A DNA stretch of 64,000 nucleotides from Yoonia tamlensis (lineage in GTDB: Bacteria > Pseudomonadota > Alphaproteobacteria > Rhodobacterales > Rhodobacteraceae). A program made the translations under genes and the position numbers. Position 1 is the stretch's first letter. Each line of letters opens with the position of its first letter. The notes under the pieces were generated by a model. It had not been told where the DNA came from. It made no database searches and saw nothing but the letters and a program-made list of their open reading frames with translations. The stretch covers positions 956,097 through 1,020,096 of the forward strand of contig NZ_FOYP01000001.1 of NCBI RefSeq assembly GCF_900115105.1, given 5' to 3'. This document shows, in pieces, positions 1-64,000 of this stretch.

Positions 1-63
1 GATCATAGCGCGGGCCTTTGGCTTCTTTTTTCTAGTAAATACTCCCCCCGGAGGGGCCGGGGG

Positions 64-1116
64 TCAGGTTTCAACCCGCCAGTGCAGGTCAAACCCGGGG
101 TCGAATACAGTTACCGGACCGTCATCCGTTTCGATTTTTGCCGGATATGTAATAGGGTCGCCCTTGCGCAGGGTGATGGTTTGCTCGCTGGGGGGAAGCC
201 CGTAAAAACGCGGCCCGTTGAGCGAGGCAAAAGCCTCCAGCTTTTTCAACTGGCCCGCGGCCTCAAAGACTTCGGCAAGGCAGGACATTGTATTGGTGGC
301 AGAAAACACGCCCGCGCAGCCGCAGGCTTGCAATTTCAGCGGGTCCAAGTGCGGCGCGCTGTCAGTGCCCAAAAAGAACCGTTTGTCGCCCGATACCGCC
401 GCCTGCACCAATGCAACGCGGTGCGCTTCGCGTTTGGCGACGGGAAGGCAGTAATAATGCGGTTTGATGCCGCCCGCCAGAATATGGTTGCGGTTGATAA
501 TCAGGTGGTGCGTTGTGATCGTCGCGGCAAGGTTCTTGGGGTTATCGCGCACATAATCGACCGCATCTTCGGTCGTGACATGTTCCATCACGACTTTCAG
601 GTCGGGCACTTTTTTGCGCAGCGGTTTAAGCACCTTGTCGATAAACACTGCCTCGCGGTCGAAAATATCGATCTCGCTATTGGTGACCTCGCCATGCACA
701 CAAAGCGGCATGCCGATTTCTGCCATCATATCCAGCACCGGCCGCACCTTTTCAAAGTCGCGCACGCCAGAGGCGGAATTCGTCGTCGCCCCCGCGGGGT
801 ACAGCTTTACCGCCGTTGCAATCCCGTTTTCAAAGGCTGCCCGCACATCTTCAGGATCAGTGGTTTCGGTCAGATAAAGCGTCATTAACGGCTCAAACGC
901 CATATCCGCGGGCAGGGCGGCCATGATCCGGTCGCGGTAGGCGCTGGCCTGCGCGCCCGTCACTACAGGGGGCACAAGATTGGGCATGATGATCGCGCGG
1001 CCAAAATGGCGGGCGGTTTCTGGCAGCACGGCGCGCAGCATATTGCCGTCACGCAGGTGCAGATGCCAATCGTCAGGGCGGCGGATCGTCAGGGATGTCA
1101 GGTCTTTATCGGGCAT
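64..1116 (-). CDS. pyrC: Dihydroorotase (class II, PyrC type)
   Basis: Cytosolic zinc enzyme of de novo pyrimidine synthesis that interconverts N-carbamoyl-aspartate and dihydroorotate. The 350-residue length fits the E. coli PyrC class. Visible motifs in order are HLHLRDG near residue 18 (two metal-binding histidines), [11 protein letters not shown] (the lysine expected to be carbamylated), [18 protein letters not shown] and GTDSAPH (catalytic aspartate). It is transcribed leftward and stands alone; the genes to its right run the other way. A GC-rich inverted repeat near positions 43-63 follows the stop but has no clear T-run. Identification is secure from motif order and length. Confidence 0.97.
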
Positions 1117-1234
1117 GTTGCTGGGTTACACCGTTGCGCAGTTCAAGACCAGTAGAGAAGTGATAACCCTTGCACAGTGGGCAGGGGATACTGATATAAA
1201 CCCTTAACTTTTCTGAATGAATTGGAGAGACCAC

Positions 1235-1519
1235 ATGTTTGGTTTTATCATCGCCGTGGGCTTCGGGTTTCTGACGCCACAAATCGAAACCATGATTGCG
1301 CCGCTGATCAAGGGAATCACCGCCCATATTCCCATTGCGGACACCGAAAAGCGGCTGGTTGCCTTTATGGTCGCTTTACTGGCAGCAGGGATCGCCTCCG
1401 CCATTCTTTATAGCGGAACAGCGTTCTGGGTCATCGCAGGTGGCGTCTTGGGATATTTTGGCACACGCATCGTCGCCGTGATCAAAAAGCAGATCGACGC
1501 GCGCAAATCCGCTGACTAG
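1235..1519 (+). CDS. Small membrane protein of unknown function
   Basis: A protein of 94 residues with two or three hydrophobic stretches (about residues 1-20, 40-60 and 62-78) and a basic C-terminal tail, so an inner-membrane protein is likely. An in-frame ATG also exists at 1217, but the purine-rich GGAGAG at 1224-1229 sits six bases before the ATG at 1235, so I prefer that start. I recognise no family. It lies between pyrC, which is divergent, and a DUF1127 gene in the same direction. Confidence 0.6.
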   Translation: MFGFIIAVGFGFLTPQIETMIAPLIKGITAHIPIADTEKRLVAFMVALLAAGIASAILYSGTAFWVIAGGVLGYFGTRIVAVIKKQIDARKSAD

Positions 1520-1584
1520 GGCCATGCGCGGGGCGCATTGCGGCAATGCAGCATTGGCAGTTTTAGGTCAGGAAATGTGACGTA

Positions 1585-1613
1585 TATTGGGTGCATAGGA
1601 AACGCACCCAATA
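1585..1613 (+). promoter_or_regulatory. Inverted repeat in the DUF1127 promoter/leader
   Basis: TATTGGGTGC (1585-1594) and GCACCCAATA (1604-1613) form a perfect 10-bp inverted repeat around a 9-nt spacer. TATATT at 1583-1588 could be a -10 element. The 14-mer TATATTGGGTGCAT (1583-1596) also occurs on the minus strand in the operator-promoter region before the SatD-like gene near 26.4 kb. It could be a regulator site or a 5' hairpin in the DUF1127 transcript. Confidence 0.45.
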
Positions 1614-1623
1614 GGAAAACAAC

Positions 1624-1848
1624 ATGGCCTTCTTTACTGATACTGCCGCCGACGCCCAATCCCAGCCTGGCCTTCTGTCCAGAATCGGCACCGGTTTTGT
1701 TGCTGCGATGATCCGCATCATGGACGCCCAAGACCGCAGCCCCGAAGTCCGCCGGCTCGAAGCACTAAGCGACAGCGAACTGGCCGCGATGGGCCTGCGC
1801 CGCGACGATATTATCCGCTACGTCTTCCGTGACGTTTACGGCCGCTAA
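1624..1848 (+). CDS. DUF1127 domain small protein
   Basis: A 74-residue protein. The C-terminal part, about residues 43-66, has the DUF1127 signature RLEALSDSELAAMGLRRDDI. Short alphaproteobacterial DUF1127 proteins have been linked to RNA binding, phosphate or stress responses, but no function can be given here. The N-terminal 40 residues form a likely amphipathic helix. AGGA at 1613-1616 precedes the ATG by seven bases. Its TAA overlaps the stop codon of the convergent gene: the tetranucleotide CTAA at 1845-1848 ends both. Confidence 0.85.
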   Translation: MAFFTDTAADAQSQPGLLSRIGTGFVAAMIRIMDAQDRSPEVRRLEALSDSELAAMGLRRDDIIRYVFRDVYGR

Positions 1849-2774
1849 GCGGATTTCTTTAACGCAAACGCGGCAAGAGTCCTTGAATAAAAAGGGTTCG
1901 TGCTGCGCGTTTGCTTGTAGGCGCAAAGCATTTGTGCCGTGCGTGGACGCCCGATCTTGAGCATCCGCGAAATCAAACACATCGCGTATTTGTCATCATA
2001 ACGCCGCGCCCGCAAAAGCTGGGCAAAACGTTTTGCATCCAGATCGCCCGACATGGCCAGCTTGAGCATGATATCGCTGATGCCCAGCCGGTCAAACGTC
2101 TGATCCAGTTCAGCGCCCAGCAACGGGCAGCGCACAAGCGTCACATGTGGTTTGCGAAACAGCGCCGCATGGCCGGCATCAAGCCGTCTATATGGATCAA
2201 ACGCAATAAACACATCGCGAGCGCCATCAATCATATCAGGCGCATAGCCGTAGCGACCGGTGAAATCCTGCCGCCGGTATTTGCGGTATCTTGTGTCCCA
2301 GCCCGTATGCGCCACCTCGAGCGTTGCTTGCGGGCGCAAGGCAAGCACTGTCGCGCCGGGGGCTGCAACAGAATAGGCCGTCGCCGCATAGCCACCGCCG
2401 CCAGCGCCATAAAACACAATGTTTTCGAAATCCTCAAAAAACGCGTCATCGGACATGCGGTCAAAGAAATCGATCACCGCATCGTCACGAAACCAGCTTT
2501 CTTCATAAGAAAGAATTGCCAGATGTGACCAACCTTCATGGCGCACATAGGCAAATCCGCGCGGTTCGGCCAACGCATTATTGTCGCGCACGTCCTGGAT
2601 ATTTTCGAACGTTACCAGCAGGTTATTACCTGCCTCCAGAAAACCGGCGCAATGGCTTTTGCCAAGCTGTTCAAAGAATCCGAATTCGTCGCAGATTTCG
2701 TCGATTTGGGCGAGCCAGGCATTCTTGCTTGCCTTGGTCAAATTTGTCTCAAACACGAGCTGTTTGTCGTCCAT
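1845..2774 (-). CDS. Conserved hypothetical, alpha/beta-hydrolase-like fold
   Basis: A protein of 309 residues if it starts at the ATG at 2772-2774, which has AAGGAA six bases upstream. The frame stays open to 3014, but the upstream part looks non-coding. Near residue 125 the segment FYGAGGGGYAATAYS resembles the nucleophile elbow after a beta strand in alpha/beta hydrolases, yet the expected serine of G-x-S-x-G is a glycine, so hydrolase activity is doubtful. The middle has many aromatic and charged residues and the C-terminus is basic. I do not recognise a characterised family. It overlaps the end of the DUF1127 gene convergently. Confidence 0.7.
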   Translation of the reverse strand: MDDKQLVFETNLTKASKNAWLAQIDEICDEFGFFEQLGKSHCAGFLEAGNNLLVTFENIQDVRDNNALAEPRGFAYVRHEGWSHLAILSYEESWFRDDAVIDFFDRMSDDAFFEDFENIVFYGAGGGGYAATAYSVAAPGATVLALRPQATLEVAHTGWDTRYRKYRRQDFTGRYGYAPDMIDGARDVFIAFDPYRRLDAGHAALFRKPHVTLVRCPLLGAELDQTFDRLGISDIMLKLAMSGDLDAKRFAQLLRARRYDDKYAMCLISRMLKIGRPRTAQMLCAYKQTRSTNPFYSRTLAAFALKKSA

Positions 2775-3274
2775 AGTCAGTTCCTTTGCCCGAACTGGGC
2801 GTCCATCGTGACACTGCGCGGCCCAAACAACGGGTCGCGGTCTTTTATACTCGCTATACAATATGGCAATTTTGCGTAGCCCGCCCTGCATAATTCGACC
2901 GCGCGCTGATATATACTTGTAGTTTTGCGACATGCGGTCGCAACGCGACCCCCGTGTGCTGTTGACCACTAGCGCAGCAAAATCGCGAGTACGCGCTATC
3001 AATTTGTGAAACAACGTATTTTTGGAATGACTGCATTGACGGGCAGTCGGGTTTGACTGCGTTCAAATTTATTTGCGCGGTAAAGAAAAAAATTTGACGA
3101 GCGTAAATAATGGCAACCTATAAGAGAATTTCGGGTAGCTTATTCGGCAATTACGGGAGAAATTTTTTTCTGGTGATTCTTTGGCGCAATACCGGCCCCG
3201 CCAATCAAGGTTGCGCAAGACAGCAAACCCCTGTTTGATCGTAAAAACCCCATGATCCGTGGCGAAAGATAATA
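2775..3274. other. 500-bp intergenic region, divergent promoters presumed
   Basis: AT-richer region between the leftward hydrolase-like gene and the rightward xdhC-cox cluster. Short open frames occur on both strands but lack ribosome sites and family features. It should hold the promoters of both flanking units. I could not place a convincing -35/-10 pair or a repeat. Confidence 0.4.
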
Positions 3275-4240
3275 ATGAAAACCGACCAGCCAAAAATTGC
3301 CCGCGATTGGCACCGTGCCGGGCGCGGGGTTGCGTTGGTGACGGTTGTTCAAACATGGGGCTCCGCGCCGCGCCCAGTCGGCAGCCAGATGGTGGTTGAT
3401 GCGGCGGGGGCGATCGAAGGGTCGGTCTCGGGGGGCTGTGTCGAAGGTGCGGTGATCGTCGAAAGCATCGATGCAATCGCCGACGGCAAACCGCGCGTTC
3501 TGACCTTCGGGGTCAGCGACGATGATGCCTTTGCCGTGGGGCTGGCCTGTGGCGGTGAAATCAGGGTTCTGATCGAACCTGTTGGCACCGCAATCCCGAT
3601 CGCGCTGTTGGACCAGCTTGTCAGATTGCGCGACCGCGCCGAACCTGTCGCCTATGTGACCGACCTTGAAACGGGCGGGCCTGCCCTGTTCGGCCCGCCG
3701 GAGTTTGCAGAGCGCTTCAGGCGCGACCAATCGGGTGTCGAACAAGACGGCCGCCGGTTTATCGCAATTCACAACGCCCCGCTGCGCATGGTGATTATTG
3801 GCGCGGTGCATATTGCGCAGTATTTGGTCGGCTTGGCGCGCGACTGCGGTTATTCACCGATTGTGATTGATCCGCGCAGCGCGTTTGCCAGCGCCGCACG
3901 TTTTCCCGCAACAACCTTGCTGGATGAATGGCCGGATGCCGCCTTGCGCGGGCTTCATCTTGACAGGCGCACTGCCGTTGTGACCCTGTCGCATGATCCC
4001 AAAATTGATGATCCGGCTTTGATTGCAGCCTTGCAAAGCGATGTCTTTTATATCGGCGCGCTTGGATCAAAACGCACCCATGCAAAACGTGTCGCTCGGC
4101 TGGCGCAAGGCGGGTTCACGGGCGCTGAAATTGACAGGATTCACGGGCCTGTCGGGCTTGATCTGGGGGGGCGCCACCCCGCCGAGATTGCCATAAGTAT
4201 CATGGCGCAAATCACGCAGGTCTTGCGCAAGCAGACCTGA
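3275..4240 (+). CDS. XdhC/CoxF-family molybdoenzyme maturation protein
   Basis: A 321-residue protein of the XdhC family. These proteins bind molybdenum cofactor, promote its sulfuration and insert it into xanthine dehydrogenase or CO-dehydrogenase-type hydroxylases. The N-terminal XdhC/CoxI part has [13 protein letters not shown] and [11 protein letters not shown] (residues about 25-60). The C-terminal half is a Rossmann-like domain starting at [11 protein letters not shown] near residue 172, followed by [10 protein letters not shown] and a Gly-rich end ([13 protein letters not shown]). It is followed in the same direction by coxS and coxM. The large molybdopterin subunit it would normally serve is not next to it. 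Confidence 0.88.
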
Positions 4241-4314
4241 TATCCCGCAAGTTTTGGGTTCTCAAACAGTGGCGCGCATGGTTAACATGCAAGACCATTC
4301 CCGCAGAGGCGCAG

Positions 4315-4800
4315 ATGACACAGATTTCGATGATCGTGAACGGTGACAAGGTGACAGATGATGTTGCCGACCAGCTGTTGCTGGTTGAGTTCCTGCGCAA
4401 CAATCTGGGTCTGACGGGCACCCATGTTGGCTGCGATACATCGCAATGCGGGGCTTGCGTGGTGCATGTGGACGGGCAGCTGGTGAAATCTTGCGCGATG
4501 TTTGCTGTCGAAGCCGCGGATGCACAAGTTGCAACAATCGAAGGACAGGCCGCGCCGGACGGCACTTTGAACGCAATCCAGCAGGCGTTCCAGACCCATC
4601 ACGGGCTACAATGCGGCTTTTGCACACCAGGGATGGTGATGGCGGCAGCCGCGCTTTTGCACGAGGTGCCAAAACCGACCGAATCCCAGATACGCACCTA
4701 TCTTGAGGGAAATTTTTGCCGCTGCACAGGCTATCAGAACATCGTCAAAGCCGTTTTCGCGGCCTCTGGCCAAGATGTTAACCTGATTGCGGGGCAATAG
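4315..4800 (+). CDS. coxS: CO-dehydrogenase/hydroxylase [2Fe-2S] small subunit
   Basis: A 161-residue iron-sulfur subunit of the xanthine oxidase family that passes electrons from the molybdenum centre to FAD. The plant-type [2Fe-2S] site is visible at [15 protein letters not shown] followed by a cysteine 12 residues on (about residues 42-62). The C-terminal [2Fe-2S] domain has CGFCTPGM and CRCTGY (about residues 101-138). GAGG five bases before the ATG gives a good start. The coxM gene begins eight bases after its stop. In this family the large subunit gene is usually part of the same operon but is missing here. The true substrate cannot be known without the large subunit. Confidence 0.92.
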
Positions 4801-4808
4801 GGGGCACG

Positions 4809-5594
4809 ATGTATCCTTTTGAAATCAAAAAACCTTTGAGTGTTGATGATGCTGTTGCCGCGCTCGGGGATGAAGAGGCGCAGCCATTGGCAGGTGGTCA
4901 GACGCTTATCCCGACGCTCAAGGCGCGGCTTGCCATGCCGCAGGTGCTTGTTTCGCTTTCGCGGATTGCGGAATTACAAGAGATTGAGGTTGCGAACGGG
5001 CAGCTTCTGGTCGGGGCGGGTGTGACCCATGCGGATTTGTCGAAACAGACAGGCAGCTATCCGGCGCTGGCGGATCTGGCTGCACATATCGGGGATCCGG
5101 CCGTGCGCAATCGCGGAACCGTTGGCGGATCAATCGCAAATAATGATCCGTCCGCGTGCTATCCTGCTGCGGTTTTGGCTTCGGGGGCGACGATTGTCAC
5201 CAATTTGCGCAGGATTGCGGCGGACGATTATTTCTGCGGTATGTTCGAAACCGCGCTCGGGCAGGGCGAACTGATTACCGGCCTGCGTTTTCCGGTCCCG
5301 CTTGCAGCGCACTATGAAAAGTTTGTGCAGCCGGCATCGCGGTTCGCGCTTGTCGGTGTGTTTGTGGCGCGGTTTGCGCAAGACGTGCGCGTTGCTGTGA
5401 CCGGCGCATCCGAAGAAGGCGTGTTTCGCTGGCGTGAAGCCGAGGCCGCGCTGGCTGACGCATTTTCACCGGATGCTTTGGCGGGGTTGACTGTTTCCGC
5501 TGCGGGCATGATCGATGATATGCACGCAAGCCCCGCGTACCGCGCAGGGCTTGTCGCGACGCTGACAAAACGCGCCGTGATCGCAGCGGGTTAA
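4809..5594 (+). CDS. coxM: CO-dehydrogenase/hydroxylase FAD-binding medium subunit
   Basis: A 261-residue flavoprotein subunit. The FAD pyrophosphate-binding motif AGGQTLIPTLKARLA is near residues 28-42, and the second motif TVGGSIANNDPSACYPAA is near residues 103-120. The C-terminal domain is slightly shorter than in typical CoxM proteins of about 285 residues but looks intact. A GGGGGCACG ribosome site precedes the ATG. It is the last gene of the xdhC-coxS-coxM unit and is followed by a hairpin shared with infC. As coxL is absent, CoxM may act with a large subunit encoded elsewhere or be a relic. Confidence 0.9.
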   Translation: MYPFEIKKPLSVDDAVAALGDEEAQPLAGGQTLIPTLKARLAMPQVLVSLSRIAELQEIEVANGQLLVGAGVTHADLSKQTGSYPALADLAAHIGDPAVRNRGTVGGSIANNDPSACYPAAVLASGATIVTNLRRIAADDYFCGMFETALGQGELITGLRFPVPLAAHYEKFVQPASRFALVGVFVARFAQDVRVAVTGASEEGVFRWREAEAALADAFSPDALAGLTVSAAGMIDDMHASPAYRAGLVATLTKRAVIAAG

Positions 5595-5604
5595 CCAAAG
5601 CAAA

Positions 5605-5629
5605 ACGCGCGCCCTGACAGGACGCGCGT
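5605..5629 (-). terminator. Hairpin terminator for infC, between convergent genes
   Basis: ACGCGCG (5605-5611) pairs with CGCGCGT (5623-5629), and CCTG/CAGG extends the stem inside. On the minus strand the stem is followed by TTTTGCTTT, so it fits the end of the infC transcript best. It may also stop coxM transcription weakly. Confidence 0.65.
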
Positions 5630-5651
5630 AATTCTGGCGCAAGTTTTCTGC

Positions 5652-6197
5652 TTACTTGGGCAGTGGTCCGATCAGCATCACCATTTGACGACCTTCCATT
5701 TTCGGAAAGTTTTCAACGCGGCCTGTCTCTTTGGTGTCTTCGGCAACACGTTCAAGCAGCTTGCGCCCCAATTCCTGGTGCGCCATTTCGCGGCCACGGA
5801 AACGCAGTGTGATTTTTACTTTGTCGCCGTTTTCAAGGAACTTGAACACGTTGCGCATTTTCACATCGTAATCATTGTTATCCGTGTTGGGACGGAATTT
5901 GATTTCCTTGATTTCGATGATCTTTTGCTTCTTACGGGCCTCAGCTTCTTTTTTCTGGGTCTCGTATTTGAATTTGCCATAGTCCATGATCTTGCAAACC
6001 GGCGGCGTCGCATTTGGCGAAATTTCTACCAGGTCAAGCCCGGCTTCCTCTGCCATTGCCATGGCGCGCTGTGGGGTAACAACGCCCACGTTTTCGCCCT
6101 CCGCCCCGATAAGGCGGATTTCGCTTGCGCGAATGCGGTCGTTGATCCGTGGCCCCGTTTCACGTTGAGGAGGGGCATTATGCGGTCTGCGTGCTAT
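5652..6197 (-). CDS. infC: Translation initiation factor IF-3, probable AUA start
   Basis: IF-3 binds the 30S subunit and checks start-codon pairing. Typical IF-3 sequence is clear ([40 protein letters not shown], ending [10 protein letters not shown]). No in-frame ATG exists upstream of the conserved N-terminal domain, and the frame is closed by TAA just above. The only start that gives the family's normal N-terminus ([12 protein letters not shown]) and length (181 residues) is ATA at 6195-6197, with AAAGGA about eight bases upstream. Rare start codons in infC are known to give autoregulation, because IF-3 rejects non-canonical starts. Calling the internal GTG at 6087-6089 would delete part of the N-terminal domain. 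Confidence 0.93.
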
Positions 6198-6387
6198 GGT
6201 CTTTATCCTTTAATTGTTCCGTATAGGTGATACGCAAAGTAAACTGTGACGCGGCGGTCTTCAACCCGCAAAACCATGTCGCCCGCATAGATAATCTGCT
6301 TGTTTTTGCTTCACCTTAAGTGCGCCTTCTGACATATCGTCGTTAAGAGCCGCTTGGTTCGTCAATTTGATCTGAAAGGATAATAGA

Positions 6388-7131
6388 ATGAGAGCAATCG
6401 CAATCTTGGTCATCGTGGCCGTGCTTGGCTTTTTTGGCTATCAATATGCAGCGAACGGGCGTGGCCCAAGTGCCGCGATTGGTGTTCTGACCGGCGCAAC
6501 CGCCGCTGCCGAAGCTGCTGCTGCTGAAGCCGAAGCTACTGCTGCCGCAGAAGCCGAAGCCGCTGCTGCCGCTGAAGCCGAAGCTGCTGCTGCCGCTGAA
6601 GCCGAAGCTGCTGCTGCCGCAGAAGCCGAAGCCGCTGCTGCCGCTGAAGCCGAAGCTGCTGCTGCCGCTGAAGCCGAAGCTGCTGCTGCCGCAGAAGCCG
6701 AAGCCGCTGCTGCCGCAGAAGCCGAAGCCGCTGCTGCCGCCGAAGCAGAAGCCGCTGCTGCCACAGAAGCCGAAGCCGCTGCTGCCGCTGAAGCCGAAGC
6801 CGCTGCTGCCGCTGAAGCCGAAGCCGCTGCTGCCACAGAAGCCGAAGCCGCTGCTGCCGCTGAAGCCGAGGCTGCTGCCGCCGCAGAAGCTGAAGCTGCT
6901 GCCGCCGCAGAAGCCGAAGCCGCTGCCGCCGAAACTGCAGAAGAAACAACAGTTGCAGATCTTTTGACAACTGACGGCTTTGATGCCGACAAGGTTATGG
7001 AACTGGTTGAAGGGTCTGATCTGTCTGTAATCCAGAAAACCACCATCACCACTGCATTGGAAGCTGCAAAAGAAAATCCGGAGCTTCTCGAAGCCGCGCT
7101 TGAACAGCTTAAGGGTATGTTGGGCATGTAA
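6388..7131 (+). CDS. Membrane-anchored Ala/Glu octapeptide-repeat protein
   Basis: A 247-residue protein of unknown function. Residues 3-22 form one hydrophobic segment (signal anchor). Residues 47-181 are a low-complexity array of the octapeptide EAEAAAAA, 16 full copies plus one of seven residues, with Thr replacing Ala in three places. This should form a long, very helical, acidic rod. The last 65 residues are a normal-looking helical domain (DKVMELVEGSDLSVIQ, ENPELLEAALEQLKGMLGM). AAGGATAATAG precedes the ATG. A strong terminator follows. It could be a periplasmic spacer or tether, but that is only inferred from composition. Confidence 0.75.
   Translation: MRAIAILVIVAVLGFFGYQYAANGRGPSAAIGVLTGATAAAEAAAAEAEATAAAEAEAAAAAEAEAAAAAEAEAAAAAEAEAAAAAEAEAAAAAEAEAAAAAEAEAAAAAEAEAAAAAEAEAAAATEAEAAAAAEAEAAAAAEAEAAAATEAEAAAAAEAEAAAAAEAEAAAAAEAEAAAAETAEETTVADLLTTDGFDADKVMELVEGSDLSVIQKTTITTALEAAKENPELLEAALEQLKGMLGM
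6526..6930 (+). repeat. 24-bp tandem repeat (minisatellite) inside a CDS
   Basis: Sixteen 24-bp units run from 6526 to 6909 and a 21-bp unit follows to 6930. Each unit encodes EAEAAAAA with small codon variation (GCT/GCC/GCA and GAA/GAG). Unit length is a multiple of three, so copy-number change keeps the frame. Runs of identical neighbouring units point to recent slippage or unequal exchange. Confidence 0.9.
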
Positions 7132-7157
7132 GCCCCGCCCCGTGTCACAAATAAAAA

Positions 7158-7189
7158 GGGCCGCGTCGGTGATGACGCGGCCCTTTTTT
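7158..7189. terminator. Bidirectional intrinsic terminator
   Basis: GGGCCGCGTC (7158-7167), loop GGTGAT, GACGCGGCCC (7174-7183), then six T. AAAAA precedes the stem, so it also works on the minus strand, where it ends fpr. It lies between the convergent repeat-protein gene and fpr. Confidence 0.93.
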
Positions 7190-7206
7190 CATGTGCTGTG
7201 AACAGC

Positions 7207-8055
7207 CTAGCCGACAAAGGCCTTTTCGATCACAAATTCACCCGGCTCTGAATTGGCACCTTCGTTCAGGCCCGCCTTTTCAAGAAGCGCCTTGATATCA
7301 AGGTTGAACGCCAGTGATCCACAGACCATCGCGCGATCGGTCGCTGGGTCCAGCGCAGGCACGCCGAGGTCCGCAAATAGTTCACCGTTTTCGATCAATG
7401 TGGTGATGCGGCCCATCTTGGGGCTCTCTTCGCGGGTGGTGGTCGGGTAGTATTTGATCTTTTTCCAGAAACCTTCGCCGATGACCTCGTTCAGCAACTC
7501 GTCTGATTTCAGGCCTTCGATCAAATCGCGACCATAGGTCAGCTCTGCGACTTCGCGGCAGGTATGGGTCATGATGATTTCGTCGTAATCTTCATAGGTC
7601 TGCGGTTCACGCAGCAGGCTGGCGAAGGGCGCAAAGCCGGTGCCGGTGGCAAAGAAATACATGCGTTTGCCGGGCAGAACCGCGTCATGCACCAATGTGC
7701 CGACAGGCTTGGGCTTGAGGATTACCTGATCGCCAACCTTGATGTGCTGGAGTTTTGATGTCAGCGGGCCGTTGGCCACTTTGATCGAATAGAATTCCAT
7801 TTCCTCGTCCCAAGACGGGGAGGCAATCGAATAGGCGCGCAACAGTGGGCGCTGCTTGCCAGTCTTTGGGTCAGGATCGCCCATCAAGCCGATCATCACA
7901 AATTCACCAGACCGGAACCGCAGTGATGCGGGGCGGGTGGTGCGGAATGAAAACAGGCTATCGGTATAGTGTTTTACTTCGGTCACGGTTTGCGCATCCG
8001 GTAGGACGGGCACCGCTTTGGCTGTCGTTTCGGTCAATGGTCTTTGCTCGGTCAT
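7207..8055 (-). CDS. fpr: Ferredoxin--NADP(+) reductase
   Basis: A 282-residue FAD enzyme that moves electrons between NADPH and ferredoxin or flavodoxin. The FAD motif is LLRAYSIASP (about residue 70) and the NADP motif is FFATGTGFAPFASLLR (about residue 135). The CGS near residue 248 also fits the family, and the acidic, aromatic-poor C-terminus is like bacterial FPRs. It lies 69 bases downstream of DUF934 in the cys operon. Here it may provide reduced ferredoxin for the ferredoxin-type sulfite reductase, which is an inference from position. The bidirectional terminator follows. Confidence 0.95.
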   Translation of the reverse strand: MTEQRPLTETTAKAVPVLPDAQTVTEVKHYTDSLFSFRTTRPASLRFRSGEFVMIGLMGDPDPKTGKQRPLLRAYSIASPSWDEEMEFYSIKVANGPLTSKLQHIKVGDQVILKPKPVGTLVHDAVLPGKRMYFFATGTGFAPFASLLREPQTYEDYDEIIMTHTCREVAELTYGRDLIEGLKSDELLNEVIGEGFWKKIKYYPTTTREESPKMGRITTLIENGELFADLGVPALDPATDRAMVCGSLAFNLDIKALLEKAGLNEGANSEPGEFVIEKAFVG

Positions 8056-8124
8056 AATGAATATTGGCGACCCTTATCGGGCCGCCCTCCGGTGTAGTCG
8101 TTGATATGGATCAGGGAAAGGGGA

Positions 8125-8532
8125 TTAACCGCGCATGCGGGCCTGATAGTTGTGGTTTTGCCAATCCGCGCGGAAAAGCCATTGGTCCTCGGGTTGGCGT
8201 GCGGCGAGCGCGTCGTCGATTTCCACCTCGTCAAAGCCGGACCGGCGCGCCATCGCATATTGGTCGGCAATCACATGCCCCTTGGCACGCAGGCGGCCTT
8301 TGAAACCGGTGCGGCGCAACATGGCCGCCAATGTAAACCCGCGCCCGTCCGCAAAAGACGGGAAATCAATGCGGATCATAGGTGCATCGACAAGCTGGGC
8401 CAGACTGTCCGGCGCAGTGTCAGAGGCAATATCGACGCAATAGACGCCATTGGCCGGCGCGTCATCACGCGCGATGAAACCAGCAGTCCAGTCATCGCTG
8501 CGAAACCCGTTGTCAGTAACTATCACGCTCAT
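8125..8532 (-). CDS. DUF934 protein of the sulfate-assimilation cluster
   Basis: A 135-residue protein of the DUF934 family, which nearly always sits beside cysH and cysI in proteobacteria. Recognisable segments are IRIDFPSFADGRGFTLAAMLR and the QPEDQWLFRADWQ tail. Its function is unknown; a helper role in sulfite reduction is inferred from context. Its ATG overlaps the cysH stop by four bases (ATGA), which indicates translational coupling. Confidence 0.9.
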   Translation of the reverse strand: MSVIVTDNGFRSDDWTAGFIARDDAPANGVYCVDIASDTAPDSLAQLVDAPMIRIDFPSFADGRGFTLAAMLRRTGFKGRLRAKGHVIADQYAMARRSGFDEVEIDDALAARQPEDQWLFRADWQNHNYQARMRG

Positions 8533-9248
8533 GCTGCTTGTCCTCTGCGAACCATTTTTCCGTTTTCAAAGTGGATACCACATTCTTCTTTTTCGCTGTT
8601 GCGCCAGCGGCCTGCGCGTGGATCTTCGCCTGCGTTGACGCGGCTGGTGCAGGGCATGCAGCCAATGGATGGATACCCTTGCGCGACCAGCGGGTGACGC
8701 GGCAGATTGTGCTTTTCGATATAGGCTTTGAGATCCGCAGGCCCCCAGTTTGCAAGCGGGTTCACCTTGATCTTGTCGCCGTCCTTTTCGAACAGCGGCA
8801 AGGCGGCGCGCTGGCCATTCTGGTAACGCTTGCGTCCGGTAATCCAGCCATCAAAATCCTTGAGCGCCGCGGCCAGTGGTCGCGTCTTGCGCAGATCACA
8901 GCAGGCATCTGTATCCGCCTGATGCAGCAACCCGTCCACGTCCTCGGCCAGCACGGCCGCGCGTGAAGGTGTCACGACGCGCACATCTGTCAGCCCCAAT
9001 TTTTTGGCGACATCTTTCTGATATTGCAGCGTTTCCGGAAACAGCATTTCCGTGTCCAGAAAGATCACCGGCGTGGCCGGATTGATTTGCGAAATCATGT
9101 GCAACAGCACGACGCTTTCTGCCCCGAACGAGGAAACCATCGCGACCTTGCCCAGTTGTATATCGTCCAACGCATGACGCAGCACGGTTTGCGCATCGCT
9201 ATCGCGGTGCAGCAAATTCCGGCGCTCGGCGAATTCGTTAAGCGGCAT
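8529..9248 (-). CDS. cysH: Adenylyl/phosphoadenylyl-sulfate reductase
   Basis: Reduces activated sulfate (APS or PAPS) to sulfite with thioredoxin in the cytosol. The 239-residue protein has the P-loop-like SSFGAESVVLLH (residues 39-50), the Cys pair in DACCDLRK and the C-terminal CMPCTSRV. The two pairs together are the [4Fe-4S]-binding cysteine set of bacterial APS reductases, followed by the active-site Cys in EKEECGIHF. The iron-sulfur cysteines argue for APS as substrate rather than PAPS. It overlaps cysI by 11 bases and DUF934 by four. Confidence 0.95.
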   Translation of the reverse strand: MPLNEFAERRNLLHRDSDAQTVLRHALDDIQLGKVAMVSSFGAESVVLLHMISQINPATPVIFLDTEMLFPETLQYQKDVAKKLGLTDVRVVTPSRAAVLAEDVDGLLHQADTDACCDLRKTRPLAAALKDFDGWITGRKRYQNGQRAALPLFEKDGDKIKVNPLANWGPADLKAYIEKHNLPRHPLVAQGYPSIGCMPCTSRVNAGEDPRAGRWRNSEKEECGIHFENGKMVRRGQAA

Positions 9249-10908
9249 TTGCTTTATCCTCGGCTGGGTAAAGGATGGCCTTGAACGGCTCCATCCCTAG
9301 GCGGCGGTAGGCTTGCAGAAAGGTTTCACCCGCATCTTGGCGCAGGTCCAGATAGCCGGTTACAAGACGTTCAATCGCAGGCACGATGTCATCGGCGCTA
9401 AAGCCGGGGCCAGCGCGGGTACCAATCGTGGTGGTTTCCGTACCGTCGCCGCCCAGCGTGATCTGGTAGTTTTCCACGCCAGCACGGTCCAGCCCCAAAA
9501 TCCCGATATGGCCTACATGGTGGTGGCCACAGGCGTTGATGCAGCCCGAGATCTTGATTTTCAGCTCGCCGATTTCATGTTCGATTTTCAGTTCGTCAAA
9601 ACGGGTTGCGATTTCTTGCGCGACAGGGATCGACCGTGCAGTCGCCAGCGCGCAATAATCCATGCCAGGGCAGGCGATGATATCGCTGACCAGACCAATA
9701 TTCGCGGTGGCCAGATCAGCCGCGCGCAGCGCGGCATAGACGGCGGGCAGATCGGCCTGATGCACATGTGGCAGGATCACGTTTTGCTCGTGGCTGATGC
9801 GCAATTCGCTGTGTCCGTATTTTTCGGCCAGATCAGCCATCACGCGCATCTGGTCTGACGTTGCATCGCCCGGTGTTTGTCCGTGCTTTTTGATACTGAT
9901 CGACACAATCGCATAACCAGGCGCCTTATGCGCTGCCAGATTTGTATCGGCCCAAGACCGGAACGCCGGATTGGCAAGCCGCGCGGCCTCAAAGCTTGCA
10001 GTTGATTTGCTGACAAAGGCAGGGGCCGCAAATGCGCGTTCAATCTGCTGAAGCAGTTCTTGATCAAAACCGGTAAAGCCTTTGCGGATCTCGGCAAAGC
10101 GCGCTTCGACCAGTTCTTGCATCTTTTCAAGGCCGTTTTCATGGACCGTGATCTTGATGCGGGCCTTATATTTATTGTCGCGACGCCCCAGCAGGTTGTA
10201 TACGCTGACGATGGCCTCGCAATAGGCCAGCAATTCTTCACGCGGCAAGAACGCGCGCAGCACTTTGCCCACCATCGGTGTGCGGCCAAGACCACCACCT
10301 ACAATGATCTCATAGCCCGCTTCGCCCGCGTCATTGTGGACCATACGCACGCCAATATCATGTGCCTTGGTCACGGCGCGGTCGTGTTTGGCACCGCTCA
10401 CGGCGATCTTGAACTTGCGCGGCAGGAACTGAAATTCAGGGTGGTCAGTGGACCATTGGCGCAGCAATTCGGCAACGGGGCGCGGGTCTTCGATTTCATC
10501 GGCGGATGCACCGGCGAAATGGTCGGCTGTCACGTTGCGGATCGTGTTGCCGGATGTCTGCAGCGCGTGCATTTCAACATCTGCCAAAGCCTCAAGCATA
10601 TCGGGCACATCGTCCAGCTTTGGCCAGTTGTACTGGATATTCTGGCGGGTGGTGAAATGGCCGTAACCCTTGTCCCAGCGGTCGGCGATATAGGCGAGCT
10701 GGCGCATTTGCGCGGGGTTCAGCGTACCGTAAGGCACAGCCACGCGCAGCATATAGGCGTGCAATTGCAGGTACAGACCGTTCATCAGGCGCAGCGGCTT
10801 GAATTCGTCTTCGGTTAGCGACCCGTCAATACGGCGTTCTACCTGACCACGGAATTGCGCAACGCGCGTGCGGACAAATGCTTCGTCAAAGTCGTTATAT
10901 GCATACAT
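9238..10908 (-). CDS. cysI: Nitrite/sulfite reductase (siroheme hemoprotein)
   Basis: A 556-residue siroheme and [4Fe-4S] enzyme that reduces sulfite to sulfide by six electrons. The two ferredoxin-like half domains are seen at HFTTRQNIQYNW (about residue 100) and GHSELRISHEQNVILP (about residue 375). The cluster cysteines are CPGMDYC and CINAC. The neighbouring cysG (siroheme) and cysH make sulfite rather than nitrite the likely substrate. There is no linked flavoprotein CysJ, so ferredoxin is the probable donor. It starts two bases after the DUF2849 stop. Confidence 0.94.
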   Translation of the reverse strand: MYAYNDFDEAFVRTRVAQFRGQVERRIDGSLTEDEFKPLRLMNGLYLQLHAYMLRVAVPYGTLNPAQMRQLAYIADRWDKGYGHFTTRQNIQYNWPKLDDVPDMLEALADVEMHALQTSGNTIRNVTADHFAGASADEIEDPRPVAELLRQWSTDHPEFQFLPRKFKIAVSGAKHDRAVTKAHDIGVRMVHNDAGEAGYEIIVGGGLGRTPMVGKVLRAFLPREELLAYCEAIVSVYNLLGRRDNKYKARIKITVHENGLEKMQELVEARFAEIRKGFTGFDQELLQQIERAFAAPAFVSKSTASFEAARLANPAFRSWADTNLAAHKAPGYAIVSISIKKHGQTPGDATSDQMRVMADLAEKYGHSELRISHEQNVILPHVHQADLPAVYAALRAADLATANIGLVSDIIACPGMDYCALATARSIPVAQEIATRFDELKIEHEIGELKIKISGCINACGHHHVGHIGILGLDRAGVENYQITLGGDGTETTTIGTRAGPGFSADDIVPAIERLVTGYLDLRQDAGETFLQAYRRLGMEPFKAILYPAEDKANAA

Positions 10909-10910
10909 GA

Positions 10911-11210
10911 TTAAAGCTCTACCTGTTTGCCGTGGGCATAGTTTGAAGGACCGCGCGTGCGGAATGCCTCGCGAAAATGGGTGGGTTCGGGGCCGTTGGC
11001 GCCCTCTTTGGCGTCTGCCAGATAGGCGCCTGCAATTTCATGCTGATGGGCTTGGGCCTCGAGCAGACGCAGATCGGCGTGGGCCTCATCTGTGATCAGC
11101 TCGGCCTCGCTGATGCGCGGGCTCCAGGTGTTGTCAGCGGTGAACCAAACGGCATCACCTGCGATCAGCGCATTGGCTGTGATGACTTTGGGGGTAAAAT
11201 TGCGGGGCAT
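10911..11210 (-). CDS. DUF2849 protein of the sulfite-reductase operon
   Basis: A 99-residue protein (MPRNFTPKVITANAL...) of the DUF2849 family, typical of alphaproteobacterial cysG-cysI operons and of unknown function. The frame continues upstream, but the ATG at 11208-11210 overlaps the cysG stop in TAATG, which decides the start. The sequence GDAVWFTADNTWSPRISEA and the C-terminal PTHFREAFRTRGPSNY look like a small soluble domain. Confidence 0.9.
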   Translation of the reverse strand: MPRNFTPKVITANALIAGDAVWFTADNTWSPRISEAELITDEAHADLRLLEAQAHQHEIAGAYLADAKEGANGPEPTHFREAFRTRGPSNYAHGKQVEL

Positions 11211-12601
11211 TATGCGAACTCCTTGAGGCGCGAAGCGTGGGCGACAGCGTCGCGCGGAGCGAGGCCGTAAAACGTGATGGCGGGGCCGGTTAATGCGGCG
11301 TTTGTCATTGTAGGTTCCAGCGCAGCCAAAGTGGTCGCGATGATGCGTTGATCCGCGCGGCTGGCGTTTTCGATGATTGTTACGGGCGTTGCGGGGGCAG
11401 CGCCGTGCATCAGCAGGCGACCTTGGATAAAGCGGGCGGATTTCTTGCCCATATAGATGGCAGCAACTTCGCCAGGCGCAGCCAGCGCGGCCCAATCATG
11501 ATCGGCATAGCCTTTGGTGTCATGGCCCGTGATCAGGCGCACCGCAGAATTGCGGCCGCGTTTTGTCAGGCTTTGGCCGATACTTGCCACAGCGGCAGAG
11601 GCGGCCGTGATGCCCGGAATAATGCGGTAGCTGATTTCAGCGGATTCAAGCGCGGCGATTTCTTCGTCCAGACGGCCAAACACGGTTGGATCACCTGCCT
11701 TAAGGCGCACAACATGGTGTCCGTTTTGCGCATGCGCGACGATCAGCGCGTCAATATCGGCTTGCGCCATCGCGGGGCCAAAACCCTCTTTGCCGGCATC
11801 AACGATGATCGCTTCGCGGCGGGCAAGTTCCAGAATTTCGGACGCGACCAGACGGTCGTGGATCACAACATCGGCCTTATCAAGCGCATTGCGCGCCTTG
11901 AGCGTCAAAAGTTCCGGATCACCCGGACCTGCGCCAACAAGGTCAACATGGCCGCGCGTATTTGTCGCCATGATCTGGCGGTCAAGCAAGGTTTCCAATG
12001 TGGAAATAACACCTGCTTCGCCGTTTGCGTCCAATGCCTTGGGGCCGACACCAAAATAGAACGCAGCCCAGAAATCGCGGCGTTTGCGGCCTAAGGGCAG
12101 CACATCAACCGCATGGCGGAAGGTCTTGCCGATGCGCGCAAGCGTACCCAATGCGCGGGGCAGGCGGGCTTCGATATCGGCCTTGATTGCGCGGGCCAGC
12201 ACAGGGGCAGCACCTTCGGTGCCGATGGCGATAGTGACTGGGTCGCGGTCGACAATGGCGGGGGTGATGAACTGGCTGTCGGCAAGGTTATCAACGATAT
12301 TGACCAACGCGCCGTCTGCTTTGGCAATCGCGGCAACGCGGGCGTCTTCAATATCGTCTTCGTTTGCGGCATAAAACAGCGCAGCGCCTGCAGTATCGCC
12401 TGCCTGCATTGCGCGGGTGACCAGTGCCAGCTTGCCAGTGGCTGCCCAGCGGATAATTTCGGGGGCTGCATTTGCGGTGAACACGACCAGTTTGGCTTCG
12501 GTCTTGAACAGCAGGCGCAGCTTTGCCATAGCCGCATCACCACCGCCCGAAAGGACAATGGTTTGGCCGGCAACGGCAAGGAAGATAGGAAAGTGCTGCA
12601 T
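11210..12601 (-). CDS. cysG: Siroheme synthase, CysG fusion
   Basis: A 463-residue multifunctional enzyme that makes siroheme from uroporphyrinogen III. The N-terminal half is the precorrin-2 dehydrogenase/ferrochelatase domain (Rossmann start LSGGGDAAMAKL, residues 18-29). The C-terminal half is SAM-dependent uroporphyrinogen C-methyltransferase (DLVGAGPGDPELLTLKA near residue 220, RLKAGDPTVFGR, PGITAASAA, GHDTKG). It heads the leftward operon that goes on to DUF2849, cysI, cysH, DUF934 and probably fpr. The 135-bp divergent region above it holds an Lrp-like box, so the linked Lrp-type regulator probably controls it. Confidence 0.95.
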   Translation of the reverse strand: MQHFPIFLAVAGQTIVLSGGGDAAMAKLRLLFKTEAKLVVFTANAAPEIIRWAATGKLALVTRAMQAGDTAGAALFYAANEDDIEDARVAAIAKADGALVNIVDNLADSQFITPAIVDRDPVTIAIGTEGAAPVLARAIKADIEARLPRALGTLARIGKTFRHAVDVLPLGRKRRDFWAAFYFGVGPKALDANGEAGVISTLETLLDRQIMATNTRGHVDLVGAGPGDPELLTLKARNALDKADVVIHDRLVASEILELARREAIIVDAGKEGFGPAMAQADIDALIVAHAQNGHHVVRLKAGDPTVFGRLDEEIAALESAEISYRIIPGITAASAAVASIGQSLTKRGRNSAVRLITGHDTKGYADHDWAALAAPGEVAAIYMGKKSARFIQGRLLMHGAAPATPVTIIENASRADQRIIATTLAALEPTMTNAALTGPAITFYGLAPRDAVAHASRLKEFA

Positions 12602-12630
12602 AGCGAACCTCTGATTTCTTGGGTTTAATA

Positions 12631-12645
12631 TAGAATATTGTTCTG
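12631..12645. promoter_or_regulatory. Lrp-type operator between cysG and the Lrp regulator
   Basis: TAGAATATTGTTCTG matches the E. coli Lrp consensus YAGHAWATTWTDCTR at 14 of 15 positions. It is an inverted repeat (AGAA-N5-TTCT) in the region between divergent cysG and the Lrp/AsnC gene. The AT-rich stretch around it also holds TATATT-like -10 sequences for the leftward operon. Confidence 0.7.
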
Positions 12646-12736
12646 CTATTTACGCCCCCCAAAGGGCAGTTAAGGAAACTTGTTCCGGTTGCCTGTGAAT
12701 TTGGACCGCCCGTCCTCTGAATGCGGAGAAATAAGA

Positions 12737-13198
12737 ATGCCGGTACGGATAGATGCGACAGATCGGAAAATTTTAGCGGCATTGCAGGCCGATGCGGCGC
12801 AGTCTCTGGACGAAATTGCCAAAAATGTGGGGTCCTCCAAGACCCCTGTCTGGAATCGCATTCGCAAGATGCGCGAGGCCGGAATCATCGGGCACCAGAC
12901 CGTTGTCCTGGACGCCGAAGCATTGGGTTTCGAGGCCTGTTTTTTCGTGCTGATCCGGACGTCAGAGCATGACGCGGACTGGCAGGGGCGGTTCCTCAAG
13001 GCGCTTAAATCGCGCCCCGAGGTGCAAGAGGCGCACCGTCTGGCAGGCGATATCGATTATATCCTCAAGGTGCGGGTAAAGAATGCGCGCGCCTATGATA
13101 TTTTCTATCAGGCGCTGATTTCAGAGGTGAAGGTACATAACGTGACCGCGCTCTTGTCGATGGAGGAAATTAAATCAACAGTGGCCCTGCCACTTTAG
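12737..13198 (+). CDS. Lrp/AsnC-family transcriptional regulator
   Basis: A 153-residue regulator. The N-terminal winged helix is IDATDRKILAALQADAAQSLDEIAKNVGSSKTPVWNRIRKM, and the C-terminal RAM ligand-binding domain covers about residues 70-145 (VQEAHRLAGDIDYILKV). The ATG at 12737 has GGAGA seven bases upstream; the frame extends further up without coding character. It is divergent from the cys operon and has an Lrp box in the shared promoter region. It is therefore a good candidate for control of sulfate assimilation and of itself. The effector, perhaps a sulfur metabolite or amino acid, is unknown. Confidence 0.93.
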   Translation: MPVRIDATDRKILAALQADAAQSLDEIAKNVGSSKTPVWNRIRKMREAGIIGHQTVVLDAEALGFEACFFVLIRTSEHDADWQGRFLKALKSRPEVQEAHRLAGDIDYILKVRVKNARAYDIFYQALISEVKVHNVTALLSMEEIKSTVALPL

Positions 13199-13206
13199 CG
13201 GCAGGG

Positions 13207-13254
13207 TGGCCAAACCCTTGGTAAGGGTTTGGGCCAATTTCTTTTCAAGAAATT
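13207..13254 (+). terminator. Two stacked inverted repeats after the Lrp gene
   Basis: A 13-bp stem with one bulged G (TGGCCAAACCCTT / AAGGGTTTGGGCCA, 13207-13236) is followed by ATTTCTTTT. Directly after it a second palindrome, AATTTCTT-TTC-AAGAAATT (13236-13254), lies between the convergent genes. Together they probably end transcription from both sides. Confidence 0.65.
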
Positions 13255-13272
13255 GTCAGCCCAACCGGTATT

Positions 13273-13998
13273 TCAGAACCAAAAACGCGTGCCGATCAGC
13301 ACATATTGCGAACCGCCGCCGGTATTGTTGAAAATGCTGTTGGGGCCAAACATATCGCTGCCGCCAGAGCGGTGGTGAAAGCGCGCGACCACTTCGATGT
13401 CTGGGTATTGTGGCAGCGACAACGTGATTTCGGGCGAAAGGTAATGCAGCAACTGCGATCCTTCGTCATTGCCACTGCGGTGCACTTCGAAGTCGGAAAT
13501 GCCTGTCGCCCAGTTGAGCCCTGTCGAAATGCCCACGCTGGTGTCCACCCAACGGTTCCAAGGAAAAAGATGCCAGTAGATATAACCTGCGCCCCAGATT
13601 TCGGTCTCGGTCTGGCTGCCGGTACGTTGGCCGATGCCGACTTCGGCTTTGATCGAGATCACCTCGCCCACGCGCGCGTGCCCGAATGACGCGATGCGCC
13701 GCGAATAGGTCGCAGCGATCATCCGGCTGTCGGTCCAGGGCCAGTCGCGAAACGGAATGGCAGGCACAAAGCCGAATTCGCCTTGGGTAAAATCCGCAAT
13801 GCCAAAGGCCGGAGACATGGCAACCGTGGTTTGTCGTCCGCCCAGAATGGATAGCGCACAGTCACCGCCGCAATCGCGTGTGAACGATCCCCAATCCCAG
13901 TAAAACCCGCTGGCACCGGTCCCGTCCTTGTCACCCGCAACCACATTTGAAGGCACGCAAAGCGCAATGGCAGTCAGAAATAGCCAGCGTTGCAGCAT
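13273..13998 (-). CDS. Predicted outer-membrane beta-barrel protein
   Basis: A 241-residue protein with a signal peptide (residues 1-21, ending VVAG). It has alternating polar/aromatic strands, many glycines and a terminal phenylalanine, typical of outer-membrane barrels. The C-terminal segment ARFHHRSGGSDMFG...GSQYVLIGTRFWF recalls the end of PagL-type lipid A deacylases, where a His and a Ser are catalytic. The exact PagL motif is not seen, so I leave the function open. It is convergent with the Lrp gene and upstream of nothing obvious. Confidence 0.65.
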   Translation of the reverse strand: MLQRWLFLTAIALCVPSNVVAGDKDGTGASGFYWDWGSFTRDCGGDCALSILGGRQTTVAMSPAFGIADFTQGEFGFVPAIPFRDWPWTDSRMIAATYSRRIASFGHARVGEVISIKAEVGIGQRTGSQTETEIWGAGYIYWHLFPWNRWVDTSVGISTGLNWATGISDFEVHRSGNDEGSQLLHYLSPEITLSLPQYPDIEVVARFHHRSGGSDMFGPNSIFNNTGGGSQYVLIGTRFWF

Positions 13999-14064
13999 TA
14001 TAAACCTAACAAATCGTTAATTTATGCCGCCGCACTACGCGAAAATCCGCGCGCGTTCAATCTT

Positions 14065-15234
14065 TCAGATGCCGCGTTGGACCAAGAGCCGCTCCAGGCC
14101 GTGAAAATGGAACACATCCCCGTATTGCGGTTTGCCGGTCAGGCGAAGATCGGGGCAGCGTTCAAAAAGCACCTCTAGTGCGATGCGCAATTCCAGCCGC
14201 GCCAGCGGTGCGCCGACACAAAAATGGATACCGCCGCCAAAGCTGGTGTTTTGCGGCCCCTTGCGGGCCGGATCAAACCTGTTGGGGTCGTCATAAGCCG
14301 CAGGATCACGGTTTGCAGCCCCGAGCAGGCAAGCGATCTGATCGCCGCGTTTGAATGCCTGATCGCCAATTGTCACATCCTCATAGACCCAGCGCGTAAA
14401 CATATGCAGCGGCGGGTCGTAGCGGATGATTTCTTCGACGCAAGATTCTGAAATGTCACGTATATTTCGTTCAAGCAGGGTTTTGACGCCATTGCCAAGC
14501 GTGTGCACGGTGGCTTCGTGTCCGGCGTTGAGCAGCAGGATGCAGGTCGTGATTAATTCTTCTTCTGACAGTTTCGCGCCGTCCTCTTCGGCGGCGATCA
14601 GTGTGGAAATCAGATCATCGGTCGGGCTGGCGCGCCGCTGCGCGATATAGCCGCGCATAAAGGCGGTGAAATCATTGGTGGCAGCAATGGCTGCGGCCTC
14701 AATTTCAGGCGTGCGGCGGGCCTGATACATGGCCACCATCGCATTGGACCAGCGCAACAGATCATCGGCGCGATCCTCGGGGACACCAAGCAAGCGCGCG
14801 ATCACCACCACCGGCACGGGCTGCGCATAGGCGGTCAGCAAATCAAAGGGTTCATCGGGGAATTGATCAATCAGATCATGGCACAATTGGCGCATATCGG
14901 GGGCCAGCGCCGCAATCGTGCGGCTGGTAAAGGCGCGCAAGACAAGCGCACGCAGGCGTTTGTGTTTTTCGCCTTCAAGTTCCAGCATGGAATGGGCTTC
15001 GACATCGTAAAACGGCTGTAAGGCGGGTGGGATATCCGGTGCCAGCTCTGCCGGACATTCGCGCCCCATTTTGCGATTGCGTAAAACCGCGTGCACGGCG
15101 CTGTGGGACACGGCGCAGATCATCTTATAGTCGTCCCACCAAAAGAAATCACCGCCAGCGCGGGTTTGGTCATAAAACGGGTAGGGGTTCTGGACAAAGG
15201 CGGGGTCGGTTGGCGACTGGGAATAGTGTTGCAT
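14065..15234 (-). CDS. Cytochrome P450
   Basis: A 389-residue soluble bacterial P450 monooxygenase. The I-helix oxygen-binding motif is LLNAGHEAT, the K-helix ExxR is EEIIRYDPP, and the heme-thiolate loop is FGGGIHFCVGAPLAR. It resembles the CYP107/CYP102-like group of short bacterial P450s; the substrate is unknown. The ATG at 15232-15234 is preferred to a TTG two codons upstream. No ferredoxin or ferredoxin reductase partner is directly adjacent. It is divergent from dctB across about 60 bp. Confidence 0.94.
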   Translation of the reverse strand: MQHYSQSPTDPAFVQNPYPFYDQTRAGGDFFWWDDYKMICAVSHSAVHAVLRNRKMGRECPAELAPDIPPALQPFYDVEAHSMLELEGEKHKRLRALVLRAFTSRTIAALAPDMRQLCHDLIDQFPDEPFDLLTAYAQPVPVVVIARLLGVPEDRADDLLRWSNAMVAMYQARRTPEIEAAAIAATNDFTAFMRGYIAQRRASPTDDLISTLIAAEEDGAKLSEEELITTCILLLNAGHEATVHTLGNGVKTLLERNIRDISESCVEEIIRYDPPLHMFTRWVYEDVTIGDQAFKRGDQIACLLGAANRDPAAYDDPNRFDPARKGPQNTSFGGGIHFCVGAPLARLELRIALEVLFERCPDLRLTGKPQYGDVFHFHGLERLLVQRGI

Positions 15235-15293
15235 AGGCAAGCTTTGCCGTGCCCGTCTGGCCTTTGCAAGAGGCTCTGGCTAAGTTGCACCCC

Positions 15294-17057
15294 ATGAGAG
15301 TTTTTCGGCGCGCACAGTTTATCATGATTACTGCCTTTTTGGTGGCTGTGACAGGATTTGCCGGTGCCGTTTGGTGGTATGGTTACGGCGCGGCGCTTGG
15401 GCCGCTTGAACAGCGCGCGCGCGCCGACCTTGCGCTTGCCTCTGACAGTCTGACCGGAGAATTGCGCCGGTTTCGCGAATTGGCAGTGCTGACTGCGGAT
15501 CACCCGCAGGTGCGCGCGGTTGTGGCAGGCGATGCACGGGCCATGGATGTGCAGGATGTCATTCAGGAAATCGCGGACAAGACAGGGGCGCTGGATATCT
15601 TGCTGATTAGCGCGTCCGGTAGCGGATTGATGGCAACGCAGGGTGCGCCGTTTGGCGGGCACCGTGGCACCGCGCATTTTGAAAGGGCGATGGACGGGGC
15701 TGTCGGGTTCAGTTTTGCCTATAGCCCTGCCTATGCGCGCCGCACATTTACCTTTGCGGCCCCTGTATTTTCGGATGCAGGGCCGGTGGTGGGGGTCCTG
15801 TTGATCTATGCCGATGCAGACGCGGTTGAATCTGTCTGGCGGGGCGCACGTCCGGCATTGTTTTTTAGCGATGATCAAGGGGTAGTCTTTTTGTCGAACC
15901 GGTCCGAACTGGTTTTTCGCGCGCGCGGCGCAATGCCCGAACAGCGCGGGCGCTATCCGGATGTTTCCCCTTTTGTGGATTACCGTGCCCAAGCGATTGG
16001 CGAAATAGAGGTCTGGCAGGTTGATGGGGGTCGCTATCTGCCCAAACATGCACTGCATGTTGCGCTTGATTTGCCTGTGATCGGTATGACGGGCGAGGTT
16101 CTGGTTGATGTCGCACCCGCACGCCAGCTTGCGGCTTTGCAGGCAGCGGTGGTGGCGACCGTATGTCTGGCTTTTGGCTTGCTCTTGTTTTTTGCGACGC
16201 TGCGGCGGCGGACATTGGCGGCGTTGAATGTGCGGCTTGAACGGCGGGTGCGCGTCCGCACGGCTGAATTGCGCGCGGTCAACGCGGATTTGCGCAATGA
16301 AATCGCCGAGCGTACCGCAGCAGAGGCGCGTTTGCAAAAGGCCCAGGACGATCTTGTTCAGGCTGGAAAGCTTGCCGCGCTCGGGCAGATGTCGGCGGGG
16401 ATCAGCCATGAGTTGAACCAGCCATTAACCGCCATCCGGTCATTCGCGGAAAACGCCCAAGGTTTTCTGGCGCGTGGCAAAACGGATGTGGCGGCGCAAA
16501 ATCTGGGCCGTATTTCGGAACTGGCCCGACGCATGGGGCGGATCATCAGCAACCTGCGCGCCTTTGCCCGCCAAGAGGTAGAGCCACCCAAGGATGTTGA
16601 TATTGTTGCCGTGGTCGATGCGGTTCTGGAAATTGTCGGCCCACGCGCAAGTCAGGACGGCATAAGCCTGATCTGGGACCGCCCCGCCAGCCCGCTGATG
16701 GTGCGCGGTGGTGAAGTCCGGCTGCAACAGGTGATTTTGAACCTTGTGTCCAACGGGATGGACGCGATGGAAGACAGTACTTTGAAAAGGATCACAATTG
16801 CCGTGACACCCCAAGGCGCGCGCACATCCGTATCCGTGCATGACACCGGACCGGGAATTACGGAGCCCGAAAAGATTTTTGACCCCTTTTACACCACCAA
16901 AGCCGTGGGTGCCGCCGAAGGTATGGGGTTGGGGCTGTCCATTTCTTATGGGCTGGTGCAAAGCTTTGGCGGGATGATCAGGGGCCGCAACGACCCGCAA
17001 GGGGGCGCCGTGTTTACTGTGGAACTGGATAGCGTAAGCCAAAAGGAACCCGCATGA
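15294..17057 (+). CDS. dctB: C4-dicarboxylate sensor histidine kinase DctB
   Basis: A 587-residue membrane kinase. Residues 8-28 are the first membrane helix. A periplasmic dCache-like sensor domain follows (about 30-270), then a second helix (AAVVATVCLAFGLLLFFATL) and a coiled linker (RRVRVRTAELRAVNADLRNEIAERTAAEARLQKAQ, given here in parts as a heptad-rich stretch). The kinase core has GISHELNQPL (phosphorylated His), NLVSNGMDAM (N box), HDTGPGI and GMGLGLSIS (G boxes). Its TGA overlaps the dctD start by four bases. An in-frame GTG exists at 15249, but the ATG at 15294 starts directly before the basic N-terminus and helix. Confidence 0.93.
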   Translation: MRVFRRAQFIMITAFLVAVTGFAGAVWWYGYGAALGPLEQRARADLALASDSLTGELRRFRELAVLTADHPQVRAVVAGDARAMDVQDVIQEIADKTGALDILLISASGSGLMATQGAPFGGHRGTAHFERAMDGAVGFSFAYSPAYARRTFTFAAPVFSDAGPVVGVLLIYADADAVESVWRGARPALFFSDDQGVVFLSNRSELVFRARGAMPEQRGRYPDVSPFVDYRAQAIGEIEVWQVDGGRYLPKHALHVALDLPVIGMTGEVLVDVAPARQLAALQAAVVATVCLAFGLLLFFATLRRRTLAALNVRLERRVRVRTAELRAVNADLRNEIAERTAAEARLQKAQDDLVQAGKLAALGQMSAGISHELNQPLTAIRSFAENAQGFLARGKTDVAAQNLGRISELARRMGRIISNLRAFARQEVEPPKDVDIVAVVDAVLEIVGPRASQDGISLIWDRPASPLMVRGGEVRLQQVILNLVSNGMDAMEDSTLKRITIAVTPQGARTSVSVHDTGPGITEPEKIFDPFYTTKAVGAAEGMGLGLSISYGLVQSFGGMIRGRNDPQGGAVFTVELDSVSQKEPA

Positions 17058-18283
17058 CCAAACGTGTCCTACTTGTCGATGACGACCGCGATATCCGCGA
17101 GGCTTTGGGCCAGACGCTTGAACTGGCGGATCTCGAGCCGACCCTTGCAGGGTCTTTCGTTGAGGCCAAAGACCATATGACCCGCAGTTTTGACGGGGTG
17201 ATTGTGTCCGATATCCGGATGCCGGGGCGTGACGGGTTCCATCTGCTGGACTACGTGCGCGAAGCCGACCCCGAACTGCCTGTTATTCTTTTGACCGGAG
17301 AGGCGGATATTCCCATGGCGGTGCGCGCCATGTCGGCGGGGGCTTATGATTTTTTGGAAAAACCTTGTGCGCCGCAGGATTTTGTTGCCGTCGTTTTACG
17401 GGCGCAGATGGCGCGGCGGCTGGTGCTGGAAAACCGGCGGCTGAAAACAGAGCTTGAGGCCGGTGACGCCGCATCGCGTATGCTGGTGGGACGATCAAAG
17501 ATTTCCGAAGAATTGCGCGCCGCCGCCCGTGCCGCTGCCCGCGCCGGCACCGAAGTGTTGATCATGGGTGAGCCGGGTTCAGGCACGCCCAAAATGGCCG
17601 AGGTGATCCATCTTTTGTCCGATGCAGCTTCGCGCCCGTTTGTGAAACGCGCAGCCTCCTCACTTGATGCCGAAGCGCTTGCCGCTGCGATTGCAGAGGC
17701 GGGTGCGGGCACATTGTATCTGGACGAAATCACCGGATTGAACCCCGCTTTGCAACTGACCTTGCTTGACCGGCTCGAAGAGGGGGGGGTCGCGCGGGTC
17801 TTGGCAGGCACCACGCGCAACCTGTCCGATGCGATGGCCGCAGGGCAGTTTAACGCAGAGCTGTTTTACCGGCTTGATCTGATGCGGGTGCGGATCGCGT
17901 CACTGCGCGAACGCCCCGAAGACATACCCGTCTTGTTCGAACATTATGTTTCGCTGGCCTGCGAGCAAGCCAATCTGGCCAAGCGCGACATAACCGCCGA
18001 TGTGACCGCGCGGCTTATGGCCCAAGACTGGCCAGGCAATGCGCGGGCGCTGATGAATGCGGCGATGCGCTTTGCGCTCGGGCTTGATGATGATGAAGCC
18101 CAGGTCGCAGGCGGGCTATCTGCACAAATGGCCCAAGTCGAACGTTCGCTTTTGATTGCGGCGTTACAGCGGCACAGCGGGCGGGTGACCGATGTTGCCA
18201 AAGACCTGAAACTGCCGCGCAAAACCTTTTATGACAAGCTTACCAAACACGGGCTGCGCGCCGAAGATTACCGGCCTGCATAG
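17054..18283 (+). CDS. dctD: DctD-like response regulator with degenerate AAA+ domain
   Basis: A 409-residue partner of DctB. The receiver domain has D53 (VSDIRMPG), acidic residues at the start (LLVDDD) and K103. The central domain should be a sigma54 activator AAA+ module. Walker A reads GEPGSGTP (172-179), so the ATP-binding lysine is missing, and the GAFTGA loop that touches sigma54 is deleted (PFVKRAASSLDAEAL runs straight to TLYLDEI, Walker B). The C-terminal Fis-type HTH (VTDVAKDLKLPRKTFYDKL) is intact. The protein is therefore unlikely to be a normal ATP-driven sigma54 activator. It may act on sigma70 promoters, as the GAFTGA-less NtrC of Rhodobacter capsulatus does. Two palindromes downstream are likely binding sites. 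Confidence 0.88.
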   Translation: MTKRVLLVDDDRDIREALGQTLELADLEPTLAGSFVEAKDHMTRSFDGVIVSDIRMPGRDGFHLLDYVREADPELPVILLTGEADIPMAVRAMSAGAYDFLEKPCAPQDFVAVVLRAQMARRLVLENRRLKTELEAGDAASRMLVGRSKISEELRAAARAAARAGTEVLIMGEPGSGTPKMAEVIHLLSDAASRPFVKRAASSLDAEALAAAIAEAGAGTLYLDEITGLNPALQLTLLDRLEEGGVARVLAGTTRNLSDAMAAGQFNAELFYRLDLMRVRIASLRERPEDIPVLFEHYVSLACEQANLAKRDITADVTARLMAQDWPGNARALMNAAMRFALGLDDDEAQVAGGLSAQMAQVERSLLIAALQRHSGRVTDVAKDLKLPRKTFYDKLTKHGLRAEDYRPA

Positions 18284-18308
18284 ATTCTTTTTCCGTTAGC
18301 GCAAACCT

Positions 18309-18324
18309 GTGCGGATTTTCGCAC
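18309..18324. promoter_or_regulatory. Candidate DctD operator 1
   Basis: GTGCGGATTTTCGCAC is a palindrome with 5-bp perfect arms (GTGCG/CGCAC) just after dctD and about 210 bp before dctP. It matches operator 2 in pattern (GTGyGGAwTTyCGCwC). The two centres are 33 bp apart, about three helical turns, as expected for cooperatively bound dimers. Confidence 0.6.
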
Positions 18325-18341
18325 GGCGCCCCGAATTTTCT

Positions 18342-18357
18342 GTGTGGAATTCCGCTC
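18342..18357. promoter_or_regulatory. Candidate DctD operator 2 with overlapping hairpin
   Basis: GTGTGGAATTCCGCTC is an imperfect palindrome centred on GGAATTCC, the partner of operator 1. Its right arm overlaps a perfect 9-bp stem, CCGCTCACG-TAAA-CGTGAGCGG (18352-18373). That stem could end dctD transcription or be part of the regulatory region. No sigma54 -24/-12 element (GG-N10-GC) is evident between here and dctP. Confidence 0.55.
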
Positions 18358-18529
18358 ACGTAAACGTGAGCGGCTTCTAAATTGCCTAAAAATGCTGCAA
18401 TTTCAGAAATTTACGTTTCAATCTTGGTGCTGCGTGAAACAGGCTTGCACGCTATGCGGTTGGCGGCTTTGGTATCCGCGATCGCCCTGAACCTGCTGGG
18501 CGACGGATATTCTCTAGGGAGGAGAAACA

Positions 18530-19546
18530 ATGACATTTTTGAAATCCGCAGCCGTACTGGCTGCGATGTCCATTATCGCAACTTCTGCATCTGCTGACCC
18601 GATGGGCTGTGACGACGGTGAAATCGTCGTAAAATTCAGCCACGTCACCAACACCGACCGCCACCCAAAAGGCATCGCCGCGACATTGCTCGCAGAGCGC
18701 GTGAATGCCGAAATGGACGGCACGATGTGCATGGAAGTGTTCCCGAACTCGACCCTGTATAACGATGACCAGGTTCTCGAAGCAATGCTGCAAGGCGATG
18801 TGCAACTTGCCGCGCCTTCACTGTCAAAATTCGAAACATTCACCAAGCAATTCCGCATTTTCGACCTGCCATTCATGTTCTCAAACATGGAAGCGGTTGA
18901 CGCGTTCCAAGGGTCCGAAACCGGCGTGGCAATGATGGATTCGATGCAGCGCCGCGGCCTGCAAGGTCTGGGTTTCTGGCACAATGGCCTGAAACAGTTT
19001 TCGGCGAACGTACCGCTGGTTTCACCAACAGACGCCGAAGGTCTGAAATTCCGCGTGCAAACATCTGACGTGCTTGTCGCGCAAATGGAAGCGCTGGGCG
19101 CATCACCACAGCCGATGGCCTTCTCCGAAGTATATGGCGCGCTGCAAACCGGCGTTGTTGACGGGCAGGAAAACACTTGGTCCAACATCTATGGTCAAAA
19201 GTTCTTTGAGGTCCAAGACGGCACCACAGAAACCAACCACGGTGTGCTGGATTACCTTGTTGTTGCTTCCGTTGACTGGCTTGACAGCCTTGACGCCGAC
19301 ACACGCGACCAGTTCATGACCATCTTCACAGAAGTCACCGCTGAGCGTAACGCAGCCGTTGGCGAAGTTGACGCAAACAACCGTCAGGCGGTTCTGGACG
19401 CAGGCGGCGTGATCCGTGAACTGACACCAGAGCAGCGTGCAGAATGGGTCACCGCGATGCAGCCAGTTTGGGCGCAGTTCCTTGAAGATGTGGGTCAAGA
19501 AAACATTGATGCCGCACAAGCGATCAACGCGGCAGTCGCAAACTAA
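18530..19546 (+). CDS. dctP: TRAP transporter solute-binding protein DctP
   Basis: A 338-residue periplasmic dicarboxylate-binding protein with a signal peptide (residues 1-22, cleavage near SASA-DP). Family features are IVVKFSHVTNTDRHPKG, LDEAMLQGDVQ-type text (VLEAMLQGDVQLAAPS), GLKFRVQTSDVLVAQMEALGASPQPMAFSEVYGALQTGVVDGQENTW, where the conserved Arg of FRVQTS binds the carboxylate. GGGAGGAG is a strong ribosome site. It is the first gene of dctPQM, downstream of dctBD and the tandem palindromes. Two hairpins separate it from dctQM, as expected when binding protein is made in excess. Confidence 0.95.
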   Translation: MTFLKSAAVLAAMSIIATSASADPMGCDDGEIVVKFSHVTNTDRHPKGIAATLLAERVNAEMDGTMCMEVFPNSTLYNDDQVLEAMLQGDVQLAAPSLSKFETFTKQFRIFDLPFMFSNMEAVDAFQGSETGVAMMDSMQRRGLQGLGFWHNGLKQFSANVPLVSPTDAEGLKFRVQTSDVLVAQMEALGASPQPMAFSEVYGALQTGVVDGQENTWSNIYGQKFFEVQDGTTETNHGVLDYLVVASVDWLDSLDADTRDQFMTIFTEVTAERNAAVGEVDANNRQAVLDAGGVIRELTPEQRAEWVTAMQPVWAQFLEDVGQENIDAAQAINAAVAN

Positions 19547-19556
19547 GCAATCCGGG

Positions 19557-19618
19557 GCCGGAACCAACCGGCCCCTACGCTTGAACTGGCGGGCGCATGC
19601 GTGCCCGCCGTTTTTACA
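19557..19618 (+). terminator. Two intergenic hairpins between dctP and dctQ
   Basis: The first stem is GGGGCCGG/CCGGCCCC (19557-19578) without a T-run. The second is GGCGGGC/GCCCGCC (19591-19612) followed by GTTTTT. The pair could stabilise the dctP message and partially terminate, so that dctP is expressed well above dctQM. Confidence 0.75.
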
Positions 19619-19642
19619 TCCACTGATGTAGGGGGGCATGTG

Positions 19643-20323
19643 ATGTCCAGTAAATACACGCCGTCCGGTCCGGTCTCACGCGTGATCCACGAAATCGAAG
19701 AAACCATGATCGCCCTTCTATTGGGGCTGATGACGCTGGTCACATTTGCCAATGTGGTCCTGCGCTATGTGTTCAATTCCCAGCTGATCTGGGGGCTTGA
19801 ACTGACGCTGATCCTTTTTGCATGGCTGGTCATTTTTGGCATTTCATACGGGTTCAAGGTCACGATGCACCTTGGCGTTGATGCCGTTCTGGCCCTTGTG
19901 AGCAAGCCTGCGCAATTTGTGATGGCCCTGATCGGGGTCGCAATTACATTGGCCTATGTTTTGCTTTTGCTCAAAGGCGCTTGGGATTATTGGGCGCCGT
20001 TTGCAGGGTTCAACGCCACATCGGGCCATTGGTTCCCCACAGGCTTTGCCAATAGCCGTGATCAGGGCTGGTACGAGACTGAACAAATTCCGATTCCGTT
20101 CCTGCAAGGCTGGCTGGAAGCCACGTTCAACATGGGCGAAGCCTATGAGAAAATGCCCCGCTTTGTGCCTTACTTCATCCTGCCGTTTGGCGTTCTTTTG
20201 ATGGTCATTCGCGTGATCGAAGCCGGTGTGCGGATCATCCGCGCGGGCGAAGGATCGTTGATTGTCAGCCACGAAGCCGAAGACGCTGTCGAACAGGTCG
20301 CCGCACTGAATAAGGAAGATTAA
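19643..20323 (+). CDS. dctQ: TRAP transporter small permease DctQ
   Basis: A 226-residue inner-membrane subunit with four predicted helices (about residues 25-45, 50-70, 90-115 and 160-185). It shows the DctQ pattern NVVLRYVFNSQLIWGLELTLILFAWLVIFGISYGFK, here split by eye into helix 1-2 and loop. A stretch of about 45 residues before the last helix (FNATSGHWFPTGFANSRDQ...) is longer than in minimal DctQ proteins. The ATG at 19643 follows GGGGGG; an upstream frame start at 19601 lies in the hairpin region. The dctM ribosome site sits inside its last codons. Confidence 0.92.
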   Translation: MSSKYTPSGPVSRVIHEIEETMIALLLGLMTLVTFANVVLRYVFNSQLIWGLELTLILFAWLVIFGISYGFKVTMHLGVDAVLALVSKPAQFVMALIGVAITLAYVLLLLKGAWDYWAPFAGFNATSGHWFPTGFANSRDQGWYETEQIPIPFLQGWLEATFNMGEAYEKMPRFVPYFILPFGVLLMVIRVIEAGVRIIRAGEGSLIVSHEAEDAVEQVAALNKED

Positions 20324-20326
20324 GAC

Positions 20327-22219
20327 ATGGAAGTCGCACTTCTTTTTATTATGATCATCGGGTTGCTAATGCTGGGCGTGCCGATTGCGGTTGCGCTCGG
20401 GTTCTCGTCGATCATGTTCCAGCTGATGTTTTCGGATACGTCGCTCGCGCAGGTCGCGCAGACGATGTATCAGGCGATGGCGGGGCACTATACGCTGCTG
20501 GCGATCCCGTTCTTCATTCTGGCATCGTCGTTTATGTCGACGGGGGGCGTGGCGAAACGGATCATCCGCTTTGCGATTGCCTGCGTGGGGCATTTGCAGG
20601 GGGGGCTCGCGATTGCGGGCGTTCTGGCCTGTATGATGTTTGCAGCCCTGTCAGGGTCATCACCCGCGACCGTTGTGGCCATCGGGTCGATCGTGATCGC
20701 CGCGATGCGGCAGGTTGGTTATTCCAAGGAATTCGCCGCCGGTGTGATCTGTAACGCGGGCACATTGGGCATCCTGATCCCGCCGTCCATCGTGATGGTT
20801 GTTTACGCATCTGCCACGGACGTATCCGTGGGCCGGATGTTCCTTGCGGGGGTTATACCGGGCCTGTTGGCTGGGTTGATGCTGATGGTAACGATCTACG
20901 TGATCGCGCGTATTCGCAACATGCCCAAAGGCGAATGGCTTGGCTGGGGTGAAGTCTCAGGCGCGTTGATTGATGCCTTCTGGGGGCTGATGTTGATCGC
21001 AATCATTATGGTTGGCATTTACGGGTTTCCGGGTATCACAGGCGCAATCTTTACGCCAACTGAAGCCGCCGCCGTAGCGTCGATTTATGCCTTCTTCGTT
21101 GCGATTTTTGTTTACCGCGATATTGGTCCGCTAAAATCGCGCCCTTGGCTGAGCGAGGATGAGTACCCCGCGCTGAGCCTGGGGTTTCGTGTGATCGTCT
21201 TCGCGTTGATCGGCTTTTGCCTTCACTACTTCCCTAGCAGCAATGCACCGGATGCGTTCTACCCTCGTCGAATCGGTGGGCCCGTCGCATTTGGTTGGGT
21301 CGCTCTGTGTCTGGTTACCGGCTGGGCGATGCTTACATTTCACGCCCAACGTGGACTGATAGGGCGTGTGATGATTCTTGTGCTCGGTGTCCTACCTGCA
21401 ATCGCCGCAGTCGTGTACGTAGCCCCCGGCGTCTATTCTTCGATTGCAGTAAGTGCGACGGCTGCGACCGGACTTGCGTGGTTTGGCGTGATCATTGGAA
21501 TCGTTGTCGCCACATTTGTCGGCGCACTGCTGGGCCTATGCGCTGCCCTTCCGGCGACGATATTTGTGTTCTCGCTGCGTGTCAGTTCCAAAGCGGCCGA
21601 AGAAACAGGCACGGGGTATCGTCAGTCGCTGGGCGGGGCTGTTCTAAGCTTTGCAAAAGGTGTCGCGAACTCCGTTGTCTATTTCGTGCCTGCGTTTGTT
21701 CATAAAGACACACGCGCAGCGCTTTTCGACGCAGGCAAGCTGACCATCACCTTGATGTTCATTATCGCCAACGCGTTGTTGCTGAAGCACGTGCTGACAG
21801 ATGAGCAAATCCCGCAGCATATCGCGGATGCGATGCTGGGTGCGGGCATGGGGCCGATTACCTTCTTGATCATGGTCAATGTGATTTTGCTGATCGGCGG
21901 GCAGTTCATGGAACCGTCAGGCCTGATCGTGATTGTGGCGCCATTGGTGTTCCCGATTGCAATCCAGCTTGGGATTGATCCGATCCATCTGGGCATCATC
22001 ATGGTGGTCAACATGGAAATCGGGATGATCACGCCGCCCGTTGGTCTGAACCTGTTCGTGACATCCGGTGTGGCGGGCATGCCTGTCATGGCCGTTGTGC
22101 GCGCGGCATTGCCATTCTTGGCCGTGTTGTTCGTGTTCCTGATCATGGTGACTTACATTCCGTGGATTTCCACCTATCTGCCCACATTGTTCATGGGGCC
22201 GGAAATTATCGTGAACTAG
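20327..22219 (+). CDS. dctM: TRAP transporter large permease DctM with internal insertion
   Basis: A 630-residue permease, while DctM proteins usually have about 430-450 residues. Residues 1-265 match the N-terminal half (LGVPIAVALGFSSIMF, SGSSPATVVAIGSI, NAGTLGILIPPSIVMVVY) and residues from about 455 match the C-terminal half (TDEQIPQ, GQFMEPSGLIVIVAPLVFP, GMITPPVGLNLF). Between them lie about 185 extra residues with four hydrophobic segments, encoded roughly at 21130-21690. The reading frame is intact across it. Codon choice in the block (CGA, CTA, CCT, AGC) looks somewhat different from its surroundings. With DctPQ it should import C4-dicarboxylates with sodium; what the insert does is unknown. 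Confidence 0.93.
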   Translation: MEVALLFIMIIGLLMLGVPIAVALGFSSIMFQLMFSDTSLAQVAQTMYQAMAGHYTLLAIPFFILASSFMSTGGVAKRIIRFAIACVGHLQGGLAIAGVLACMMFAALSGSSPATVVAIGSIVIAAMRQVGYSKEFAAGVICNAGTLGILIPPSIVMVVYASATDVSVGRMFLAGVIPGLLAGLMLMVTIYVIARIRNMPKGEWLGWGEVSGALIDAFWGLMLIAIIMVGIYGFPGITGAIFTPTEAAAVASIYAFFVAIFVYRDIGPLKSRPWLSEDEYPALSLGFRVIVFALIGFCLHYFPSSNAPDAFYPRRIGGPVAFGWVALCLVTGWAMLTFHAQRGLIGRVMILVLGVLPAIAAVVYVAPGVYSSIAVSATAATGLAWFGVIIGIVVATFVGALLGLCAALPATIFVFSLRVSSKAAEETGTGYRQSLGGAVLSFAKGVANSVVYFVPAFVHKDTRAALFDAGKLTITLMFIIANALLLKHVLTDEQIPQHIADAMLGAGMGPITFLIMVNVILLIGGQFMEPSGLIVIVAPLVFPIAIQLGIDPIHLGIIMVVNMEIGMITPPVGLNLFVTSGVAGMPVMAVVRAALPFLAVLFVFLIMVTYIPWISTYLPTLFMGPEIIVN

Positions 22220-22243
22220 CAAGCGATAACCGTGAAACAAAAA

Positions 22244-22274
22244 GACCGCCGGGGGAAACCCCGGCGGTCTTTTT
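22244..22274. terminator. Strong intrinsic terminator after dctM
   Basis: GACCGCCGGGG (22244-22254), GAAA tetraloop, CCCCGGCGGTC (22259-22269), then TTTTT. AAAAA on the left makes it work in both directions. Confidence 0.95.
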
Positions 22275-22348
22275 GTTGGGGTTTGATTTGGCGGCTCTTC
22301 TCTGCTCAAGTCGGTGCATATGTTTCCCAACCCGAAAGGAAGAATGAA

Positions 22349-22711
22349 ATGGTGAATGTCCTTGGCATAGGCGGCGTATTTTTTCGCGCGAAAGATCCGG
22401 CTGCGTTGGCGGACTGGTATCAAACGCATCTGGGTATCGCGCCCGCGCCAACATCGGCAGAGGCTGCGCCTTGGGTCACTGAAACAGGCGTGACCGTATT
22501 TTCACCCTTTGCCGCTGATACCGACTATTTCCCGAGCGATAAGGCGTTTATGTTCAATTTCCGCGTCGCCGATCTTGACGCTGCCTGTGCAGAGCTTGCG
22601 GCGGCGGGGGTCACCTGTGGCGATGTGCTGGCAATGGACGGGGTCGGGCGCTTTGCGCGTATCCACGACCCCGAAGGCAACCCGATCGAGCTGTGGGAAC
22701 CAGCAACCTAG
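22349..22711 (+). CDS. Glyoxalase/bleomycin-resistance (VOC) family protein
   Basis: A 120-residue single VOC module. It has the opening strand GIGGVFFRAKDPAALADWYQTHLGI, the middle VTVFSPFAADTDYF and the closing metal-site segment RFARIHDPEGNPIELWEP with the usual Glu. The reaction cannot be named: VOC proteins include lyases, dioxygenases and resistance proteins. AAGGA at 22336-22340 fits the ATG at 22349. It ends in CTAG, which it shares with the stop of the convergent YHYH gene. Confidence 0.9.
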   Translation: MVNVLGIGGVFFRAKDPAALADWYQTHLGIAPAPTSAEAAPWVTETGVTVFSPFAADTDYFPSDKAFMFNFRVADLDAACAELAAAGVTCGDVLAMDGVGRFARIHDPEGNPIELWEPAT

Positions 22712-23679
22712 GGCCGCGGCGGACGCGCAGACGCATCGCAGGTCTGGTCAGGGTTCTCGGATGCGCAGCCGGTTTCGGCCTTGAGGCATGACAGGATCGC
22801 GTTCGAGCCGGCTTCGCCCGCGTGATAGTGATACCCGCCCGCGTCTACGTGGCCGTTGCAGCTATCAAGATCAGCGGGCGCTGTGCCATCAAGCAACAAG
22901 CGGGCGTAGATGTCATAGCCGTCCATCGCAATGCCGATCCGTACTGCGTCAGACCCTGCGTCTTGCGTGCCTTTGATACAGTCGGTTGCCACGTGGTAGT
23001 GATAGCCGACATGGGTGTTTACATGGCCACCGCAATCGTCAAACGGGGCAATCGTATGGGCGGCAAGGATCGCGTCAACCGGCGCAGCCGCATCAAGCCG
23101 CACGCCGTTGCTTGCAATACCGGCGCCCGAAACATTCGTCCGGTTGCTGCGCGCGCTATCTTGCGGCACGAGCGGGATCACATAGGTCATGCTTGCATTG
23201 GCATCCATATATTCGGGCAGGCATTGCACACAGTAGTTCTGGTATTCGGGCGCAACATCGGGGCGGGCTGCGGCCTCGCAGGATTCTTTGGTATCCGTGA
23301 CACGCACAGCACCTGACGCGCTGTCAAACAATTGCCAGATGTCATCCCCGTATAGCGCGGCCAGACCGGCGATAAATGCGCCGTCCACATCATGCACTTC
23401 GCCGTCTTTCAACCAGATGCCGCCAGCATCTGCGGTATCATCGACCGATGAGGGGCACCATGGACCCGGGGTATAGTCTTGGGGTTCGGGTTTGACCGTG
23501 ATCGAAAAACAGCTGGTTTGCGTACCGCCCGACAAGGTGCAGTCAACCAGCGAAGGCCCGCTGATCACCGTAGCGTTTGCAAAAAAACCTGCGATGTCGC
23601 GCAGCCGGTCTGTATTGGCATCAGCAAACGCGGGGCTACAGTACATAGCCAAAGCGGGAAGGGCGAAAGAATAGCGCAT
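22708..23679 (-). CDS. Secreted YHYH-domain protein
   Basis: A protein of about 323 residues from the ATG at 23677-23679; a start five codons upstream is possible. It has a signal peptide (RYSFALPALAMYCSPAFA). Two copies of the YHYH signature occur, VGYHYHVA and GGYHYHAG, each near a conserved Asp/Cys-rich segment (FDDCGGHVNTH, LDSCNGHVDA). The many cysteines suggest disulfides and a periplasmic or secreted location. The YHYH family has no established activity, and metal binding by the histidines is only a guess. No related gene is adjacent. Confidence 0.85.
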   Translation of the reverse strand: MRYSFALPALAMYCSPAFADANTDRLRDIAGFFANATVISGPSLVDCTLSGGTQTSCFSITVKPEPQDYTPGPWCPSSVDDTADAGGIWLKDGEVHDVDGAFIAGLAALYGDDIWQLFDSASGAVRVTDTKESCEAAARPDVAPEYQNYCVQCLPEYMDANASMTYVIPLVPQDSARSNRTNVSGAGIASNGVRLDAAAPVDAILAAHTIAPFDDCGGHVNTHVGYHYHVATDCIKGTQDAGSDAVRIGIAMDGYDIYARLLLDGTAPADLDSCNGHVDAGGYHYHAGEAGSNAILSCLKAETGCASENPDQTCDASARPPRP

Positions 23680-23772
23680 ATTCGGTCCGATCATTAGAAC
23701 TGCACGGCAAAAGCCGGCTCAGGTCTTATACGGGCGGACCAGCGTTTTCCGCCGCACCTTGAGATCAGTTTT

Positions 23773-24504
23773 TCAGGCGGCTTCGAGCGCTGCGATAATC
23801 GCGCTGAAATCATCGGCCTTCAAGCTCGCACCGCCGACCAATGCGCCATCGACATGTGGAACACCGAAAATCTCGGCTGCGTTGCTGCCCTTTACGGACC
23901 CGCCGTAAAGAATCCGCATCTCGGCGCCATCGTCGAAACGCGCGTTCAGTCGCGCGCGGATATGGGCGTGTACTTGGGCGATCTGGTCACGTGTCGGTAC
24001 TTTGCCCGTGCCAATGGCCCACACCGGTTCATAGGCAATCACCGTGTTCTGCGCGGTTGCTGTGGCCGGAACAGAGCCGGCCAGTTGCGCATCAATAACA
24101 GCAAGTGTCGTGCCGTTTTCACGTTCAGCCAGCGTTTCGCCAAGGCAAATAATCGCTGTGATACCCGCAGCATAGGCCGCCTGTGATTTGGCAGCGACAA
24201 CGTCGTTGCTTTCGCCGTGATCTGCGCGGCGCTCTGAATGGCCGATGATCACATAGGTAGCACCCACATCCGCCAGCATTTGTGCGCTGATGTCGCCTGT
24301 ATGCGCGCCTGACGTGGCGGCGTGGCAATCCTGCCCGCCGATATCAAGCAGCGAATCCTGACAGGCTGCGATCAATGTGGCAGGCGGGCAGATTAGAATA
24401 TCGATCTGCGCGTCGGCGTGCCGTGCGGCCAATGTTTCGATCTCGGCCAGATTGGCGCGAAGCCCGTTCATCTTCCAGTTTCCAGCGGCAAGTTTACGCG
24501 GCAT
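23773..24504 (-). CDS. tpiA: Triosephosphate isomerase
   Basis: Interconverts dihydroxyacetone phosphate and glyceraldehyde-3-phosphate in glycolysis. A 243-residue TIM barrel with AAGNWKMNG (catalytic Lys), [10 protein letters not shown] (catalytic His), [15 protein letters not shown] (catalytic Glu and loop 6) and [11 protein letters not shown] plus [11 protein letters not shown] (phosphate site). The ATG at 24504 starts just before [11 protein letters not shown] and has AAAAGGA about seven bases upstream; codons further up are not part of the family. Confidence 0.98.
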
Positions 24505-24636
24505 ATGCCCATCCTTTTGTCTGCGGTTGCTAGTTGCTATCAATTGCGCGCGCAGATCGGAAGGGGTCGGATGTCCAAAACTGAATTGCGGCGGCTGTTT
24601 TCGCGCGGCAGACAGCGACCGTCACCGGCACAACTT

Positions 24637-25002
24637 CTAGGGTTTGGCGAAAAGCGTTTCGTCAAATTTGATCGATTCGCCGCATCCGCAGGCATCAACC
24701 ACATTTGGGTTGCGGAATTTGAAACCGGATTCGAGCAATGAGGTTTCATAGTCGATTTCGGTGCCAAACAAGAACATCTGCGCCATCGGTGCAATCATTA
24801 CACGTGCGCCGTCGATCTCGACAACCTCATCTAGCGGGTCGACCTCGGTGACATAGTCCATCGTGTATTCCATGCCCGCACAGCCGCCTTTTTTGACGCC
24901 GATCCGCAGGCCCTGATGGCCGTCTTTTTGCATCAGCGCTGCAATTTTTGCAGCCGCTTTTGGGGTGACGCTTACCGCTTGTTTGCCCGGAATGCTGAAC
25001 AT
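24637..25002 (-). CDS. HesB/IscA/SufA-type iron-sulfur carrier
   Basis: A 121-residue A-type carrier that holds and transfers Fe-S clusters or iron. The three conserved cysteines are at KKGGCAGMEY and ACGCGES. The SVTPKAAAKIAALM start and the FKFRNPNVVDACGCGESI end are typical of SufA. It lies a short way downstream of the DUF3307/SatD-like unit and not far from a SufT-like gene, so a second piece of the SUF pathway is close by. A SUF operon itself is not in the window. Confidence 0.93.
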   Translation of the reverse strand: MFSIPGKQAVSVTPKAAAKIAALMQKDGHQGLRIGVKKGGCAGMEYTMDYVTEVDPLDEVVEIDGARVMIAPMAQMFLFGTEIDYETSLLESGFKFRNPNVVDACGCGESIKFDETLFAKP

Positions 25003-25025
25003 GAATGTTCTCCTTTGGACCCAAC

Positions 25026-25763
25026 TTAGTTGCTGCGGGGCATGATCTCAAGAAGGGGCGCGCCGTTTAACCCGTTGTTGATCGCAAGGATCAGCAAAGA
25101 CACCGCGATTGCCCAGCAAAACGACGCCAACGTGCCGATGATCACATATTCGGCTTTTGCGTTGTTGGATGCCGCATCAAAGCGCAAAATGGACTTTGCC
25201 GCGATCAAGAATCCGATACCTGCGGGCAGCCCTGCGATAAACATCAGATAGATCAGCCCGCGTTCAAGTTGCCCGATCATCATGCCGCCTGCGGGCAGGC
25301 TGTCGCTTGGGGCGCCCGCTGCATAAGGGCCCATCAATTTGCCCACGGCAAAACCGCCAGCGCGGGTGGCATAGATCGCACCGGCAGCCAGCAACATGCA
25401 TTCCGGTGCCCAAGCGGTTGTTTGCATTGCCCAAATGCCATTATGCCAAAGCGCAGGGGCAAACCCCGCGACAGCGGCCAGTGTTACAAGATGCGCGCCC
25501 TGATCGGCCAGATAGGCCATAATCGTGTCACTGCGATATTTGATCCACAGCGATTTTGCCAGATCAACGATCAGGTGCAACCCAGCCAGGATCGCTATCC
25601 ACCAGTCAAACGATCCCAGTGCAATGATAGCCGTCAGATAGACAATCCCGATATGGGTCAAAAGCGTCAGTGGCCGGTCTTTGGTTGCGACCATCTTTTC
25701 GGTTTGCAGCACATAATCTGCAAGGACATGTGCAAAAAACAATGCGGCAAGTGTTTCAAACAT
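25026..25763 (-). CDS. DUF3307 integral membrane protein
   Basis: A 245-residue protein with about six hydrophobic segments. The N-terminal DUF3307 core is FAHVLADYVLQTEKMVATKDR...LLTHIGIVYLT...HLIVDLAKSLWIKYR, where His, Asp and Asp residues line the first three helices (LADYVLQ, HIGIVY, HLIVDL). The family is uncharacterised. Its ATG shares a base with the SatD-like stop (25763), so the two are translated together. From memory DUF3307 and SatD-family genes also pair in other phyla, which suggests a conserved functional link. It might sense or transport a ligand whose state reaches the cytosolic partner; this is inference. Confidence 0.85.
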   Translation of the reverse strand: MFETLAALFFAHVLADYVLQTEKMVATKDRPLTLLTHIGIVYLTAIIALGSFDWWIAILAGLHLIVDLAKSLWIKYRSDTIMAYLADQGAHLVTLAAVAGFAPALWHNGIWAMQTTAWAPECMLLAAGAIYATRAGGFAVGKLMGPYAAGAPSDSLPAGGMMIGQLERGLIYLMFIAGLPAGIGFLIAAKSILRFDAASNNAKAEYVIIGTLASFCWAIAVSLLILAINNGLNGAPLLEIMPRSN

Positions 25764-26404
25764 CAGTCAAAATCGCCTTCCAATAGGCTCAGGGCCGATA
25801 TGATCGCGTCAAAACCCGCAGCGTTTAATGATTTTGTCACGGCTTGGCGTGACTTTCCCAGATTTTGGGCAATTTCGGTAAATGAAACAGTATCGTTTGG
25901 TATGATTTTTTGCAGTATGGTTGCTGCCTGCGCCTGCGTCCAGCCCTGCGAGATATGGTCGGCAAGGATCGCCGCTGCGCCTACGCCACCCTTGTCCGCG
26001 TGGCCTATGGCTTGCCCTGTTTTTGTCGCCTTGAGAAAATCAAGCAATTGCCCCGAGGCAATAAATGCCGCGCTGTTTTCGACGTTCAGATCATCCGACA
26101 AACGCGCGGGCCGCGGACCGGTTGCAATTGCGACATAGCTGTCGAAATCCGCACTTTGCGCGCGCAATGCCGCGCGAAATCCAAGCGCGGACCGCAAGGC
26201 ATATTCCGGTTTGGCCAAGACAACCTGCCATCCATCGCCACGGTGGCGCGTGAACCGCAGCGGGGCACCGAACCATTCCCCCTGCATTTCGGCGCAATGC
26301 CCCAAAGCAGCCAGCGCGTCCGCAAGACGATCCTGTCCAAGCGCGGTCGAGCCGATAATGTCACCTGTTAATACAGCGATTTGGGTTTGGTTACCTGTTG
26401 TCAT
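25763..26404 (-). CDS. SatD-like regulator: cyclase-like domain plus HTH
   Basis: A 213-residue protein. The start IAVLTGDIIGSTAL and the later RHRGDGWQVVLAK resemble the metal-binding DI-G-S/T and GDG motifs of class III nucleotidyl cyclases. Residues about 165-200 form a helix-turn-helix (VSFTEIAQNLGKSRQAVTKSLNAAG). This arrangement fits the SatD family, whose members are annotated as regulators of unknown ligand. There is no ribosome site before the ATG; instead a -10-like TATATT ends six bases upstream, so the mRNA may be leaderless. Three phased palindromes cover the promoter and are probably its own operator. DUF3307 is translationally coupled downstream. Confidence 0.68.
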   Translation of the reverse strand: MTTGNQTQIAVLTGDIIGSTALGQDRLADALAALGHCAEMQGEWFGAPLRFTRHRGDGWQVVLAKPEYALRSALGFRAALRAQSADFDSYVAIATGPRPARLSDDLNVENSAAFIASGQLLDFLKATKTGQAIGHADKGGVGAAAILADHISQGWTQAQAATILQKIIPNDTVSFTEIAQNLGKSRQAVTKSLNAAGFDAIISALSLLEGDFD

Positions 26405-26482
26405 GCACCCAATATAGGGTGCATTTGTGAATTCGCAACCATTTTAGGTTGCTTATTGTGATTTGCAACCTATTTAGGGTGC
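26405..26482 (-). promoter_or_regulatory. Three 30-bp-phased palindromic operators over a promoter
   Basis: Three 18-bp palindromes of the form GC[A]ACC-N6-GGTTGC or GCACCC-N6-GGGTGC lie at 26405-26422, 26435-26452 and 26465-26482. Their starts are exactly 30 bp apart and their 6-bp centres are AT-only. On the minus strand TTGCGA (26438-26433) and TATATT (26416-26411) form a -35/-10 pair with 16-bp spacing. This places the transcript start at about 26404, the A of the SatD-like ATG. Site 1 covers the -10, site 2 overlaps the -35 and site 3 is upstream. Confidence 0.75.
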
Positions 26483-26487
26483 GTTGG

Positions 26488-26850
26488 CTACATGAACCCG
26501 AGTTCAAGCCGCGCTTCGTCGGACATCATTTCCATGCCCCACTGCGGCTCGAATGTCATTGCGACGTCCACATGTTTGACACCCGGCAGCGGTTCAACCG
26601 CATCGGCAACCCAGCCCGGCATTTCGCCCGCCACCGGACAGCCCGGCGCGGTCAGCGTCATGGTGATATTCACCGCGTTATCGTCTTTGATATCAATTGT
26701 ATAAATCAAACCAAGATCAAAGATATTCACAGGAATTTCAGGATCAAAGACGGACCGGCACGCCTGCACGATGTCCTCGTAAAGCGGATGATCGGTTGTA
26801 GATGGCGCAATCAGTGGCGCGCCTTCAAGCGGGGCTGTTGTGTCGGTCAT
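26488..26850 (-). CDS. sufT: SufT/MIP18-family (DUF59) Fe-S assembly factor
   Basis: A 120-residue DUF59 protein. The core is DIVQACRSVFDPEIPVNIFDLGLIYTIDI and MTLTAPGCPVAGEMP with the conserved Cys. DUF59 proteins such as SufT help mature Fe-S clusters. AAGGAA before the ATG at 26850 decides the start; an upstream in-frame start would add an unlikely 56 residues. Its stop is only six bases before the operator array of the SatD-like gene, so read-through into that unit is possible. Divergent from tgt. Confidence 0.9.
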   Translation of the reverse strand: MTDTTAPLEGAPLIAPSTTDHPLYEDIVQACRSVFDPEIPVNIFDLGLIYTIDIKDDNAVNITMTLTAPGCPVAGEMPGWVADAVEPLPGVKHVDVAMTFEPQWGMEMMSDEARLELGFM

Positions 26851-27009
26851 GCGTCGTTTCCTTAAATCCTGAGCAAACATATAGGGATTGGTGCGCCCAA
26901 GGTAAAGGCCACCCCGGCGCCCCTGTGTCACTTGCACGCAGGGCATTGCCCCAACGTGATTTCGCCAGAACCCCTTGGCATTTGCATCCAGATCGGTGAA
27001 AGACAGGGC

Positions 27010-28140
27010 ATGACACAAAGTTTTTCATTCTCGCTTAATGCCACCGATGGCAAGGCCCGCACGGGTGTGATTTCAACCCCGCGCGGCGACATCCGCACGC
27101 CCGCCTTTATGCCTGTTGGTACCGCCGCCACGGTCAAGGCGATGATGCCCGAAAGCGTCGCGGCGACTGGGGCTGATATCTTGTTGGGCAATACATATCA
27201 CCTGATGCTGCGCCCTACGGCGGAACGTATCGCCAATCTGGGCGGGCTGCATAAGTTCATGAATTGGGACAAACCCATTCTGACCGACAGCGGCGGGTTT
27301 CAGGTGATGTCCCTGTCTGATTTGCGCAAAATGTCGGAAAAAGGCGTGACCTTCCGGTCGCATATAGACGGGTCTAAACATGAATTAACGCCTGAGAGGT
27401 CGATGGAAATCCAGAAACTTCTCGGGTCCGATATCGTGATGTGCTTTGATGAATGCCCCGCACTTCCGGCGGATCGCACGCGGATCAACGAAAGCATGCA
27501 AATGTCGATGCGGTGGGCACAGCGGTCGCGCGATGCCTTTGGCGACCGGCCCGGCTATGCGCTGTTCGGCATTCAGCAGGGCGGGCTTGAAGAAGATTTG
27601 CGCGCTGAAAGTGCGGCCGCGCTGCGCGACATCGAATTTGATGGCTACGCTGTCGGCGGGCTTGCCGTGGGCGAGGGCCAAGAAGCGATGTTCAACGTGC
27701 TTGATTTTGCGCCGGATCAATTGCCCACAGATAAGCCGCGTTATTTGATGGGTGTTGGCAAACCAGACGATATTGTCGGTGCGGTCAAACGCGGCATTGA
27801 TATGATGGATTGCGTGCTGCCCAGCAGGTCAGGGCGTACAGGCCAGATATTCACGCGCCACGGTGTGCTGAACATCAAAAACGCGCGCCATGCCGATGAT
27901 CCGCGCCCGTTGGATGAAAACTGCGGTTGCCCTGCGTGCCGGAATTACTCGCGCGCCTACCTGCACCACGTGTTCCGCGCCCAAGAGATGATCTCTGGCA
28001 TGCTGCTGACTTGGCATAACTTGCATTATTTTCAGGACATCATGCAAGGCATGCGCGATGCCATTGCCACGGGCAGCTTTGCCGCGTGGGAGGCTGATTT
28101 TCATGCTGGCCGCGCGCAGGGCGATATTGAACCGCTCTAA
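27010..28140 (+). CDS. tgt: Queuine tRNA-ribosyltransferase
   Basis: Exchanges guanine 34 of tRNAs with GUN anticodons for preQ1. A 376-residue TIM barrel with [20 protein letters not shown] (active-site Asp), [44 protein letters not shown] and the zinc site [16 protein letters not shown]. The ATG at 27010 (MTQSFSF) is chosen, since the 26 codons upstream have no family match. The tRNA-Asp(GUC) genes at 43.3 kb would be substrates. It is divergent from sufT. Confidence 0.97.
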
Positions 28141-28258
28141 AAGGTTCGGCGTCAAAAAACGCAATTTCTCTTAGCTGATCTTAAGGTTTTTGCGTTTGGA
28201 TGCTTGCGGCTGGCGTCAGACACGGGCAGTCTGCGCTGCGAAATAACGACATGTTTGG

Positions 28259-28286
28259 TTGAAAGGTTAACGCCACAACCCCACAT
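28259..28286 (+). promoter_or_regulatory. Heat-shock (RpoH/sigma32-type) promoter of lon
   Basis: TTGAAA (28259-28264), 14-bp spacer, CCCCACAT (28279-28286). This fits the sigma32 pattern CTTGAAA-N13/14-CCCCATnT closely and lies about 70 bp before the lon start, as expected for a heat-shock protease. Confidence 0.7.
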
Positions 28287-28358
28287 GAATTCGGCAAGAG
28301 GAGATGCGCAAGCTGCCGTTAGACGGGGCTGGGCGTCTTGCCAGTAAAGGAAATGACT

Positions 28359-30764
28359 ATGCAAGAACCACTGAGTTCATCCTACCCCGTCCTGCCGCTG
28401 CGCGATATTGTGGTGTTCCCACATATGATCGTGCCGCTGTTTGTAGGCCGTGAAAAATCTGTCCGCGCCCTTGAAGAGGTGATGCAGGACGATAAGCAAA
28501 TTCTTTTGTCCAGCCAGATCGACGCGGGCGAAGATGACCCTGCGCAGGACGGCATCTATAAGTCCGGCGTGCTGGCCAATGTACTGCAACTGCTGAAACT
28601 GCCCGATGGCACCGTCAAGGTGCTGGTCGAAGGGCGCAGCCGTGTGCGCATCACAGGTTTCATTGACAACCCCGAATTCTTTGAAGCTTCCGCAGAATAT
28701 CTTGAAGAGGTCGCAGGCGACCCCGCCGAGGCAGAGGCGCTTGTGCGCAATGTCGCGGCTGAATTTGAACGCTATTCCAAGATCAAGAAAAACATCCCCG
28801 AAGAGGCGCTTGCCGCGGTGAGCGACGCAACAGAACCTGCCAAGCTTGCTGATCTGGTTGCCGGACATCTGGGTATTGAGATCGACCAAAAACAAGGACT
28901 GCTTGAAACCTTGTCGGTGACAGAGCGGCTTGAGAAGGTCTTTGGCTTGATGCAGGGCGAAATGTCCGTGTTGCAGGTCGAGAAAAAGATCAAAACACGC
29001 GTCAAAACCCAGATGGAGCGCACCCAGCGCGAATACTATCTGAACGAGCAAATGAAAGCCATTCAGAAGGAACTTGGCGATGGCGAAGAAGGCCAGAATG
29101 AAGTGGCTGAGCTGGAAGGCAAGATCGCTGAAACCAAATTGTCCAAGGAAGCCCGCGAAAAGGTCGACGCAGAGCTGAAAAAGCTCAAGAACATGTCGCC
29201 CATGTCCGCAGAGGCCACAGTCGTGCGCAACTATCTTGACTGGATTCTCGCGGTGCCGTGGGGCAATAAATCGCGCACCAAAAAAGATCTGGGCCACGCG
29301 CAAAAGGTGCTGGATAACGATCACTACGGCCTTGAAAAGGTTAAAGAACGCATTGTCGAATATCTCGCGGTGCAGCAGCGCTCGCAGAAACTGAAAGGCC
29401 CGATTATGTGCCTTGTCGGCCCTCCGGGTGTGGGTAAAACAAGCCTTGGTAAATCTGTGGCCAAGGCGACAGGGCGCGAATTTATCCGCATCTCACTGGG
29501 TGGGGTGCGCGACGAATCCGAAATTCGTGGCCACCGCCGCACCTATATCGGGTCGATGCCTGGCAAGATCATTCAGGCGCTCAAAAAGGCGAAAACAACC
29601 AACCCGCTGATCCTGCTCGATGAAATCGATAAAATGGGGCAGGATTTCCGCGGTGATCCGGCGTCTGCTATGCTCGAGGTTCTGGACCCCGAACAAAACG
29701 GCACATTTGTCGATCACTACTTGGAGGTCGAATATGACCTGTCAAACGTGATGTTCCTGACCACGGCGAACAGCTATAACATGCCGGGGCCGCTTTTGGA
29801 CCGGATGGAGATTATTTCCCTGTCGGGTTACACCGAGGACGAAAAGGTCGAGATTTCAAAGCAGCATCTGCTGCCCAAGGTCATGAAAAACCACGGGCTG
29901 AAACCTGCTGAATTCTCGGTCTCTGACGATGCGCTTTTGTCGATGGTGCGGGTCTATACCCGCGAGGCAGGCGTGCGGAACCTTGAACGCGAATTGGCCA
30001 AAGTGGCGCGTAAAGCCGTGACCAAGATCGTCAAGAAAGAAGCCACCAAAATTGCGGTGACCGCCGAAAACCTGAACGATTTCCTCGGGGTAGAACGGCA
30101 CCGCTACGGGCTGGCCGAAGAAAGCGATCAGGTTGGGGTTGTCACCGGTTTGGCATGGACCAGCGTTGGCGGAGAGTTGTTGAACATCGAAGCCCTGCGC
30201 CTTCCGGGCAAGGGCCGGATGAAGACCACCGGCAAGCTGGGCGATGTGATGAAGGAATCGATTGATGCGGCATCCAGCTATGTGCGCTCTATTGCGCCGG
30301 AAATCGGTGTAAAACCACCGCTGTTCGACAAGATCGACATCCACGTGCATGTGCCTGATGGTGCGACGCCCAAGGATGGTCCGTCTGCGGGTTTGGCAAT
30401 GGTGACATCCATTGTGTCTGTGCTGACCAAAATTCCGGTCCGCAAAGATGTCGCCATGACCGGCGAAGTATCCTTGCGCGGGAATGCGATGCCCATCGGC
30501 GGGCTAAAGGAAAAGCTGCTGGCCGCGCTGCGCGGGGGCATCAAAACCGTGTTGATCCCGCAAGAAAACGCCAAGGATCTGCCGGAAATCCCCGATAACG
30601 TCAAAGAGGGTCTGACCATTATCCCCGTGACCCATGTGTCAGAGGTTCTTAAGCACGCGCTGGTGAGCGCGCCCGAGCCGATCATCTGGGACGAGGCCGC
30701 AGAAGAGGCGGCGGCAGCCGCGCTCAGGGCAAGTGAAACGGGCGAGGGTGCGCGCGCGCATTAA
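28359..30764 (+). CDS. lon: ATP-dependent protease Lon
   Basis: An 801-residue cytosolic AAA+ protease that degrades misfolded and regulatory proteins. Domains in order are the N-terminal substrate domain (YPVLPLRDIVVFPHMIVPLFVGR), a coiled coil around residues 180-260, AAA+ with GPPGVGKTS (Walker A) and LILLDEIDKM (Walker B), and the C-terminal Ser-Lys peptidase (PKDGPSAGLAM with catalytic Ser, and the Lys in LKEKLLAAL). AAAGGA at 28346-28351 is seven bases before the ATG at 28359 and too close to an ATG at 28353, so the later start is taken. A sigma32-type promoter precedes it. Confidence 0.98.
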   Translation: MQEPLSSSYPVLPLRDIVVFPHMIVPLFVGREKSVRALEEVMQDDKQILLSSQIDAGEDDPAQDGIYKSGVLANVLQLLKLPDGTVKVLVEGRSRVRITGFIDNPEFFEASAEYLEEVAGDPAEAEALVRNVAAEFERYSKIKKNIPEEALAAVSDATEPAKLADLVAGHLGIEIDQKQGLLETLSVTERLEKVFGLMQGEMSVLQVEKKIKTRVKTQMERTQREYYLNEQMKAIQKELGDGEEGQNEVAELEGKIAETKLSKEAREKVDAELKKLKNMSPMSAEATVVRNYLDWILAVPWGNKSRTKKDLGHAQKVLDNDHYGLEKVKERIVEYLAVQQRSQKLKGPIMCLVGPPGVGKTSLGKSVAKATGREFIRISLGGVRDESEIRGHRRTYIGSMPGKIIQALKKAKTTNPLILLDEIDKMGQDFRGDPASAMLEVLDPEQNGTFVDHYLEVEYDLSNVMFLTTANSYNMPGPLLDRMEIISLSGYTEDEKVEISKQHLLPKVMKNHGLKPAEFSVSDDALLSMVRVYTREAGVRNLERELAKVARKAVTKIVKKEATKIAVTAENLNDFLGVERHRYGLAEESDQVGVVTGLAWTSVGGELLNIEALRLPGKGRMKTTGKLGDVMKESIDAASSYVRSIAPEIGVKPPLFDKIDIHVHVPDGATPKDGPSAGLAMVTSIVSVLTKIPVRKDVAMTGEVSLRGNAMPIGGLKEKLLAALRGGIKTVLIPQENAKDLPEIPDNVKEGLTIIPVTHVSEVLKHALVSAPEPIIWDEAAEEAAAAALRASETGEGARAH

Positions 30765-30788
30765 CCGCCAAGCCGACAAACCATCAAA

Positions 30789-30816
30789 GGCGCGCCCGCA
30801 ACGGTGCGCCTTTTTT
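30789..30816 (+). terminator. Intrinsic terminator after lon
   Basis: GGCGC (30789-30793) pairs with GCGCC (30806-30810), extended by AAA/TTT, and is followed by TTTTTT. It separates lon from the HU-like gene. Confidence 0.85.
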
Positions 30817-30887
30817 GTCTTTGCGAAATCAGGCGCTGGCATGTCTCGCGGCACCTGCTAGGTTGGGCGCAAAGAAAAGGAACCCCC

Positions 30888-31205
30888 ATGACCAACCTCG
30901 ACACCCCAGCCACCGACGACGTCAACGCAACGCCTGTTTTGAAAAAGCCGCAGTTGTTCAATGAGGTCGTCGCGCGCACGGGACTCAAGAAACGCGATGT
31001 TAAACCTGCCGTTGAGGCTGCGCTTGCTGTTATCGGCGAAGCGCTCGCGCGCGGGGAAGAACTGATCCTGCCTCCGATGGGCAAGACCCGGATTGTGAAG
31101 TCAAAGGAGCTTGGCAATGGCGCAGCGCTTTTGACGCTCAAGTTCCGCACAGCCAAAGTGCACGCACCCGCGCAGGGCACAGCCGACACAGACGAAGACG
31201 CATAA
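30888..31205 (+). CDS. HU-family DNA-binding protein
   Basis: A 105-residue histone-like protein. The HU core runs from LFNEVVARTGLKKRDVKPAVEAALAVIGEALARGEEL to the C-terminal beta part, while the usual DNA-intercalating arm is short and altered (LPPMGKTRIVKSKEL). An acidic, Thr/Ala-rich N-terminal extension of about 20 residues and an acidic tail (TADTDEDA) are unlike HU-alpha. It is therefore an HU-like paralogue rather than the main HU. AAAAGGAA precedes the ATG. The phosphatase gene follows after ten bases. Confidence 0.85.
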   Translation: MTNLDTPATDDVNATPVLKKPQLFNEVVARTGLKKRDVKPAVEAALAVIGEALARGEELILPPMGKTRIVKSKELGNGAALLTLKFRTAKVHAPAQGTADTDEDA

Positions 31206-31215
31206 AGCGGTATCT

Positions 31216-31776
31216 ATGACCTATCCGGAAGTTTACATCCTCCGTCACGGCCAGACGGCGTGGAACCTTGAAGGGCGTATGCAAGGCGAACTGAACTCGG
31301 CGCTGACGGAACAGGGCAAACAAGAAGCGGCGCGCCAAGGCGCAATTCTTGCGCAATGTGACCTGACGGGATTCGCGTTTTTCACCAGCCCGCAGGGCCG
31401 TGCCGTGCAAACTGCGGGAATCGCCTGCGCGCCCTTGGCTGAAATCATACGTACCGATGACCGATTGCGTGAAATCGGCGTCGGCGACTGGTCCGGTTTG
31501 CTGCGCGATACCTTACCGCTGCCCGATGCGCCGGATCCGTTTATGGCCCAATACGAGATTGCCCCGAACGGCGAAGGAATCGCCGCTGTCCGGACGCGTT
31601 GCAGCAGTTTTTTACATGATTTAAAGGGGCCTGCGGTCATTGTAACCCATGGCGTCACCGGACGCACATTGCGTGAAATTCTGGCGGGTCCCGAAGCGAT
31701 CAAAGGCACCACAATCCACGGCGGACAGGGATGTGTCTATCATTTGAAAAATGGTTCACAAAACTTGCTGACTTAG
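31216..31776 (+). CDS. Histidine phosphatase family protein
   Basis: A 186-residue phosphoglycerate-mutase-like phosphatase. The catalytic motif RHGQTAWN is at residues 10-17, the second Arg is in FFTSPQGRAVQTA, a Glu is in DRLREIGVGDWSG, and the second His is in VIVTHGVTGRTLRE. Family members hydrolyse small phosphates or act as cobalamin or sugar phosphatases, and the substrate here is unknown. It sits in an apparent operon behind the HU-like gene and just before tRNA-Val. Confidence 0.9.
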   Translation: MTYPEVYILRHGQTAWNLEGRMQGELNSALTEQGKQEAARQGAILAQCDLTGFAFFTSPQGRAVQTAGIACAPLAEIIRTDDRLREIGVGDWSGLLRDTLPLPDAPDPFMAQYEIAPNGEGIAAVRTRCSSFLHDLKGPAVIVTHGVTGRTLREILAGPEAIKGTTIHGGQGCVYHLKNGSQNLLT

Positions 31777-31816
31777 GCTTGCGCCCGCCCGCAACATGCC
31801 CTAAATCGTGCGCATC

Positions 31817-31892
31817 GGGTGATTAGCTCAGTTGGTAGAGCGCTTCCTTTACACGGAAGATGTCGGGAGTTCGAGCCTCTCATCACCCACCA
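31817..31892 (+). tRNA. tRNA-Val (anticodon TAC)
   Basis: A 76-nt cloverleaf with an encoded CCA. The acceptor stem is GGGTGAT/ATCACCC, the anticodon stem is CTTCC/GGAAG with loop TTTACAC (TAC at 31850-31852), and the T loop is TTCGAGC. The accessory stretch with the phosphatase and IS begins directly downstream, but no duplicated 3' end of this tRNA was seen, so integration here is unproven. Confidence 0.97.
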
Positions 31893-32174
31893 GATCCCTT
31901 ACTTTCAAGTGACTGTTCGCAGTCCGGCATCGCAACCCGCAGCATGCCGGTCTTTCGCGACCTGTTTTGCGCATTGAAGCGGTGAACATGGTGGGGGTGC
32001 AGTCAAAAGACAAAACATGTTGTTTGCTGACGTCATATCCTACAGTTCGACAGGAATGGTCTGATTTTCGGCATCCATCCCGCAATTTATTGCAAAAGAC
32101 AATCGCGCCTTTGCGGGCACCTTGCGTACCTTTCATAGCAGTTCCTGTAAGTTAACACCGAGGAAACGACAAAC

Positions 32175-33095
32175 ATGTATGATATTATCCCCGATATTCA
32201 CGGACAGGCTGGCAAGCTCAAGGGCGCACTTTGTGATTTAGGCTTTCGCAGGCGCAACGGTGCATGGCGGCACGACGATCCGGCACGACAAATTGTTTTT
32301 CTGGGCGATTTTATTGACCGGGGCCCCGAAAACCAAGAGGTGATCCGCATTGTCAGATCGATGCTGGATGCAGGAACGGCCTTGGCTTTAATGGGGAATC
32401 ACGAACTCAACGCAATCCACTTCCATACCGATGTCGACGGACCATTGCGGCCGCACGACGATAAAAACATAGCGCAGCATGCGTCGTTCTTGCAAGAATA
32501 TCCACTTAACTCCGCTGCAGCAAAGGACGCGATCAGTTGGATGGTGTCTTTGCCGCTCTATCTCGAGTTTGGCGGATATCGCGCTGTTCACGCGTGTTGG
32601 GCCGCGGAAAAAATTGATGCGCTAAAGCGGATTTCCAAAGATGGGGTTCTTACCAAGGAGCAATTTATCCGCGCTGCCAATCCTGACGATCCGCTATTTG
32701 ACATAGTCGAAACTGCCCTAAAAGGTCCCGAGATCGCACTACCGGATGGAGTATCCTTTGTCGACAAAGGCGGGCACAAGCGAACAAATATCCGCATAAA
32801 ATGGTGGGACAGCCGCGCTGACACTCCGCAAAAAATTGCAATGTCAGTACCCGAACCACATCTTCTGCCTAACGACCCGCTGCCCGCGGACATCTTGCAA
32901 GCCACCTACCCAAGCGATGCACCTCCGGTTGTTTTTGGCCACTACTGGATGGAATGCCCGCCGGTACTACAGGCTCGGAATGCATTGTGTCTGGATTATT
33001 CTGCTGGAAAGGGGGGACCCTTAGTTTCGTATCACGCCGAAACGGGTATTGGCGTGCTTTCTCTCGACAACCTTAGAATTCATGACCTGGATTGA
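32175..33095 (+). CDS. Metallophosphoesterase (PPP-type phosphatase)
   Basis: A 306-residue calcineurin-like phosphatase. The metal-binding motifs of the PPP/ApaH group are all present: PDIHGQ (residues 7-12), FLGDFIDRGPEN (about 43-54) and LMGNHELNA (about 73-81), with later His residues in RAVHACW and FGHYW. It might act on phosphoproteins or dinucleotides; nothing nearby shows which. GAGGAAACGACAAAC precedes the ATG. Codon use is more AT-rich than in the core genes around it, and it lies between a tRNA and an IS, so acquisition by transfer is likely. Confidence 0.88.
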   Translation: MYDIIPDIHGQAGKLKGALCDLGFRRRNGAWRHDDPARQIVFLGDFIDRGPENQEVIRIVRSMLDAGTALALMGNHELNAIHFHTDVDGPLRPHDDKNIAQHASFLQEYPLNSAAAKDAISWMVSLPLYLEFGGYRAVHACWAAEKIDALKRISKDGVLTKEQFIRAANPDDPLFDIVETALKGPEIALPDGVSFVDKGGHKRTNIRIKWWDSRADTPQKIAMSVPEPHLLPNDPLPADILQATYPSDAPPVVFGHYWMECPPVLQARNALCLDYSAGKGGPLVSYHAETGIGVLSLDNLRIHDLD

Positions 33096-33352
33096 TATCC
33101 GGCGTTAGTGCAAGACATCTTTGAATGAATGCCGGATTGCGGCCATTGCCGTGCAGGTCCGTTTCATGCCTTTGATTGTCCGAGTCTAACGCGTCTGTTC
33201 AGCTTTTGTGATCACCTAAGAAATTGCAAATAAACAATAGATATTGGCAGTTGTGCGTTTGCGTGATGCAAGTGGATTTTGTTCGTCGTCATATAAAATG
33301 GGACATCAGAGCGGCTTGAGCATTAGAGGCTCTGGCTCGTTTGTGTGATTGA

Positions 33353-34370
33353 TTATGCGGCTTGTTTTTGATGTTGCAAGCGGCGTTGTTGGATTGTCTG
33401 TTTCTTGATCTTCTTCCTTTCCCTGAGAATAACTTGGTCGCGTCCGAAGTAGACGTCAGCTGGTGTGACGTTGTTCAGGCTCTCGTGGTAATGCTGGTTG
33501 TTGTCGTAGTCGACGAAGGCCCCTATTTGGCGTTCGAGATCACCGGGTAGGTAGTAGTTCTCCAGAAGAACCCTGTTCTTCATGGTCTGGTGCCAGCGTT
33601 CGATCTTGCCTTGGGTCTGCGGGTGGAATGGCGCGCCGCGGACATGCGTCATTTTCCGATCCTCTAACCACTTGGCCAGATCGCCTGAGATGTAACATGA
33701 GCCGTTGTCGCTGAGCAGACGTGGTTTGTGCCGCACCACGGCCCGGTCGCAGCCTGATGCTGTCAGAGCCAGTTCAATCGTGTCTGTCACATCTTCGGCC
33801 CGCATATTTGCGCAGAGTTTCCAGGCGATGATGTAGCGGCTGTAATCGTCCAGGATCGTGCTGAGATAATACCAACCCCAGCCGCTCGCCATTGTGCTTG
33901 AACCAATGGCGCATCAATGCCTCGCTCTTGAAGTAGGTGAAGTCGGTCTGCCACATCTCGTTTATGGCCGTTGTCTTATCTTTGAACTCATCGGCCGATT
34001 TGATCACCACGTAATCAGGCGCAGTGATCAGATCGGCTGCTTTGAGAATGCGATAAGCTGATGATTCAGAGACAAAATACCGTTTCTCATCCGTGTATTT
34101 GACGGCCAGTTCCCGCGTGGTCAGCGCTTCATGTTCCAGCGCAAACTCAATCAAGTCGTCACGGCGGGTATCCGGGATGCGGTTCCAGACTGATCCTGGG
34201 CGTGGGGATCTGTCAGCCAGCCCATCCAGGCCGCCGTCGACATAGAGATCATACCATCGATAAAATGTCGTGCGCGGGATGCCCAGCATGTCGAGGGTCT
34301 GCTGAACCGGCAAATGCGATCCCTCTACGGTGCGGATGATCTCCAGTTTCTCGGACGCAAGATATCTCAT
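33353..34370 (-). pseudogene. IS3-type transposase orfB (integrase core), frameshifted
   Basis: The first part (34370 down to about 33930) holds an HTH region (LDMLGIPRTTFYRWYDLY) and the start of the DDE core (MWQTDFTYFK, first Asp). The second part, in another frame from about 33892, continues SGWGWYYLSTILDDYSRYIIAWK with LLSDNGSCY (second Asp) and QGKIERWHQ (Glu). Between them 43 nt replace the six expected, a net gain of 37, so the reading frame is lost. The extra sequence contains an 8-bp inverted repeat, CGCCATTG/CAATGGCG, around position 33900. The start ATG overlaps the orfA stop by four bases. The catalytic triad is complete, only split. Confidence 0.87.
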
Positions 34371-34741
34371 TCCTCGAACTCCCCAGCCCCTGTCATGCTT
34401 TTTTTGAGCAGGCGGTTTTCAAGGGTCAGATCAGCGACGCACTCTTTCAGGGCCAAGGCCTCAGAACGTAAATCCTTTACCTCAGGCGACGTGGCCTGCC
34501 GTGCCGTATCGCCAGATAACCGGCGCTTGCCAGCTTCAAGGAACTCCTTGGACCAGCTGTAATAAAGGCTCTCAGCGATCCCTTCCCGGCGGCACAGCAC
34601 AGAGATGCTTTCCTCGCCACGCAGGCCCGCCAAGACAATCCGGATCTTCTCCTCGGCTGAATAAGTTTGGCGCGTCTTACGGCGGATGGTTTTAACCACC
34701 TTGTCTGCGGCGTCTTTCGATGTCTGCGGTTTCTTCGTCAT
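34367..34741 (-). CDS. IS3-type transposase orfA (HTH protein)
   Basis: A 124-residue protein with the transposase_8-type HTH (TYSAEEKIRIVLAGLRGEESISVLCRREGIAESLYYSWSKEF) followed by a leucine-zipper-like coiled coil (LRSEALALKECVADLTLENRLLKKSM). It binds the IS ends and partners OrfB. It is intact, while orfB is not. GGAGATCGAG precedes the ATG. Confidence 0.9.
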   Translation of the reverse strand: MTKKPQTSKDAADKVVKTIRRKTRQTYSAEEKIRIVLAGLRGEESISVLCRREGIAESLYYSWSKEFLEAGKRRLSGDTARQATSPEVKDLRSEALALKECVADLTLENRLLKKSMTGAGEFEE

Positions 34742-34848
34742 CTCGATCTCCTAATCGATAAGATGAACCAGAAATCCTCCGTTATTCAAATCCTCAAATC
34801 TGTCCCAGGGGTGCTGACGTCAGACACTGGAACCGTCAGAGTGCCGGC

Positions 34849-35244
34849 ATGGCATTCCTACTTTCACGATCAGATACAGCGCCACTGATGCTGGAACGGC
34901 GCCACGTTAAGAGGCTGGTCGCACGTACAATTGAAGATTTTCGTCGCAATATCGGCGATAGTTATACGATGTTTACCTATGCGCCGCTCTTGCTGGTTGG
35001 CTTGTTGCGGTGGCGGCTTAAGGATCCGCTTGCGCTTGTCGCGGGGACAGAGCCGTTGGCTGATGATTTGCTGGGCATAATCGACAGGGCAATTGTCGAC
35101 CTTGAAGGTCGCGTGAACGTTCGTGAAAGTCTGCAGCGACGCCGCAACAAGTTCCTGCCCATTTTGTACGATATCAAGAATGAACTGCAAGGGGAGGGAA
35201 CCAATCCTGACCTTTTGCTCGATATTTATAATGCAGGTGATTGA
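34849..35244 (+). CDS. Hypothetical protein, probably 5'-truncated by the IS
   Basis: A frame of 131 residues starting 23 bases after the IS end, without a ribosome site. The sequence RRHVKRLVARTIEDFRRNIGDSYTMFTYAPLLLVGLLRWRLKDPLALV and later VNVRESLQRRRNKFLPILYDIKNELQGEG looks like the helical C-terminal part of a larger protein. I recognise no family. Its 5' part was not found on the other side of the IS, so the gene is likely a remnant. It might still be expressed from an internal start at 34888. Confidence 0.45.
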   Translation: MAFLLSRSDTAPLMLERRHVKRLVARTIEDFRRNIGDSYTMFTYAPLLLVGLLRWRLKDPLALVAGTEPLADDLLGIIDRAIVDLEGRVNVRESLQRRRNKFLPILYDIKNELQGEGTNPDLLLDIYNAGD

Positions 35245-35478
35245 TTGCAACGCGCGTACGCTTTGGGCGGCCCTTGATCTATGCTGCGCGGACCGTTTGC
35301 GGACCCTGGCCTTGTGCCTTCACGCATGGGCATCTGTATGTCTTTGGACCCAATGGTTTGCAATAACGGCTCTAAGTTGTCCTTGTAATTCGTTTTTTTC
35401 TAACGTTACCTGAAGAAAGCCACCGTTGGGTAATCGTGTTTATGCGCATTTTTATCCCTAAAATGAAAGACTGTTTCG

Positions 35479-36972
35479 ATGGGGTTTGACGATCTAGAGG
35501 ACGCGACATTTCTTGCGCAGCAGGTCAAGACAGGGGCCGTTTCGCCGGATGAATTACTGGACGAGGCGCTCGCGCGGGTGGCCGCGTTTAATCCGCAGAT
35601 AAATGCCGTGACACTGCTACAAGAAGACACCGCGCGTGCGGCCATCCGGGCAGGTTTGCCGGACGGCCCGTTTCGGGGTGTTCCGTTTCTGCTTAAGGAT
35701 CTGGGCGCCGAGGCAATTGATTTTCCGTCGCATAGCGGGTCCAACCTGACGCGTGATCGCCGCTATACCTACGACAGCGAGATTTACAAACGTATGCGGG
35801 CCACGGGTGTTGTAACCTTTGGGCGCACGACTTCGCCCGAAGGCGGCATCGGTGCCGCGACCGAAGCTGCGGTATACGGCGGCCCGACACGGAACCCGTG
35901 GGATATAACGCGCACATCTGGCGGGTCATCTGGAGGGGCTGGCGCGGCTGTGGCTGCAGGCATTATTCCGATGGCGCATGGATCGGATGGCGGCGGTTCG
36001 GTGCGCATTCCGGGGTCCAGCTGCGGCTTGTTCGGCTTTAAGGCGACGCGTGCGCGGTTGCCTGACGGCCCCATGGCTGGCGAAGGTTGGGCTGGCATGG
36101 CAATTGACGGGTTTTTGACCCGCTCGGTGCGCGATAATGCCACGATGCTTGATGCTTGCGCCGGTCCTGATCTGGGCGCGCCCTATGCCGCACCCGCGAT
36201 GGAGACGACCTATAGCGCGGCCATCGCGCGCCCGCCGCGCCGTTTGCGGATCGGGGTTTGCGATACGACATTCACCGGCACACCAATTGACAAGGCCTGC
36301 CAAAGCGCTGTGCATCAAACCGCCAAAACGCTGGAAGGGCTGGGCCATCACATCATCCCGTTCTGCCCAAAGGCCGATCATATCGGCATGATGCATGCCT
36401 GGACCAAGATCGTGGCCTGCGGCACCGCCAACTGGATTGAAGCCAAGCTGAAATCATTGGGCCGCGATTTGCAGCAAGACGATGTTCAGGGCATCGCGCG
36501 CGGTGCTTTGGCCTTTGCGGCAAATATTTCGGGTGCCGATTATATCGGGGCGGTTGATAAAATTCATGCTTATGGGCGTGAAATGGCTGCGGCATTTGCA
36601 GATGTGGATATCATCCTGTCAGCGACACTGGCCGAGCCGCCCGCCTTGGTGGGCCGCCTGAGCCATGACCGCGAGGACTACGAAAACTATCGCATCGGGC
36701 AGGGAGGCGTATTTGAATATTCGCCGTTTTGTGCGGCGTTTAATGCCAGCGGCCAGCCAGCAGCGACATTGCCGCTGCATTGGACGGATGACGGGCTTCC
36801 TGTGGGTGTGCATCTGGCCGCGGCTTATGGCGCTGATGCAAATTTGATCGCCCTGTGCGCAGAACTTGAGCAGGCCGCGCCATGGCACGCACGTAGACCG
36901 AATATGCTGTCAGAGTATCTTGCTTTTGCGCAGAACCAGCCGCAGAGTAAAGTTCAGAGGATAAACGATTGA
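35479..36972 (+). CDS. Amidase-signature family amidase
   Basis: A 497-residue amidohydrolase of the amidase-signature family, with a Ser-cisSer-Lys triad. The Lys is in FLLKDLG (about residue 76), the Ser-rich loop is [16 protein letters not shown], and the nucleophile region is [21 protein letters not shown]. It hydrolyses a carboxamide or ester of unknown identity. Its stop overlaps the TTG start of potA, so it is the first gene of the polyamine transporter operon. That position hints at amide-bearing amines as substrates, an inference only. Confidence 0.93.
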
Positions 36973-38018
36973 ACACAAATGTCGCAGTCGACGCGCAAAA
37001 TGTCGGCAAAATCTATGGCATTGGCAATAGCGCCGTAACCGCGCTTGGCGATGTTTCTTTATCCATTCAGAAAGGCGAGTTTTTTACCCTTCTTGGGCCC
37101 TCGGGCTGCGGGAAAACCACGCTTTTACGGTGTATCGCTGGGTTTGAAACGCCGACATCGGGCGCGATCCACCTGTCTGGGCGCGATATTACCCATACGC
37201 CACCAAACGCGCGGCCGGTGAACACGGTTTTCCAGTCCTATGCGCTGTTTCCGCATCTGACGGTGGCGCAGAACGTGGGTTTTGGTCTGAAAATGCTGGG
37301 CAAGCCTGCGGATGAGGTGACGAAATCTGTCGCGCGGGTGCTTGCGCTTGTCAAACTCGAAGAATTTGCCGACCGCTTTCCGCAGCAGCTTTCGGGTGGG
37401 CAGCAGCAGCGTGTCGCACTGGCGCGCGCGCTGGCGCCCGAACCCGAAGTGTTGTTGCTTGATGAACCTTTGTCGGCGCTTGATCTCAAATTGCGCAAGG
37501 AAATGCAAAGCGAGCTGAAGCGCCTGCAAACCGAGACAGGGATCACATTCATCTTTGTGACCCACGATCAGGAAGAAGCGTTGACCATGTCGGACCGTAT
37601 CGGCGTGATGTCACGCGGAGCACTTTTACAAGTCGGCACGCCGCATGAAATCTATGAAAATCCGGCAGACCGTTTTGTAGCGGATTTTATCGGCGAGACG
37701 AATTTTCTTGAAGGTACTGTTGCCGATGGCAAGGTCCGGATTGGTACGGGCGACGTTCTGGATGTGGCGCTAAAGGTGCAAACAGGCGCCGTGACCCTTG
37801 CGATCCGCCCCGAGCAGGTCAGCATTGTTCCAACCGGCAGCGGCATTGCCGCCAAAATCACCGAAACAACATATATGGGCACGGATACCCATTATACGCT
37901 TGCGCTTGATGATGGCAGTGACATTGTCGCGCGCGTGCAGTCAAACACGACCCAAGCGCATAAGGTCGGCGATGCGGTTGCGATCCGGATCGGGACCGTA
38001 CAGGTGCTGCAATCATGA
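36969..38018 (+). CDS. potA: Polyamine ABC transporter ATP-binding protein
   Basis: A 349-residue ATPase of the spermidine/putrescine importer. It has Walker [10 protein letters not shown] (about residues 41-49), Q-loop FQSYALFPH, signature LSGGQQQRV, Walker [12 protein letters not shown], the switch His in FVTHDQ, and a C-terminal TOBE/OB regulatory domain ([11 protein letters not shown]). There is no ATG in the N-terminal region. TTG at 36969-36971, with AGAGGA six or seven bases upstream and overlapping the amidase TGA, is the natural start. The potB ATG overlaps its own TGA. Confidence 0.95.
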
Positions 38019-38917
38019 GCAAACCCAGCGGACAGCGCAGCAAAGGTGTGAACGGTTGGTTGCTTTCGACACCTGCGCTTGTCCTGCTGCTTTTGGCGGC
38101 GAGCGGACCTTTGTTGATCGTCGCGGCCTATTCGGTGATGGAAAAGGGCGACTATTCGGGTGTGCGTTGGGTATTATCCGGCGAAGGCTGGTTTCGTGTA
38201 CTGTTCGAGCGCGATATTTTTGACCAGACAGTCAGCCTTGCCGATGCGAACCTGTCGATCTTCTGGCGGTCGGTCAAACTGTCGATTGCAACCACGCTGA
38301 TCACGTTCTTTCTGGGTCTGCCGACCGCGTGGTTTATCGCAACACGCCCTGCCAGTTCCCGCGCGTTCTGGCTGTTTCTGATCACGATCCCGTTCTGGAC
38401 AAACCTGTTGATCCGCACATTTGCGATCATGGAAGTGATCCGCAATCAGGGCATTCTGAACACGGCGTTGATGAAATCCGGCCTGATATCAGAGCCAATT
38501 CAAATTCTTTACACCGATACGGCCGTGCTGATCGGTATGGCCTATGTCTATCTACCGCTGATGGTGCTGCCACTTTATGCGGCAGTGGACCGGTTTGATT
38601 TCAAGCTGATCGAAGCGGGCTATGATCTTTATGCGTCGCGCTGGCAGATCCTGCGCAGGGTGATTTTGCCGATTATCAAACCGGGGATCATTGCGGGGTC
38701 CATCCTTGTCTTTATTCCCAGCCTTGGCGCCTATGTGACGCCGCGCGTATTGGGGGGCGGCAAGAATATGATGATCGGCAATTTCATCGAACTTCAATTC
38801 GGTCAGGGGCAGAACTGGCCGCTTGGGGCGGCGCTGTCGACGGTGCTGTTGCTGGTCGTTCTGGTGTCTTTGGTGGTCTATACCCGCGTGTCTTCAAGGG
38901 ATAATCAAGATGGCTAA
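38015..38917 (+). CDS. potB: Polyamine ABC transporter permease PotB
   Basis: A 300-residue inner-membrane permease with six predicted helices. The BPD_transp_1 EAA loop is [26 protein letters not shown] near residues 200-225. Between helices 1 and 2 lies an extended periplasmic loop ([39 protein letters not shown], seen as one stretch). It overlaps potA by four bases and potC by eight, so the three are tightly coupled. Confidence 0.95.
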
Positions 38918-39716
38918 ACCGCGCGCATTTGATGTGACAACCCTGCCCGGGTTTACCTTTATCGCAATCTTGTCGTTTGTATTGCTTTACGCGCCGATTG
39001 TGACGCTTGTGGTCTATTCGTTTAACGGCGGCAATTCGGTCAACCAATGGGGTGGTTTTTCGCTGGAATGGTATGTCGTGGCCTTCAACAACGCGGCGGT
39101 GCAGGACGCGACCATGCGTTCGCTGATCATCGCGCTTTGGGCGGCGGTGATTTCTACCAGCGTGGCGACATTGGCCGCACTTGGCACGACAAGACGTGGC
39201 AAGTTCAAAGGGCAGACGGTGATCTATATCATCATCAACCAGCCACTGATGGTGCCTGAAATTGTGACCGCTGTGGCGCTGCTGATCTTCTTTTCATCGG
39301 TCAAACTGGCCACCGGCTATAGCGGATTGGGTTATCTTATTCTGGCGCATTCGGCCTTTTGCATTCCCTTTGCCTATCTACCCATCCGCGCGCGGCTAGA
39401 AGGCATGGATACCGCAATGGAAACTGCCGCAGCCGATCTTTATGCGACGCCTTTGCAGACATTTCGCTATGTGACGCTGCCGCTGTTGTTACCCGGTGTC
39501 ATTGCGGGCGCGATGCTCGCGTTTATTATCTCGCTTGATAATGTGGTGATCACGGAATTTGTGAAATCCGCAGGGCAAGATACACTGCCTACCTATATGC
39601 TTGGTCAATTGCGCCGCGCGCTCACGCCGGAAGTAAACGCAATTTCGACCACATTGCTTGCGCTGACGATCTTTATTCTGATCGCTTTCGCACTCGTCAC
39701 TAAAAAGCGGAATTAA
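38910..39716 (+). CDS. potC: Polyamine ABC transporter permease PotC
   Basis: A 268-residue second permease with six helices. The opening FTFIAILSFVLLYAPIVTLVVYSFN and the EAA loop (ETAAADLYATPLQTFRYVTLPLLLPGV) are typical. The ATG at 38910 lies inside the end of potB. PotB and PotC form the translocation channel. Its stop is 28 bases before potD. Confidence 0.95.
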   Translation: MAKPRAFDVTTLPGFTFIAILSFVLLYAPIVTLVVYSFNGGNSVNQWGGFSLEWYVVAFNNAAVQDATMRSLIIALWAAVISTSVATLAALGTTRRGKFKGQTVIYIIINQPLMVPEIVTAVALLIFFSSVKLATGYSGLGYLILAHSAFCIPFAYLPIRARLEGMDTAMETAAADLYATPLQTFRYVTLPLLLPGVIAGAMLAFIISLDNVVITEFVKSAGQDTLPTYMLGQLRRALTPEVNAISTTLLALTIFILIAFALVTKKRN

Positions 39717-39744
39717 CCCGCGTATTTCACCAACGGAGAGTCAA

Positions 39745-40770
39745 ATGAAAACATATTGTCTTGCAACCGCTGCATTACTTGGCAGCACGGTCGGCGCCTA
39801 TGCCGAAGGCGAGCTGAACCTGTATAACTGGGGCAACTATACCAGCCCCGAACTGATCGAAAAATTCACAGCCGAAACCGGCATCAGTGTGACGATCACC
39901 GATTACGACAGCAACACAACCGCATTGACCAAGGTAGAGGCCGGCGCGTCGGGCTATGATCTTGTGGTGCCATCGGCAAACTATATTCCGATCTATGTCG
40001 AAAAAGGTCTGCTGGCCGAACTTGATCATTCCCGTATCCCCAATATCGGCAACATCGCCCCTGAATGGCAGGATGTCGCTTGGGATCCGGGCCGGTTCTA
40101 TTCTGTGCCATGGCAGTGGGGGTCTGTTGGTATCGCGGTCAACACATCCGTCTACAGCGGTGATCCGAACACGTCGGAACTGTTCTTGAACCCGCCGCCA
40201 GAACTGATCGGCAAGATCAACGTCGTTCCCGAAATGACCGATGTGTTGAACATGGCAATCTTTAACGCAGGCGGCGAAGCCTGCACCGAAGATCTGGAAG
40301 TGCTGCGCACCGTGCGTGACCGTCTGATGGCGGCCAAGCCAAGCTGGCTGTCGATGGATTACGGCACCACCGACAAGCTGTCGTCAGGCGACTATGCCGC
40401 GTCGGTGAACTGGAACGGGTCCACCATGCGCGCGCGCGTCAATAACCCCGATGTCGTTTACGGCTACCCCGTCGAAGGCTACCCGTTGTTCATGGACTCA
40501 GTCGCGCTTTTGTCCGACGCGCAAAACGTTGACGAAGCTTATGCATTCATCAACTTTATCCTCGAGCCTGAAAACGCGGCGATGATTTCTGCCTTTGCGC
40601 GCTATGCAAACGGCGTTGCAGGGTCGGATGCATTCATGCCCGAAGACATGAAAACAGCCCCTGAAATTGTCACCCCAGCCGAATTTGCCAGCGCGGGCCA
40701 GTTCCTGCCGACATGTCCGCAGTCAGCGACAGATCTTTACACAGCGATCTGGACCGAACTGTTGAAATAA
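39745..40770 (+). CDS. potD: Periplasmic spermidine/putrescine-binding protein
   Basis: A 341-residue solute-binding protein with a signal peptide (residues 1-20, ending GAYA). The segment LNLYNWGNYTSPELIEKF is the PotD/PotF hallmark, and the ligand-site aromatic and acidic residues fit (YDLVVPSANY, WDPGRFYSVPWQWGS). It should bind polyamines, although gamma-amino acids or related amines cannot be excluded by eye. ACGGAGAG precedes the ATG. It is the last gene of the operon and is followed by a terminator-like hairpin. Confidence 0.94.
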   Translation: MKTYCLATAALLGSTVGAYAEGELNLYNWGNYTSPELIEKFTAETGISVTITDYDSNTTALTKVEAGASGYDLVVPSANYIPIYVEKGLLAELDHSRIPNIGNIAPEWQDVAWDPGRFYSVPWQWGSVGIAVNTSVYSGDPNTSELFLNPPPELIGKINVVPEMTDVLNMAIFNAGGEACTEDLEVLRTVRDRLMAAKPSWLSMDYGTTDKLSSGDYAASVNWNGSTMRARVNNPDVVYGYPVEGYPLFMDSVALLSDAQNVDEAYAFINFILEPENAAMISAFARYANGVAGSDAFMPEDMKTAPEIVTPAEFASAGQFLPTCPQSATDLYTAIWTELLK

Positions 40771-40777
40771 TAACGTT

Positions 40778-40806
40778 TGCGGGGCCGTATTGCGGCCCCG
40801 CATCTT
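40778..40806 (+). terminator. Hairpin after potD
   Basis: TGCGGGGCCG (40778-40787), TATTG loop, CGGCCCCGCA (40793-40802), then TCTTT. A strong GC stem with a modest T-run between convergent potD and the deacetylase gene. Confidence 0.8.
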
Positions 40807-40829
40807 TAGACGTGCCGGAATGCGTGACA

Positions 40830-41861
40830 TTACGCATCTTTGAACCCTTCCAGCACGTTCACCGTATTCACGCCGACAGCCTCGATCGCATAGCCACCTT
40901 CCATGCAGAATACGGTCGGCAAGCGCATCCGCCCGATCCGGCGCCCCGCATCGGTGAAATCATCGCTTTCCAATTTGAAAAAGCTGATCGGATCGTCCTT
41001 ATAGGCATCCACACCCAATGACACGACCAATGCCTGCGCGCCCCAAGCGGTGATCCTGGCAATTGCATCGTCCAGCGCCTGTGCCCAAAGGTCATAACCC
41101 GTTCCGGCGGTCATCGGATAATTCAGGTTTGCCCCTTCGCCCGCGCCTGCGCCCTTTTCATCGGCGTAGCCAATAAAATAGGGGTATGTTTCTTGCGGTG
41201 CCCCGTGCAACGACACAAACATCACATCCGGACGGTCGTAAAATATCGTTTGGGTGCCATTGCCGTGGTGAAAGTCGATATCAAGCACCGCAACCCGTGC
41301 AGCACCGGAATTGCGGAACATTTCAGCCACCACAGCCGCGTTGTTGATAAAGCAATACCCGCCGTATTGGTCCGCCGTCGCGTGATGCCCGGGCGGACGG
41401 CAAAGCGCAAATGCAGCATCAGCCCCAGCAGCAACATGGCGCTGCGCCGATTGGGCGCAAGCCACAGACGACAGTGCAGCAGCCCATGTTCCCCGCGTGA
41501 TCGCCGTTTCAGAGGCATGACAATAATACCCTACCTTGCCGTCGATATTTTGCGGTATCCGGTCCATATGCATCCCGCGCGCAGGCACATTTGCGGCAAT
41601 AATTTCGCCTGCCATGCCTTCGGCTTTCCAGTCGTCCCATGCGGTTTCCAAAAACGACAAATAACCCGGATCCAGCAGGGTTCGGATCGGGCCCATATCG
41701 ACGGCGGCGGGTGCGTTGATGTCGGTCAGGCTGCGTTCGCGCAGTCGGGTGAGGACATATTCAACCCGAGAAGGGCGCTCGAACGGGGTGACAAATTGCC
41801 CGCCGGACAGTTCCGCTTGCGGAAAATGAAGCCGGTGATCTTCGCTATAATAAATGCGCAT
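40830..41861 (-). CDS. Histone-deacetylase-like acetylpolyamine amidohydrolase
   Basis: A 343-residue zinc deacylase of the HDAC/APAH superfamily. It has ALCRPPGHHA (catalytic His pair), DIDFHHGNGTQ (zinc Asp and His), SLHGAPQETYPYF and the later VSLGVDAYKDDP (zinc Asp), with GGYAIEAVG near the end. The insert in loop 1 (FPQAELSGGQFVTPFERPSRVEYV) is typical of acetylpolyamine amidohydrolases. It is encoded convergently right beside potABCD, so removal of acetyl groups from imported acetylpolyamines is a good inference. The ATG at 41859-41861 (MRIYYSEDH) is the family start. Confidence 0.93.
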   Translation of the reverse strand: MRIYYSEDHRLHFPQAELSGGQFVTPFERPSRVEYVLTRLRERSLTDINAPAAVDMGPIRTLLDPGYLSFLETAWDDWKAEGMAGEIIAANVPARGMHMDRIPQNIDGKVGYYCHASETAITRGTWAAALSSVACAQSAQRHVAAGADAAFALCRPPGHHATADQYGGYCFINNAAVVAEMFRNSGAARVAVLDIDFHHGNGTQTIFYDRPDVMFVSLHGAPQETYPYFIGYADEKGAGAGEGANLNYPMTAGTGYDLWAQALDDAIARITAWGAQALVVSLGVDAYKDDPISFFKLESDDFTDAGRRIGRMRLPTVFCMEGGYAIEAVGVNTVNVLEGFKDA

Positions 41862-42126
41862 GCGCGGTGCCTGTTTTGGGGTGAGATGGTAATGAATCCT
41901 AATACGCCGAAACGACTCTGTCACGCTATGCGTGATCTGGCGGCGGGCATGTAGAAAATTTGTGGGGGAGCGGTAACGCTTGCGCGACGGGGCTGCTTTG
42001 ATCAGCCGGCACAATGAAAACCCGGTTCTGGCAGCGGGGTGGTTTGCCGAACGCCCTTGGTGCAAGGCGTCCGGCTTGGAATTGGTGCCTGGCTTTCCCT
42101 AGATGGGTCAGGCACTGTTTTGGGCG

Positions 42127-42990
42127 TTAGTCGTGAAATTCAGACCACATGTTGGATTCCGAAATCAGGGAAGGCGCGCCGATATGACCGTTCGCGCGCG
42201 CAGCGCTAGTGTTCCCGAAATAATAGCGGATACCGATCGAAGCCTCGGCCGCGCGCATTTCATCTGTTTCACCTTCATCCGCAATTGAATATGTGCCAAA
42301 GAAAGCGAGCTCGTAAGTGGCAGCAAGCTGCGTACCACCCAGCATGGTTTCCCCGCCGATTGCGATATTGTGGAACGCGTAATCTTCGCCTTCGTCTTCA
42401 TAGTCCGCAGCGCGTGCAACCTGGATGTCAGCATAAAGCGACGTATTGGCCAGCCCGTTATAGGTAGCGCCGATACGAATTAATTTACCGTCTTGGGTGC
42501 CGTTAGGGCTGCTCGCATCGCGCTCTGCGCCAAACCCGCCGATTTGGCCGTATGCGCCAAAATCATCATTGATTTGATAATGCGCTTCGATCCCATAACC
42601 GGACAAGGCAAATTCGCCATCACCGTCACCGTTATTTGCCGTGCCGCCGGTGACAAATGCGCCCAGATCCAGATTGTCGCGCATCCCGTAAAGCGCGTGC
42701 ACCGCAAAAAGCGCGTTATCGGCGCGGTTGTCGTCAAGATCTTCAACTTCGTTTACCTTCAGATCGACTGCGCGCATGCGCCCGTCAACGATCAAACGGT
42801 AATCGCCAAATGTGTAACCGTAAGATCCGTCGATGACCGCGGTCGCGCCCGAGTAAGGCTGGTCGCCGTTCAAATTGGTGCCGCTAAGCCCACCAATGCT
42901 GGCACCGACAAAAGCATCTTGTGCCGTTGCACTGCCTGCGCAAAGCGCAACAATCATTGCGGTCGTGGAAAGTTGTGTAAAATGTGCCAT
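42127..42990 (-). CDS. Predicted outer-membrane barrel or surface protein
   Basis: A 287-residue protein with a signal peptide (residues 1-23, cleavage at TAQ-DAF). The mature part has alternating short strands with many Gly, Asp and Tyr (GGLSGTNLNGDQPYSGATAVIDGSYGYTFGDYRL, and others), as in porin-like or autotransporter barrels. It ends in EFHD rather than Phe, which is unusual for a barrel. TAAGGAGAGC is a strong ribosome site. I do not recognise the family. Single gene, transcribed leftward. Confidence 0.7.
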   Translation of the reverse strand: MAHFTQLSTTAMIVALCAGSATAQDAFVGASIGGLSGTNLNGDQPYSGATAVIDGSYGYTFGDYRLIVDGRMRAVDLKVNEVEDLDDNRADNALFAVHALYGMRDNLDLGAFVTGGTANNGDGDGEFALSGYGIEAHYQINDDFGAYGQIGGFGAERDASSPNGTQDGKLIRIGATYNGLANTSLYADIQVARAADYEDEGEDYAFHNIAIGGETMLGGTQLAATYELAFFGTYSIADEGETDEMRAAEASIGIRYYFGNTSAARANGHIGAPSLISESNMWSEFHD

Positions 42991-43318
42991 CGTTAGCTCT
43001 CCTTAAAAGAAATTTGACAGAATTTTGCATAAACTCTTACGAAATGACAGGAAAGCTTGCCAATCGCGCAGTTCAAATGTGCAAATGCGACCCATTTGGC
43101 ACAGAAATTGCGTCAGTTGCGCGTTGTTAAAGTGGATACGAGTTGGGGGCGAAATTGCAGCACAGCGAAGTTGCGGATGCAGCTTGTCGCGCCCTGCCAA
43201 TTGCGGGGATTTCGAAAACCTTGCGCCGAAGTCATTTTTTGCAAAACGACCGCTTGACGAGGGGCGGGCGCGGACATAGAAGCACCCCACGTTCGGTCAC
43301 AGACCGGAAAGTAGATGC
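42991..43318. other. 328-bp intergenic region upstream of tRNA-Asp genes
   Basis: Contains the ribosome site and presumably the promoter of the leftward barrel gene, and on the right side the promoter of the tRNA-Asp pair. The sequence is AT-richer near the barrel gene start. No gene, repeat or terminator could be supported. Confidence 0.4.
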
Positions 43319-43395
43319 GCGGTTGTAGCTCAGCTGGTTAGAGTACCGGCCTGTCACGCCGGGGGTCGCGGGTTCGAGCCCCGTCAACCGCGCCA
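43319..43395 (+). tRNA. tRNA-Asp (anticodon GTC), copy 1
   Basis: A 77-nt tRNA with encoded CCA. The acceptor stem is GCGGTTG/CAACCGC, the anticodon stem is CCGGC/GCCGG with loop CTGTCAC (GTC at 43353-43355), and the T loop is TTCGAGC. The second copy 106 bp downstream is identical. Confidence 0.97.
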
Positions 43396-43424
43396 CTACT
43401 TTGTTCTGTGATTTGATCTGATGC

Positions 43425-43501
43425 GCGGTTGTAGCTCAGCTGGTTAGAGTACCGGCCTGTCACGCCGGGGGTCGCGGGTTCGAGCCCCGTCAACCGCGCC
43501 A
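43425..43501 (+). tRNA. tRNA-Asp (anticodon GTC), copy 2
   Basis: Identical to copy 1 over the whole tRNA and a few flanking bases. The repeated unit is 84 bp, 43314-43397 and 43420-43503. Tandem duplication of tRNA-Asp raises dosage; the two are probably co-transcribed. Confidence 0.97.
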
Positions 43502-43526
43502 CTCTCCATACTTTTTGATTCGTGTC

Positions 43527-44606
43527 TTACCGCAAGAGAGGTTTTGCGTTCTTGGCATGGCGGGCCAAAAGGCGGCGCTGTTGCTTGCCGGTAGGGATCG
43601 GATTGGCGGGGATCACGCGATGGGTTTGCACCGCCAGTTCCGGAAACAGGGTTAGAATTTCTTCGCGCGCTTCTGCGCTGACGGCCCTGAGCGCCTCTGG
43701 TCCGGTGAACAGGCTTTCTGTCGGGGCGCCATTGGCAAAAATGATCTGATGCGCATCAAACAGCAGGTGGAAATAGGTGACGTTGTCGATTGTATGATCA
43801 ACTGCGAATCCGGGCAGGGAGGTCAGGTGCACCGCGCTGACCAGCACCTGTTGGGCGTCAAACATGCGCACAGCGATCGGGGAATTCACCTGCATCCTGT
43901 GCTGGCGCGACACATGCATATCCCGTTCAGGAAGCCCGCCACCCATTGCGCCGGCGCTGATTTTGACAGGGCGCAGTTTTTCATTCGCTCCAAGCGCTTC
44001 TGCCCCGACATGTCGTTCACCGATCCAGCGCAGCGGTTTTGGGCCGTTTTGGGTCAGCACCATGTCCCCGACTTCCAGCGTTTCAATTGCGCGTGCACCG
44101 TCTGGCGTGCTGATCAATGTACCGCGGCACAGGCACACGACCATTATCGCGATATCGTCAATCAGCGCGCCATAGGAATTGGCGTCGCCGTCAATCTCGG
44201 TGATGGTCAGCGTATAGTCGCCGGAGGCGGTGAAATCGACGGGAAAGCTATAACTTGTAAAGGTGATCGTGGTCGGCAACACATCTTCGTTCAGGATGAT
44301 ATTGCCGTTGGAATCGCGGATCGTCACGTTGAACCCGTCACCACCGACGAGGGCACGAAAATTGTTCCTGATCGCCGCCTCGAATGTGATGTCGGTCGTT
44401 TGCGCCGCATCAATGGTGAAATTCTGCTCCATCACCGTGATCTGACCGCCGCTGCCGTTCACTTCGGAAACGCGGTCTGTTGATCCGTTACCCTGATAGG
44501 TGTTTTCGGTGTGGCTCGCCTCGATATCGTTGCCAGCGCCATTGTCGTTCCAATTGGCGGCACCGTTATCAAACGATCCGTTGATGATAATATTTGTCGT
44601 TCCCAA
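43527..44606 (-). CDS. Hint-domain secreted protein
   Basis: A 359-residue protein. The first 155 residues are a beta-rich, Asn/Asp/Gly/Thr-rich module (IIINGSFDNGAANWND... up to GALIDDIAIMVV), like extracellular carbohydrate-binding or lectin modules. Then comes a Hint domain (Hedgehog/intein fold): CLCRGTLISTPDGARAIETLEVGDMVLTQNGPKPLRWIG, with a later MHVSRQHRMQV and VSAVHLTSL. Such Hint proteins are common in Rhodobacterales and are often exported by type I secretion. There is no Sec signal. The start codon is TTG at 44604-44606 with AAAGG upstream. Role unknown; Hint self-cleavage is possible. Confidence 0.87.
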   Translation of the reverse strand: MGTTNIIINGSFDNGAANWNDNGAGNDIEASHTENTYQGNGSTDRVSEVNGSGGQITVMEQNFTIDAAQTTDITFEAAIRNNFRALVGGDGFNVTIRDSNGNIILNEDVLPTTITFTSYSFPVDFTASGDYTLTITEIDGDANSYGALIDDIAIMVVCLCRGTLISTPDGARAIETLEVGDMVLTQNGPKPLRWIGERHVGAEALGANEKLRPVKISAGAMGGGLPERDMHVSRQHRMQVNSPIAVRMFDAQQVLVSAVHLTSLPGFAVDHTIDNVTYFHLLFDAHQIIFANGAPTESLFTGPEALRAVSAEAREEILTLFPELAVQTHRVIPANPIPTGKQQRRLLARHAKNAKPLLR

Positions 44607-44734
44607 TAGTCAGCCTTTGGCGTTTGGCGTGTTGCGGCGGTTTCATGGGCAATAGCGCATAAAACCGCCGGCATATAACAGCGCAGTCCGCCAGTTTGGC
44701 AATGCGGTCAGGTACGAAACCTAACGTCAGAAAG

Positions 44735-46114
44735 TTAATCTTTGCTGTTCATTTCATGCAAGATACGCGCCCAAGACCGGATACCTTTGTGAAATGACGA
44801 CAGGTCGTACTTTTCATTGGGCGAATGGATGGCGTCATCGTCCTTGCCAAAGCCGATCAGCATTGCGTCCATGTTCAGGATGTCCTTGAAATGTCCCGCA
44901 ATCGGGATTGATCCGCCGCAACCGACAAAGGCCGCAGCGTTGGGCCATTCGTCAGATAGCGCTTTGCGGGCCTGGTCGAATGCGGGATGGGTGGTGGTCA
45001 TCTGGCCTGCAGCGCTGGCACCATGGTCGCTAAAGGATACGGTGCAATCGCTGGGCAGCATATCTTGCACCATTTTACGGAAACTTTCGCGGATCTTCAG
45101 CGGGTCTTGGGTGCCGACAAGCCGGAAGCTGATTTTTGCGTGGGCCTCGGATGGCAGCACGGTTTTGAATCCGTCGCCGGTATAACCCGACCAAATGCCG
45201 TTGACCTCGCAAGTCGGGCGGGACCAGATCATTTCAAGCGGGCGGCGGCCCTTTTCACCAGCGGGCTCGGAAAGTCCGACCTCGCCCAAAAAGGCCTGAT
45301 CGTCGAATTTCAGATCATCCCAAGCGGCGGCAAGTTCATTCGACAGCTCTGGCACGCCATCATAGAACCCCGGCACCGTGATCCGACCGTTATCGTCATG
45401 CAATGCGGCGATAATCCGCGCCAGAACGCGCGCAGGGTTCATCGCAAGCCCGCCATACATGCCCGAATGCAGGTCCTTGTTAGGGCCGGTGATGGTCAGT
45501 TCTTCGCCCAGCAGCCCGCGCAGTTGCGTGATAATGGCTGGTGTGCTGTCGCCATAAAGTCCCGTGTCACATATCAGCGCGATATCGGCGGTCAGTTCTG
45601 CGGCGTTGTCGCGCATGAACGGGGTAAGTGAGGGCGATCCTGATTCTTCCTCGCCTTCAAAAAAGATCGTGATGTTGCCGGGCAGGGTACCATGCACGGC
45701 CTTCCATGCGCGGCAGGCCTCGACGAATGTCATCAACTGGCCTTTGTCATCGGATGATCCGCGGCCGCGGATAACGCGCCCGTTGGCGGTGTCTTCGATT
45801 TGCGGGTCAAACGGGTCGCGATCCCAAAGATTAAGCGGATCAACGGGTTGTACGTCATAATGCCCGTAAAACAGCACATGCGGCCCGCTACCCCCCGAAT
45901 GGGCCACCACCATCGGATGCCCCGTGGTCGGGCGTTTTGATGCCTCAAAGCCGATGCTTTGCAAATCCGCGACCAGCCAATCGGCGGCGGTGTCGCAATC
46001 GCCCTTATAGGCGGGATCGGTGGAAATCGACGGGATGCGCAGCAGTTCAAGAAGGCGCTCTGTGGCGGCGTTCAAATCGGTATCAATGCGCGCGAGTACG
46101 GGGTCAAGTGTCAT
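44735..46114 (-). CDS. M20-family dipeptidase/metallopeptidase
   Basis: A 459-residue zinc peptidase of the M20/M25/M40 group. The metal ligands are visible in VLFYGHYDVQP (His, Asp), GRGSSDDKGQ (bridging Asp), FFEGEEESGSP (catalytic Glu and ligand Glu), LICDTGLYG (Asp) and DDAIHSPNEKYDL (His). A dimerisation insert sits at about residues 190-320. It probably hydrolyses dipeptides or acyl-amino acids in the cytosol. The ATG at 46112-46114 has AGGA about eight bases upstream. Confidence 0.95.
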   Translation of the reverse strand: MTLDPVLARIDTDLNAATERLLELLRIPSISTDPAYKGDCDTAADWLVADLQSIGFEASKRPTTGHPMVVAHSGGSGPHVLFYGHYDVQPVDPLNLWDRDPFDPQIEDTANGRVIRGRGSSDDKGQLMTFVEACRAWKAVHGTLPGNITIFFEGEEESGSPSLTPFMRDNAAELTADIALICDTGLYGDSTPAIITQLRGLLGEELTITGPNKDLHSGMYGGLAMNPARVLARIIAALHDDNGRITVPGFYDGVPELSNELAAAWDDLKFDDQAFLGEVGLSEPAGEKGRRPLEMIWSRPTCEVNGIWSGYTGDGFKTVLPSEAHAKISFRLVGTQDPLKIRESFRKMVQDMLPSDCTVSFSDHGASAAGQMTTTHPAFDQARKALSDEWPNAAAFVGCGGSIPIAGHFKDILNMDAMLIGFGKDDDAIHSPNEKYDLSSFHKGIRSWARILHEMNSKD

Positions 46115-46242
46115 GGGGCGGTCCTGTGTTATGATTGCCAAGAGGGTGGCATGATTGGCGCCAAGGTCAATCACAAACAGGATTCAATTGACATGGGGCG
46201 ACCGGCTGGAAATTGTCGGGGCAATGACATCGGGACCGCAAT

Positions 46243-47037
46243 ATGATCGACTATATCCAAGACATTATTACCACAGCATTTGACTTTGATGGCACTGACA
46301 GGCTGGCGCGCCGCTATGCGTTCGCGCAGCTGATGATTGGCGGGGTGATCATTGTCGCTGTGCCGTTCCGGATTTTAATGTCTGTTGCGGACGGTATACG
46401 TAACCGGCGCGCGCGTGCGGCGCTGTTGGATGAATTGACGCGTGACATACCGGCGGGTGCAACCGCAGCGCAAGTCAAGGATCTGCTGCCATTGCAGCAA
46501 GTAAACCGGCGGCGCGCCTATACGGCCCCGCTTTTGCCGCCGATTGCGCTTGCGACTGCGCCTGCCGACGGATCCTACTTCATGACGTTGCGTCAATTTG
46601 CGCAGGAAAAATCCCGATCGGGCGCCGCGATGAACACCTATGAGCGCGAGGCCATGGGGCCAGTGGCCTATATCCATGATTGTTTTGGAACCGGCGGGTT
46701 CGGCCAGTTTGATGGCTATACCCAGACGCCACCCTACAAAACGCATGAGTTGCGCGCGATCATGGGCCAGCTGGGGTTGTCTGAAATGGCGAACGCCGTG
46801 GAATCGGCCAATGCGCTGCATCTGCAACGTTATCAATTATTTCAGGATTTCACGGCCACCGGCATGCCGGCCGCGCAGGCAAAGGCGCACCCCGATATGC
46901 CCGACTATACGCCGCTTGATAATGCGATTGCTGTGGCGGGCGGGCAGGCGCGGCTGTTGCGCGCGGCCGACCGGTATTTTCAGGCCGCTTACCCGTGGTT
47001 GGAAAATGATACAGATAGCGCCGTGTTGCCGCTATAA
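46243..47037 (+). CDS. Conserved hypothetical with one membrane segment
   Basis: A 264-residue protein. Residues about 29-47 are hydrophobic (LMIGGVIIVAVPFRILM), with a basic patch after them (RNRRARAA), so it is probably anchored in the inner membrane with the rest in the cytosol. The remainder has no motif I recognise; it is rich in Ala and aromatic residues (YAFAQ, TQTPPYKTHELRAIMG, YFQAAYPWLEN). It is divergent from the dipeptidase and ends just before the FNR-like box of hemA. Confidence 0.65.
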   Translation: MIDYIQDIITTAFDFDGTDRLARRYAFAQLMIGGVIIVAVPFRILMSVADGIRNRRARAALLDELTRDIPAGATAAQVKDLLPLQQVNRRRAYTAPLLPPIALATAPADGSYFMTLRQFAQEKSRSGAAMNTYEREAMGPVAYIHDCFGTGGFGQFDGYTQTPPYKTHELRAIMGQLGLSEMANAVESANALHLQRYQLFQDFTATGMPAAQAKAHPDMPDYTPLDNAIAVAGGQARLLRAADRYFQAAYPWLENDTDSAVLPL

Positions 47038-47054
47038 ATATAGATGCAGTCAGT

Positions 47055-47068
47055 TTGATCTAGGTCAA
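47055..47068. promoter_or_regulatory. FNR/FnrL-type box upstream of hemA
   Basis: TTGATCTAGGTCAA is one base from the FNR consensus TTGAT-N4-ATCAA. It lies about 150 bp before the hemA start. hemA of Rhodobacter sphaeroides is known to be FnrL-controlled, so oxygen-dependent regulation of heme synthesis is likely. Confidence 0.75.
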
Positions 47069-47213
47069 CGTCCGGCGCGCGCTTGGCTGGCACTAGGGAG
47101 AGGGGCGACAGTTTGTAGCGTGTTGATTGCGCGGCGTTGCCACTATATGAGGTTTAGAACGATTCAAACTTGGGGCTGATCCATGTTTGAGCCGCAAGAC
47201 AAAGGAAGTATCA

Positions 47214-48437
47214 GTGGATTATTCTGCCCAGCTTGATGCCGCAATCGCACGTTTGCACGACGAAGGCCGTTACCGGACCTTTATTGATATCGAACGCAAG
47301 CGCGGCCAGTTTCCGCACGCTACATGGCGCAAGGAAGACGGGACCGAAACGCCGGTCACCGTCTGGTGCGGTAATGATTATCTGGGCATGGGCCAGCATC
47401 CGGCGGTTTTGACCGCCATGCACGAGGCTGTTGACGCCACCGGTGCCGGTTCTGGCGGCACCCGCAATATTTCGGGCACAACCGTTTACCATAAACGGCT
47501 CGAGGCTGAACTGGCCGATCTACACGAAAAAGAAGCGGCGCTTTTGTTTACGTCCGCCTATATCGCCAATGACGCAACGCTGAGCACATTGCCCAAGCTG
47601 TTTCCGGGGCTGATCATCTATTCCGATGCGCTTAACCATGCGTCGATGATCGAAGGCGTGCGCCGCAACGGTGGCGCAAAACGTATTTTCCGGCACAATG
47701 ATCTGGACCATTTGCGCGCGCTGATGGCCGCCGATGATCCGGCTGCGCCGAAGCTGATCGCCTTTGAATCCGTTTATTCCATGGACGGTGATTTTGGCCC
47801 AATCGCACAGATTTGTGATCTGGCGGATGAATTCGGCGCGTTGACCTATATCGATGAAGTTCACGCCGTTGGCATGTATGGTCCCAAAGGGGCAGGCGTT
47901 GCCGCACGTGACGGGCTGATGGGGCGGATCGATATTATCAACGGCACCTTGGCCAAGGCATACGGTGTTATGGGCGGCTATATCGCGGCCTCTGCCAAAA
48001 TGTGTGACGCGATCCGGTCCTATGCGCCCGGATTCATCTTTACGACCAGCCTGCCGCCCGCGGTGGCAGCCGGTGCTGCGGCCAGCGTCGCGCATCTCAA
48101 GGCCGATGACAGCCTGCGCGTACGGCACCAGACACAAGCCAAGATTCTAAAGCTGCGGCTCAAGGGGCTGGGCATGCCGATCATTGATCACGGCAGCCAT
48201 ATTGTGCCGTTGATTGTCGGCGATCCGGTGCATACGAAAAAACTGTCGGATATGCTTTTGTCCGAATTCGGAATTTACGTGCAGCCGATCAATTTCCCGA
48301 CCGTGCCGCGCGGAACCGAAAGATTGCGCTTTACGCCTTCACCCGTGCACGGGCCGCGTGAAATGGATGCGCTTGTCGGGGCGTTGGACAGCCTTTGGTC
48401 CCACTGTGCGCTGAACCGCGCCGAGTTGGCAGGTTAA
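47214..48437 (+). CDS. hemA: 5-aminolevulinate synthase
   Basis: PLP enzyme that condenses glycine with succinyl-CoA, the first step of the C4 (Shemin) heme pathway. A 407-residue protein, the same as Rhodobacter HemA. It has [43 protein letters not shown], the Schiff-base Lys in [27 protein letters not shown] and [26 protein letters not shown]. The start is GTG at 47214 with AAGGA seven bases upstream, giving the family N-terminus [11 protein letters not shown]. An FNR-type box is upstream. Confidence 0.98.
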
Positions 48438-48552
48438 TCTTTTTTCAACGTATGCATGGCACCCGCGAATATGTTAGCGTCCGCACAGGTGCTTTGGTGA
48501 TTTTGATTCGGATTGCTGGGTTGCTGAGGGGCATTAACCGACGGGACAGTCG

Positions 48553-49743
48553 ATGATCGGGAAGACCTTTAAACGGGCAGGCAAGGGCGATGACGTTCAA
48601 ACCAAGGGGTTTGACGATTTTGAATTGCGTCTTGGCGATCTGATGCGTGGCGAACGCGCGACTATGGGCAAAAGCCTGCTGGACGTGCAGCGCGAGCTCA
48701 AGATCAAGGCAGCCTATATTGCGGCCATCGAAAACGCGGATCCCTCTGCTTTTGATACGCCCGGATTTATTGCAGGCTATGTGCGGTCCTATGCGCGCTA
48801 TCTGAAAATGGATCCCGATTACGCCTTTAACACATTCTGCGCCGAAAGCGGCTTTGCAACGGCCCATGGCATGTCTGCCAAGGCATCATCGTTGCAAGGC
48901 AAATCCGGCGATCCCGCGGTCGCCCCATTGGGCAAGGATATCTTTTCTGCTTCGACCACCCCGTTCGTGCCTGCGGCCGATCGGGTCATGGCAGGCTTTG
49001 AACCCCGTGCGATCGGGTCGGTTCTTGTGCTGGTTGCGATGATCGGCGGGCTTGGCTTTGGAGGATGGACAGTCCTGCAAGAGGTGCAAAAAGTGCAATT
49101 TGCACCTGTCGAGCAAGCCCCAGTGATCGTGTCCGATCTTGATCCGCTTGCGGGTGTGACCGGACCTGTGGACGAAGGGCAGGATCTGGCCGGCTTTATT
49201 GCTCCGTCACGTGATGATCTGGACCGGCTGTATCGCCCGCAAGCGCTTGACCTGCCTGTACTTGTCGCGCGGGATGCGCCGATTTCGACCCTCAACCCAG
49301 GCCTGTACGGGTCTGTGCTTCCCGCTGAAATTGACACCGATACCGTGGTGGCCGAAGCCGTTGATACGTCACCCCATCCGCCTGCTATTCAGGTGGTTGG
49401 CCCCGATGTCCCCGCATTGCAACTGGTTGCGGTGCGTCCGGCATGGGTGCGCGTGCGTGCCGCTAATGGTACGGTCATTTTTGAAGGTGTGATGGCACCT
49501 GGCGAAAACTTTGAAGTCCCCGCCACCGAAGAGCCCGCCACATTGCGCGTTGGCGAAAGCGGCGCGGTCTATTTTGCCGTGAATGGCGTGCATTACGGAC
49601 CAGCAGGCCAAACCGGTGTTGTGACATCCAATGTCGCGCTTAGCGCCGAAAGCCTGCTTGAAACCTATGCTGTTGCTGATCTGACTGCAGATGATGATCT
49701 GGCGGCCGTTGTGCGCGTGGCTGAAAATACCGCAAGCGAATAG
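48553..49743 (+). CDS. rodZ: RodZ-like cell-shape protein
   Basis: A 396-residue bitopic membrane protein. Residues about 22-95 hold the HTH_25 domain (LRLGDLMRGERATMGKSLLDVQRELKIKAAYIAAIENAD), which contacts MreB. One membrane helix follows (SVLVLVAMIGGLGFGGWTVL, about 155-175), then a periplasmic linker and the DUF4115 domain near the end (PALQLVAVRPAWVRVRAANGTVIFEGVMAPGE). It guides cell elongation. ispG follows about 75 bp later in the same direction, an arrangement common in bacteria. Confidence 0.93.
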   Translation: MIGKTFKRAGKGDDVQTKGFDDFELRLGDLMRGERATMGKSLLDVQRELKIKAAYIAAIENADPSAFDTPGFIAGYVRSYARYLKMDPDYAFNTFCAESGFATAHGMSAKASSLQGKSGDPAVAPLGKDIFSASTTPFVPAADRVMAGFEPRAIGSVLVLVAMIGGLGFGGWTVLQEVQKVQFAPVEQAPVIVSDLDPLAGVTGPVDEGQDLAGFIAPSRDDLDRLYRPQALDLPVLVARDAPISTLNPGLYGSVLPAEIDTDTVVAEAVDTSPHPPAIQVVGPDVPALQLVAVRPAWVRVRAANGTVIFEGVMAPGENFEVPATEEPATLRVGESGAVYFAVNGVHYGPAGQTGVVTSNVALSAESLLETYAVADLTADDDLAAVVRVAENTASE

Positions 49744-49817
49744 GCCGCCAAGCGGTTGCTGCAGCCGGCATTGATGCATAGATTGCGGATAACCGTGACT
49801 GCTTGAAAGCTGCCCCC

Positions 49818-50936
49818 ATGTCCCTGAATTCCATCCGCCCGTGGCGCCATATCGAACGCCGCAAATCCCGCCAGATTATGGTGGGCAATGTGCCTGTCGG
49901 GGGCGATGCGCCAATTTCGGTGCAGACGATGACCAATACGCTGACCACTGATATCAAAGGCACTATTGCACAGATTCAGGCCGCAGCGGATGCTGGCGCG
50001 GATATTGTGCGCGTCTCGGTTCCCGATGAGGCGTCCAGCAAGGCGCTCAAACAGATTGTCCCCGAGGTCTCCGTGCCTATCGTCGCGGATATCCATTTTC
50101 ACTATAAACGCGGTATCGAGGCTGCCGAAGCAGGTGCCGCCTGTTTGCGGATCAATCCGGGCAATATCGGTGATGAAAAACGTGTCCGCGAGGTGATCAA
50201 AGCCGCGCGCGACCATAATTGTTCCATCCGCATTGGCGTGAACGCTGGGTCGCTCGAAAAACATCTGCTGGATAAATACGGCGAACCGTGCCCCGATGCG
50301 ATGGTGGAAAGCGGGCTTGATCATATCAAAATCCTGCAAGACAACGATTTTCATGAATTCAAGATCAGCTGCAAAGCGTCCGATGTCTTTATGGCCGCTG
50401 CCGCCTATCAGCAATTGGCTGACGCCACAGATGCGCCGATCCACCTTGGCATCACCGAAGCCGGCGGGCTGATTAGCGGCACCGTCAAATCTGCTATCGG
50501 AATGGGCAATCTGCTTTGGGCGGGGATTGGCGACACAATCCGCGTGTCGCTGTCGGCTGATCCCGTTGAAGAAGTCAAAATGGGGTTTGAAATCCTCAAA
50601 TCTTTGGGCCTGCGCCACCGCGGCGTGAATATTATTTCCTGCCCGTCCTGCGCGCGCCAAGGGTTTGACGTGATCAAGACCGTTGAAACGCTTGAACGGC
50701 GGCTAGAGCATATCAAAACACCAATGAGCCTGAGCATCATCGGCTGCGTCGTCAACGGTCCGGGCGAGGCGCTGATGACCGATGTCGGCTTTACCGGTGG
50801 CGGCAACGGGGCGGGCATGGTCTATCTTGCGGGCAAGCAAAGCCACAAACAATCGAACGACGACATGATCGAACATATCGTTGAACAGGTTGAAAAGAAG
50901 GCTGCGGAACTGGACGCAGTGCGCGCAGCAGAGTAA
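49818..50936 (+). CDS. ispG: 4-hydroxy-3-methylbut-2-enyl diphosphate synthase (IspG)
   Basis: A [4Fe-4S] enzyme of the MEP isoprenoid pathway that converts MEcPP to HMBPP. A 372-residue protein with [30 protein letters not shown] and the cluster cysteines in [12 protein letters not shown] and [11 protein letters not shown]. The ATG at 49818 is preferred to a TTG five codons upstream. It is downstream of rodZ in the same direction. Confidence 0.97.
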
Positions 50937-51040
50937 CGCGCGGGCGGTTTCTTGCCGGTCAAGAAATATGTTCTATAGAGCGCGTACATGAGTGTGCAAC
51001 CTTGATGCTGTTTAATTGAACGCTTTTTAGGAAATCACTT

Positions 51041-51607
51041 ATGTATAAATATTCAAAACCGGCGATTGTTCTGACCGCTAGTACAATTGCACTTGCTGGC
51101 TGCACAATCGACCGACCAGACCGTTCAGACCTAGAAGGTCCCGGTATCGATTTTGCGTTTTCAGGTGGCGCAGAGTTTACGTTAAGCGAAGATTCACCGC
51201 GCCGAACGCCAGCTGATAGTTGTGCGATTGTGCGCGACGTAAACGGCGGGACGGTCAATAATCGCAGCGTCGATGTCAGCGCCTCGGCATTTGATCAATC
51301 TGGCATGAACAGGTTCCGCATTACCGTTGAAGGTGAAGGCGTAAGGCGTGGAGCGATCACTGTCACACCATCCCCCAACCCGCGTCTAAACTTCAACGAC
51401 ACCCGTGACGTTGATGTCATCGAGTTGGTATTCTTTCCCGAAGCTGATGGCGTGCTGAATGGCGGTATTGTGCAATTTTCAATTGATAGCCCGTTTACGC
51501 CCGGCGTGACGATTTCCGCGTTTGCGTCTGACAGCTTTGGCAATGAAACAAGTTTTGCGCCTTTTGAGCTGATAAGTGCGCTTGGCGCCGGAATCTGCAA
51601 CTACTGA
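51041..51607 (+). CDS. Predicted lipoprotein of unknown function
   Basis: A 188-residue protein with a lipoprotein signal: a hydrophobic stretch (IVLTASTIALAGC) with lipobox LAGC, acylated Cys at residue 21. The mature part is beta-rich, with conserved-looking pairs (SVDVSASAFDQSGMNRFRITVEGEG, ISAFASDSFGNETS) like an Ig or fibronectin-type fold. No family recognised. The +2 residue is Thr, so outer-membrane sorting is likely. It stands alone, followed by 160 bp of empty sequence. Confidence 0.8.
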   Translation: MYKYSKPAIVLTASTIALAGCTIDRPDRSDLEGPGIDFAFSGGAEFTLSEDSPRRTPADSCAIVRDVNGGTVNNRSVDVSASAFDQSGMNRFRITVEGEGVRRGAITVTPSPNPRLNFNDTRDVDVIELVFFPEADGVLNGGIVQFSIDSPFTPGVTISAFASDSFGNETSFAPFELISALGAGICNY

Positions 51608-51767
51608 CCGCGACCACTGTGCGGCAATGCCATTGTGTACATCTAAGCTGACAAAAGTGATTTGGCGTTCTTGCAATGCCTATGTACCAGCTGTTTTTGT
51701 CGGGTATTTGACAGGGATCGTCAGTGCCGAATCCCTGTCAAAGTCAGCTTTGGCAGCCTAGGAGCGC

Positions 51768-52535
51768 CTAACTATACCAGTTGCCCAGTTTTACTTCGGT
51801 TGGTCCCGTCAGAAGTGCTGCAAATTCTGCCGGATCTTGTGTGCCGCCGTCGCGCCCGCGGTAGTGATAGGGGTAGACATAGGTCGGCGCAAACGCGGCC
51901 ACGGCCGAGGCCGCCGCGGTGATATCCATCGTAAACGGCAGGTTCATGCAGACAAAGGCCACATCGATATTTTCAAGTGCGCGCATTTCGGGGATGCCTT
52001 CGGTATCGCCTGAAACATAGATGCGCAGCCCGTCCACGGTAATGACATAACCGTTGTCGCGCCCGACGGGGTGGAAATTCATCCGCTCTGGCGTGGTGTT
52101 ATGCGCAGGGATCGCGGCTATCTCGACCGCGCCTGCCTGGCCTGTGTCACCATTGGCCAGCGAGGTAGTGCGCGCCATCAATTCGGCGGGCAGTTTGTCG
52201 TAAACCGCAGGGTTGCTGATCAGGGCCGTTTGGTCGGTGACAAGCGCGCCAAGCGTTTCGGTGTTAAAGTGATCCCCATGTTCATGGGTGATCAAAACCA
52301 GATCGGGCGCGGGCAAATCTGCATAAAGACCGGCATCACCCACCGGATCAACATAGATCACGCCCGCGGGGGTTTGCAGCACAACAGAGGCATGCGCAAC
52401 CGGATGCACGCTGACGTGGCCGCTCGCAGTTGCGAACTGGTCTGCGCCATGGCCCGCAGCAGACAGCCGGAAGGGCAAGAACGTTACAGTGCCAACTGCG
52501 GTGGCACCTTTGATGAAATTGCGACGTGTAGTCAT
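51768..52535 (-). CDS. Tat-exported MBL-fold metallohydrolase
   Basis: A 255-residue metallo-beta-lactamase-fold protein. The Tat signal is TTRRNFIKGATAV (residues 2-14). The zinc motif is LITHEHGDHFN (HxHxDH) near residue 85, with further ligands in SGDTEGI and the His in YPYHYRG. It resembles UlaG-like hydrolases that act on small molecules in the periplasm; the substrate is unknown. AAAGGGAG precedes the ATG. Confidence 0.9.
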   Translation of the reverse strand: MTTRRNFIKGATAVGTVTFLPFRLSAAGHGADQFATASGHVSVHPVAHASVVLQTPAGVIYVDPVGDAGLYADLPAPDLVLITHEHGDHFNTETLGALVTDQTALISNPAVYDKLPAELMARTTSLANGDTGQAGAVEIAAIPAHNTTPERMNFHPVGRDNGYVITVDGLRIYVSGDTEGIPEMRALENIDVAFVCMNLPFTMDITAAASAVAAFAPTYVYPYHYRGRDGGTQDPAEFAALLTGPTEVKLGNWYS

Positions 52536-52623
52536 GGCTGGCTCCCTTTGGTGATAAGAACGCCACCAGTTTAACCTATGCGCGCATTATGTCGAGCCAG
52601 CCCAATTGACGATTGCGTGACGA

Positions 52624-53376
52624 CTAGTCTTCGCGCAATTCTGCGACGATGGCCGCCATGGCGTCGACAGGCACATAGCCGCGCAGCATCTGGTCTTCGA
52701 TCACAAACGTCGGGGTGCCGGTGATTTGCATTTGCTGGCCCAATTGGCGGTTGGCGGCGATCACCGCTGTCACAGCATCGGAATCCATTTGTGCGATGAT
52801 GGCTTGCGCATCCAGTTCCAGAATTTCGGCAAGCCGCGTCATGCTGACTTCGGTGATGTCACCGTTAAATTCCATCAAAGTATCATGCACAGATTTATAG
52901 GCTTCATCACCTGCAACCATTAGCGTGGCCACTGCAAAGCGCGATGCCAGCACGGATTGTTCGCCCAAAATCGGGTATTCCTTGACGATAAAGCGGATAT
53001 TGGCATCCGCGCCCAATAGCGTCTCGATTTCGGGGTAGGCGCGTTTGCAATAACCGCAGCGGTAATCCATGAATTCGACAATTGTGATATCGCCCGCCGG
53101 ATTGCCACCGACATAGGAATGGCGGTCATTAAACAGATCATCCGCATAGGCCACGGCAAGCTGTTGATCATTGGTAACCTGTGCCTGTTGTTCGCGCATT
53201 TGCAACACGGAAATTGCCTCTTGCAGGACCTCGGGGTTTTCCAAGAGATAGGCGCGCACTTCGGCGCGAAAGGCTGTCCGCTGCGCATCTGTCATCGGCT
53301 CCGCGTCTTGGGCAATGGCGGGGGCGGACAGGGCAAAAAGCAGGGGCAGGGCAAAGCGCAGGGACATAAGGACCAT
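52624..53376 (-). CDS. DsbA-family thiol oxidoreductase (DsbA/DsbG/ScsC-like)
   Basis: A protein of about 250 residues. The exported N-terminus (LRFALPLLFALSAPAIA) is followed by a helical region with LLENPEVLQEAISVLQMREQQ, seen in ScsC and similar disulfide isomerases. The thioredoxin-like domain has the active site FMDYRCGYCKRAYPE and the cis-Pro in ITGTPTFVIEDQ. It forms or isomerises periplasmic disulfides. Three in-frame ATGs (53397, 53376, 53367) are possible; the middle one is a compromise. It has no obvious DsbB partner here. Confidence 0.9.
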   Translation of the reverse strand: MVLMSLRFALPLLFALSAPAIAQDAEPMTDAQRTAFRAEVRAYLLENPEVLQEAISVLQMREQQAQVTNDQQLAVAYADDLFNDRHSYVGGNPAGDITIVEFMDYRCGYCKRAYPEIETLLGADANIRFIVKEYPILGEQSVLASRFAVATLMVAGDEAYKSVHDTLMEFNGDITEVSMTRLAEILELDAQAIIAQMDSDAVTAVIAANRQLGQQMQITGTPTFVIEDQMLRGYVPVDAMAAIVAELRED

Positions 53377-53489
53377 CTCGTTTTCATAAATTTGCATGTG
53401 TCAGACCATATCCGCGCATGAATGCCAAGGTGCATTGACCTCACATAGCGGTGACGGGCACATAGGGCGCAAAGATCGAGGGCAGAGAT

Positions 53490-54632
53490 ATGCGACATTC
53501 ACAACGGGGCGAGGTTGATCCATTTATCGTGATGGACGTCATGGAAGCCGCGCGCAAGGCCGAGGCCGCAGGCCGCCATATCATCCACATGGAGGTGGGC
53601 CAGCCCAGCACCGGCGCCCCCGCACAGGCCCGCGCCAAATTGATTGCCGATCTTGATGATCCGCTTGGCTATACCGTGGGGCTGGGGTTGCCCGCGTTGC
53701 GCGCGCGGATCGCGCAGCATTATGGCGATTGGTACGGGGTTGATCTTGATCCGGCCCGTGTCGTGGTGACCAGCGGCGCGTCCGGTGCTTTCCTGCTCGC
53801 GTTTTCGGCGCTTTTTGACAATGGCGAACGGGTCGGACTGGGCACGCCGTGCTACCCGTCATATCGCCAGATTTTGCGCGCGGTGGGGCTGACCCCTGTC
53901 GATATTCCAACAACGCTTGCGCAAAGGTTCCAGCCACAGCCCGCACATGTTGCCGATTACGATCTCGCGGGGCTGATCGTGGCATCGCCCGCCAACCCGA
54001 CCGGCACGATGCTCGATGCGCCGGCCATCAAGGCGCTGTCGGACGCCTGCAATGCGGCGGGGGCTGCGTTTATTTCGGACGAAATCTATCACGGCATCGA
54101 CTATGATATTGCGCCCGTATCGGCGCTTCAGGTCACGTGTGACACCTATGTGGTGAATTCTTTTTCCAAGTATTTTTCAATGACCGGCTGGCGGGTTGGC
54201 TGGATGGTCGTGCCCGACGATCACGTGCGCCGGGTTGAGAGGCTGGCGCAAAACATGTTCATCTGCGCGCCCCACGCGGCACAGCGATTGGCGCTGCACG
54301 CGATGGATTGCCCCGCAGAGCTGGAACAGAACAAAGCCGCCTATGCCGCCAACCGCACATTGATGATCGACGGGTTGCGCGCCGCAGGGCTGACCCGTTT
54401 TGCGCCGCCGGACGGGGCGTTTTATATCTATGTCGATGTGTCGGACTATACCGATGATGCGCGCGCGTTTGCAGCGCAGATACTGGAACAGGCGGGCGTG
54501 GCGGTGACGCCCGGGCTTGATTTTGATGCGGCGCGCGGGCACCGCTGGCTTCGGTTTTCTTATGCGCGCAGCACCGATGACATCCGCGAAGGTCTGGACC
54601 GGATCGCGCAATTCATGCAGGCGCAGAAATGA
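53490..54632 (+). CDS. Class I/II PLP aminotransferase
   Basis: A 380-residue fold-type I aminotransferase. It has HMEVGQPSTGAP, YTVGLGLPALR, TSGASGAFLLAF, SPANPTG, DEIYHGIDYD, the Schiff-base Lys in NSFSKYFSMTGWRVGW and the Arg in LRFSYARSTDDIREGL. It probably acts on aspartate, alanine or aromatic amino acids, which cannot be settled here. The stop overlaps the amiC start by four bases, although the functions look unrelated. Confidence 0.93.
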   Translation: MRHSQRGEVDPFIVMDVMEAARKAEAAGRHIIHMEVGQPSTGAPAQARAKLIADLDDPLGYTVGLGLPALRARIAQHYGDWYGVDLDPARVVVTSGASGAFLLAFSALFDNGERVGLGTPCYPSYRQILRAVGLTPVDIPTTLAQRFQPQPAHVADYDLAGLIVASPANPTGTMLDAPAIKALSDACNAAGAAFISDEIYHGIDYDIAPVSALQVTCDTYVVNSFSKYFSMTGWRVGWMVVPDDHVRRVERLAQNMFICAPHAAQRLALHAMDCPAELEQNKAAYAANRTLMIDGLRAAGLTRFAPPDGAFYIYVDVSDYTDDARAFAAQILEQAGVAVTPGLDFDAARGHRWLRFSYARSTDDIREGLDRIAQFMQAQK

Positions 54633-55768
54633 TTTTGCGGCTGGTTTGCTGCCTGATCCTGCTGTGCAGCGGCGCGCAGGCGCAGGTCACTATCGACCCT
54701 GCACGCACTGTCGTGCGCGATGGCTGGTGGCAACTTGAAGTGCAGGTCGGACTGTCAAAAATGACCCCTTACAGGTTGTTTACATTGGATAATCCGCGCA
54801 GACTTGTGGTAGATTTTCAAGATGTGGTCTGGCCCGATATCGCGGCGCAGACGTTGGTTTCGGGTGACCGTGCGACCGGCCTGCGGTTTGGGGCATGGGG
54901 GGCAAAATGGGGACGTATGGTGGTTGATCTGGCCGGACCGATGGCCGTGCAAGAAGCCGCGATGCAAACGGGCGATCAAGGCGCGCAGTTAACCATTATC
55001 TTGGGGCGCAGCGACGCCCAAAGCTTTGCCGCTGCAGCAGGCGCGCCCGCGGGCGCCGATGATTTTGCGCCCTTGGTCTTGCCGCGATCCGATGCAAGCC
55101 GGTTTCGGGTGGTTATTGACCCCGGCCATGGCGGGATCGATCCCGGAGCCTTGCGCGAAGGGCTGACCGAAGCTGCGTTGATGTTGCAATTGGGGCGCGA
55201 AGTAGTGAACGCACTTGACGCGCTTGAAGGGGTCGACGCGGTGCTGACACGCGAGGCAGATGTTTTTGTGCCGCTCTATGCGCGGGTGCAAATGGCGCGT
55301 GACGCAGGCGCCGATCTGTTTATTTCGCTGCATGCGGATGCACTTGAAGAAGACGCCGCAAGTGGTGCTTCTGTCTATACTTTATCGACCGACGGCGGCT
55401 CTGTTGCGGCGGACCGGATGATCGCGCGCCACGAGGCAGGCGATCTGTTGGCGGGGGTGGATCTTGCGCAACAGGGCGACAGTATCGCAGCATTATTGAT
55501 GGATCTGGCGCGTGACCGGACAGGACCGCAAGGGCATGCATTTGCCGAAATACTGATTGCGCAAATGCAAGCGGCAGGCGTACGCGTCAACAGCAGCGCG
55601 CATCGGTCGGGCCAGTTGGCAGTGCTGTCTGCTGCCGATTTTCCGAGCGTATTGGTCGAGGTCGGTTTCTTGTCAAATGCGCAGGACCGCGCGGATTTGA
55701 TCGCCCCGCAAAGCCGCGCCAGAATTGTTACGGCCATAGTCGCAGCCGTTAACCAATTTGCGCGCTAA
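54629..55768 (+). CDS. amiC: N-acetylmuramoyl-L-alanine amidase (AmiC type)
   Basis: A 379-residue periplasmic zinc amidase that cuts the peptide from peptidoglycan at division. Signal peptide at residues 1-19 (ending GAQA), AMIN-like targeting domain at about 25-125, and Amidase_3 domain from about 155: VVIDPGHGGIDPGA (zinc His), LTEAALMLQL (zinc Glu), LFISLHADAL (zinc His) and VLVEVGFLSNAQDR (catalytic Glu). It is translationally coupled to the upstream aminotransferase and followed by PBP1A in the same direction. Confidence 0.96.
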   Translation: MILRLVCCLILLCSGAQAQVTIDPARTVVRDGWWQLEVQVGLSKMTPYRLFTLDNPRRLVVDFQDVVWPDIAAQTLVSGDRATGLRFGAWGAKWGRMVVDLAGPMAVQEAAMQTGDQGAQLTIILGRSDAQSFAAAAGAPAGADDFAPLVLPRSDASRFRVVIDPGHGGIDPGALREGLTEAALMLQLGREVVNALDALEGVDAVLTREADVFVPLYARVQMARDAGADLFISLHADALEEDAASGASVYTLSTDGGSVAADRMIARHEAGDLLAGVDLAQQGDSIAALLMDLARDRTGPQGHAFAEILIAQMQAAGVRVNSSAHRSGQLAVLSAADFPSVLVEVGFLSNAQDRADLIAPQSRARIVTAIVAAVNQFAR

Positions 55769-55866
55769 ATCGTGATCATATATGCGCCGGTGACGCATAT
55801 GGCCTTTTGACCATTCGCCGGTACGGGCGTATAAGAGCCTTCGAAACCATAGGAATTTGATCACCC

Positions 55867-58386
55867 GTGCTGCGCTTTATTTTCTCTTTCTTTGGTGGAA
55901 TTTTCACCATGCTGACCATGGGTCTGATCATGGGCGCGCTGACGCTTGGCGGCGTGTTTTATATGTATGGGCGCGATCTTCCGACCTATGAAACGCTGGC
56001 GCGCTACCAGCCCAAAACCATCAGCAGGATCTATTCCGGCGAAGGGCTGATTATCGACGAATTCGCGGTCGAACGGCGGCTGTATACGCCTGCCTCTGAA
56101 ATTCCCGATATCGTCAAGCAGGCGTTTATTTCCGCCGAGGACAAGAATTTTTATACGCACACCGGCTATGATCCGCGCGGGATTCTGGCTGCGATTGTTG
56201 AAGGTGTGACGTCACGCGGTGAAAACCTGCGCGGCGCGTCAACAATCACCCAGCAGGTGATGAAAAACTTCCTTTTGGACGGCTCCACCACGCTGGAACG
56301 CAAGATCAAGGAAATCATTCTAGCCACGCGAATCGAAGGCGCGATGAGCAAGGACCAGATTCTTGAACTTTACCTGACCGAGATCGATCTTGGTGTGCGT
56401 TCATTCGGGGTGACGGCGGCTGCACGATCCTATTTCAACAAATCCCTGTCCGAACTGACCCCCGCCGAGGCCGCGTTTCTGGCAGTCCACCCCAAGGCGC
56501 CCTATAGCTACCACCCCGTCCATAACCGCGAGGCTGCAATCGCGCGCCGCAATTTCATTCTGCGCGAGATGTTTGAAAACGGCTATCTAACCCAAGAAGA
56601 ACTGACAGTTGCGCTGAATGATCCGTTGCGCACGGTGCAGAACGGCGATTTCCCGAGCTACCAAGAAAGCCTGCCGCCGCGCGATTATTTCACCGATGAA
56701 ATCCGCCGCCAGCTGTCGCAAAACTTTGGCGAGGACGAATTCTTTACGGGCGGTTTGTCGATCCGCGCGACGGTTGACCCTGATTTGCAGGTTACCGCAG
56801 CGCATTCGTTGCAGCGCGCGCTAGAAGAATTTGACCGTGAACTGGGCGTATGGCGCGGCACGGGGCAGACAATCCCCGAAGATCAGCTGACCAGTGAAGA
56901 AGACTGGCGTGCCGCATTGGCCGCGCTGACAGTTCCGCGCGATATCACCTATGTGTCGCAATGGTATCCGGCGGTTGTGCTTGCGGTGGAAGAAAACCAA
57001 TTGCAAATCGGCATCGAAAGTGTCGTTGAAACCGAGGCCGAACCATTTGTCGTACCACGTCGTGATATCGAATGGCTGCGCGGTGATTTCTTTGACAATT
57101 TCAACGTGGGCGACGTGGTGCATGTGCGCCGGATGACCGCTGACAGTGATGGCGCGTTTATCCGCTGGTCGCTGCGGCAGGTCCCTGAGGTCCAGGGCGG
57201 CTTTATGGCGATGGACGTGAACACGGGCCGTGTGATCGCGATGCAGGGCGGGTTTAGCTATCAGGATTCGGTATTTAACCGCGCGACCCAAGCCCAGCGT
57301 CAGCCGGGATCGTCGTTTAAGCCGTTTGTCTATGCAGCTGCTTTGGATAGCGGCTATTCGCCCGCGACAATTATTATCGATGCGCCGATCACTATTAACA
57401 CCCCGCAAGGGGTCTGGCGGCCACAAAACGCTTCTAACCAGTATTACGGCCCGACACCGTTGCGCACAGGGATTGAACGGTCGCGAAACCTGATGACGAT
57501 CCGGCTGGCGCAAGAAATCGGTATGGATACGGTTGCGGCCTATGCCGAACGATTTGGCGTTTATGACCGGATGAATCAGGGGTTGGCGGCGTCACTTGGC
57601 GCGGATGAAACAACATTGTTCAAGATGATTTCTGCCTATGCGATGTTTGCCAATGGTGGCGAACGGGTTGAACCGACATTGGTTGACCGCGTGCAAGACC
57701 GCTATGGCAATACCGTCTATCGCCATGATCAGCGGACCTGTGTTGATTGCGACGATATGATTATTGCCGCAGGGTTTGGCCCGCGGATCGAAACCAACCG
57801 CGACCGTGTGATGAATGAAATCACTGCCTATCAGCTGACGTCGATGATGCGCGGCGTTGTTGAACGCGGCACGGCCAGCGGAACCGTAAATCTGCCGGTT
57901 CAGATTGCGGGTAAAACAGGGACGACGAACGATTCAAAAGACGTGTGGTTCATCGGCTTTTCGTCAAACATCGTTGCGGGTTGTTATATCGGCTATGATA
58001 CGCCCCGATCACTGGGGCGCGCGGCTTCGGGTGGCGGGATCTGCGGGCCGGTGTTTAACCGCTTTATGAGCGATGCGATCGAAGTATATGGCGCAGGCCC
58101 GTTCCACGTGCCCGAAAGCTGCCAGTTCATCAATATCGACCGCTATAGCGGCGCGCGCCTGCCTGATGGCGTGTCGGGCGAAAACGTGATCGCTGAGTGT
58201 TTCCGCCCCGGCGAAGAGCCGCTCTTTGGCATCATGTTTGACGGCGGCTTTGCGATGGCAGGTGATTTGCCACTGTTCGACGAGGTCCCGCGCACTGCCC
58301 GCGAGGTAACGACATCCACCGGCGAAACCGCCACTGTGGGCCCCAAAGCGACATTTGGCACGCTTTCGACAGGTGGTCTTTACTGA
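55867..58386 (+). CDS. mrcA: Penicillin-binding protein 1A
   Basis: An 839-residue bifunctional peptidoglycan polymerase and crosslinker. A membrane helix (residues 8-30) is followed by the glycosyltransferase domain (ISAEDKNFYTHTGYDPRGILAAI with the catalytic Glu, and GASTITQQVMKNFLL) and an OB-like domain. The transpeptidase has RQPGSSFKPF (SxxK), IERSRNLM (SxN) and AGKTGTTND (KTG). The start is GTG at 55867, which makes the short basic and hydrophobic N-terminus complete. It follows amiC and precedes prfB. Confidence 0.97.
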   Translation: MLRFIFSFFGGIFTMLTMGLIMGALTLGGVFYMYGRDLPTYETLARYQPKTISRIYSGEGLIIDEFAVERRLYTPASEIPDIVKQAFISAEDKNFYTHTGYDPRGILAAIVEGVTSRGENLRGASTITQQVMKNFLLDGSTTLERKIKEIILATRIEGAMSKDQILELYLTEIDLGVRSFGVTAAARSYFNKSLSELTPAEAAFLAVHPKAPYSYHPVHNREAAIARRNFILREMFENGYLTQEELTVALNDPLRTVQNGDFPSYQESLPPRDYFTDEIRRQLSQNFGEDEFFTGGLSIRATVDPDLQVTAAHSLQRALEEFDRELGVWRGTGQTIPEDQLTSEEDWRAALAALTVPRDITYVSQWYPAVVLAVEENQLQIGIESVVETEAEPFVVPRRDIEWLRGDFFDNFNVGDVVHVRRMTADSDGAFIRWSLRQVPEVQGGFMAMDVNTGRVIAMQGGFSYQDSVFNRATQAQRQPGSSFKPFVYAAALDSGYSPATIIIDAPITINTPQGVWRPQNASNQYYGPTPLRTGIERSRNLMTIRLAQEIGMDTVAAYAERFGVYDRMNQGLAASLGADETTLFKMISAYAMFANGGERVEPTLVDRVQDRYGNTVYRHDQRTCVDCDDMIIAAGFGPRIETNRDRVMNEITAYQLTSMMRGVVERGTASGTVNLPVQIAGKTGTTNDSKDVWFIGFSSNIVAGCYIGYDTPRSLGRAASGGGICGPVFNRFMSDAIEVYGAGPFHVPESCQFINIDRYSGARLPDGVSGENVIAECFRPGEEPLFGIMFDGGFAMAGDLPLFDEVPRTAREVTTSTGETATVGPKATFGTLSTGGLY

Positions 58387-58458
58387 CCACCTGCTTGTCG
58401 GCGCGAAGCCCGCGCTGTAAGACCCTTTGACAATTCACTGACCCCAGATAGGTGCCAC

Positions 58459-59583
58459 ATGCGCGCAGAAATTCAGACCACCGCAGATGCGATAGCAAAG
58501 TCGCTTGACCTGCTTGCGCAGCGCATGGACCGTGAAACCGCGCCGCACCGGCTCGAGGAGTTTAACGCCCGCGTCGAAGACCCCACATTATGGGATAATC
58601 CGGAAGCCGCGCAAAAGCTTATGCGCGACCGGCAATTGCTGGTTGATGCCATGGCGACTTATGATGGTATCGCGCAGGAACTGGCCGATAACATCGAACT
58701 GATTGAGCTAGGCGAGTTGGAGGGCGACGCGGAAATCGTCAGTGATGCCGAAGCCGCAATCACCGCATTGCGCGCCAGAGCCGCTAAGAAAGAACTCGAA
58801 GCCCTGCTGGACGGTGAGGCAGATGCCAACGACACGTTCCTTGAAATCAACGCAGGTGCCGGCGGCACCGAAAGCTGCGATTGGGCCAATATGCTGGCAC
58901 GGATGTATGTCCGCTGGGCCGAGAAAAAGGGCTACAAGGTCGAACTGCAATCGGAACAATCGGGCGACGAAGCAGGGATCAAATCGGCATCCTATAAAAT
59001 CAGCGGCCACAATGCCTATGGCTGGCTAAAATCCGAAAGCGGCGTGCACCGTCTGGTCCGCATTTCGCCCTTTGACAGCGCCGCCAAGCGGCACACTTCC
59101 TTTACATCCGTAAAGGTCTATCCGGTGGTCGATGACAATATCGAAATCGAAGTGAAATCTTCTGATATCCGGCTGGATACGTTCCGGTCATCGGGCGCGG
59201 GCGGGCAGCACGTCAACACCACCGATTCCGCCGTGCGGATCACCCACTTTCCAACCGGTATTGTGGTGACAAGTTCCGAAAAATCGCAGCACCAGAACCG
59301 CGACATCGCGATGAAGGCGTTGAAATCGCGGCTTTATCAGCTCGAACTGGACAAACGGTCAACGCTGGTGAACGAAGCCCATGAAAACGCAGGCGATGCG
59401 GGATGGGGCAACCAGATCCGGTCTTATGTCTTGCAGCCCTATCAAATGGTCAAAGACCTGCGCACCGGTTTCGAGACATCCGATACCAAAGGCGTGCTGG
59501 ACGGTGATCTTGACGGGTTTATGGGCGCGACCCTCGCGATGGATGTCTCCGGCAAAAGCCGCGCAGAGGCCAACGCCGAATAA
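58459..59583 (+). CDS. prfB: Peptide chain release factor 2, no programmed frameshift
   Basis: RF2 ends translation at UGA and UAA. A 374-residue protein with the GGQ motif (SSGAGGQHVNTTDSA), the anticodon-like SPF (RISPFDSAAKR) and an N-terminal helical domain. The reading frame is continuous from the ATG. The in-frame UGA and slippery CUU near codon 25 of the E. coli gene are absent, so there is no autoregulatory frameshift. It lies between mrcA and a DUF2189 gene in the same direction. Confidence 0.98.
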   Translation: MRAEIQTTADAIAKSLDLLAQRMDRETAPHRLEEFNARVEDPTLWDNPEAAQKLMRDRQLLVDAMATYDGIAQELADNIELIELGELEGDAEIVSDAEAAITALRARAAKKELEALLDGEADANDTFLEINAGAGGTESCDWANMLARMYVRWAEKKGYKVELQSEQSGDEAGIKSASYKISGHNAYGWLKSESGVHRLVRISPFDSAAKRHTSFTSVKVYPVVDDNIEIEVKSSDIRLDTFRSSGAGGQHVNTTDSAVRITHFPTGIVVTSSEKSQHQNRDIAMKALKSRLYQLELDKRSTLVNEAHENAGDAGWGNQIRSYVLQPYQMVKDLRTGFETSDTKGVLDGDLDGFMGATLAMDVSGKSRAEANAE

Positions 59584-59652
59584 CCGATAGACGCGGTCGC
59601 AATTGGTTTCTATCCTTTGGAAACGGTCCTTTAGACCGCTAGGGGGGGCCAA

Positions 59653-60405
59653 ATGACGCAGACGACCAAGCCACAGGTGCAGCAACTGGCACCCGCAGAT
59701 CTACGCAAAGCCATGCACGCAGGCTGCGTCGATTTTCGCAAAGCGCCGCAATTCGGGCTGTTCTTTAGCGCGGTCTATGTTCTGGGCGGTTTTCTGATGA
59801 TTTGGCTTGGTGCCGGTCATGTCAGTTGGATTTTGGCGACCTCGCTTGGTTTTCCGCTTGTCGCGCCATTTGCCGCCGCCGGATTGTATGAGGTGAGCCG
59901 CCGGATGGAGCAGGGCAGGCCGCTGGACTGGGCGGAAATTCTGGGCATCGTCTGGCATGAACGCACGCGGCAATTGCCTTGGCTTGGCGCGATTATCGTC
60001 ATCTATTTCCTGTTCTGGACCTTCCTTGCCCATATGATTTTTGCGTTGTTCATGGGGCTTTCGACCATGACCAATGTGACCGAAAGCTACGAGGTGTTTT
60101 TAACCACAAACGGGTTAAGCATGATCGCCGTGGAGCTGGTCATTGGTGCAGTTCTGGCGTTTTTGCTATTTTCGCTGACGGTCGTGAGCTTGCCGCTTGT
60201 GCTTGACCGCGAGGTGGATTTTGTCACCGCGATGCTGCTAAGCCTTCAGGTCGTCAAGCAAAACCCGATTGTGATGCTGGCATGGGCCGTAATCATTGCC
60301 GTGCTGTCGCTTGCCGCGCTGATCCCGTGGTTTTTGGGGCTGGTGATAGTGCTGCCGATTTTGGGCCATGCGACGTGGCATTTGTACCGGCGCGCGATTG
60401 TGTGA
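59653..60405 (+). CDS. DUF2189 integral membrane protein
   Basis: A 250-residue protein with about six hydrophobic segments and the DUF2189 pattern (DFRKAPQFGLFFSAVYVLGG near residue 27, GFPLVAPFAAAGLYEVSRRMEQG and VVSLPLVLDREVDFVTAMLLSL). The family is common in alpha- and betaproteobacteria and uncharacterised. GGGGGGG precedes the ATG. A terminator follows. Confidence 0.9.
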   Translation: MTQTTKPQVQQLAPADLRKAMHAGCVDFRKAPQFGLFFSAVYVLGGFLMIWLGAGHVSWILATSLGFPLVAPFAAAGLYEVSRRMEQGRPLDWAEILGIVWHERTRQLPWLGAIIVIYFLFWTFLAHMIFALFMGLSTMTNVTESYEVFLTTNGLSMIAVELVIGAVLAFLLFSLTVVSLPLVLDREVDFVTAMLLSLQVVKQNPIVMLAWAVIIAVLSLAALIPWFLGLVIVLPILGHATWHLYRRAIV

Positions 60406-60422
60406 TCCTGACAGGTAAAAAA

Positions 60423-60446
60423 GGGGCGCCACTGACGCCCCTTTTT
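60423..60446. terminator. Bidirectional intrinsic terminator
   Basis: GGGGCG (60423-60428), CCACTGA loop, CGCCCC (60436-60441), TTTTT. Preceded by AAAAAA, so it also serves the leftward LysM gene that ends at 60467. Confidence 0.9.
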
Positions 60447-60466
60447 GCTTTTTAATATGACACGTA

Positions 60467-61558
60467 TTATTGCGTTTGGGCGCGGTGTGCCGACAGGTGC
60501 CGGTTTACGATTTCGAACCACTGACCGTCTGATTTAATCGCAGCAATTCCGCTATTCATAATCGCCAATAGCTCTTCACGATGCGGGTTCGATTTCGCGA
60601 TGACGGGGCTAAGGTTAAGAACTTTGGTGAGCTGTTCGTTCAGCATGATGTCATCTTGGGCACCAAGTTCCAATACTGCGCCTTGGCCGGGATCAACGGC
60701 AATCACAACGACATCATATGTGCCGTCAAGCAATCCGGCCATGCAGCCGGTGATCAGCCCTTCTTGGCCAAATGAAATCGCAGGTTCTACAAGCCCATCC
60801 TCTTCGAGGACGAATGTTTCGTATCCATCTGGTCGGCAGATGCTTTTGCCGACCAACTCTGCGTGCGTTGCTGGCAGCGGCTCGCCCGCGCGTCCAAAAT
60901 ATCCCAGTAGAATTTCGAACATGGGATCGGCCCATTCAAAGTTGTTACACCGGAATTTGGCATCATCGCCAAGCTGGTCGATCAATTCGCATGGTGGCTC
61001 GTACCAAGCGGTCGCAAAGTCGTAAGCGTGATCGGTTAATAGCGGCTGCAGATGAGACCCCCAATCATTGATAAAGTCGATCTTATATGCAGGGCTCCCT
61101 GTTGCTGAAGCTAGCGCAACGTTTGTCAGCTCCGTCACCATGCCGCCTTGCGCCTGGCTTTCATCAAAATACGGTGCCCAATCTGTGGCGGTAACGACGC
61201 GCACGGCAACATCGGCGGGGCCGTCAAGTTGCTCGGTGGTTGTGATTTTGCGAATAAGGGTGTCGTTGGCTTGTGACGTGGTGCTGCCATTGCGGCAGGG
61301 GATATAGATCACTTGCCCACGCGAGATGAGGCCAGGGTTCGGGCCGATTGTATCGACGTTGGCACTATAAATTAACTGAAAGGCTGAGGCGGACCCATAT
61401 ACATCGGCGGCAATACCCGAAAGAGAGTCGCCCGCAGCGATGGTATAGTTTTCACCGCAGCTGATGCTTTGGGCCATGGCAGATTGCGCGGATAGCATGA
61501 GGCCCGAAGATGCGATGCCAATGCACAGGCTGCGTAGGGAAGGCGCGAATAAGGTCAA
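60467..61558 (-). CDS. LysM fused to a family-3-type solute-binding domain
   Basis: A 363-residue exported protein. Signal peptide at residues 1-29 (ending AMA). Residues 33-87 form one LysM module (CGENYTIAAGDSLSGIAADVYGSA, LISRGQVIYIP), which binds peptidoglycan. From about residue 118 a bacterial solute-binding domain of the amino-acid type follows (VRVVTATDWAPYFDESQAQGGMVTELTNVAL, SGIAAIKSDGQWFEIV). The fusion would fix a ligand-binding protein to the cell wall. No ABC or TRAP permease is nearby, so it could be a sensor or scavenger. The TTG start at 61556-61558 has GGAG seven bases upstream. Confidence 0.85.
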   Translation of the reverse strand: MTLFAPSLRSLCIGIASSGLMLSAQSAMAQSISCGENYTIAAGDSLSGIAADVYGSASAFQLIYSANVDTIGPNPGLISRGQVIYIPCRNGSTTSQANDTLIRKITTTEQLDGPADVAVRVVTATDWAPYFDESQAQGGMVTELTNVALASATGSPAYKIDFINDWGSHLQPLLTDHAYDFATAWYEPPCELIDQLGDDAKFRCNNFEWADPMFEILLGYFGRAGEPLPATHAELVGKSICRPDGYETFVLEEDGLVEPAISFGQEGLITGCMAGLLDGTYDVVVIAVDPGQGAVLELGAQDDIMLNEQLTKVLNLSPVIAKSNPHREELLAIMNSGIAAIKSDGQWFEIVNRHLSAHRAQTQ

Positions 61559-61576
61559 AAGGTTACTCCATTTTAC

Positions 61577-61616
61577 GATATTTTATTTTGATTGACTGAT
61601 GAATCAATAAAATATC
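61577..61616. promoter_or_regulatory. AT-rich 40-bp inverted repeat before the LysM gene
   Basis: GATATTTTATT-TT-GATT on the left (61577-61593) and AATCAATAAAATATC on the right (61602-61616) are complementary over 15 bp with a two-base bulge and an eight-base centre. It starts 18 bp upstream of the TTG start, so it could be an operator or a 5' leader hairpin. Confidence 0.6.
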
Positions 61617-61711
61617 ATGGTCTGGAATAGATGTCCGAATTTCGTCAAAATCACGGTATTTTCTGGATGGTCAGGACGGGTGAGACGGGGGCTTTGACGC
61701 ACAACGAAAAA

Positions 61712-61734
61712 GGGCACCCCATCGGGTGCCCTTT
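61712..61734 (-). terminator. Terminator of the M23-bactofilin operon
   Basis: GGGCACCC (61712-61719), CATC, GGGTGCCC (61724-61731). On the minus strand it is followed by TTTTTCGTT, so it ends the leftward bactofilin transcript. Confidence 0.88.
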
Positions 61735-61758
61735 ACCAAATTCAATCGTGCCAAGGAA

Positions 61759-62247
61759 TTAGGACTTGGGAGCGTCCGCAGCGGCGGCTGTTGGCATCTT
61801 TTTGGCGCCGGTTGACAGCGGATCGTCCTGACGCTGCACGGAGCCTTCGAAATGTGCGCCGCTTTCAATCGCGATTGTCTTGTGGATGATATCACCCTCA
61901 ACACGTGCAGAGGATGACAGGCGCACCTTCAGACCGCGCACACGGCCAACAACGCGGCCGTTGACGACCACATCATCAGCAACAACTTCGCCCTTGATGG
62001 TGGCGCCTTCGCCGACTGTCAGCAGATGCGCGCGAATATCGCCTTCGACCTGACCTTCGACTTGAATGTCGCCGGTGGTTTTCAGGTTGCCGGTGATCAG
62101 CAGATCAGACGACAGCACAGATGGCGCTGGCTTTGGGCCAGATGGTTTATAATCTGAACCTGCTGCTTTCTTGGCATCGGCGCCTTTTTTGGTTTCAGTT
62201 TCGGACGGCTTGGGCCCGGGTTCATTGATTTTCGATTTAGAAAACAT
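61759..62247 (-). CDS. Bactofilin
   Basis: A 162-residue bactofilin, a protein that polymerises without nucleotide into filaments used for cell shape and wall synthesis. The beta-helix core (about residues 45-140) shows the repeating pattern ITGNLKTTGDIQVEGQVEGDIRAHLLTVGEGATIKGEVVADDVVVNGRVVGRVRG, described here as successive short turns. The N- and C-terminal tails are Lys/Pro/Ala-rich and disordered. Its ATG lies inside the end of the M23 gene, so the two are co-translated. Confidence 0.95.
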   Translation of the reverse strand: MFSKSKINEPGPKPSETETKKGADAKKAAGSDYKPSGPKPAPSVLSSDLLITGNLKTTGDIQVEGQVEGDIRAHLLTVGEGATIKGEVVADDVVVNGRVVGRVRGLKVRLSSSARVEGDIIHKTIAIESGAHFEGSVQRQDDPLSTGAKKMPTAAAADAPKS

Positions 62248-63544
62248 CTTGTCCAGCTCTTATATAGATCATCGGGTTGACGGGCTCGCCTCCGACGCGA
62301 ACCTCGTAGTGAAGGTGCGGTCCTGTCGAGCGACCTGAATTGCCCATATCACCAATTCTTTCCCCGCGCGAGACTCTTTGCCCGACAGAGACATGCATAG
62401 CGTTTAAGTGTGCGTATCTTGTCTCAATGCCAAAGTCGTGCTGGATCTTGATCAGGCGCCCGTAACCTGATGACCAGCCTGCGCTTGTTACCACCCCGTC
62501 AGCGGTTGCATAGACAGGAGTGCCGATCGGACCCGCAAAATCCGTACCTGCGTGCATGCGCCCCCAACGCTGGCCAAAACCCGATGTAAACCGGAAATTG
62601 GCTTTGACGGGGATGTCGAACGGGGCTTTTTCGGCGGCAATCCGATAAAGGTTGATTCGGTCCATCGAGGCCAGAATCGCATTTGCGCGCAGCGCGTCGG
62701 GGTCAGGTTCGCCGCCGCGTGTCGAAAACTGCATCGGTGAAAGAGGGCCGCCCTGACCGGAATAGCCGCGCCGCACCTGCGCGAGCATGCTGTCGGGGCT
62801 CATGCCGGCCGCGCGGAACATATCGTCAAGCGGTTCAACCGAAACCAGCATGGCCTCTTCGAGTTGGCGGAAAATCTGGTCGTTGCGTTCATGCAATAGC
62901 CGCAGTTCGAGTTCCAGTTCCTGCGCGTGGTCGATTGCAAATTCCGCGTCTGCCGCGATCAAATCGCGTTCGGCAGCCGTTTGCGCCAGTGCATTGGCCA
63001 ATAGATCAACCGTGCCCACTGCATCTTGGGACATGGTTGCCGCTGCCACACCGTCCGATTGATCCGTTGCGGCGGCAAGCAGTGTGCGCGCTTCTTCACG
63101 GGCTTTCATCGTGTCGCGCAACGTGGCTTGCACAACATCAAGTCCGGTTTCCAGCTCGCGGCGCTTTTCTTCGGTGGCAAGCAATTCCGATTGCATAACC
63201 GAAATTTGCTGTAGCGCGGTGCTGAACCGGTTTTGGGCGTCGGCGGCTTCTTGGGCGCGCAGATCACGTTCCGACGACAGCGCATTCAGCCGCTGTTCAT
63301 AGGTCATCTGGTCACGCTGCGCCTGCGCGCGGAAATTTCCCGCGCCGATGCTATCCATCAGCAGGATCGCCGTGGCGACGATGGTCCATGCCACAACAAT
63401 GGTACAACCGACCCATGCGACCAGCTGCGTTTCCGAATTCAGACGGATGAACCGCGTTTCATAATCGGACCGCAGAAATAGCCGGCGCTCGGGGAACCAG
63501 CGCTCCAATTGGTGGTGAATGGTTTTTTTCAATCGTGATCGCAC
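62237..63544 (-). CDS. M23 family metalloendopeptidase with coiled coil
   Basis: A 435-residue membrane-bound peptidase. One membrane helix (LVAWVGCTIVVAWTIVATAILL, about residues 42-63) is followed by a long periplasmic coiled coil (about 70-240) and then the LytM/M23 domain. That domain has the zinc motifs MHAGTDFAGPIGT (His, Asp), RYAHLNAMHV and GPHLHYEVRVGG (HxH). It cleaves peptidoglycan cross-bridges. The start is GTG at 63542-63544 (VRSRLKKTIHH) with ACAGGA seven bases upstream; codons above it are not typical. It overlaps the downstream bactofilin by 11 bases, a partnership known from LmdC-BacA type shape systems. Confidence 0.94.
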   Translation of the reverse strand: MRSRLKKTIHHQLERWFPERRLFLRSDYETRFIRLNSETQLVAWVGCTIVVAWTIVATAILLMDSIGAGNFRAQAQRDQMTYEQRLNALSSERDLRAQEAADAQNRFSTALQQISVMQSELLATEEKRRELETGLDVVQATLRDTMKAREEARTLLAAATDQSDGVAAATMSQDAVGTVDLLANALAQTAAERDLIAADAEFAIDHAQELELELRLLHERNDQIFRQLEEAMLVSVEPLDDMFRAAGMSPDSMLAQVRRGYSGQGGPLSPMQFSTRGGEPDPDALRANAILASMDRINLYRIAAEKAPFDIPVKANFRFTSGFGQRWGRMHAGTDFAGPIGTPVYATADGVVTSAGWSSGYGRLIKIQHDFGIETRYAHLNAMHVSVGQRVSRGERIGDMGNSGRSTGPHLHYEVRVGGEPVNPMIYIRAGQDVF

Positions 63545-63654
63545 GTAAGAATCCTGTGTCGTCCCGGAGATCCGCTGGCCCCGCAATTGTGTTGGATGAC
63601 TGTGTAAGCAGCCCACGGCCGTGCTGCAAGAAATTTCACCCCCCTCGGGCGGGA

Positions 63655-64000
63655 TCACGCCTTGTCGGGTTTTTGCCTATTTGTTGCTGCAAGGGGCCAG
63701 TAGAAATCGGGCGGGATACCAGCCTGCGCACGTTTTTCTTCGTTGAACGGCGGCTTGAGGTCGGAATGAAAGTATTTGCGCACCAGTTGGTGAAAGACCC
63801 CTGTCGGGTCCAGATCATGGCGCCCGCACAAAAAGTTGAACCATTTCGACCCGTAGGACACGTGATGCACTTCCTCGGCGTAGATCACTTCAAGCGCTGC
63901 GACTGCGGATTTATTCTTGGCCTGCTTGAAGATATTGATCATCCCCGGTGTCACATCCAGCCCGCGCGCCTCGAGCACCATCGGCACCACGGCAAGCCGC
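63655..64000 (-). CDS. DUF455 ferritin-like protein, partial at window end
   Basis: C-terminal part of a DUF455 family protein with a ferritin-like, four-helix arrangement. The Glu/His pattern is AALEVIYAEEVHHVSYGSKWFNFLC, and the segment RLAVVPMVLEARGLDVTPGMI is open to the window edge, so the 5' end lies beyond position 64000. Family members are thought to bind metal, but the function is not established. The end HSDLKPPFNEEKRAQAGIPPDFYWPL is typical. It is transcribed leftward towards the M23 gene. Confidence 0.85.
   Translation of the reverse strand, partial: RLAVVPMVLEARGLDVTPGMINIFKQAKNKSAVAALEVIYAEEVHHVSYGSKWFNFLCGRHDLDPTGVFHQLVRKYFHSDLKPPFNEEKRAQAGIPPDFYWPLAATNRQKPDKA

Follow-up and report, generated by a model that had tools for sequence, protein, structure and literature searches.

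A predicted autoregulated module of a SatD-like protein and a membrane protein, found in bacteria and archaea

Between two iron-sulfur (Fe-S) genes of Yoonia tamlensis lie two overlapping genes, one for a protein that joins a cyclase-like domain to a helix-turn-helix (HTH) and one for a membrane protein. The question raised by this locus is what the two products do for each other. The window analyzed here is a stretch of 64,000 nucleotides to which all coordinates refer, and the genes concerned are the following:

26488..26850, minus strand: flanking gene, Fe-S assembly protein (SufT-like), Pfam PF01883
25763..26404, minus strand: open reading frame (ORF) of the SatD-like protein, 213 aa, with a cyclase-fold N-terminal domain and a C-terminal HTH
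25026..25763, minus strand: membrane protein, 245 aa, with an N-terminal DUF3307 domain and a C-terminal SatD-partner domain
24637..25002, minus strand: flanking gene, Fe-S biosynthesis protein (IscA/HesB-like), Pfam PF01521

The two ORFs have one base in common (TGATG, the satD-like stop and the membrane-gene start). An earlier note on this DNA had described this adjoining pair and the cyclase-like motifs of the 213-aa protein, and both descriptions hold, with TGDIIGST at residues 13-20 and HRGDGWQVV at residues 54-62. Elsewhere in the window, a YHYH-domain protein is encoded at 22711-23694 on the minus strand (PF14240, E 4.7e-15), and two tandem tRNA-Asp(gtc) genes with 29 bp between them lie at 43319-43501 on the plus strand. 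As argued below from comparative data, the satD-like and membrane-protein genes are predicted to form an autoregulated two-gene module that occurs in bacteria and archaea, on chromosomes and on mobile DNA.

The N-terminal half of the SatD-like protein carries these features:

26000..26383, minus strand: class III nucleotidyl-cyclase-like domain, residues 8-135, from AlphaFold2, Foldseek and profiles
26360-26362, minus strand: metal aspartate D15, invariant in 64/64 relatives
26234-26236, minus strand: metal aspartate D57, invariant in 64/64 relatives

The AlphaFold2 model (pLDDT 95.6, from an alignment of 64 sequences) has a beta-alpha-beta-beta-alpha-beta core and, after it, a helical HTH region. 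Its top Foldseek matches in the PDB were class III adenylyl cyclases, namely 4wpa (Ma1120; E 1.6e-4, prob 1.00, TM 0.44 by query and 0.56 by target) and 1ybu (Rv1900c; E 4.7e-4, prob 1.00), with GGDEF domains and a cUMP synthase among the lower-ranked matches (E 0.0037 and 0.0074). A profile built from SatD-like relatives found Ma1120 among PDB sequences (E 8.5e-4) and, via the HTH, MarR-type zinc regulators (E 0.0012), while a single hhalign comparison with 27 class III cyclases of the same bacterial family gave prob 95 and E 4e-8. A lack of structural match to the cyclase fold had been named beforehand as a refutation of the cyclase assignment; AlphaFold2, Foldseek and hhalign matched the fold. 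In one genome of the family (G005), the class III cyclase family PF00211 was matched 30 times.

Conservation of the active site divides the word "cyclase" in two. The fold and both metal aspartates stand, the metal-aspartate motifs being nearly always kept across the SatD-like sets, but the catalytic residues do not. The K..GD lysine occurs in 0/64 family members, 61 of which have R..GD instead by motif search. Class III cyclases use a catalytic Asn/Arg motif, VNxAxR; by regular expression, a VNxA(A/S)R-type motif was present in 1/64 sequences in each of two overlapping family sets and in 0/27 distant relatives, an absence that rests on motif search because the local profile alignment stops at residue 114. 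The filtered cyclases of the same bacterial family have K..GD in 20/27 and the VNxA(A/S)R-type motif in 19/27, in a set chosen by a filter that itself used such motifs (the 27 were kept from 30 loci for having two of three cyclase-like motifs). Computation thus supports a class III cyclase fold with a metal site in the modeled protein; it does not support catalysis, and a cyclic nucleotide product is hypothetical.

The name SatD reaches the window protein indirectly. The Pfam SatD model PF16264 gave no match in the Yoonia genome even at E 10, which rules out direct membership. It matched 3/64 family members at E<=0.1 (best 0.004). Relatives from the phylum's other classes also reach the model, with one of them, L187 (E 3.2e-8), above its cut-off. 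Conversely, the SatD-like profile scored 54.6 and 52.3 bits against two archaeal proteins annotated as SatD, in a search of ten sequences. The window protein is therefore linked to the SatD family through intermediate relatives and the same partner domain.

Comparison across genomes disclosed how constant the pair is. A SatD-like gene was present in 65/295 sampled genomes of the family, and in 64 of these 65 loci a DUF3307 gene lies directly downstream, the exception (L068) ending at a contig edge. Among named loci from one genome scan (best 80 of 200, partly from the same genomes and so overlapping the first set), 79/80 were paired, and again the exception (L079) ends at a contig edge. The reverse dependence is weaker: DUF3307 was found in 119/295 of the same genomes, 56 of them without a SatD-like gene when the two lists were compared. 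Thirteen unpaired DUF3307 loci were examined, some from the phylum sample; five were of the long form and eight matched the long profile weakly. Many Rhodobacterales DUF3307 proteins without a SatD-like gene are short open frames of ~130-200 aa. In other classes of the phylum (299-genome sample), all of the long-form DUF3307 genes, 7/7, have a SatD-like gene directly upstream.

The pair also occurs beyond the phylum. In the plasmid loci, from Haloplanus, Halorientalis, Sphingomonas, Segatella, Vibrio, Salinivibrio, Enterobacter, Pseudomonas, Arthrobacter and E. coli (pEC34A), the upstream gene was SatD-like by profile in 10/10 annotated loci examined (20.7-179.1 bits), and the paired genes overlap or lie <=74 nt apart. 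The Haloplanus and Halorientalis pairs, annotated as SatD family and DUF3307, are near-identical to each other. A further pair was read from ORFs in a Fusobacterium record, and four viral-catalogue contigs contain one (three by profile, one by ORF reading); judged from translations, one of these contigs has a tyrosine-integrase-like ORF nearby and another ParA/ParB-like ORFs. A lack of conserved pairing with DUF3307 had likewise been set in advance as a refutation, and the family, phylum and plasmid counts above show the pairing conserved. On chromosomes its place is steady: in the Rhodobacterales loci (best 80 of 200), a sufT-like gene stands upstream in 60/80, an iscA-like gene downstream in 73/80, and both in 56/80.

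Which part of the membrane protein is the constant one was read from its domains:

25458..25751, minus strand: DUF3307 domain (PF11750), residues 5-102, E 1.8e-14, 54.3 bits against a cut-off of 23
25068..25301, minus strand: unnamed SatD-partner membrane domain, residues 155-232, from alignment
25182-25184, minus strand: R194, beside F195, flanking the loop between the last two helices
25149-25151, minus strand: E205, beside Y206, flanking the same loop

The AlphaFold2 model is helical (pLDDT 93.1) and had no known structural counterpart in the PDB, either by sequence or by fold at E 0.001. The C-terminal partner domain lies outside any Pfam family, and no Pfam domain beyond DUF3307 recurs in the partners. 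The partner comprises only 149, 138 or 90 aa in Natronosalvus, Sphingomonas parapaucimobilis and Agrobacterium, respectively, and these minimal proteins align with the C-terminal half of the window protein (IGxLER...AAKS..RF...EY..GTL.S). In the phylum sample, 4/4 PF16264 matches are followed by the partner domain, three of these ORFs lacking DUF3307 by eye, and 15/16 genomes with the partner domain have a SatD-like gene in the stretch examined, the 16th being an orphan. DUF3307 genes without SatD, and SatD with partners that lack DUF3307, rule out DUF3307 as the constant partner. From the minimal partners and the PF16264 loci, we conclude that the constant unit is SatD plus the C-terminal membrane domain, with DUF3307 as an optional N-terminal addition. 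The DUF3307 pairing proposed in the earlier note is accordingly right about a conserved membrane partner and needs revision as to which domain defines it.

Orphans point to the residues that may serve SatD. In paired proteins, R194 and E205 are each conserved in 69/69, F195 in 66/69 and Y206 in 64/69. In the five long DUF3307 proteins without a SatD-like neighbor (L190, L191, L193, L196 and L197), four of which stand after a sufT-like gene identified by reading, the counts fall to 0/5 for R194, F195 and Y206 and to 1/5 for E205. The same orphans keep K190, E167, R168 and the tested DUF3307 residues in 5/5; the conserved positions of that domain are H12, D16, Q20, H63, D67, D87, Q88 and H91. 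Erosion goes beyond RF...EY, since I163 is also lost (1/5 compared with 69/69 in paired proteins) and a few further positions are loosened. Since these orphans stand for no more than one or two losses, on long branches, the pattern strongly suggests, but does not prove, that the RF...EY loop serves SatD.

The other half of the SatD-like protein and the DNA upstream of its gene bear on regulation:

25769..25939, minus strand: HTH region, residues 156-212, from secondary structure of the model and operator co-variation
25829-25855, minus strand: recognition helix, residues 184-192, from the model and operator co-variation
26405..26422, unstranded: operator site 1, GCACCCAATATAGGGTGC, a palindrome that abuts the start codon and has a -10 element in its center
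26435..26452, unstranded: operator site 2, GCAACCATTTTAGGTTGC, a palindrome with a -35 element formed from one arm
26465..26482, unstranded: operator site 3, GCAACCTATTTAGGGTGC, a palindrome
26438-26411, minus strand: putative sigma-70-like promoter TTGCGA-16-TATATT, whose transcript would start at or next to the ATG
26468-26441, minus strand: second sigma-70-like promoter, TTGCAA-16-TAAAAT, on the operator array

The HTH noted earlier is clearer in the relatives and the AlphaFold2 model than in the protein's own Pfam scores: its matches are weak in the window protein (best E 0.012), and Sigma70_r4 matches the HTH in 15/64 relatives (best E 1.3e-5). The three predicted operators are 18-bp palindromes set 30 and 30 bp apart, start to start, and fill the satD-like promoter. 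Across the 3.19-Mb genome their pattern, GCAMCC-N6-GGKTGC, occurs at these three places only; its reversal, used as a control, is found once per strand. This locality predicts a regulator that acts on its own operon only. The two sigma-70-like promoters on the array compare with 0.4 expected from shuffles. The three-site operator that the earlier note placed on the gene's own promoter is thus borne out as a prediction, with palindromes unique in the genome and promoters overlapping them.

The layout recurs with different sequences. Searching for fixed 6-6-6 palindromes (half-site, spacer, half-site), we found arrays upstream of the satD-like gene scoring >=30 in 70/145 loci and in 0/622 control places of the same loci; at score 24 the counts were 73/145 and 3/622. 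About half of the loci score <30, with no chain of two sites in 20/145, and 62/622 controls have some chain. Of 25 remote loci, 15, three archaea among them, score >=15, all spaced 28-29 bp, compared with 0/241 controls, and six score <12; spacing overall is 28-31 bp. A search with mixed spacers, which gave at least three copies in 51/145 loci, 0/435 shuffles and 1/384 control places, was dropped in favor of the fixed form, as it picked unrelated palindromes in many loci. In three loci (L013, L017 and L068), a T-run comes after the first palindrome upstream of satD, and this palindrome may also serve as a transcription terminator for the preceding gene.

To the recurring layout is added co-variation with the protein, assessed where arrays are clear, in 69 distinct proteins including a truncated one. 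Among SatD columns, the highest mutual information fell in the recognition helix for half-site positions 1 (R186), 4 (A188) and 5 (K184), and outside it for the nearly invariant positions 2, 3 and 6 (L106, R53 and A160). K/R191 goes with C at position 5 in 69/69. In leave-one-out prediction, K191 was best for position 5 and A188 for position 4, while R186 tied with I151 for position 1. Operator switches are few: a tree built from the N-terminal domain shows two changes each for positions 5 and 1. Because paired palindromes recur with differing sequences, and because their half-sites vary in step with the recognition helix, the SatD-like protein very likely reads them. Loci of the GCANCC group have a gene-proximal site with a TATNNT-type center (each of its four fixed bases in 36-38/39 loci), and in 38/39 this site stops 0-3 nt short of the start codon. 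This center, together with TTGCGA-16-TATATT, indicates a promoter built into the operators, and the satD-like message is probably leaderless.

Neighborhoods and carriers suggest a second side to the module. The small mobilizable plasmid pEC34A (L237; 3,770 bp) has the SatD-like/DUF3307 pair as its main cargo, the only annotated one beside Rop, MobA and a 51-aa hypothetical protein; both genes are also present in six K. pneumoniae records, five of this length and one of 4,424 bp. Among the examined loci, a list without a control, SatD pairs adjoin Pycsar genes at one locus and, at others, Xre/MbcA- and RelE-type genes and DUF4365, and the Agrobacterium SatD with its minimal partner adjoins ParD, DUF4365 and HEPN genes. 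On an IMG/VR contig (L245), a TOTE conflict-system primase/helicase (3674-6574; PF22548, E 9.1e-98) directly follows the pair, and some pairs lie on prophage-like contigs. The Haloplanus, Halorientalis, Salinivibrio and Arthrobacter loci have no such defense-type neighbors. The pair gave no tblastn match in 50,697 INPHARED phage records, and that of pEC34A none in 20,395 E. coli genome records.

Computation strongly supports the pairing, the fold, the operator, its co-variation with the helix and the partner domain, and a mechanism can be proposed on this footing. The SatD-like protein, presumably as a dimer, would bind 18-bp palindromes lined up at intervals of 28-31 bp, which is roughly three turns of the helix and puts them on one DNA face. 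Since the palindromes contain the gene's own -35 and -10 elements, binding would shut the promoter. The N-terminal cyclase-fold domain most likely senses a nucleotide-metal ligand and does not make a canonical cyclic nucleotide, because the metal aspartates are kept and the canonical class III catalytic residues are not. We infer that the protein also touches the membrane protein directly, through the RF...EY loop in the C-terminal partner domain, and keeps it in check; were SatD or its ligand lost, the membrane effector would be both released and over-expressed. Our best explanation, to which we give about an even chance, is therefore an autoregulated SatD-like/membrane-protein module in which SatD restrains the membrane effector in the manner of an antitoxin or guard.

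Restraint of a harmful effector is suggested from outside the sequence. The available part of a transposon meta-analysis places only one accessory gene of S. pyogenes in the top quarter of essentiality, namely satD, which 178/249 genomes have, and speaks there of strain-dependent adaptation (PMC11323703). A gene that is absent in some genomes and yet cannot be lost looks like an antitoxin or the repressor of a toxic neighbor. Together with mobile carriage, this pushes towards restraint of a harmful effector, the last step being our inference. Against it stand the stable chromosomal place in Rhodobacterales, unlike that of a typical defense gene, and the orphan long DUF3307 proteins tolerated in five genomes.

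A rival explanation is a membrane-sequestered repressor, by analogy with PtsG and Mlc. Here the membrane protein would sense or move a substrate and pull the SatD-like repressor off the DNA, with no toxicity and no restraint, SatD tuning a transporter or membrane enzyme by regulating its own operon. The local operator and the chromosomal synteny agree with this explanation, the RF...EY loop, tied to the presence of SatD, would fit a docking site, and the invariant H, D and Q of the DUF3307 half, kept even in orphans, suggest that this half has its own function. Speaking against it are minimal partners of 90-149 aa without DUF3307, a tiny plasmid with the pair as nearly sole cargo and, in the part of the meta-analysis available, a satD gene essential yet accessory in S. 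pyogenes (PMC11323703). We regard it as a possible, though doubtful, explanation. The earlier note's proposal of membrane-to-DNA sensing survives as one of two live readings; mobile carriage and the published essentiality of satD point rather to antitoxin- or guard-like restraint.

It is unlikely that the SatD-like domain is a working nucleotide synthase that gates the membrane protein through its product, activating as in Pycsar or inhibiting as in Panoptes, with the HTH as a secondary autoregulatory module. The class III fold, the nearly always kept metal-aspartate motifs and the lower-ranked GGDEF and cUMP synthase matches are consistent with such a signaling pair, and a cyclase- or palm-fold protein beside a membrane effector is the layout of these systems in the available parts of their reports (PMC12657218, PMC12657230, PMC11224242). 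It is opposed by the missing K..GD lysine, an essentially absent VNxA(A/S)R-type motif, and a partner without a recurring Pfam domain beyond DUF3307 or a PDB fold match. A role in acid tolerance or secretion, from which SatD takes its name and for which the S. mutans sat cluster is described in the available parts of PMC12077213 and PMC11323703, is very improbable, as the neighbors here are Fe-S genes and not ffh, and the 2001 sat operon paper, by its title, credits Ffh.

Returning to antitoxin- or guard-like restraint, its widest form would be a guard or addiction system spread across bacteria and archaea, in which a nucleotide-reading cyclase-fold/HTH protein represses its own operon and directly restrains a small membrane effector via the RF...EY loop; we put this forward tentatively. 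If true, the effector would be released whenever SatD or its ligand is lost or is diverted, for instance by a phage, and the position of satD as a single accessory gene in the top S. pyogenes essentiality quarter would be explained. Restraint would also account, in a testable way, for a puzzling published finding, namely an accessory gene that is not disruptable in transposon screens. Further results are a predicted operator code, a partner domain that is new and as yet without a name, and predictions for single residues (K191, R186, D15/D57, R194 and E205). The pair seems undescribed in the open-license literature searched, where DUF3307 is named in one paper, within a jumbo-phage gene table, and "SatD family" in one, as an annotation of F. 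nucleatum.

Set beside known systems, the window protein shares with the SatD family PF16264 a cyclase-like N-terminal half with GD...GDxFQ motifs, a C-terminal HTH and a downstream partner membrane domain, but has RGDGWQ where the family has TGDEFQ and no match at E 10. With the class III cyclases Ma1120 and Rv1900c it has the fold and two metal aspartates in common, and differs in the R for K at K..GD, the lack of a VNxAxR-type motif and the fused HTH.

Two defense systems resemble the pair in layout. Pycsar, described in the available part of PMC11224242 as a pyrimidine cyclase with a cyclic-pyrimidine receptor, likewise places a class III-type cyclase fold beside a membrane effector (PycC and PycTM), whereas SatD has an HTH with a predicted operator and a non-canonical active site, and its membrane protein has no Pyc match. 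Panoptes (OptS/mCpol and OptE/2TM-beta) is also a two-gene operon of a palm-type fold and a membrane protein; the available parts of its reports describe a membrane effector of two helices and a palm-type synthase, growth being inhibited by the effector when the synthase does not work (PMC12657218, PMC12657230). OptE alone inhibits growth unless OptS is present, according to the available part of PMC12657218, which would match the essential-yet-accessory satD. It differs in that no HTH is mentioned for OptS in those parts, and both mCpol homology and a product are hypothetical for SatD. In the PADLOC defense library, the window pair had no Pyc match, its membrane protein no match at all and its regulator only weak matches over the HTH, and a search for SatD or its partner likewise gave nothing beyond weak HTH matches; that library dates from 2023 and the Panoptes papers from 2025.

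Type II toxin-antitoxin systems combine overlapping genes, a DNA-binding first gene, palindromic operators over the promoter and mobile carriage. The SatD module resembles them in these features, with its bicistronic operon, DNA-binding first gene and predicted autoregulatory operator, but SatD is a large cyclase-fold regulator, its partner is an integral membrane protein, and toxicity is hypothetical. We file the SatD module as a variant of the autoregulated restrainer-effector kind and as a member of none of the systems compared here.
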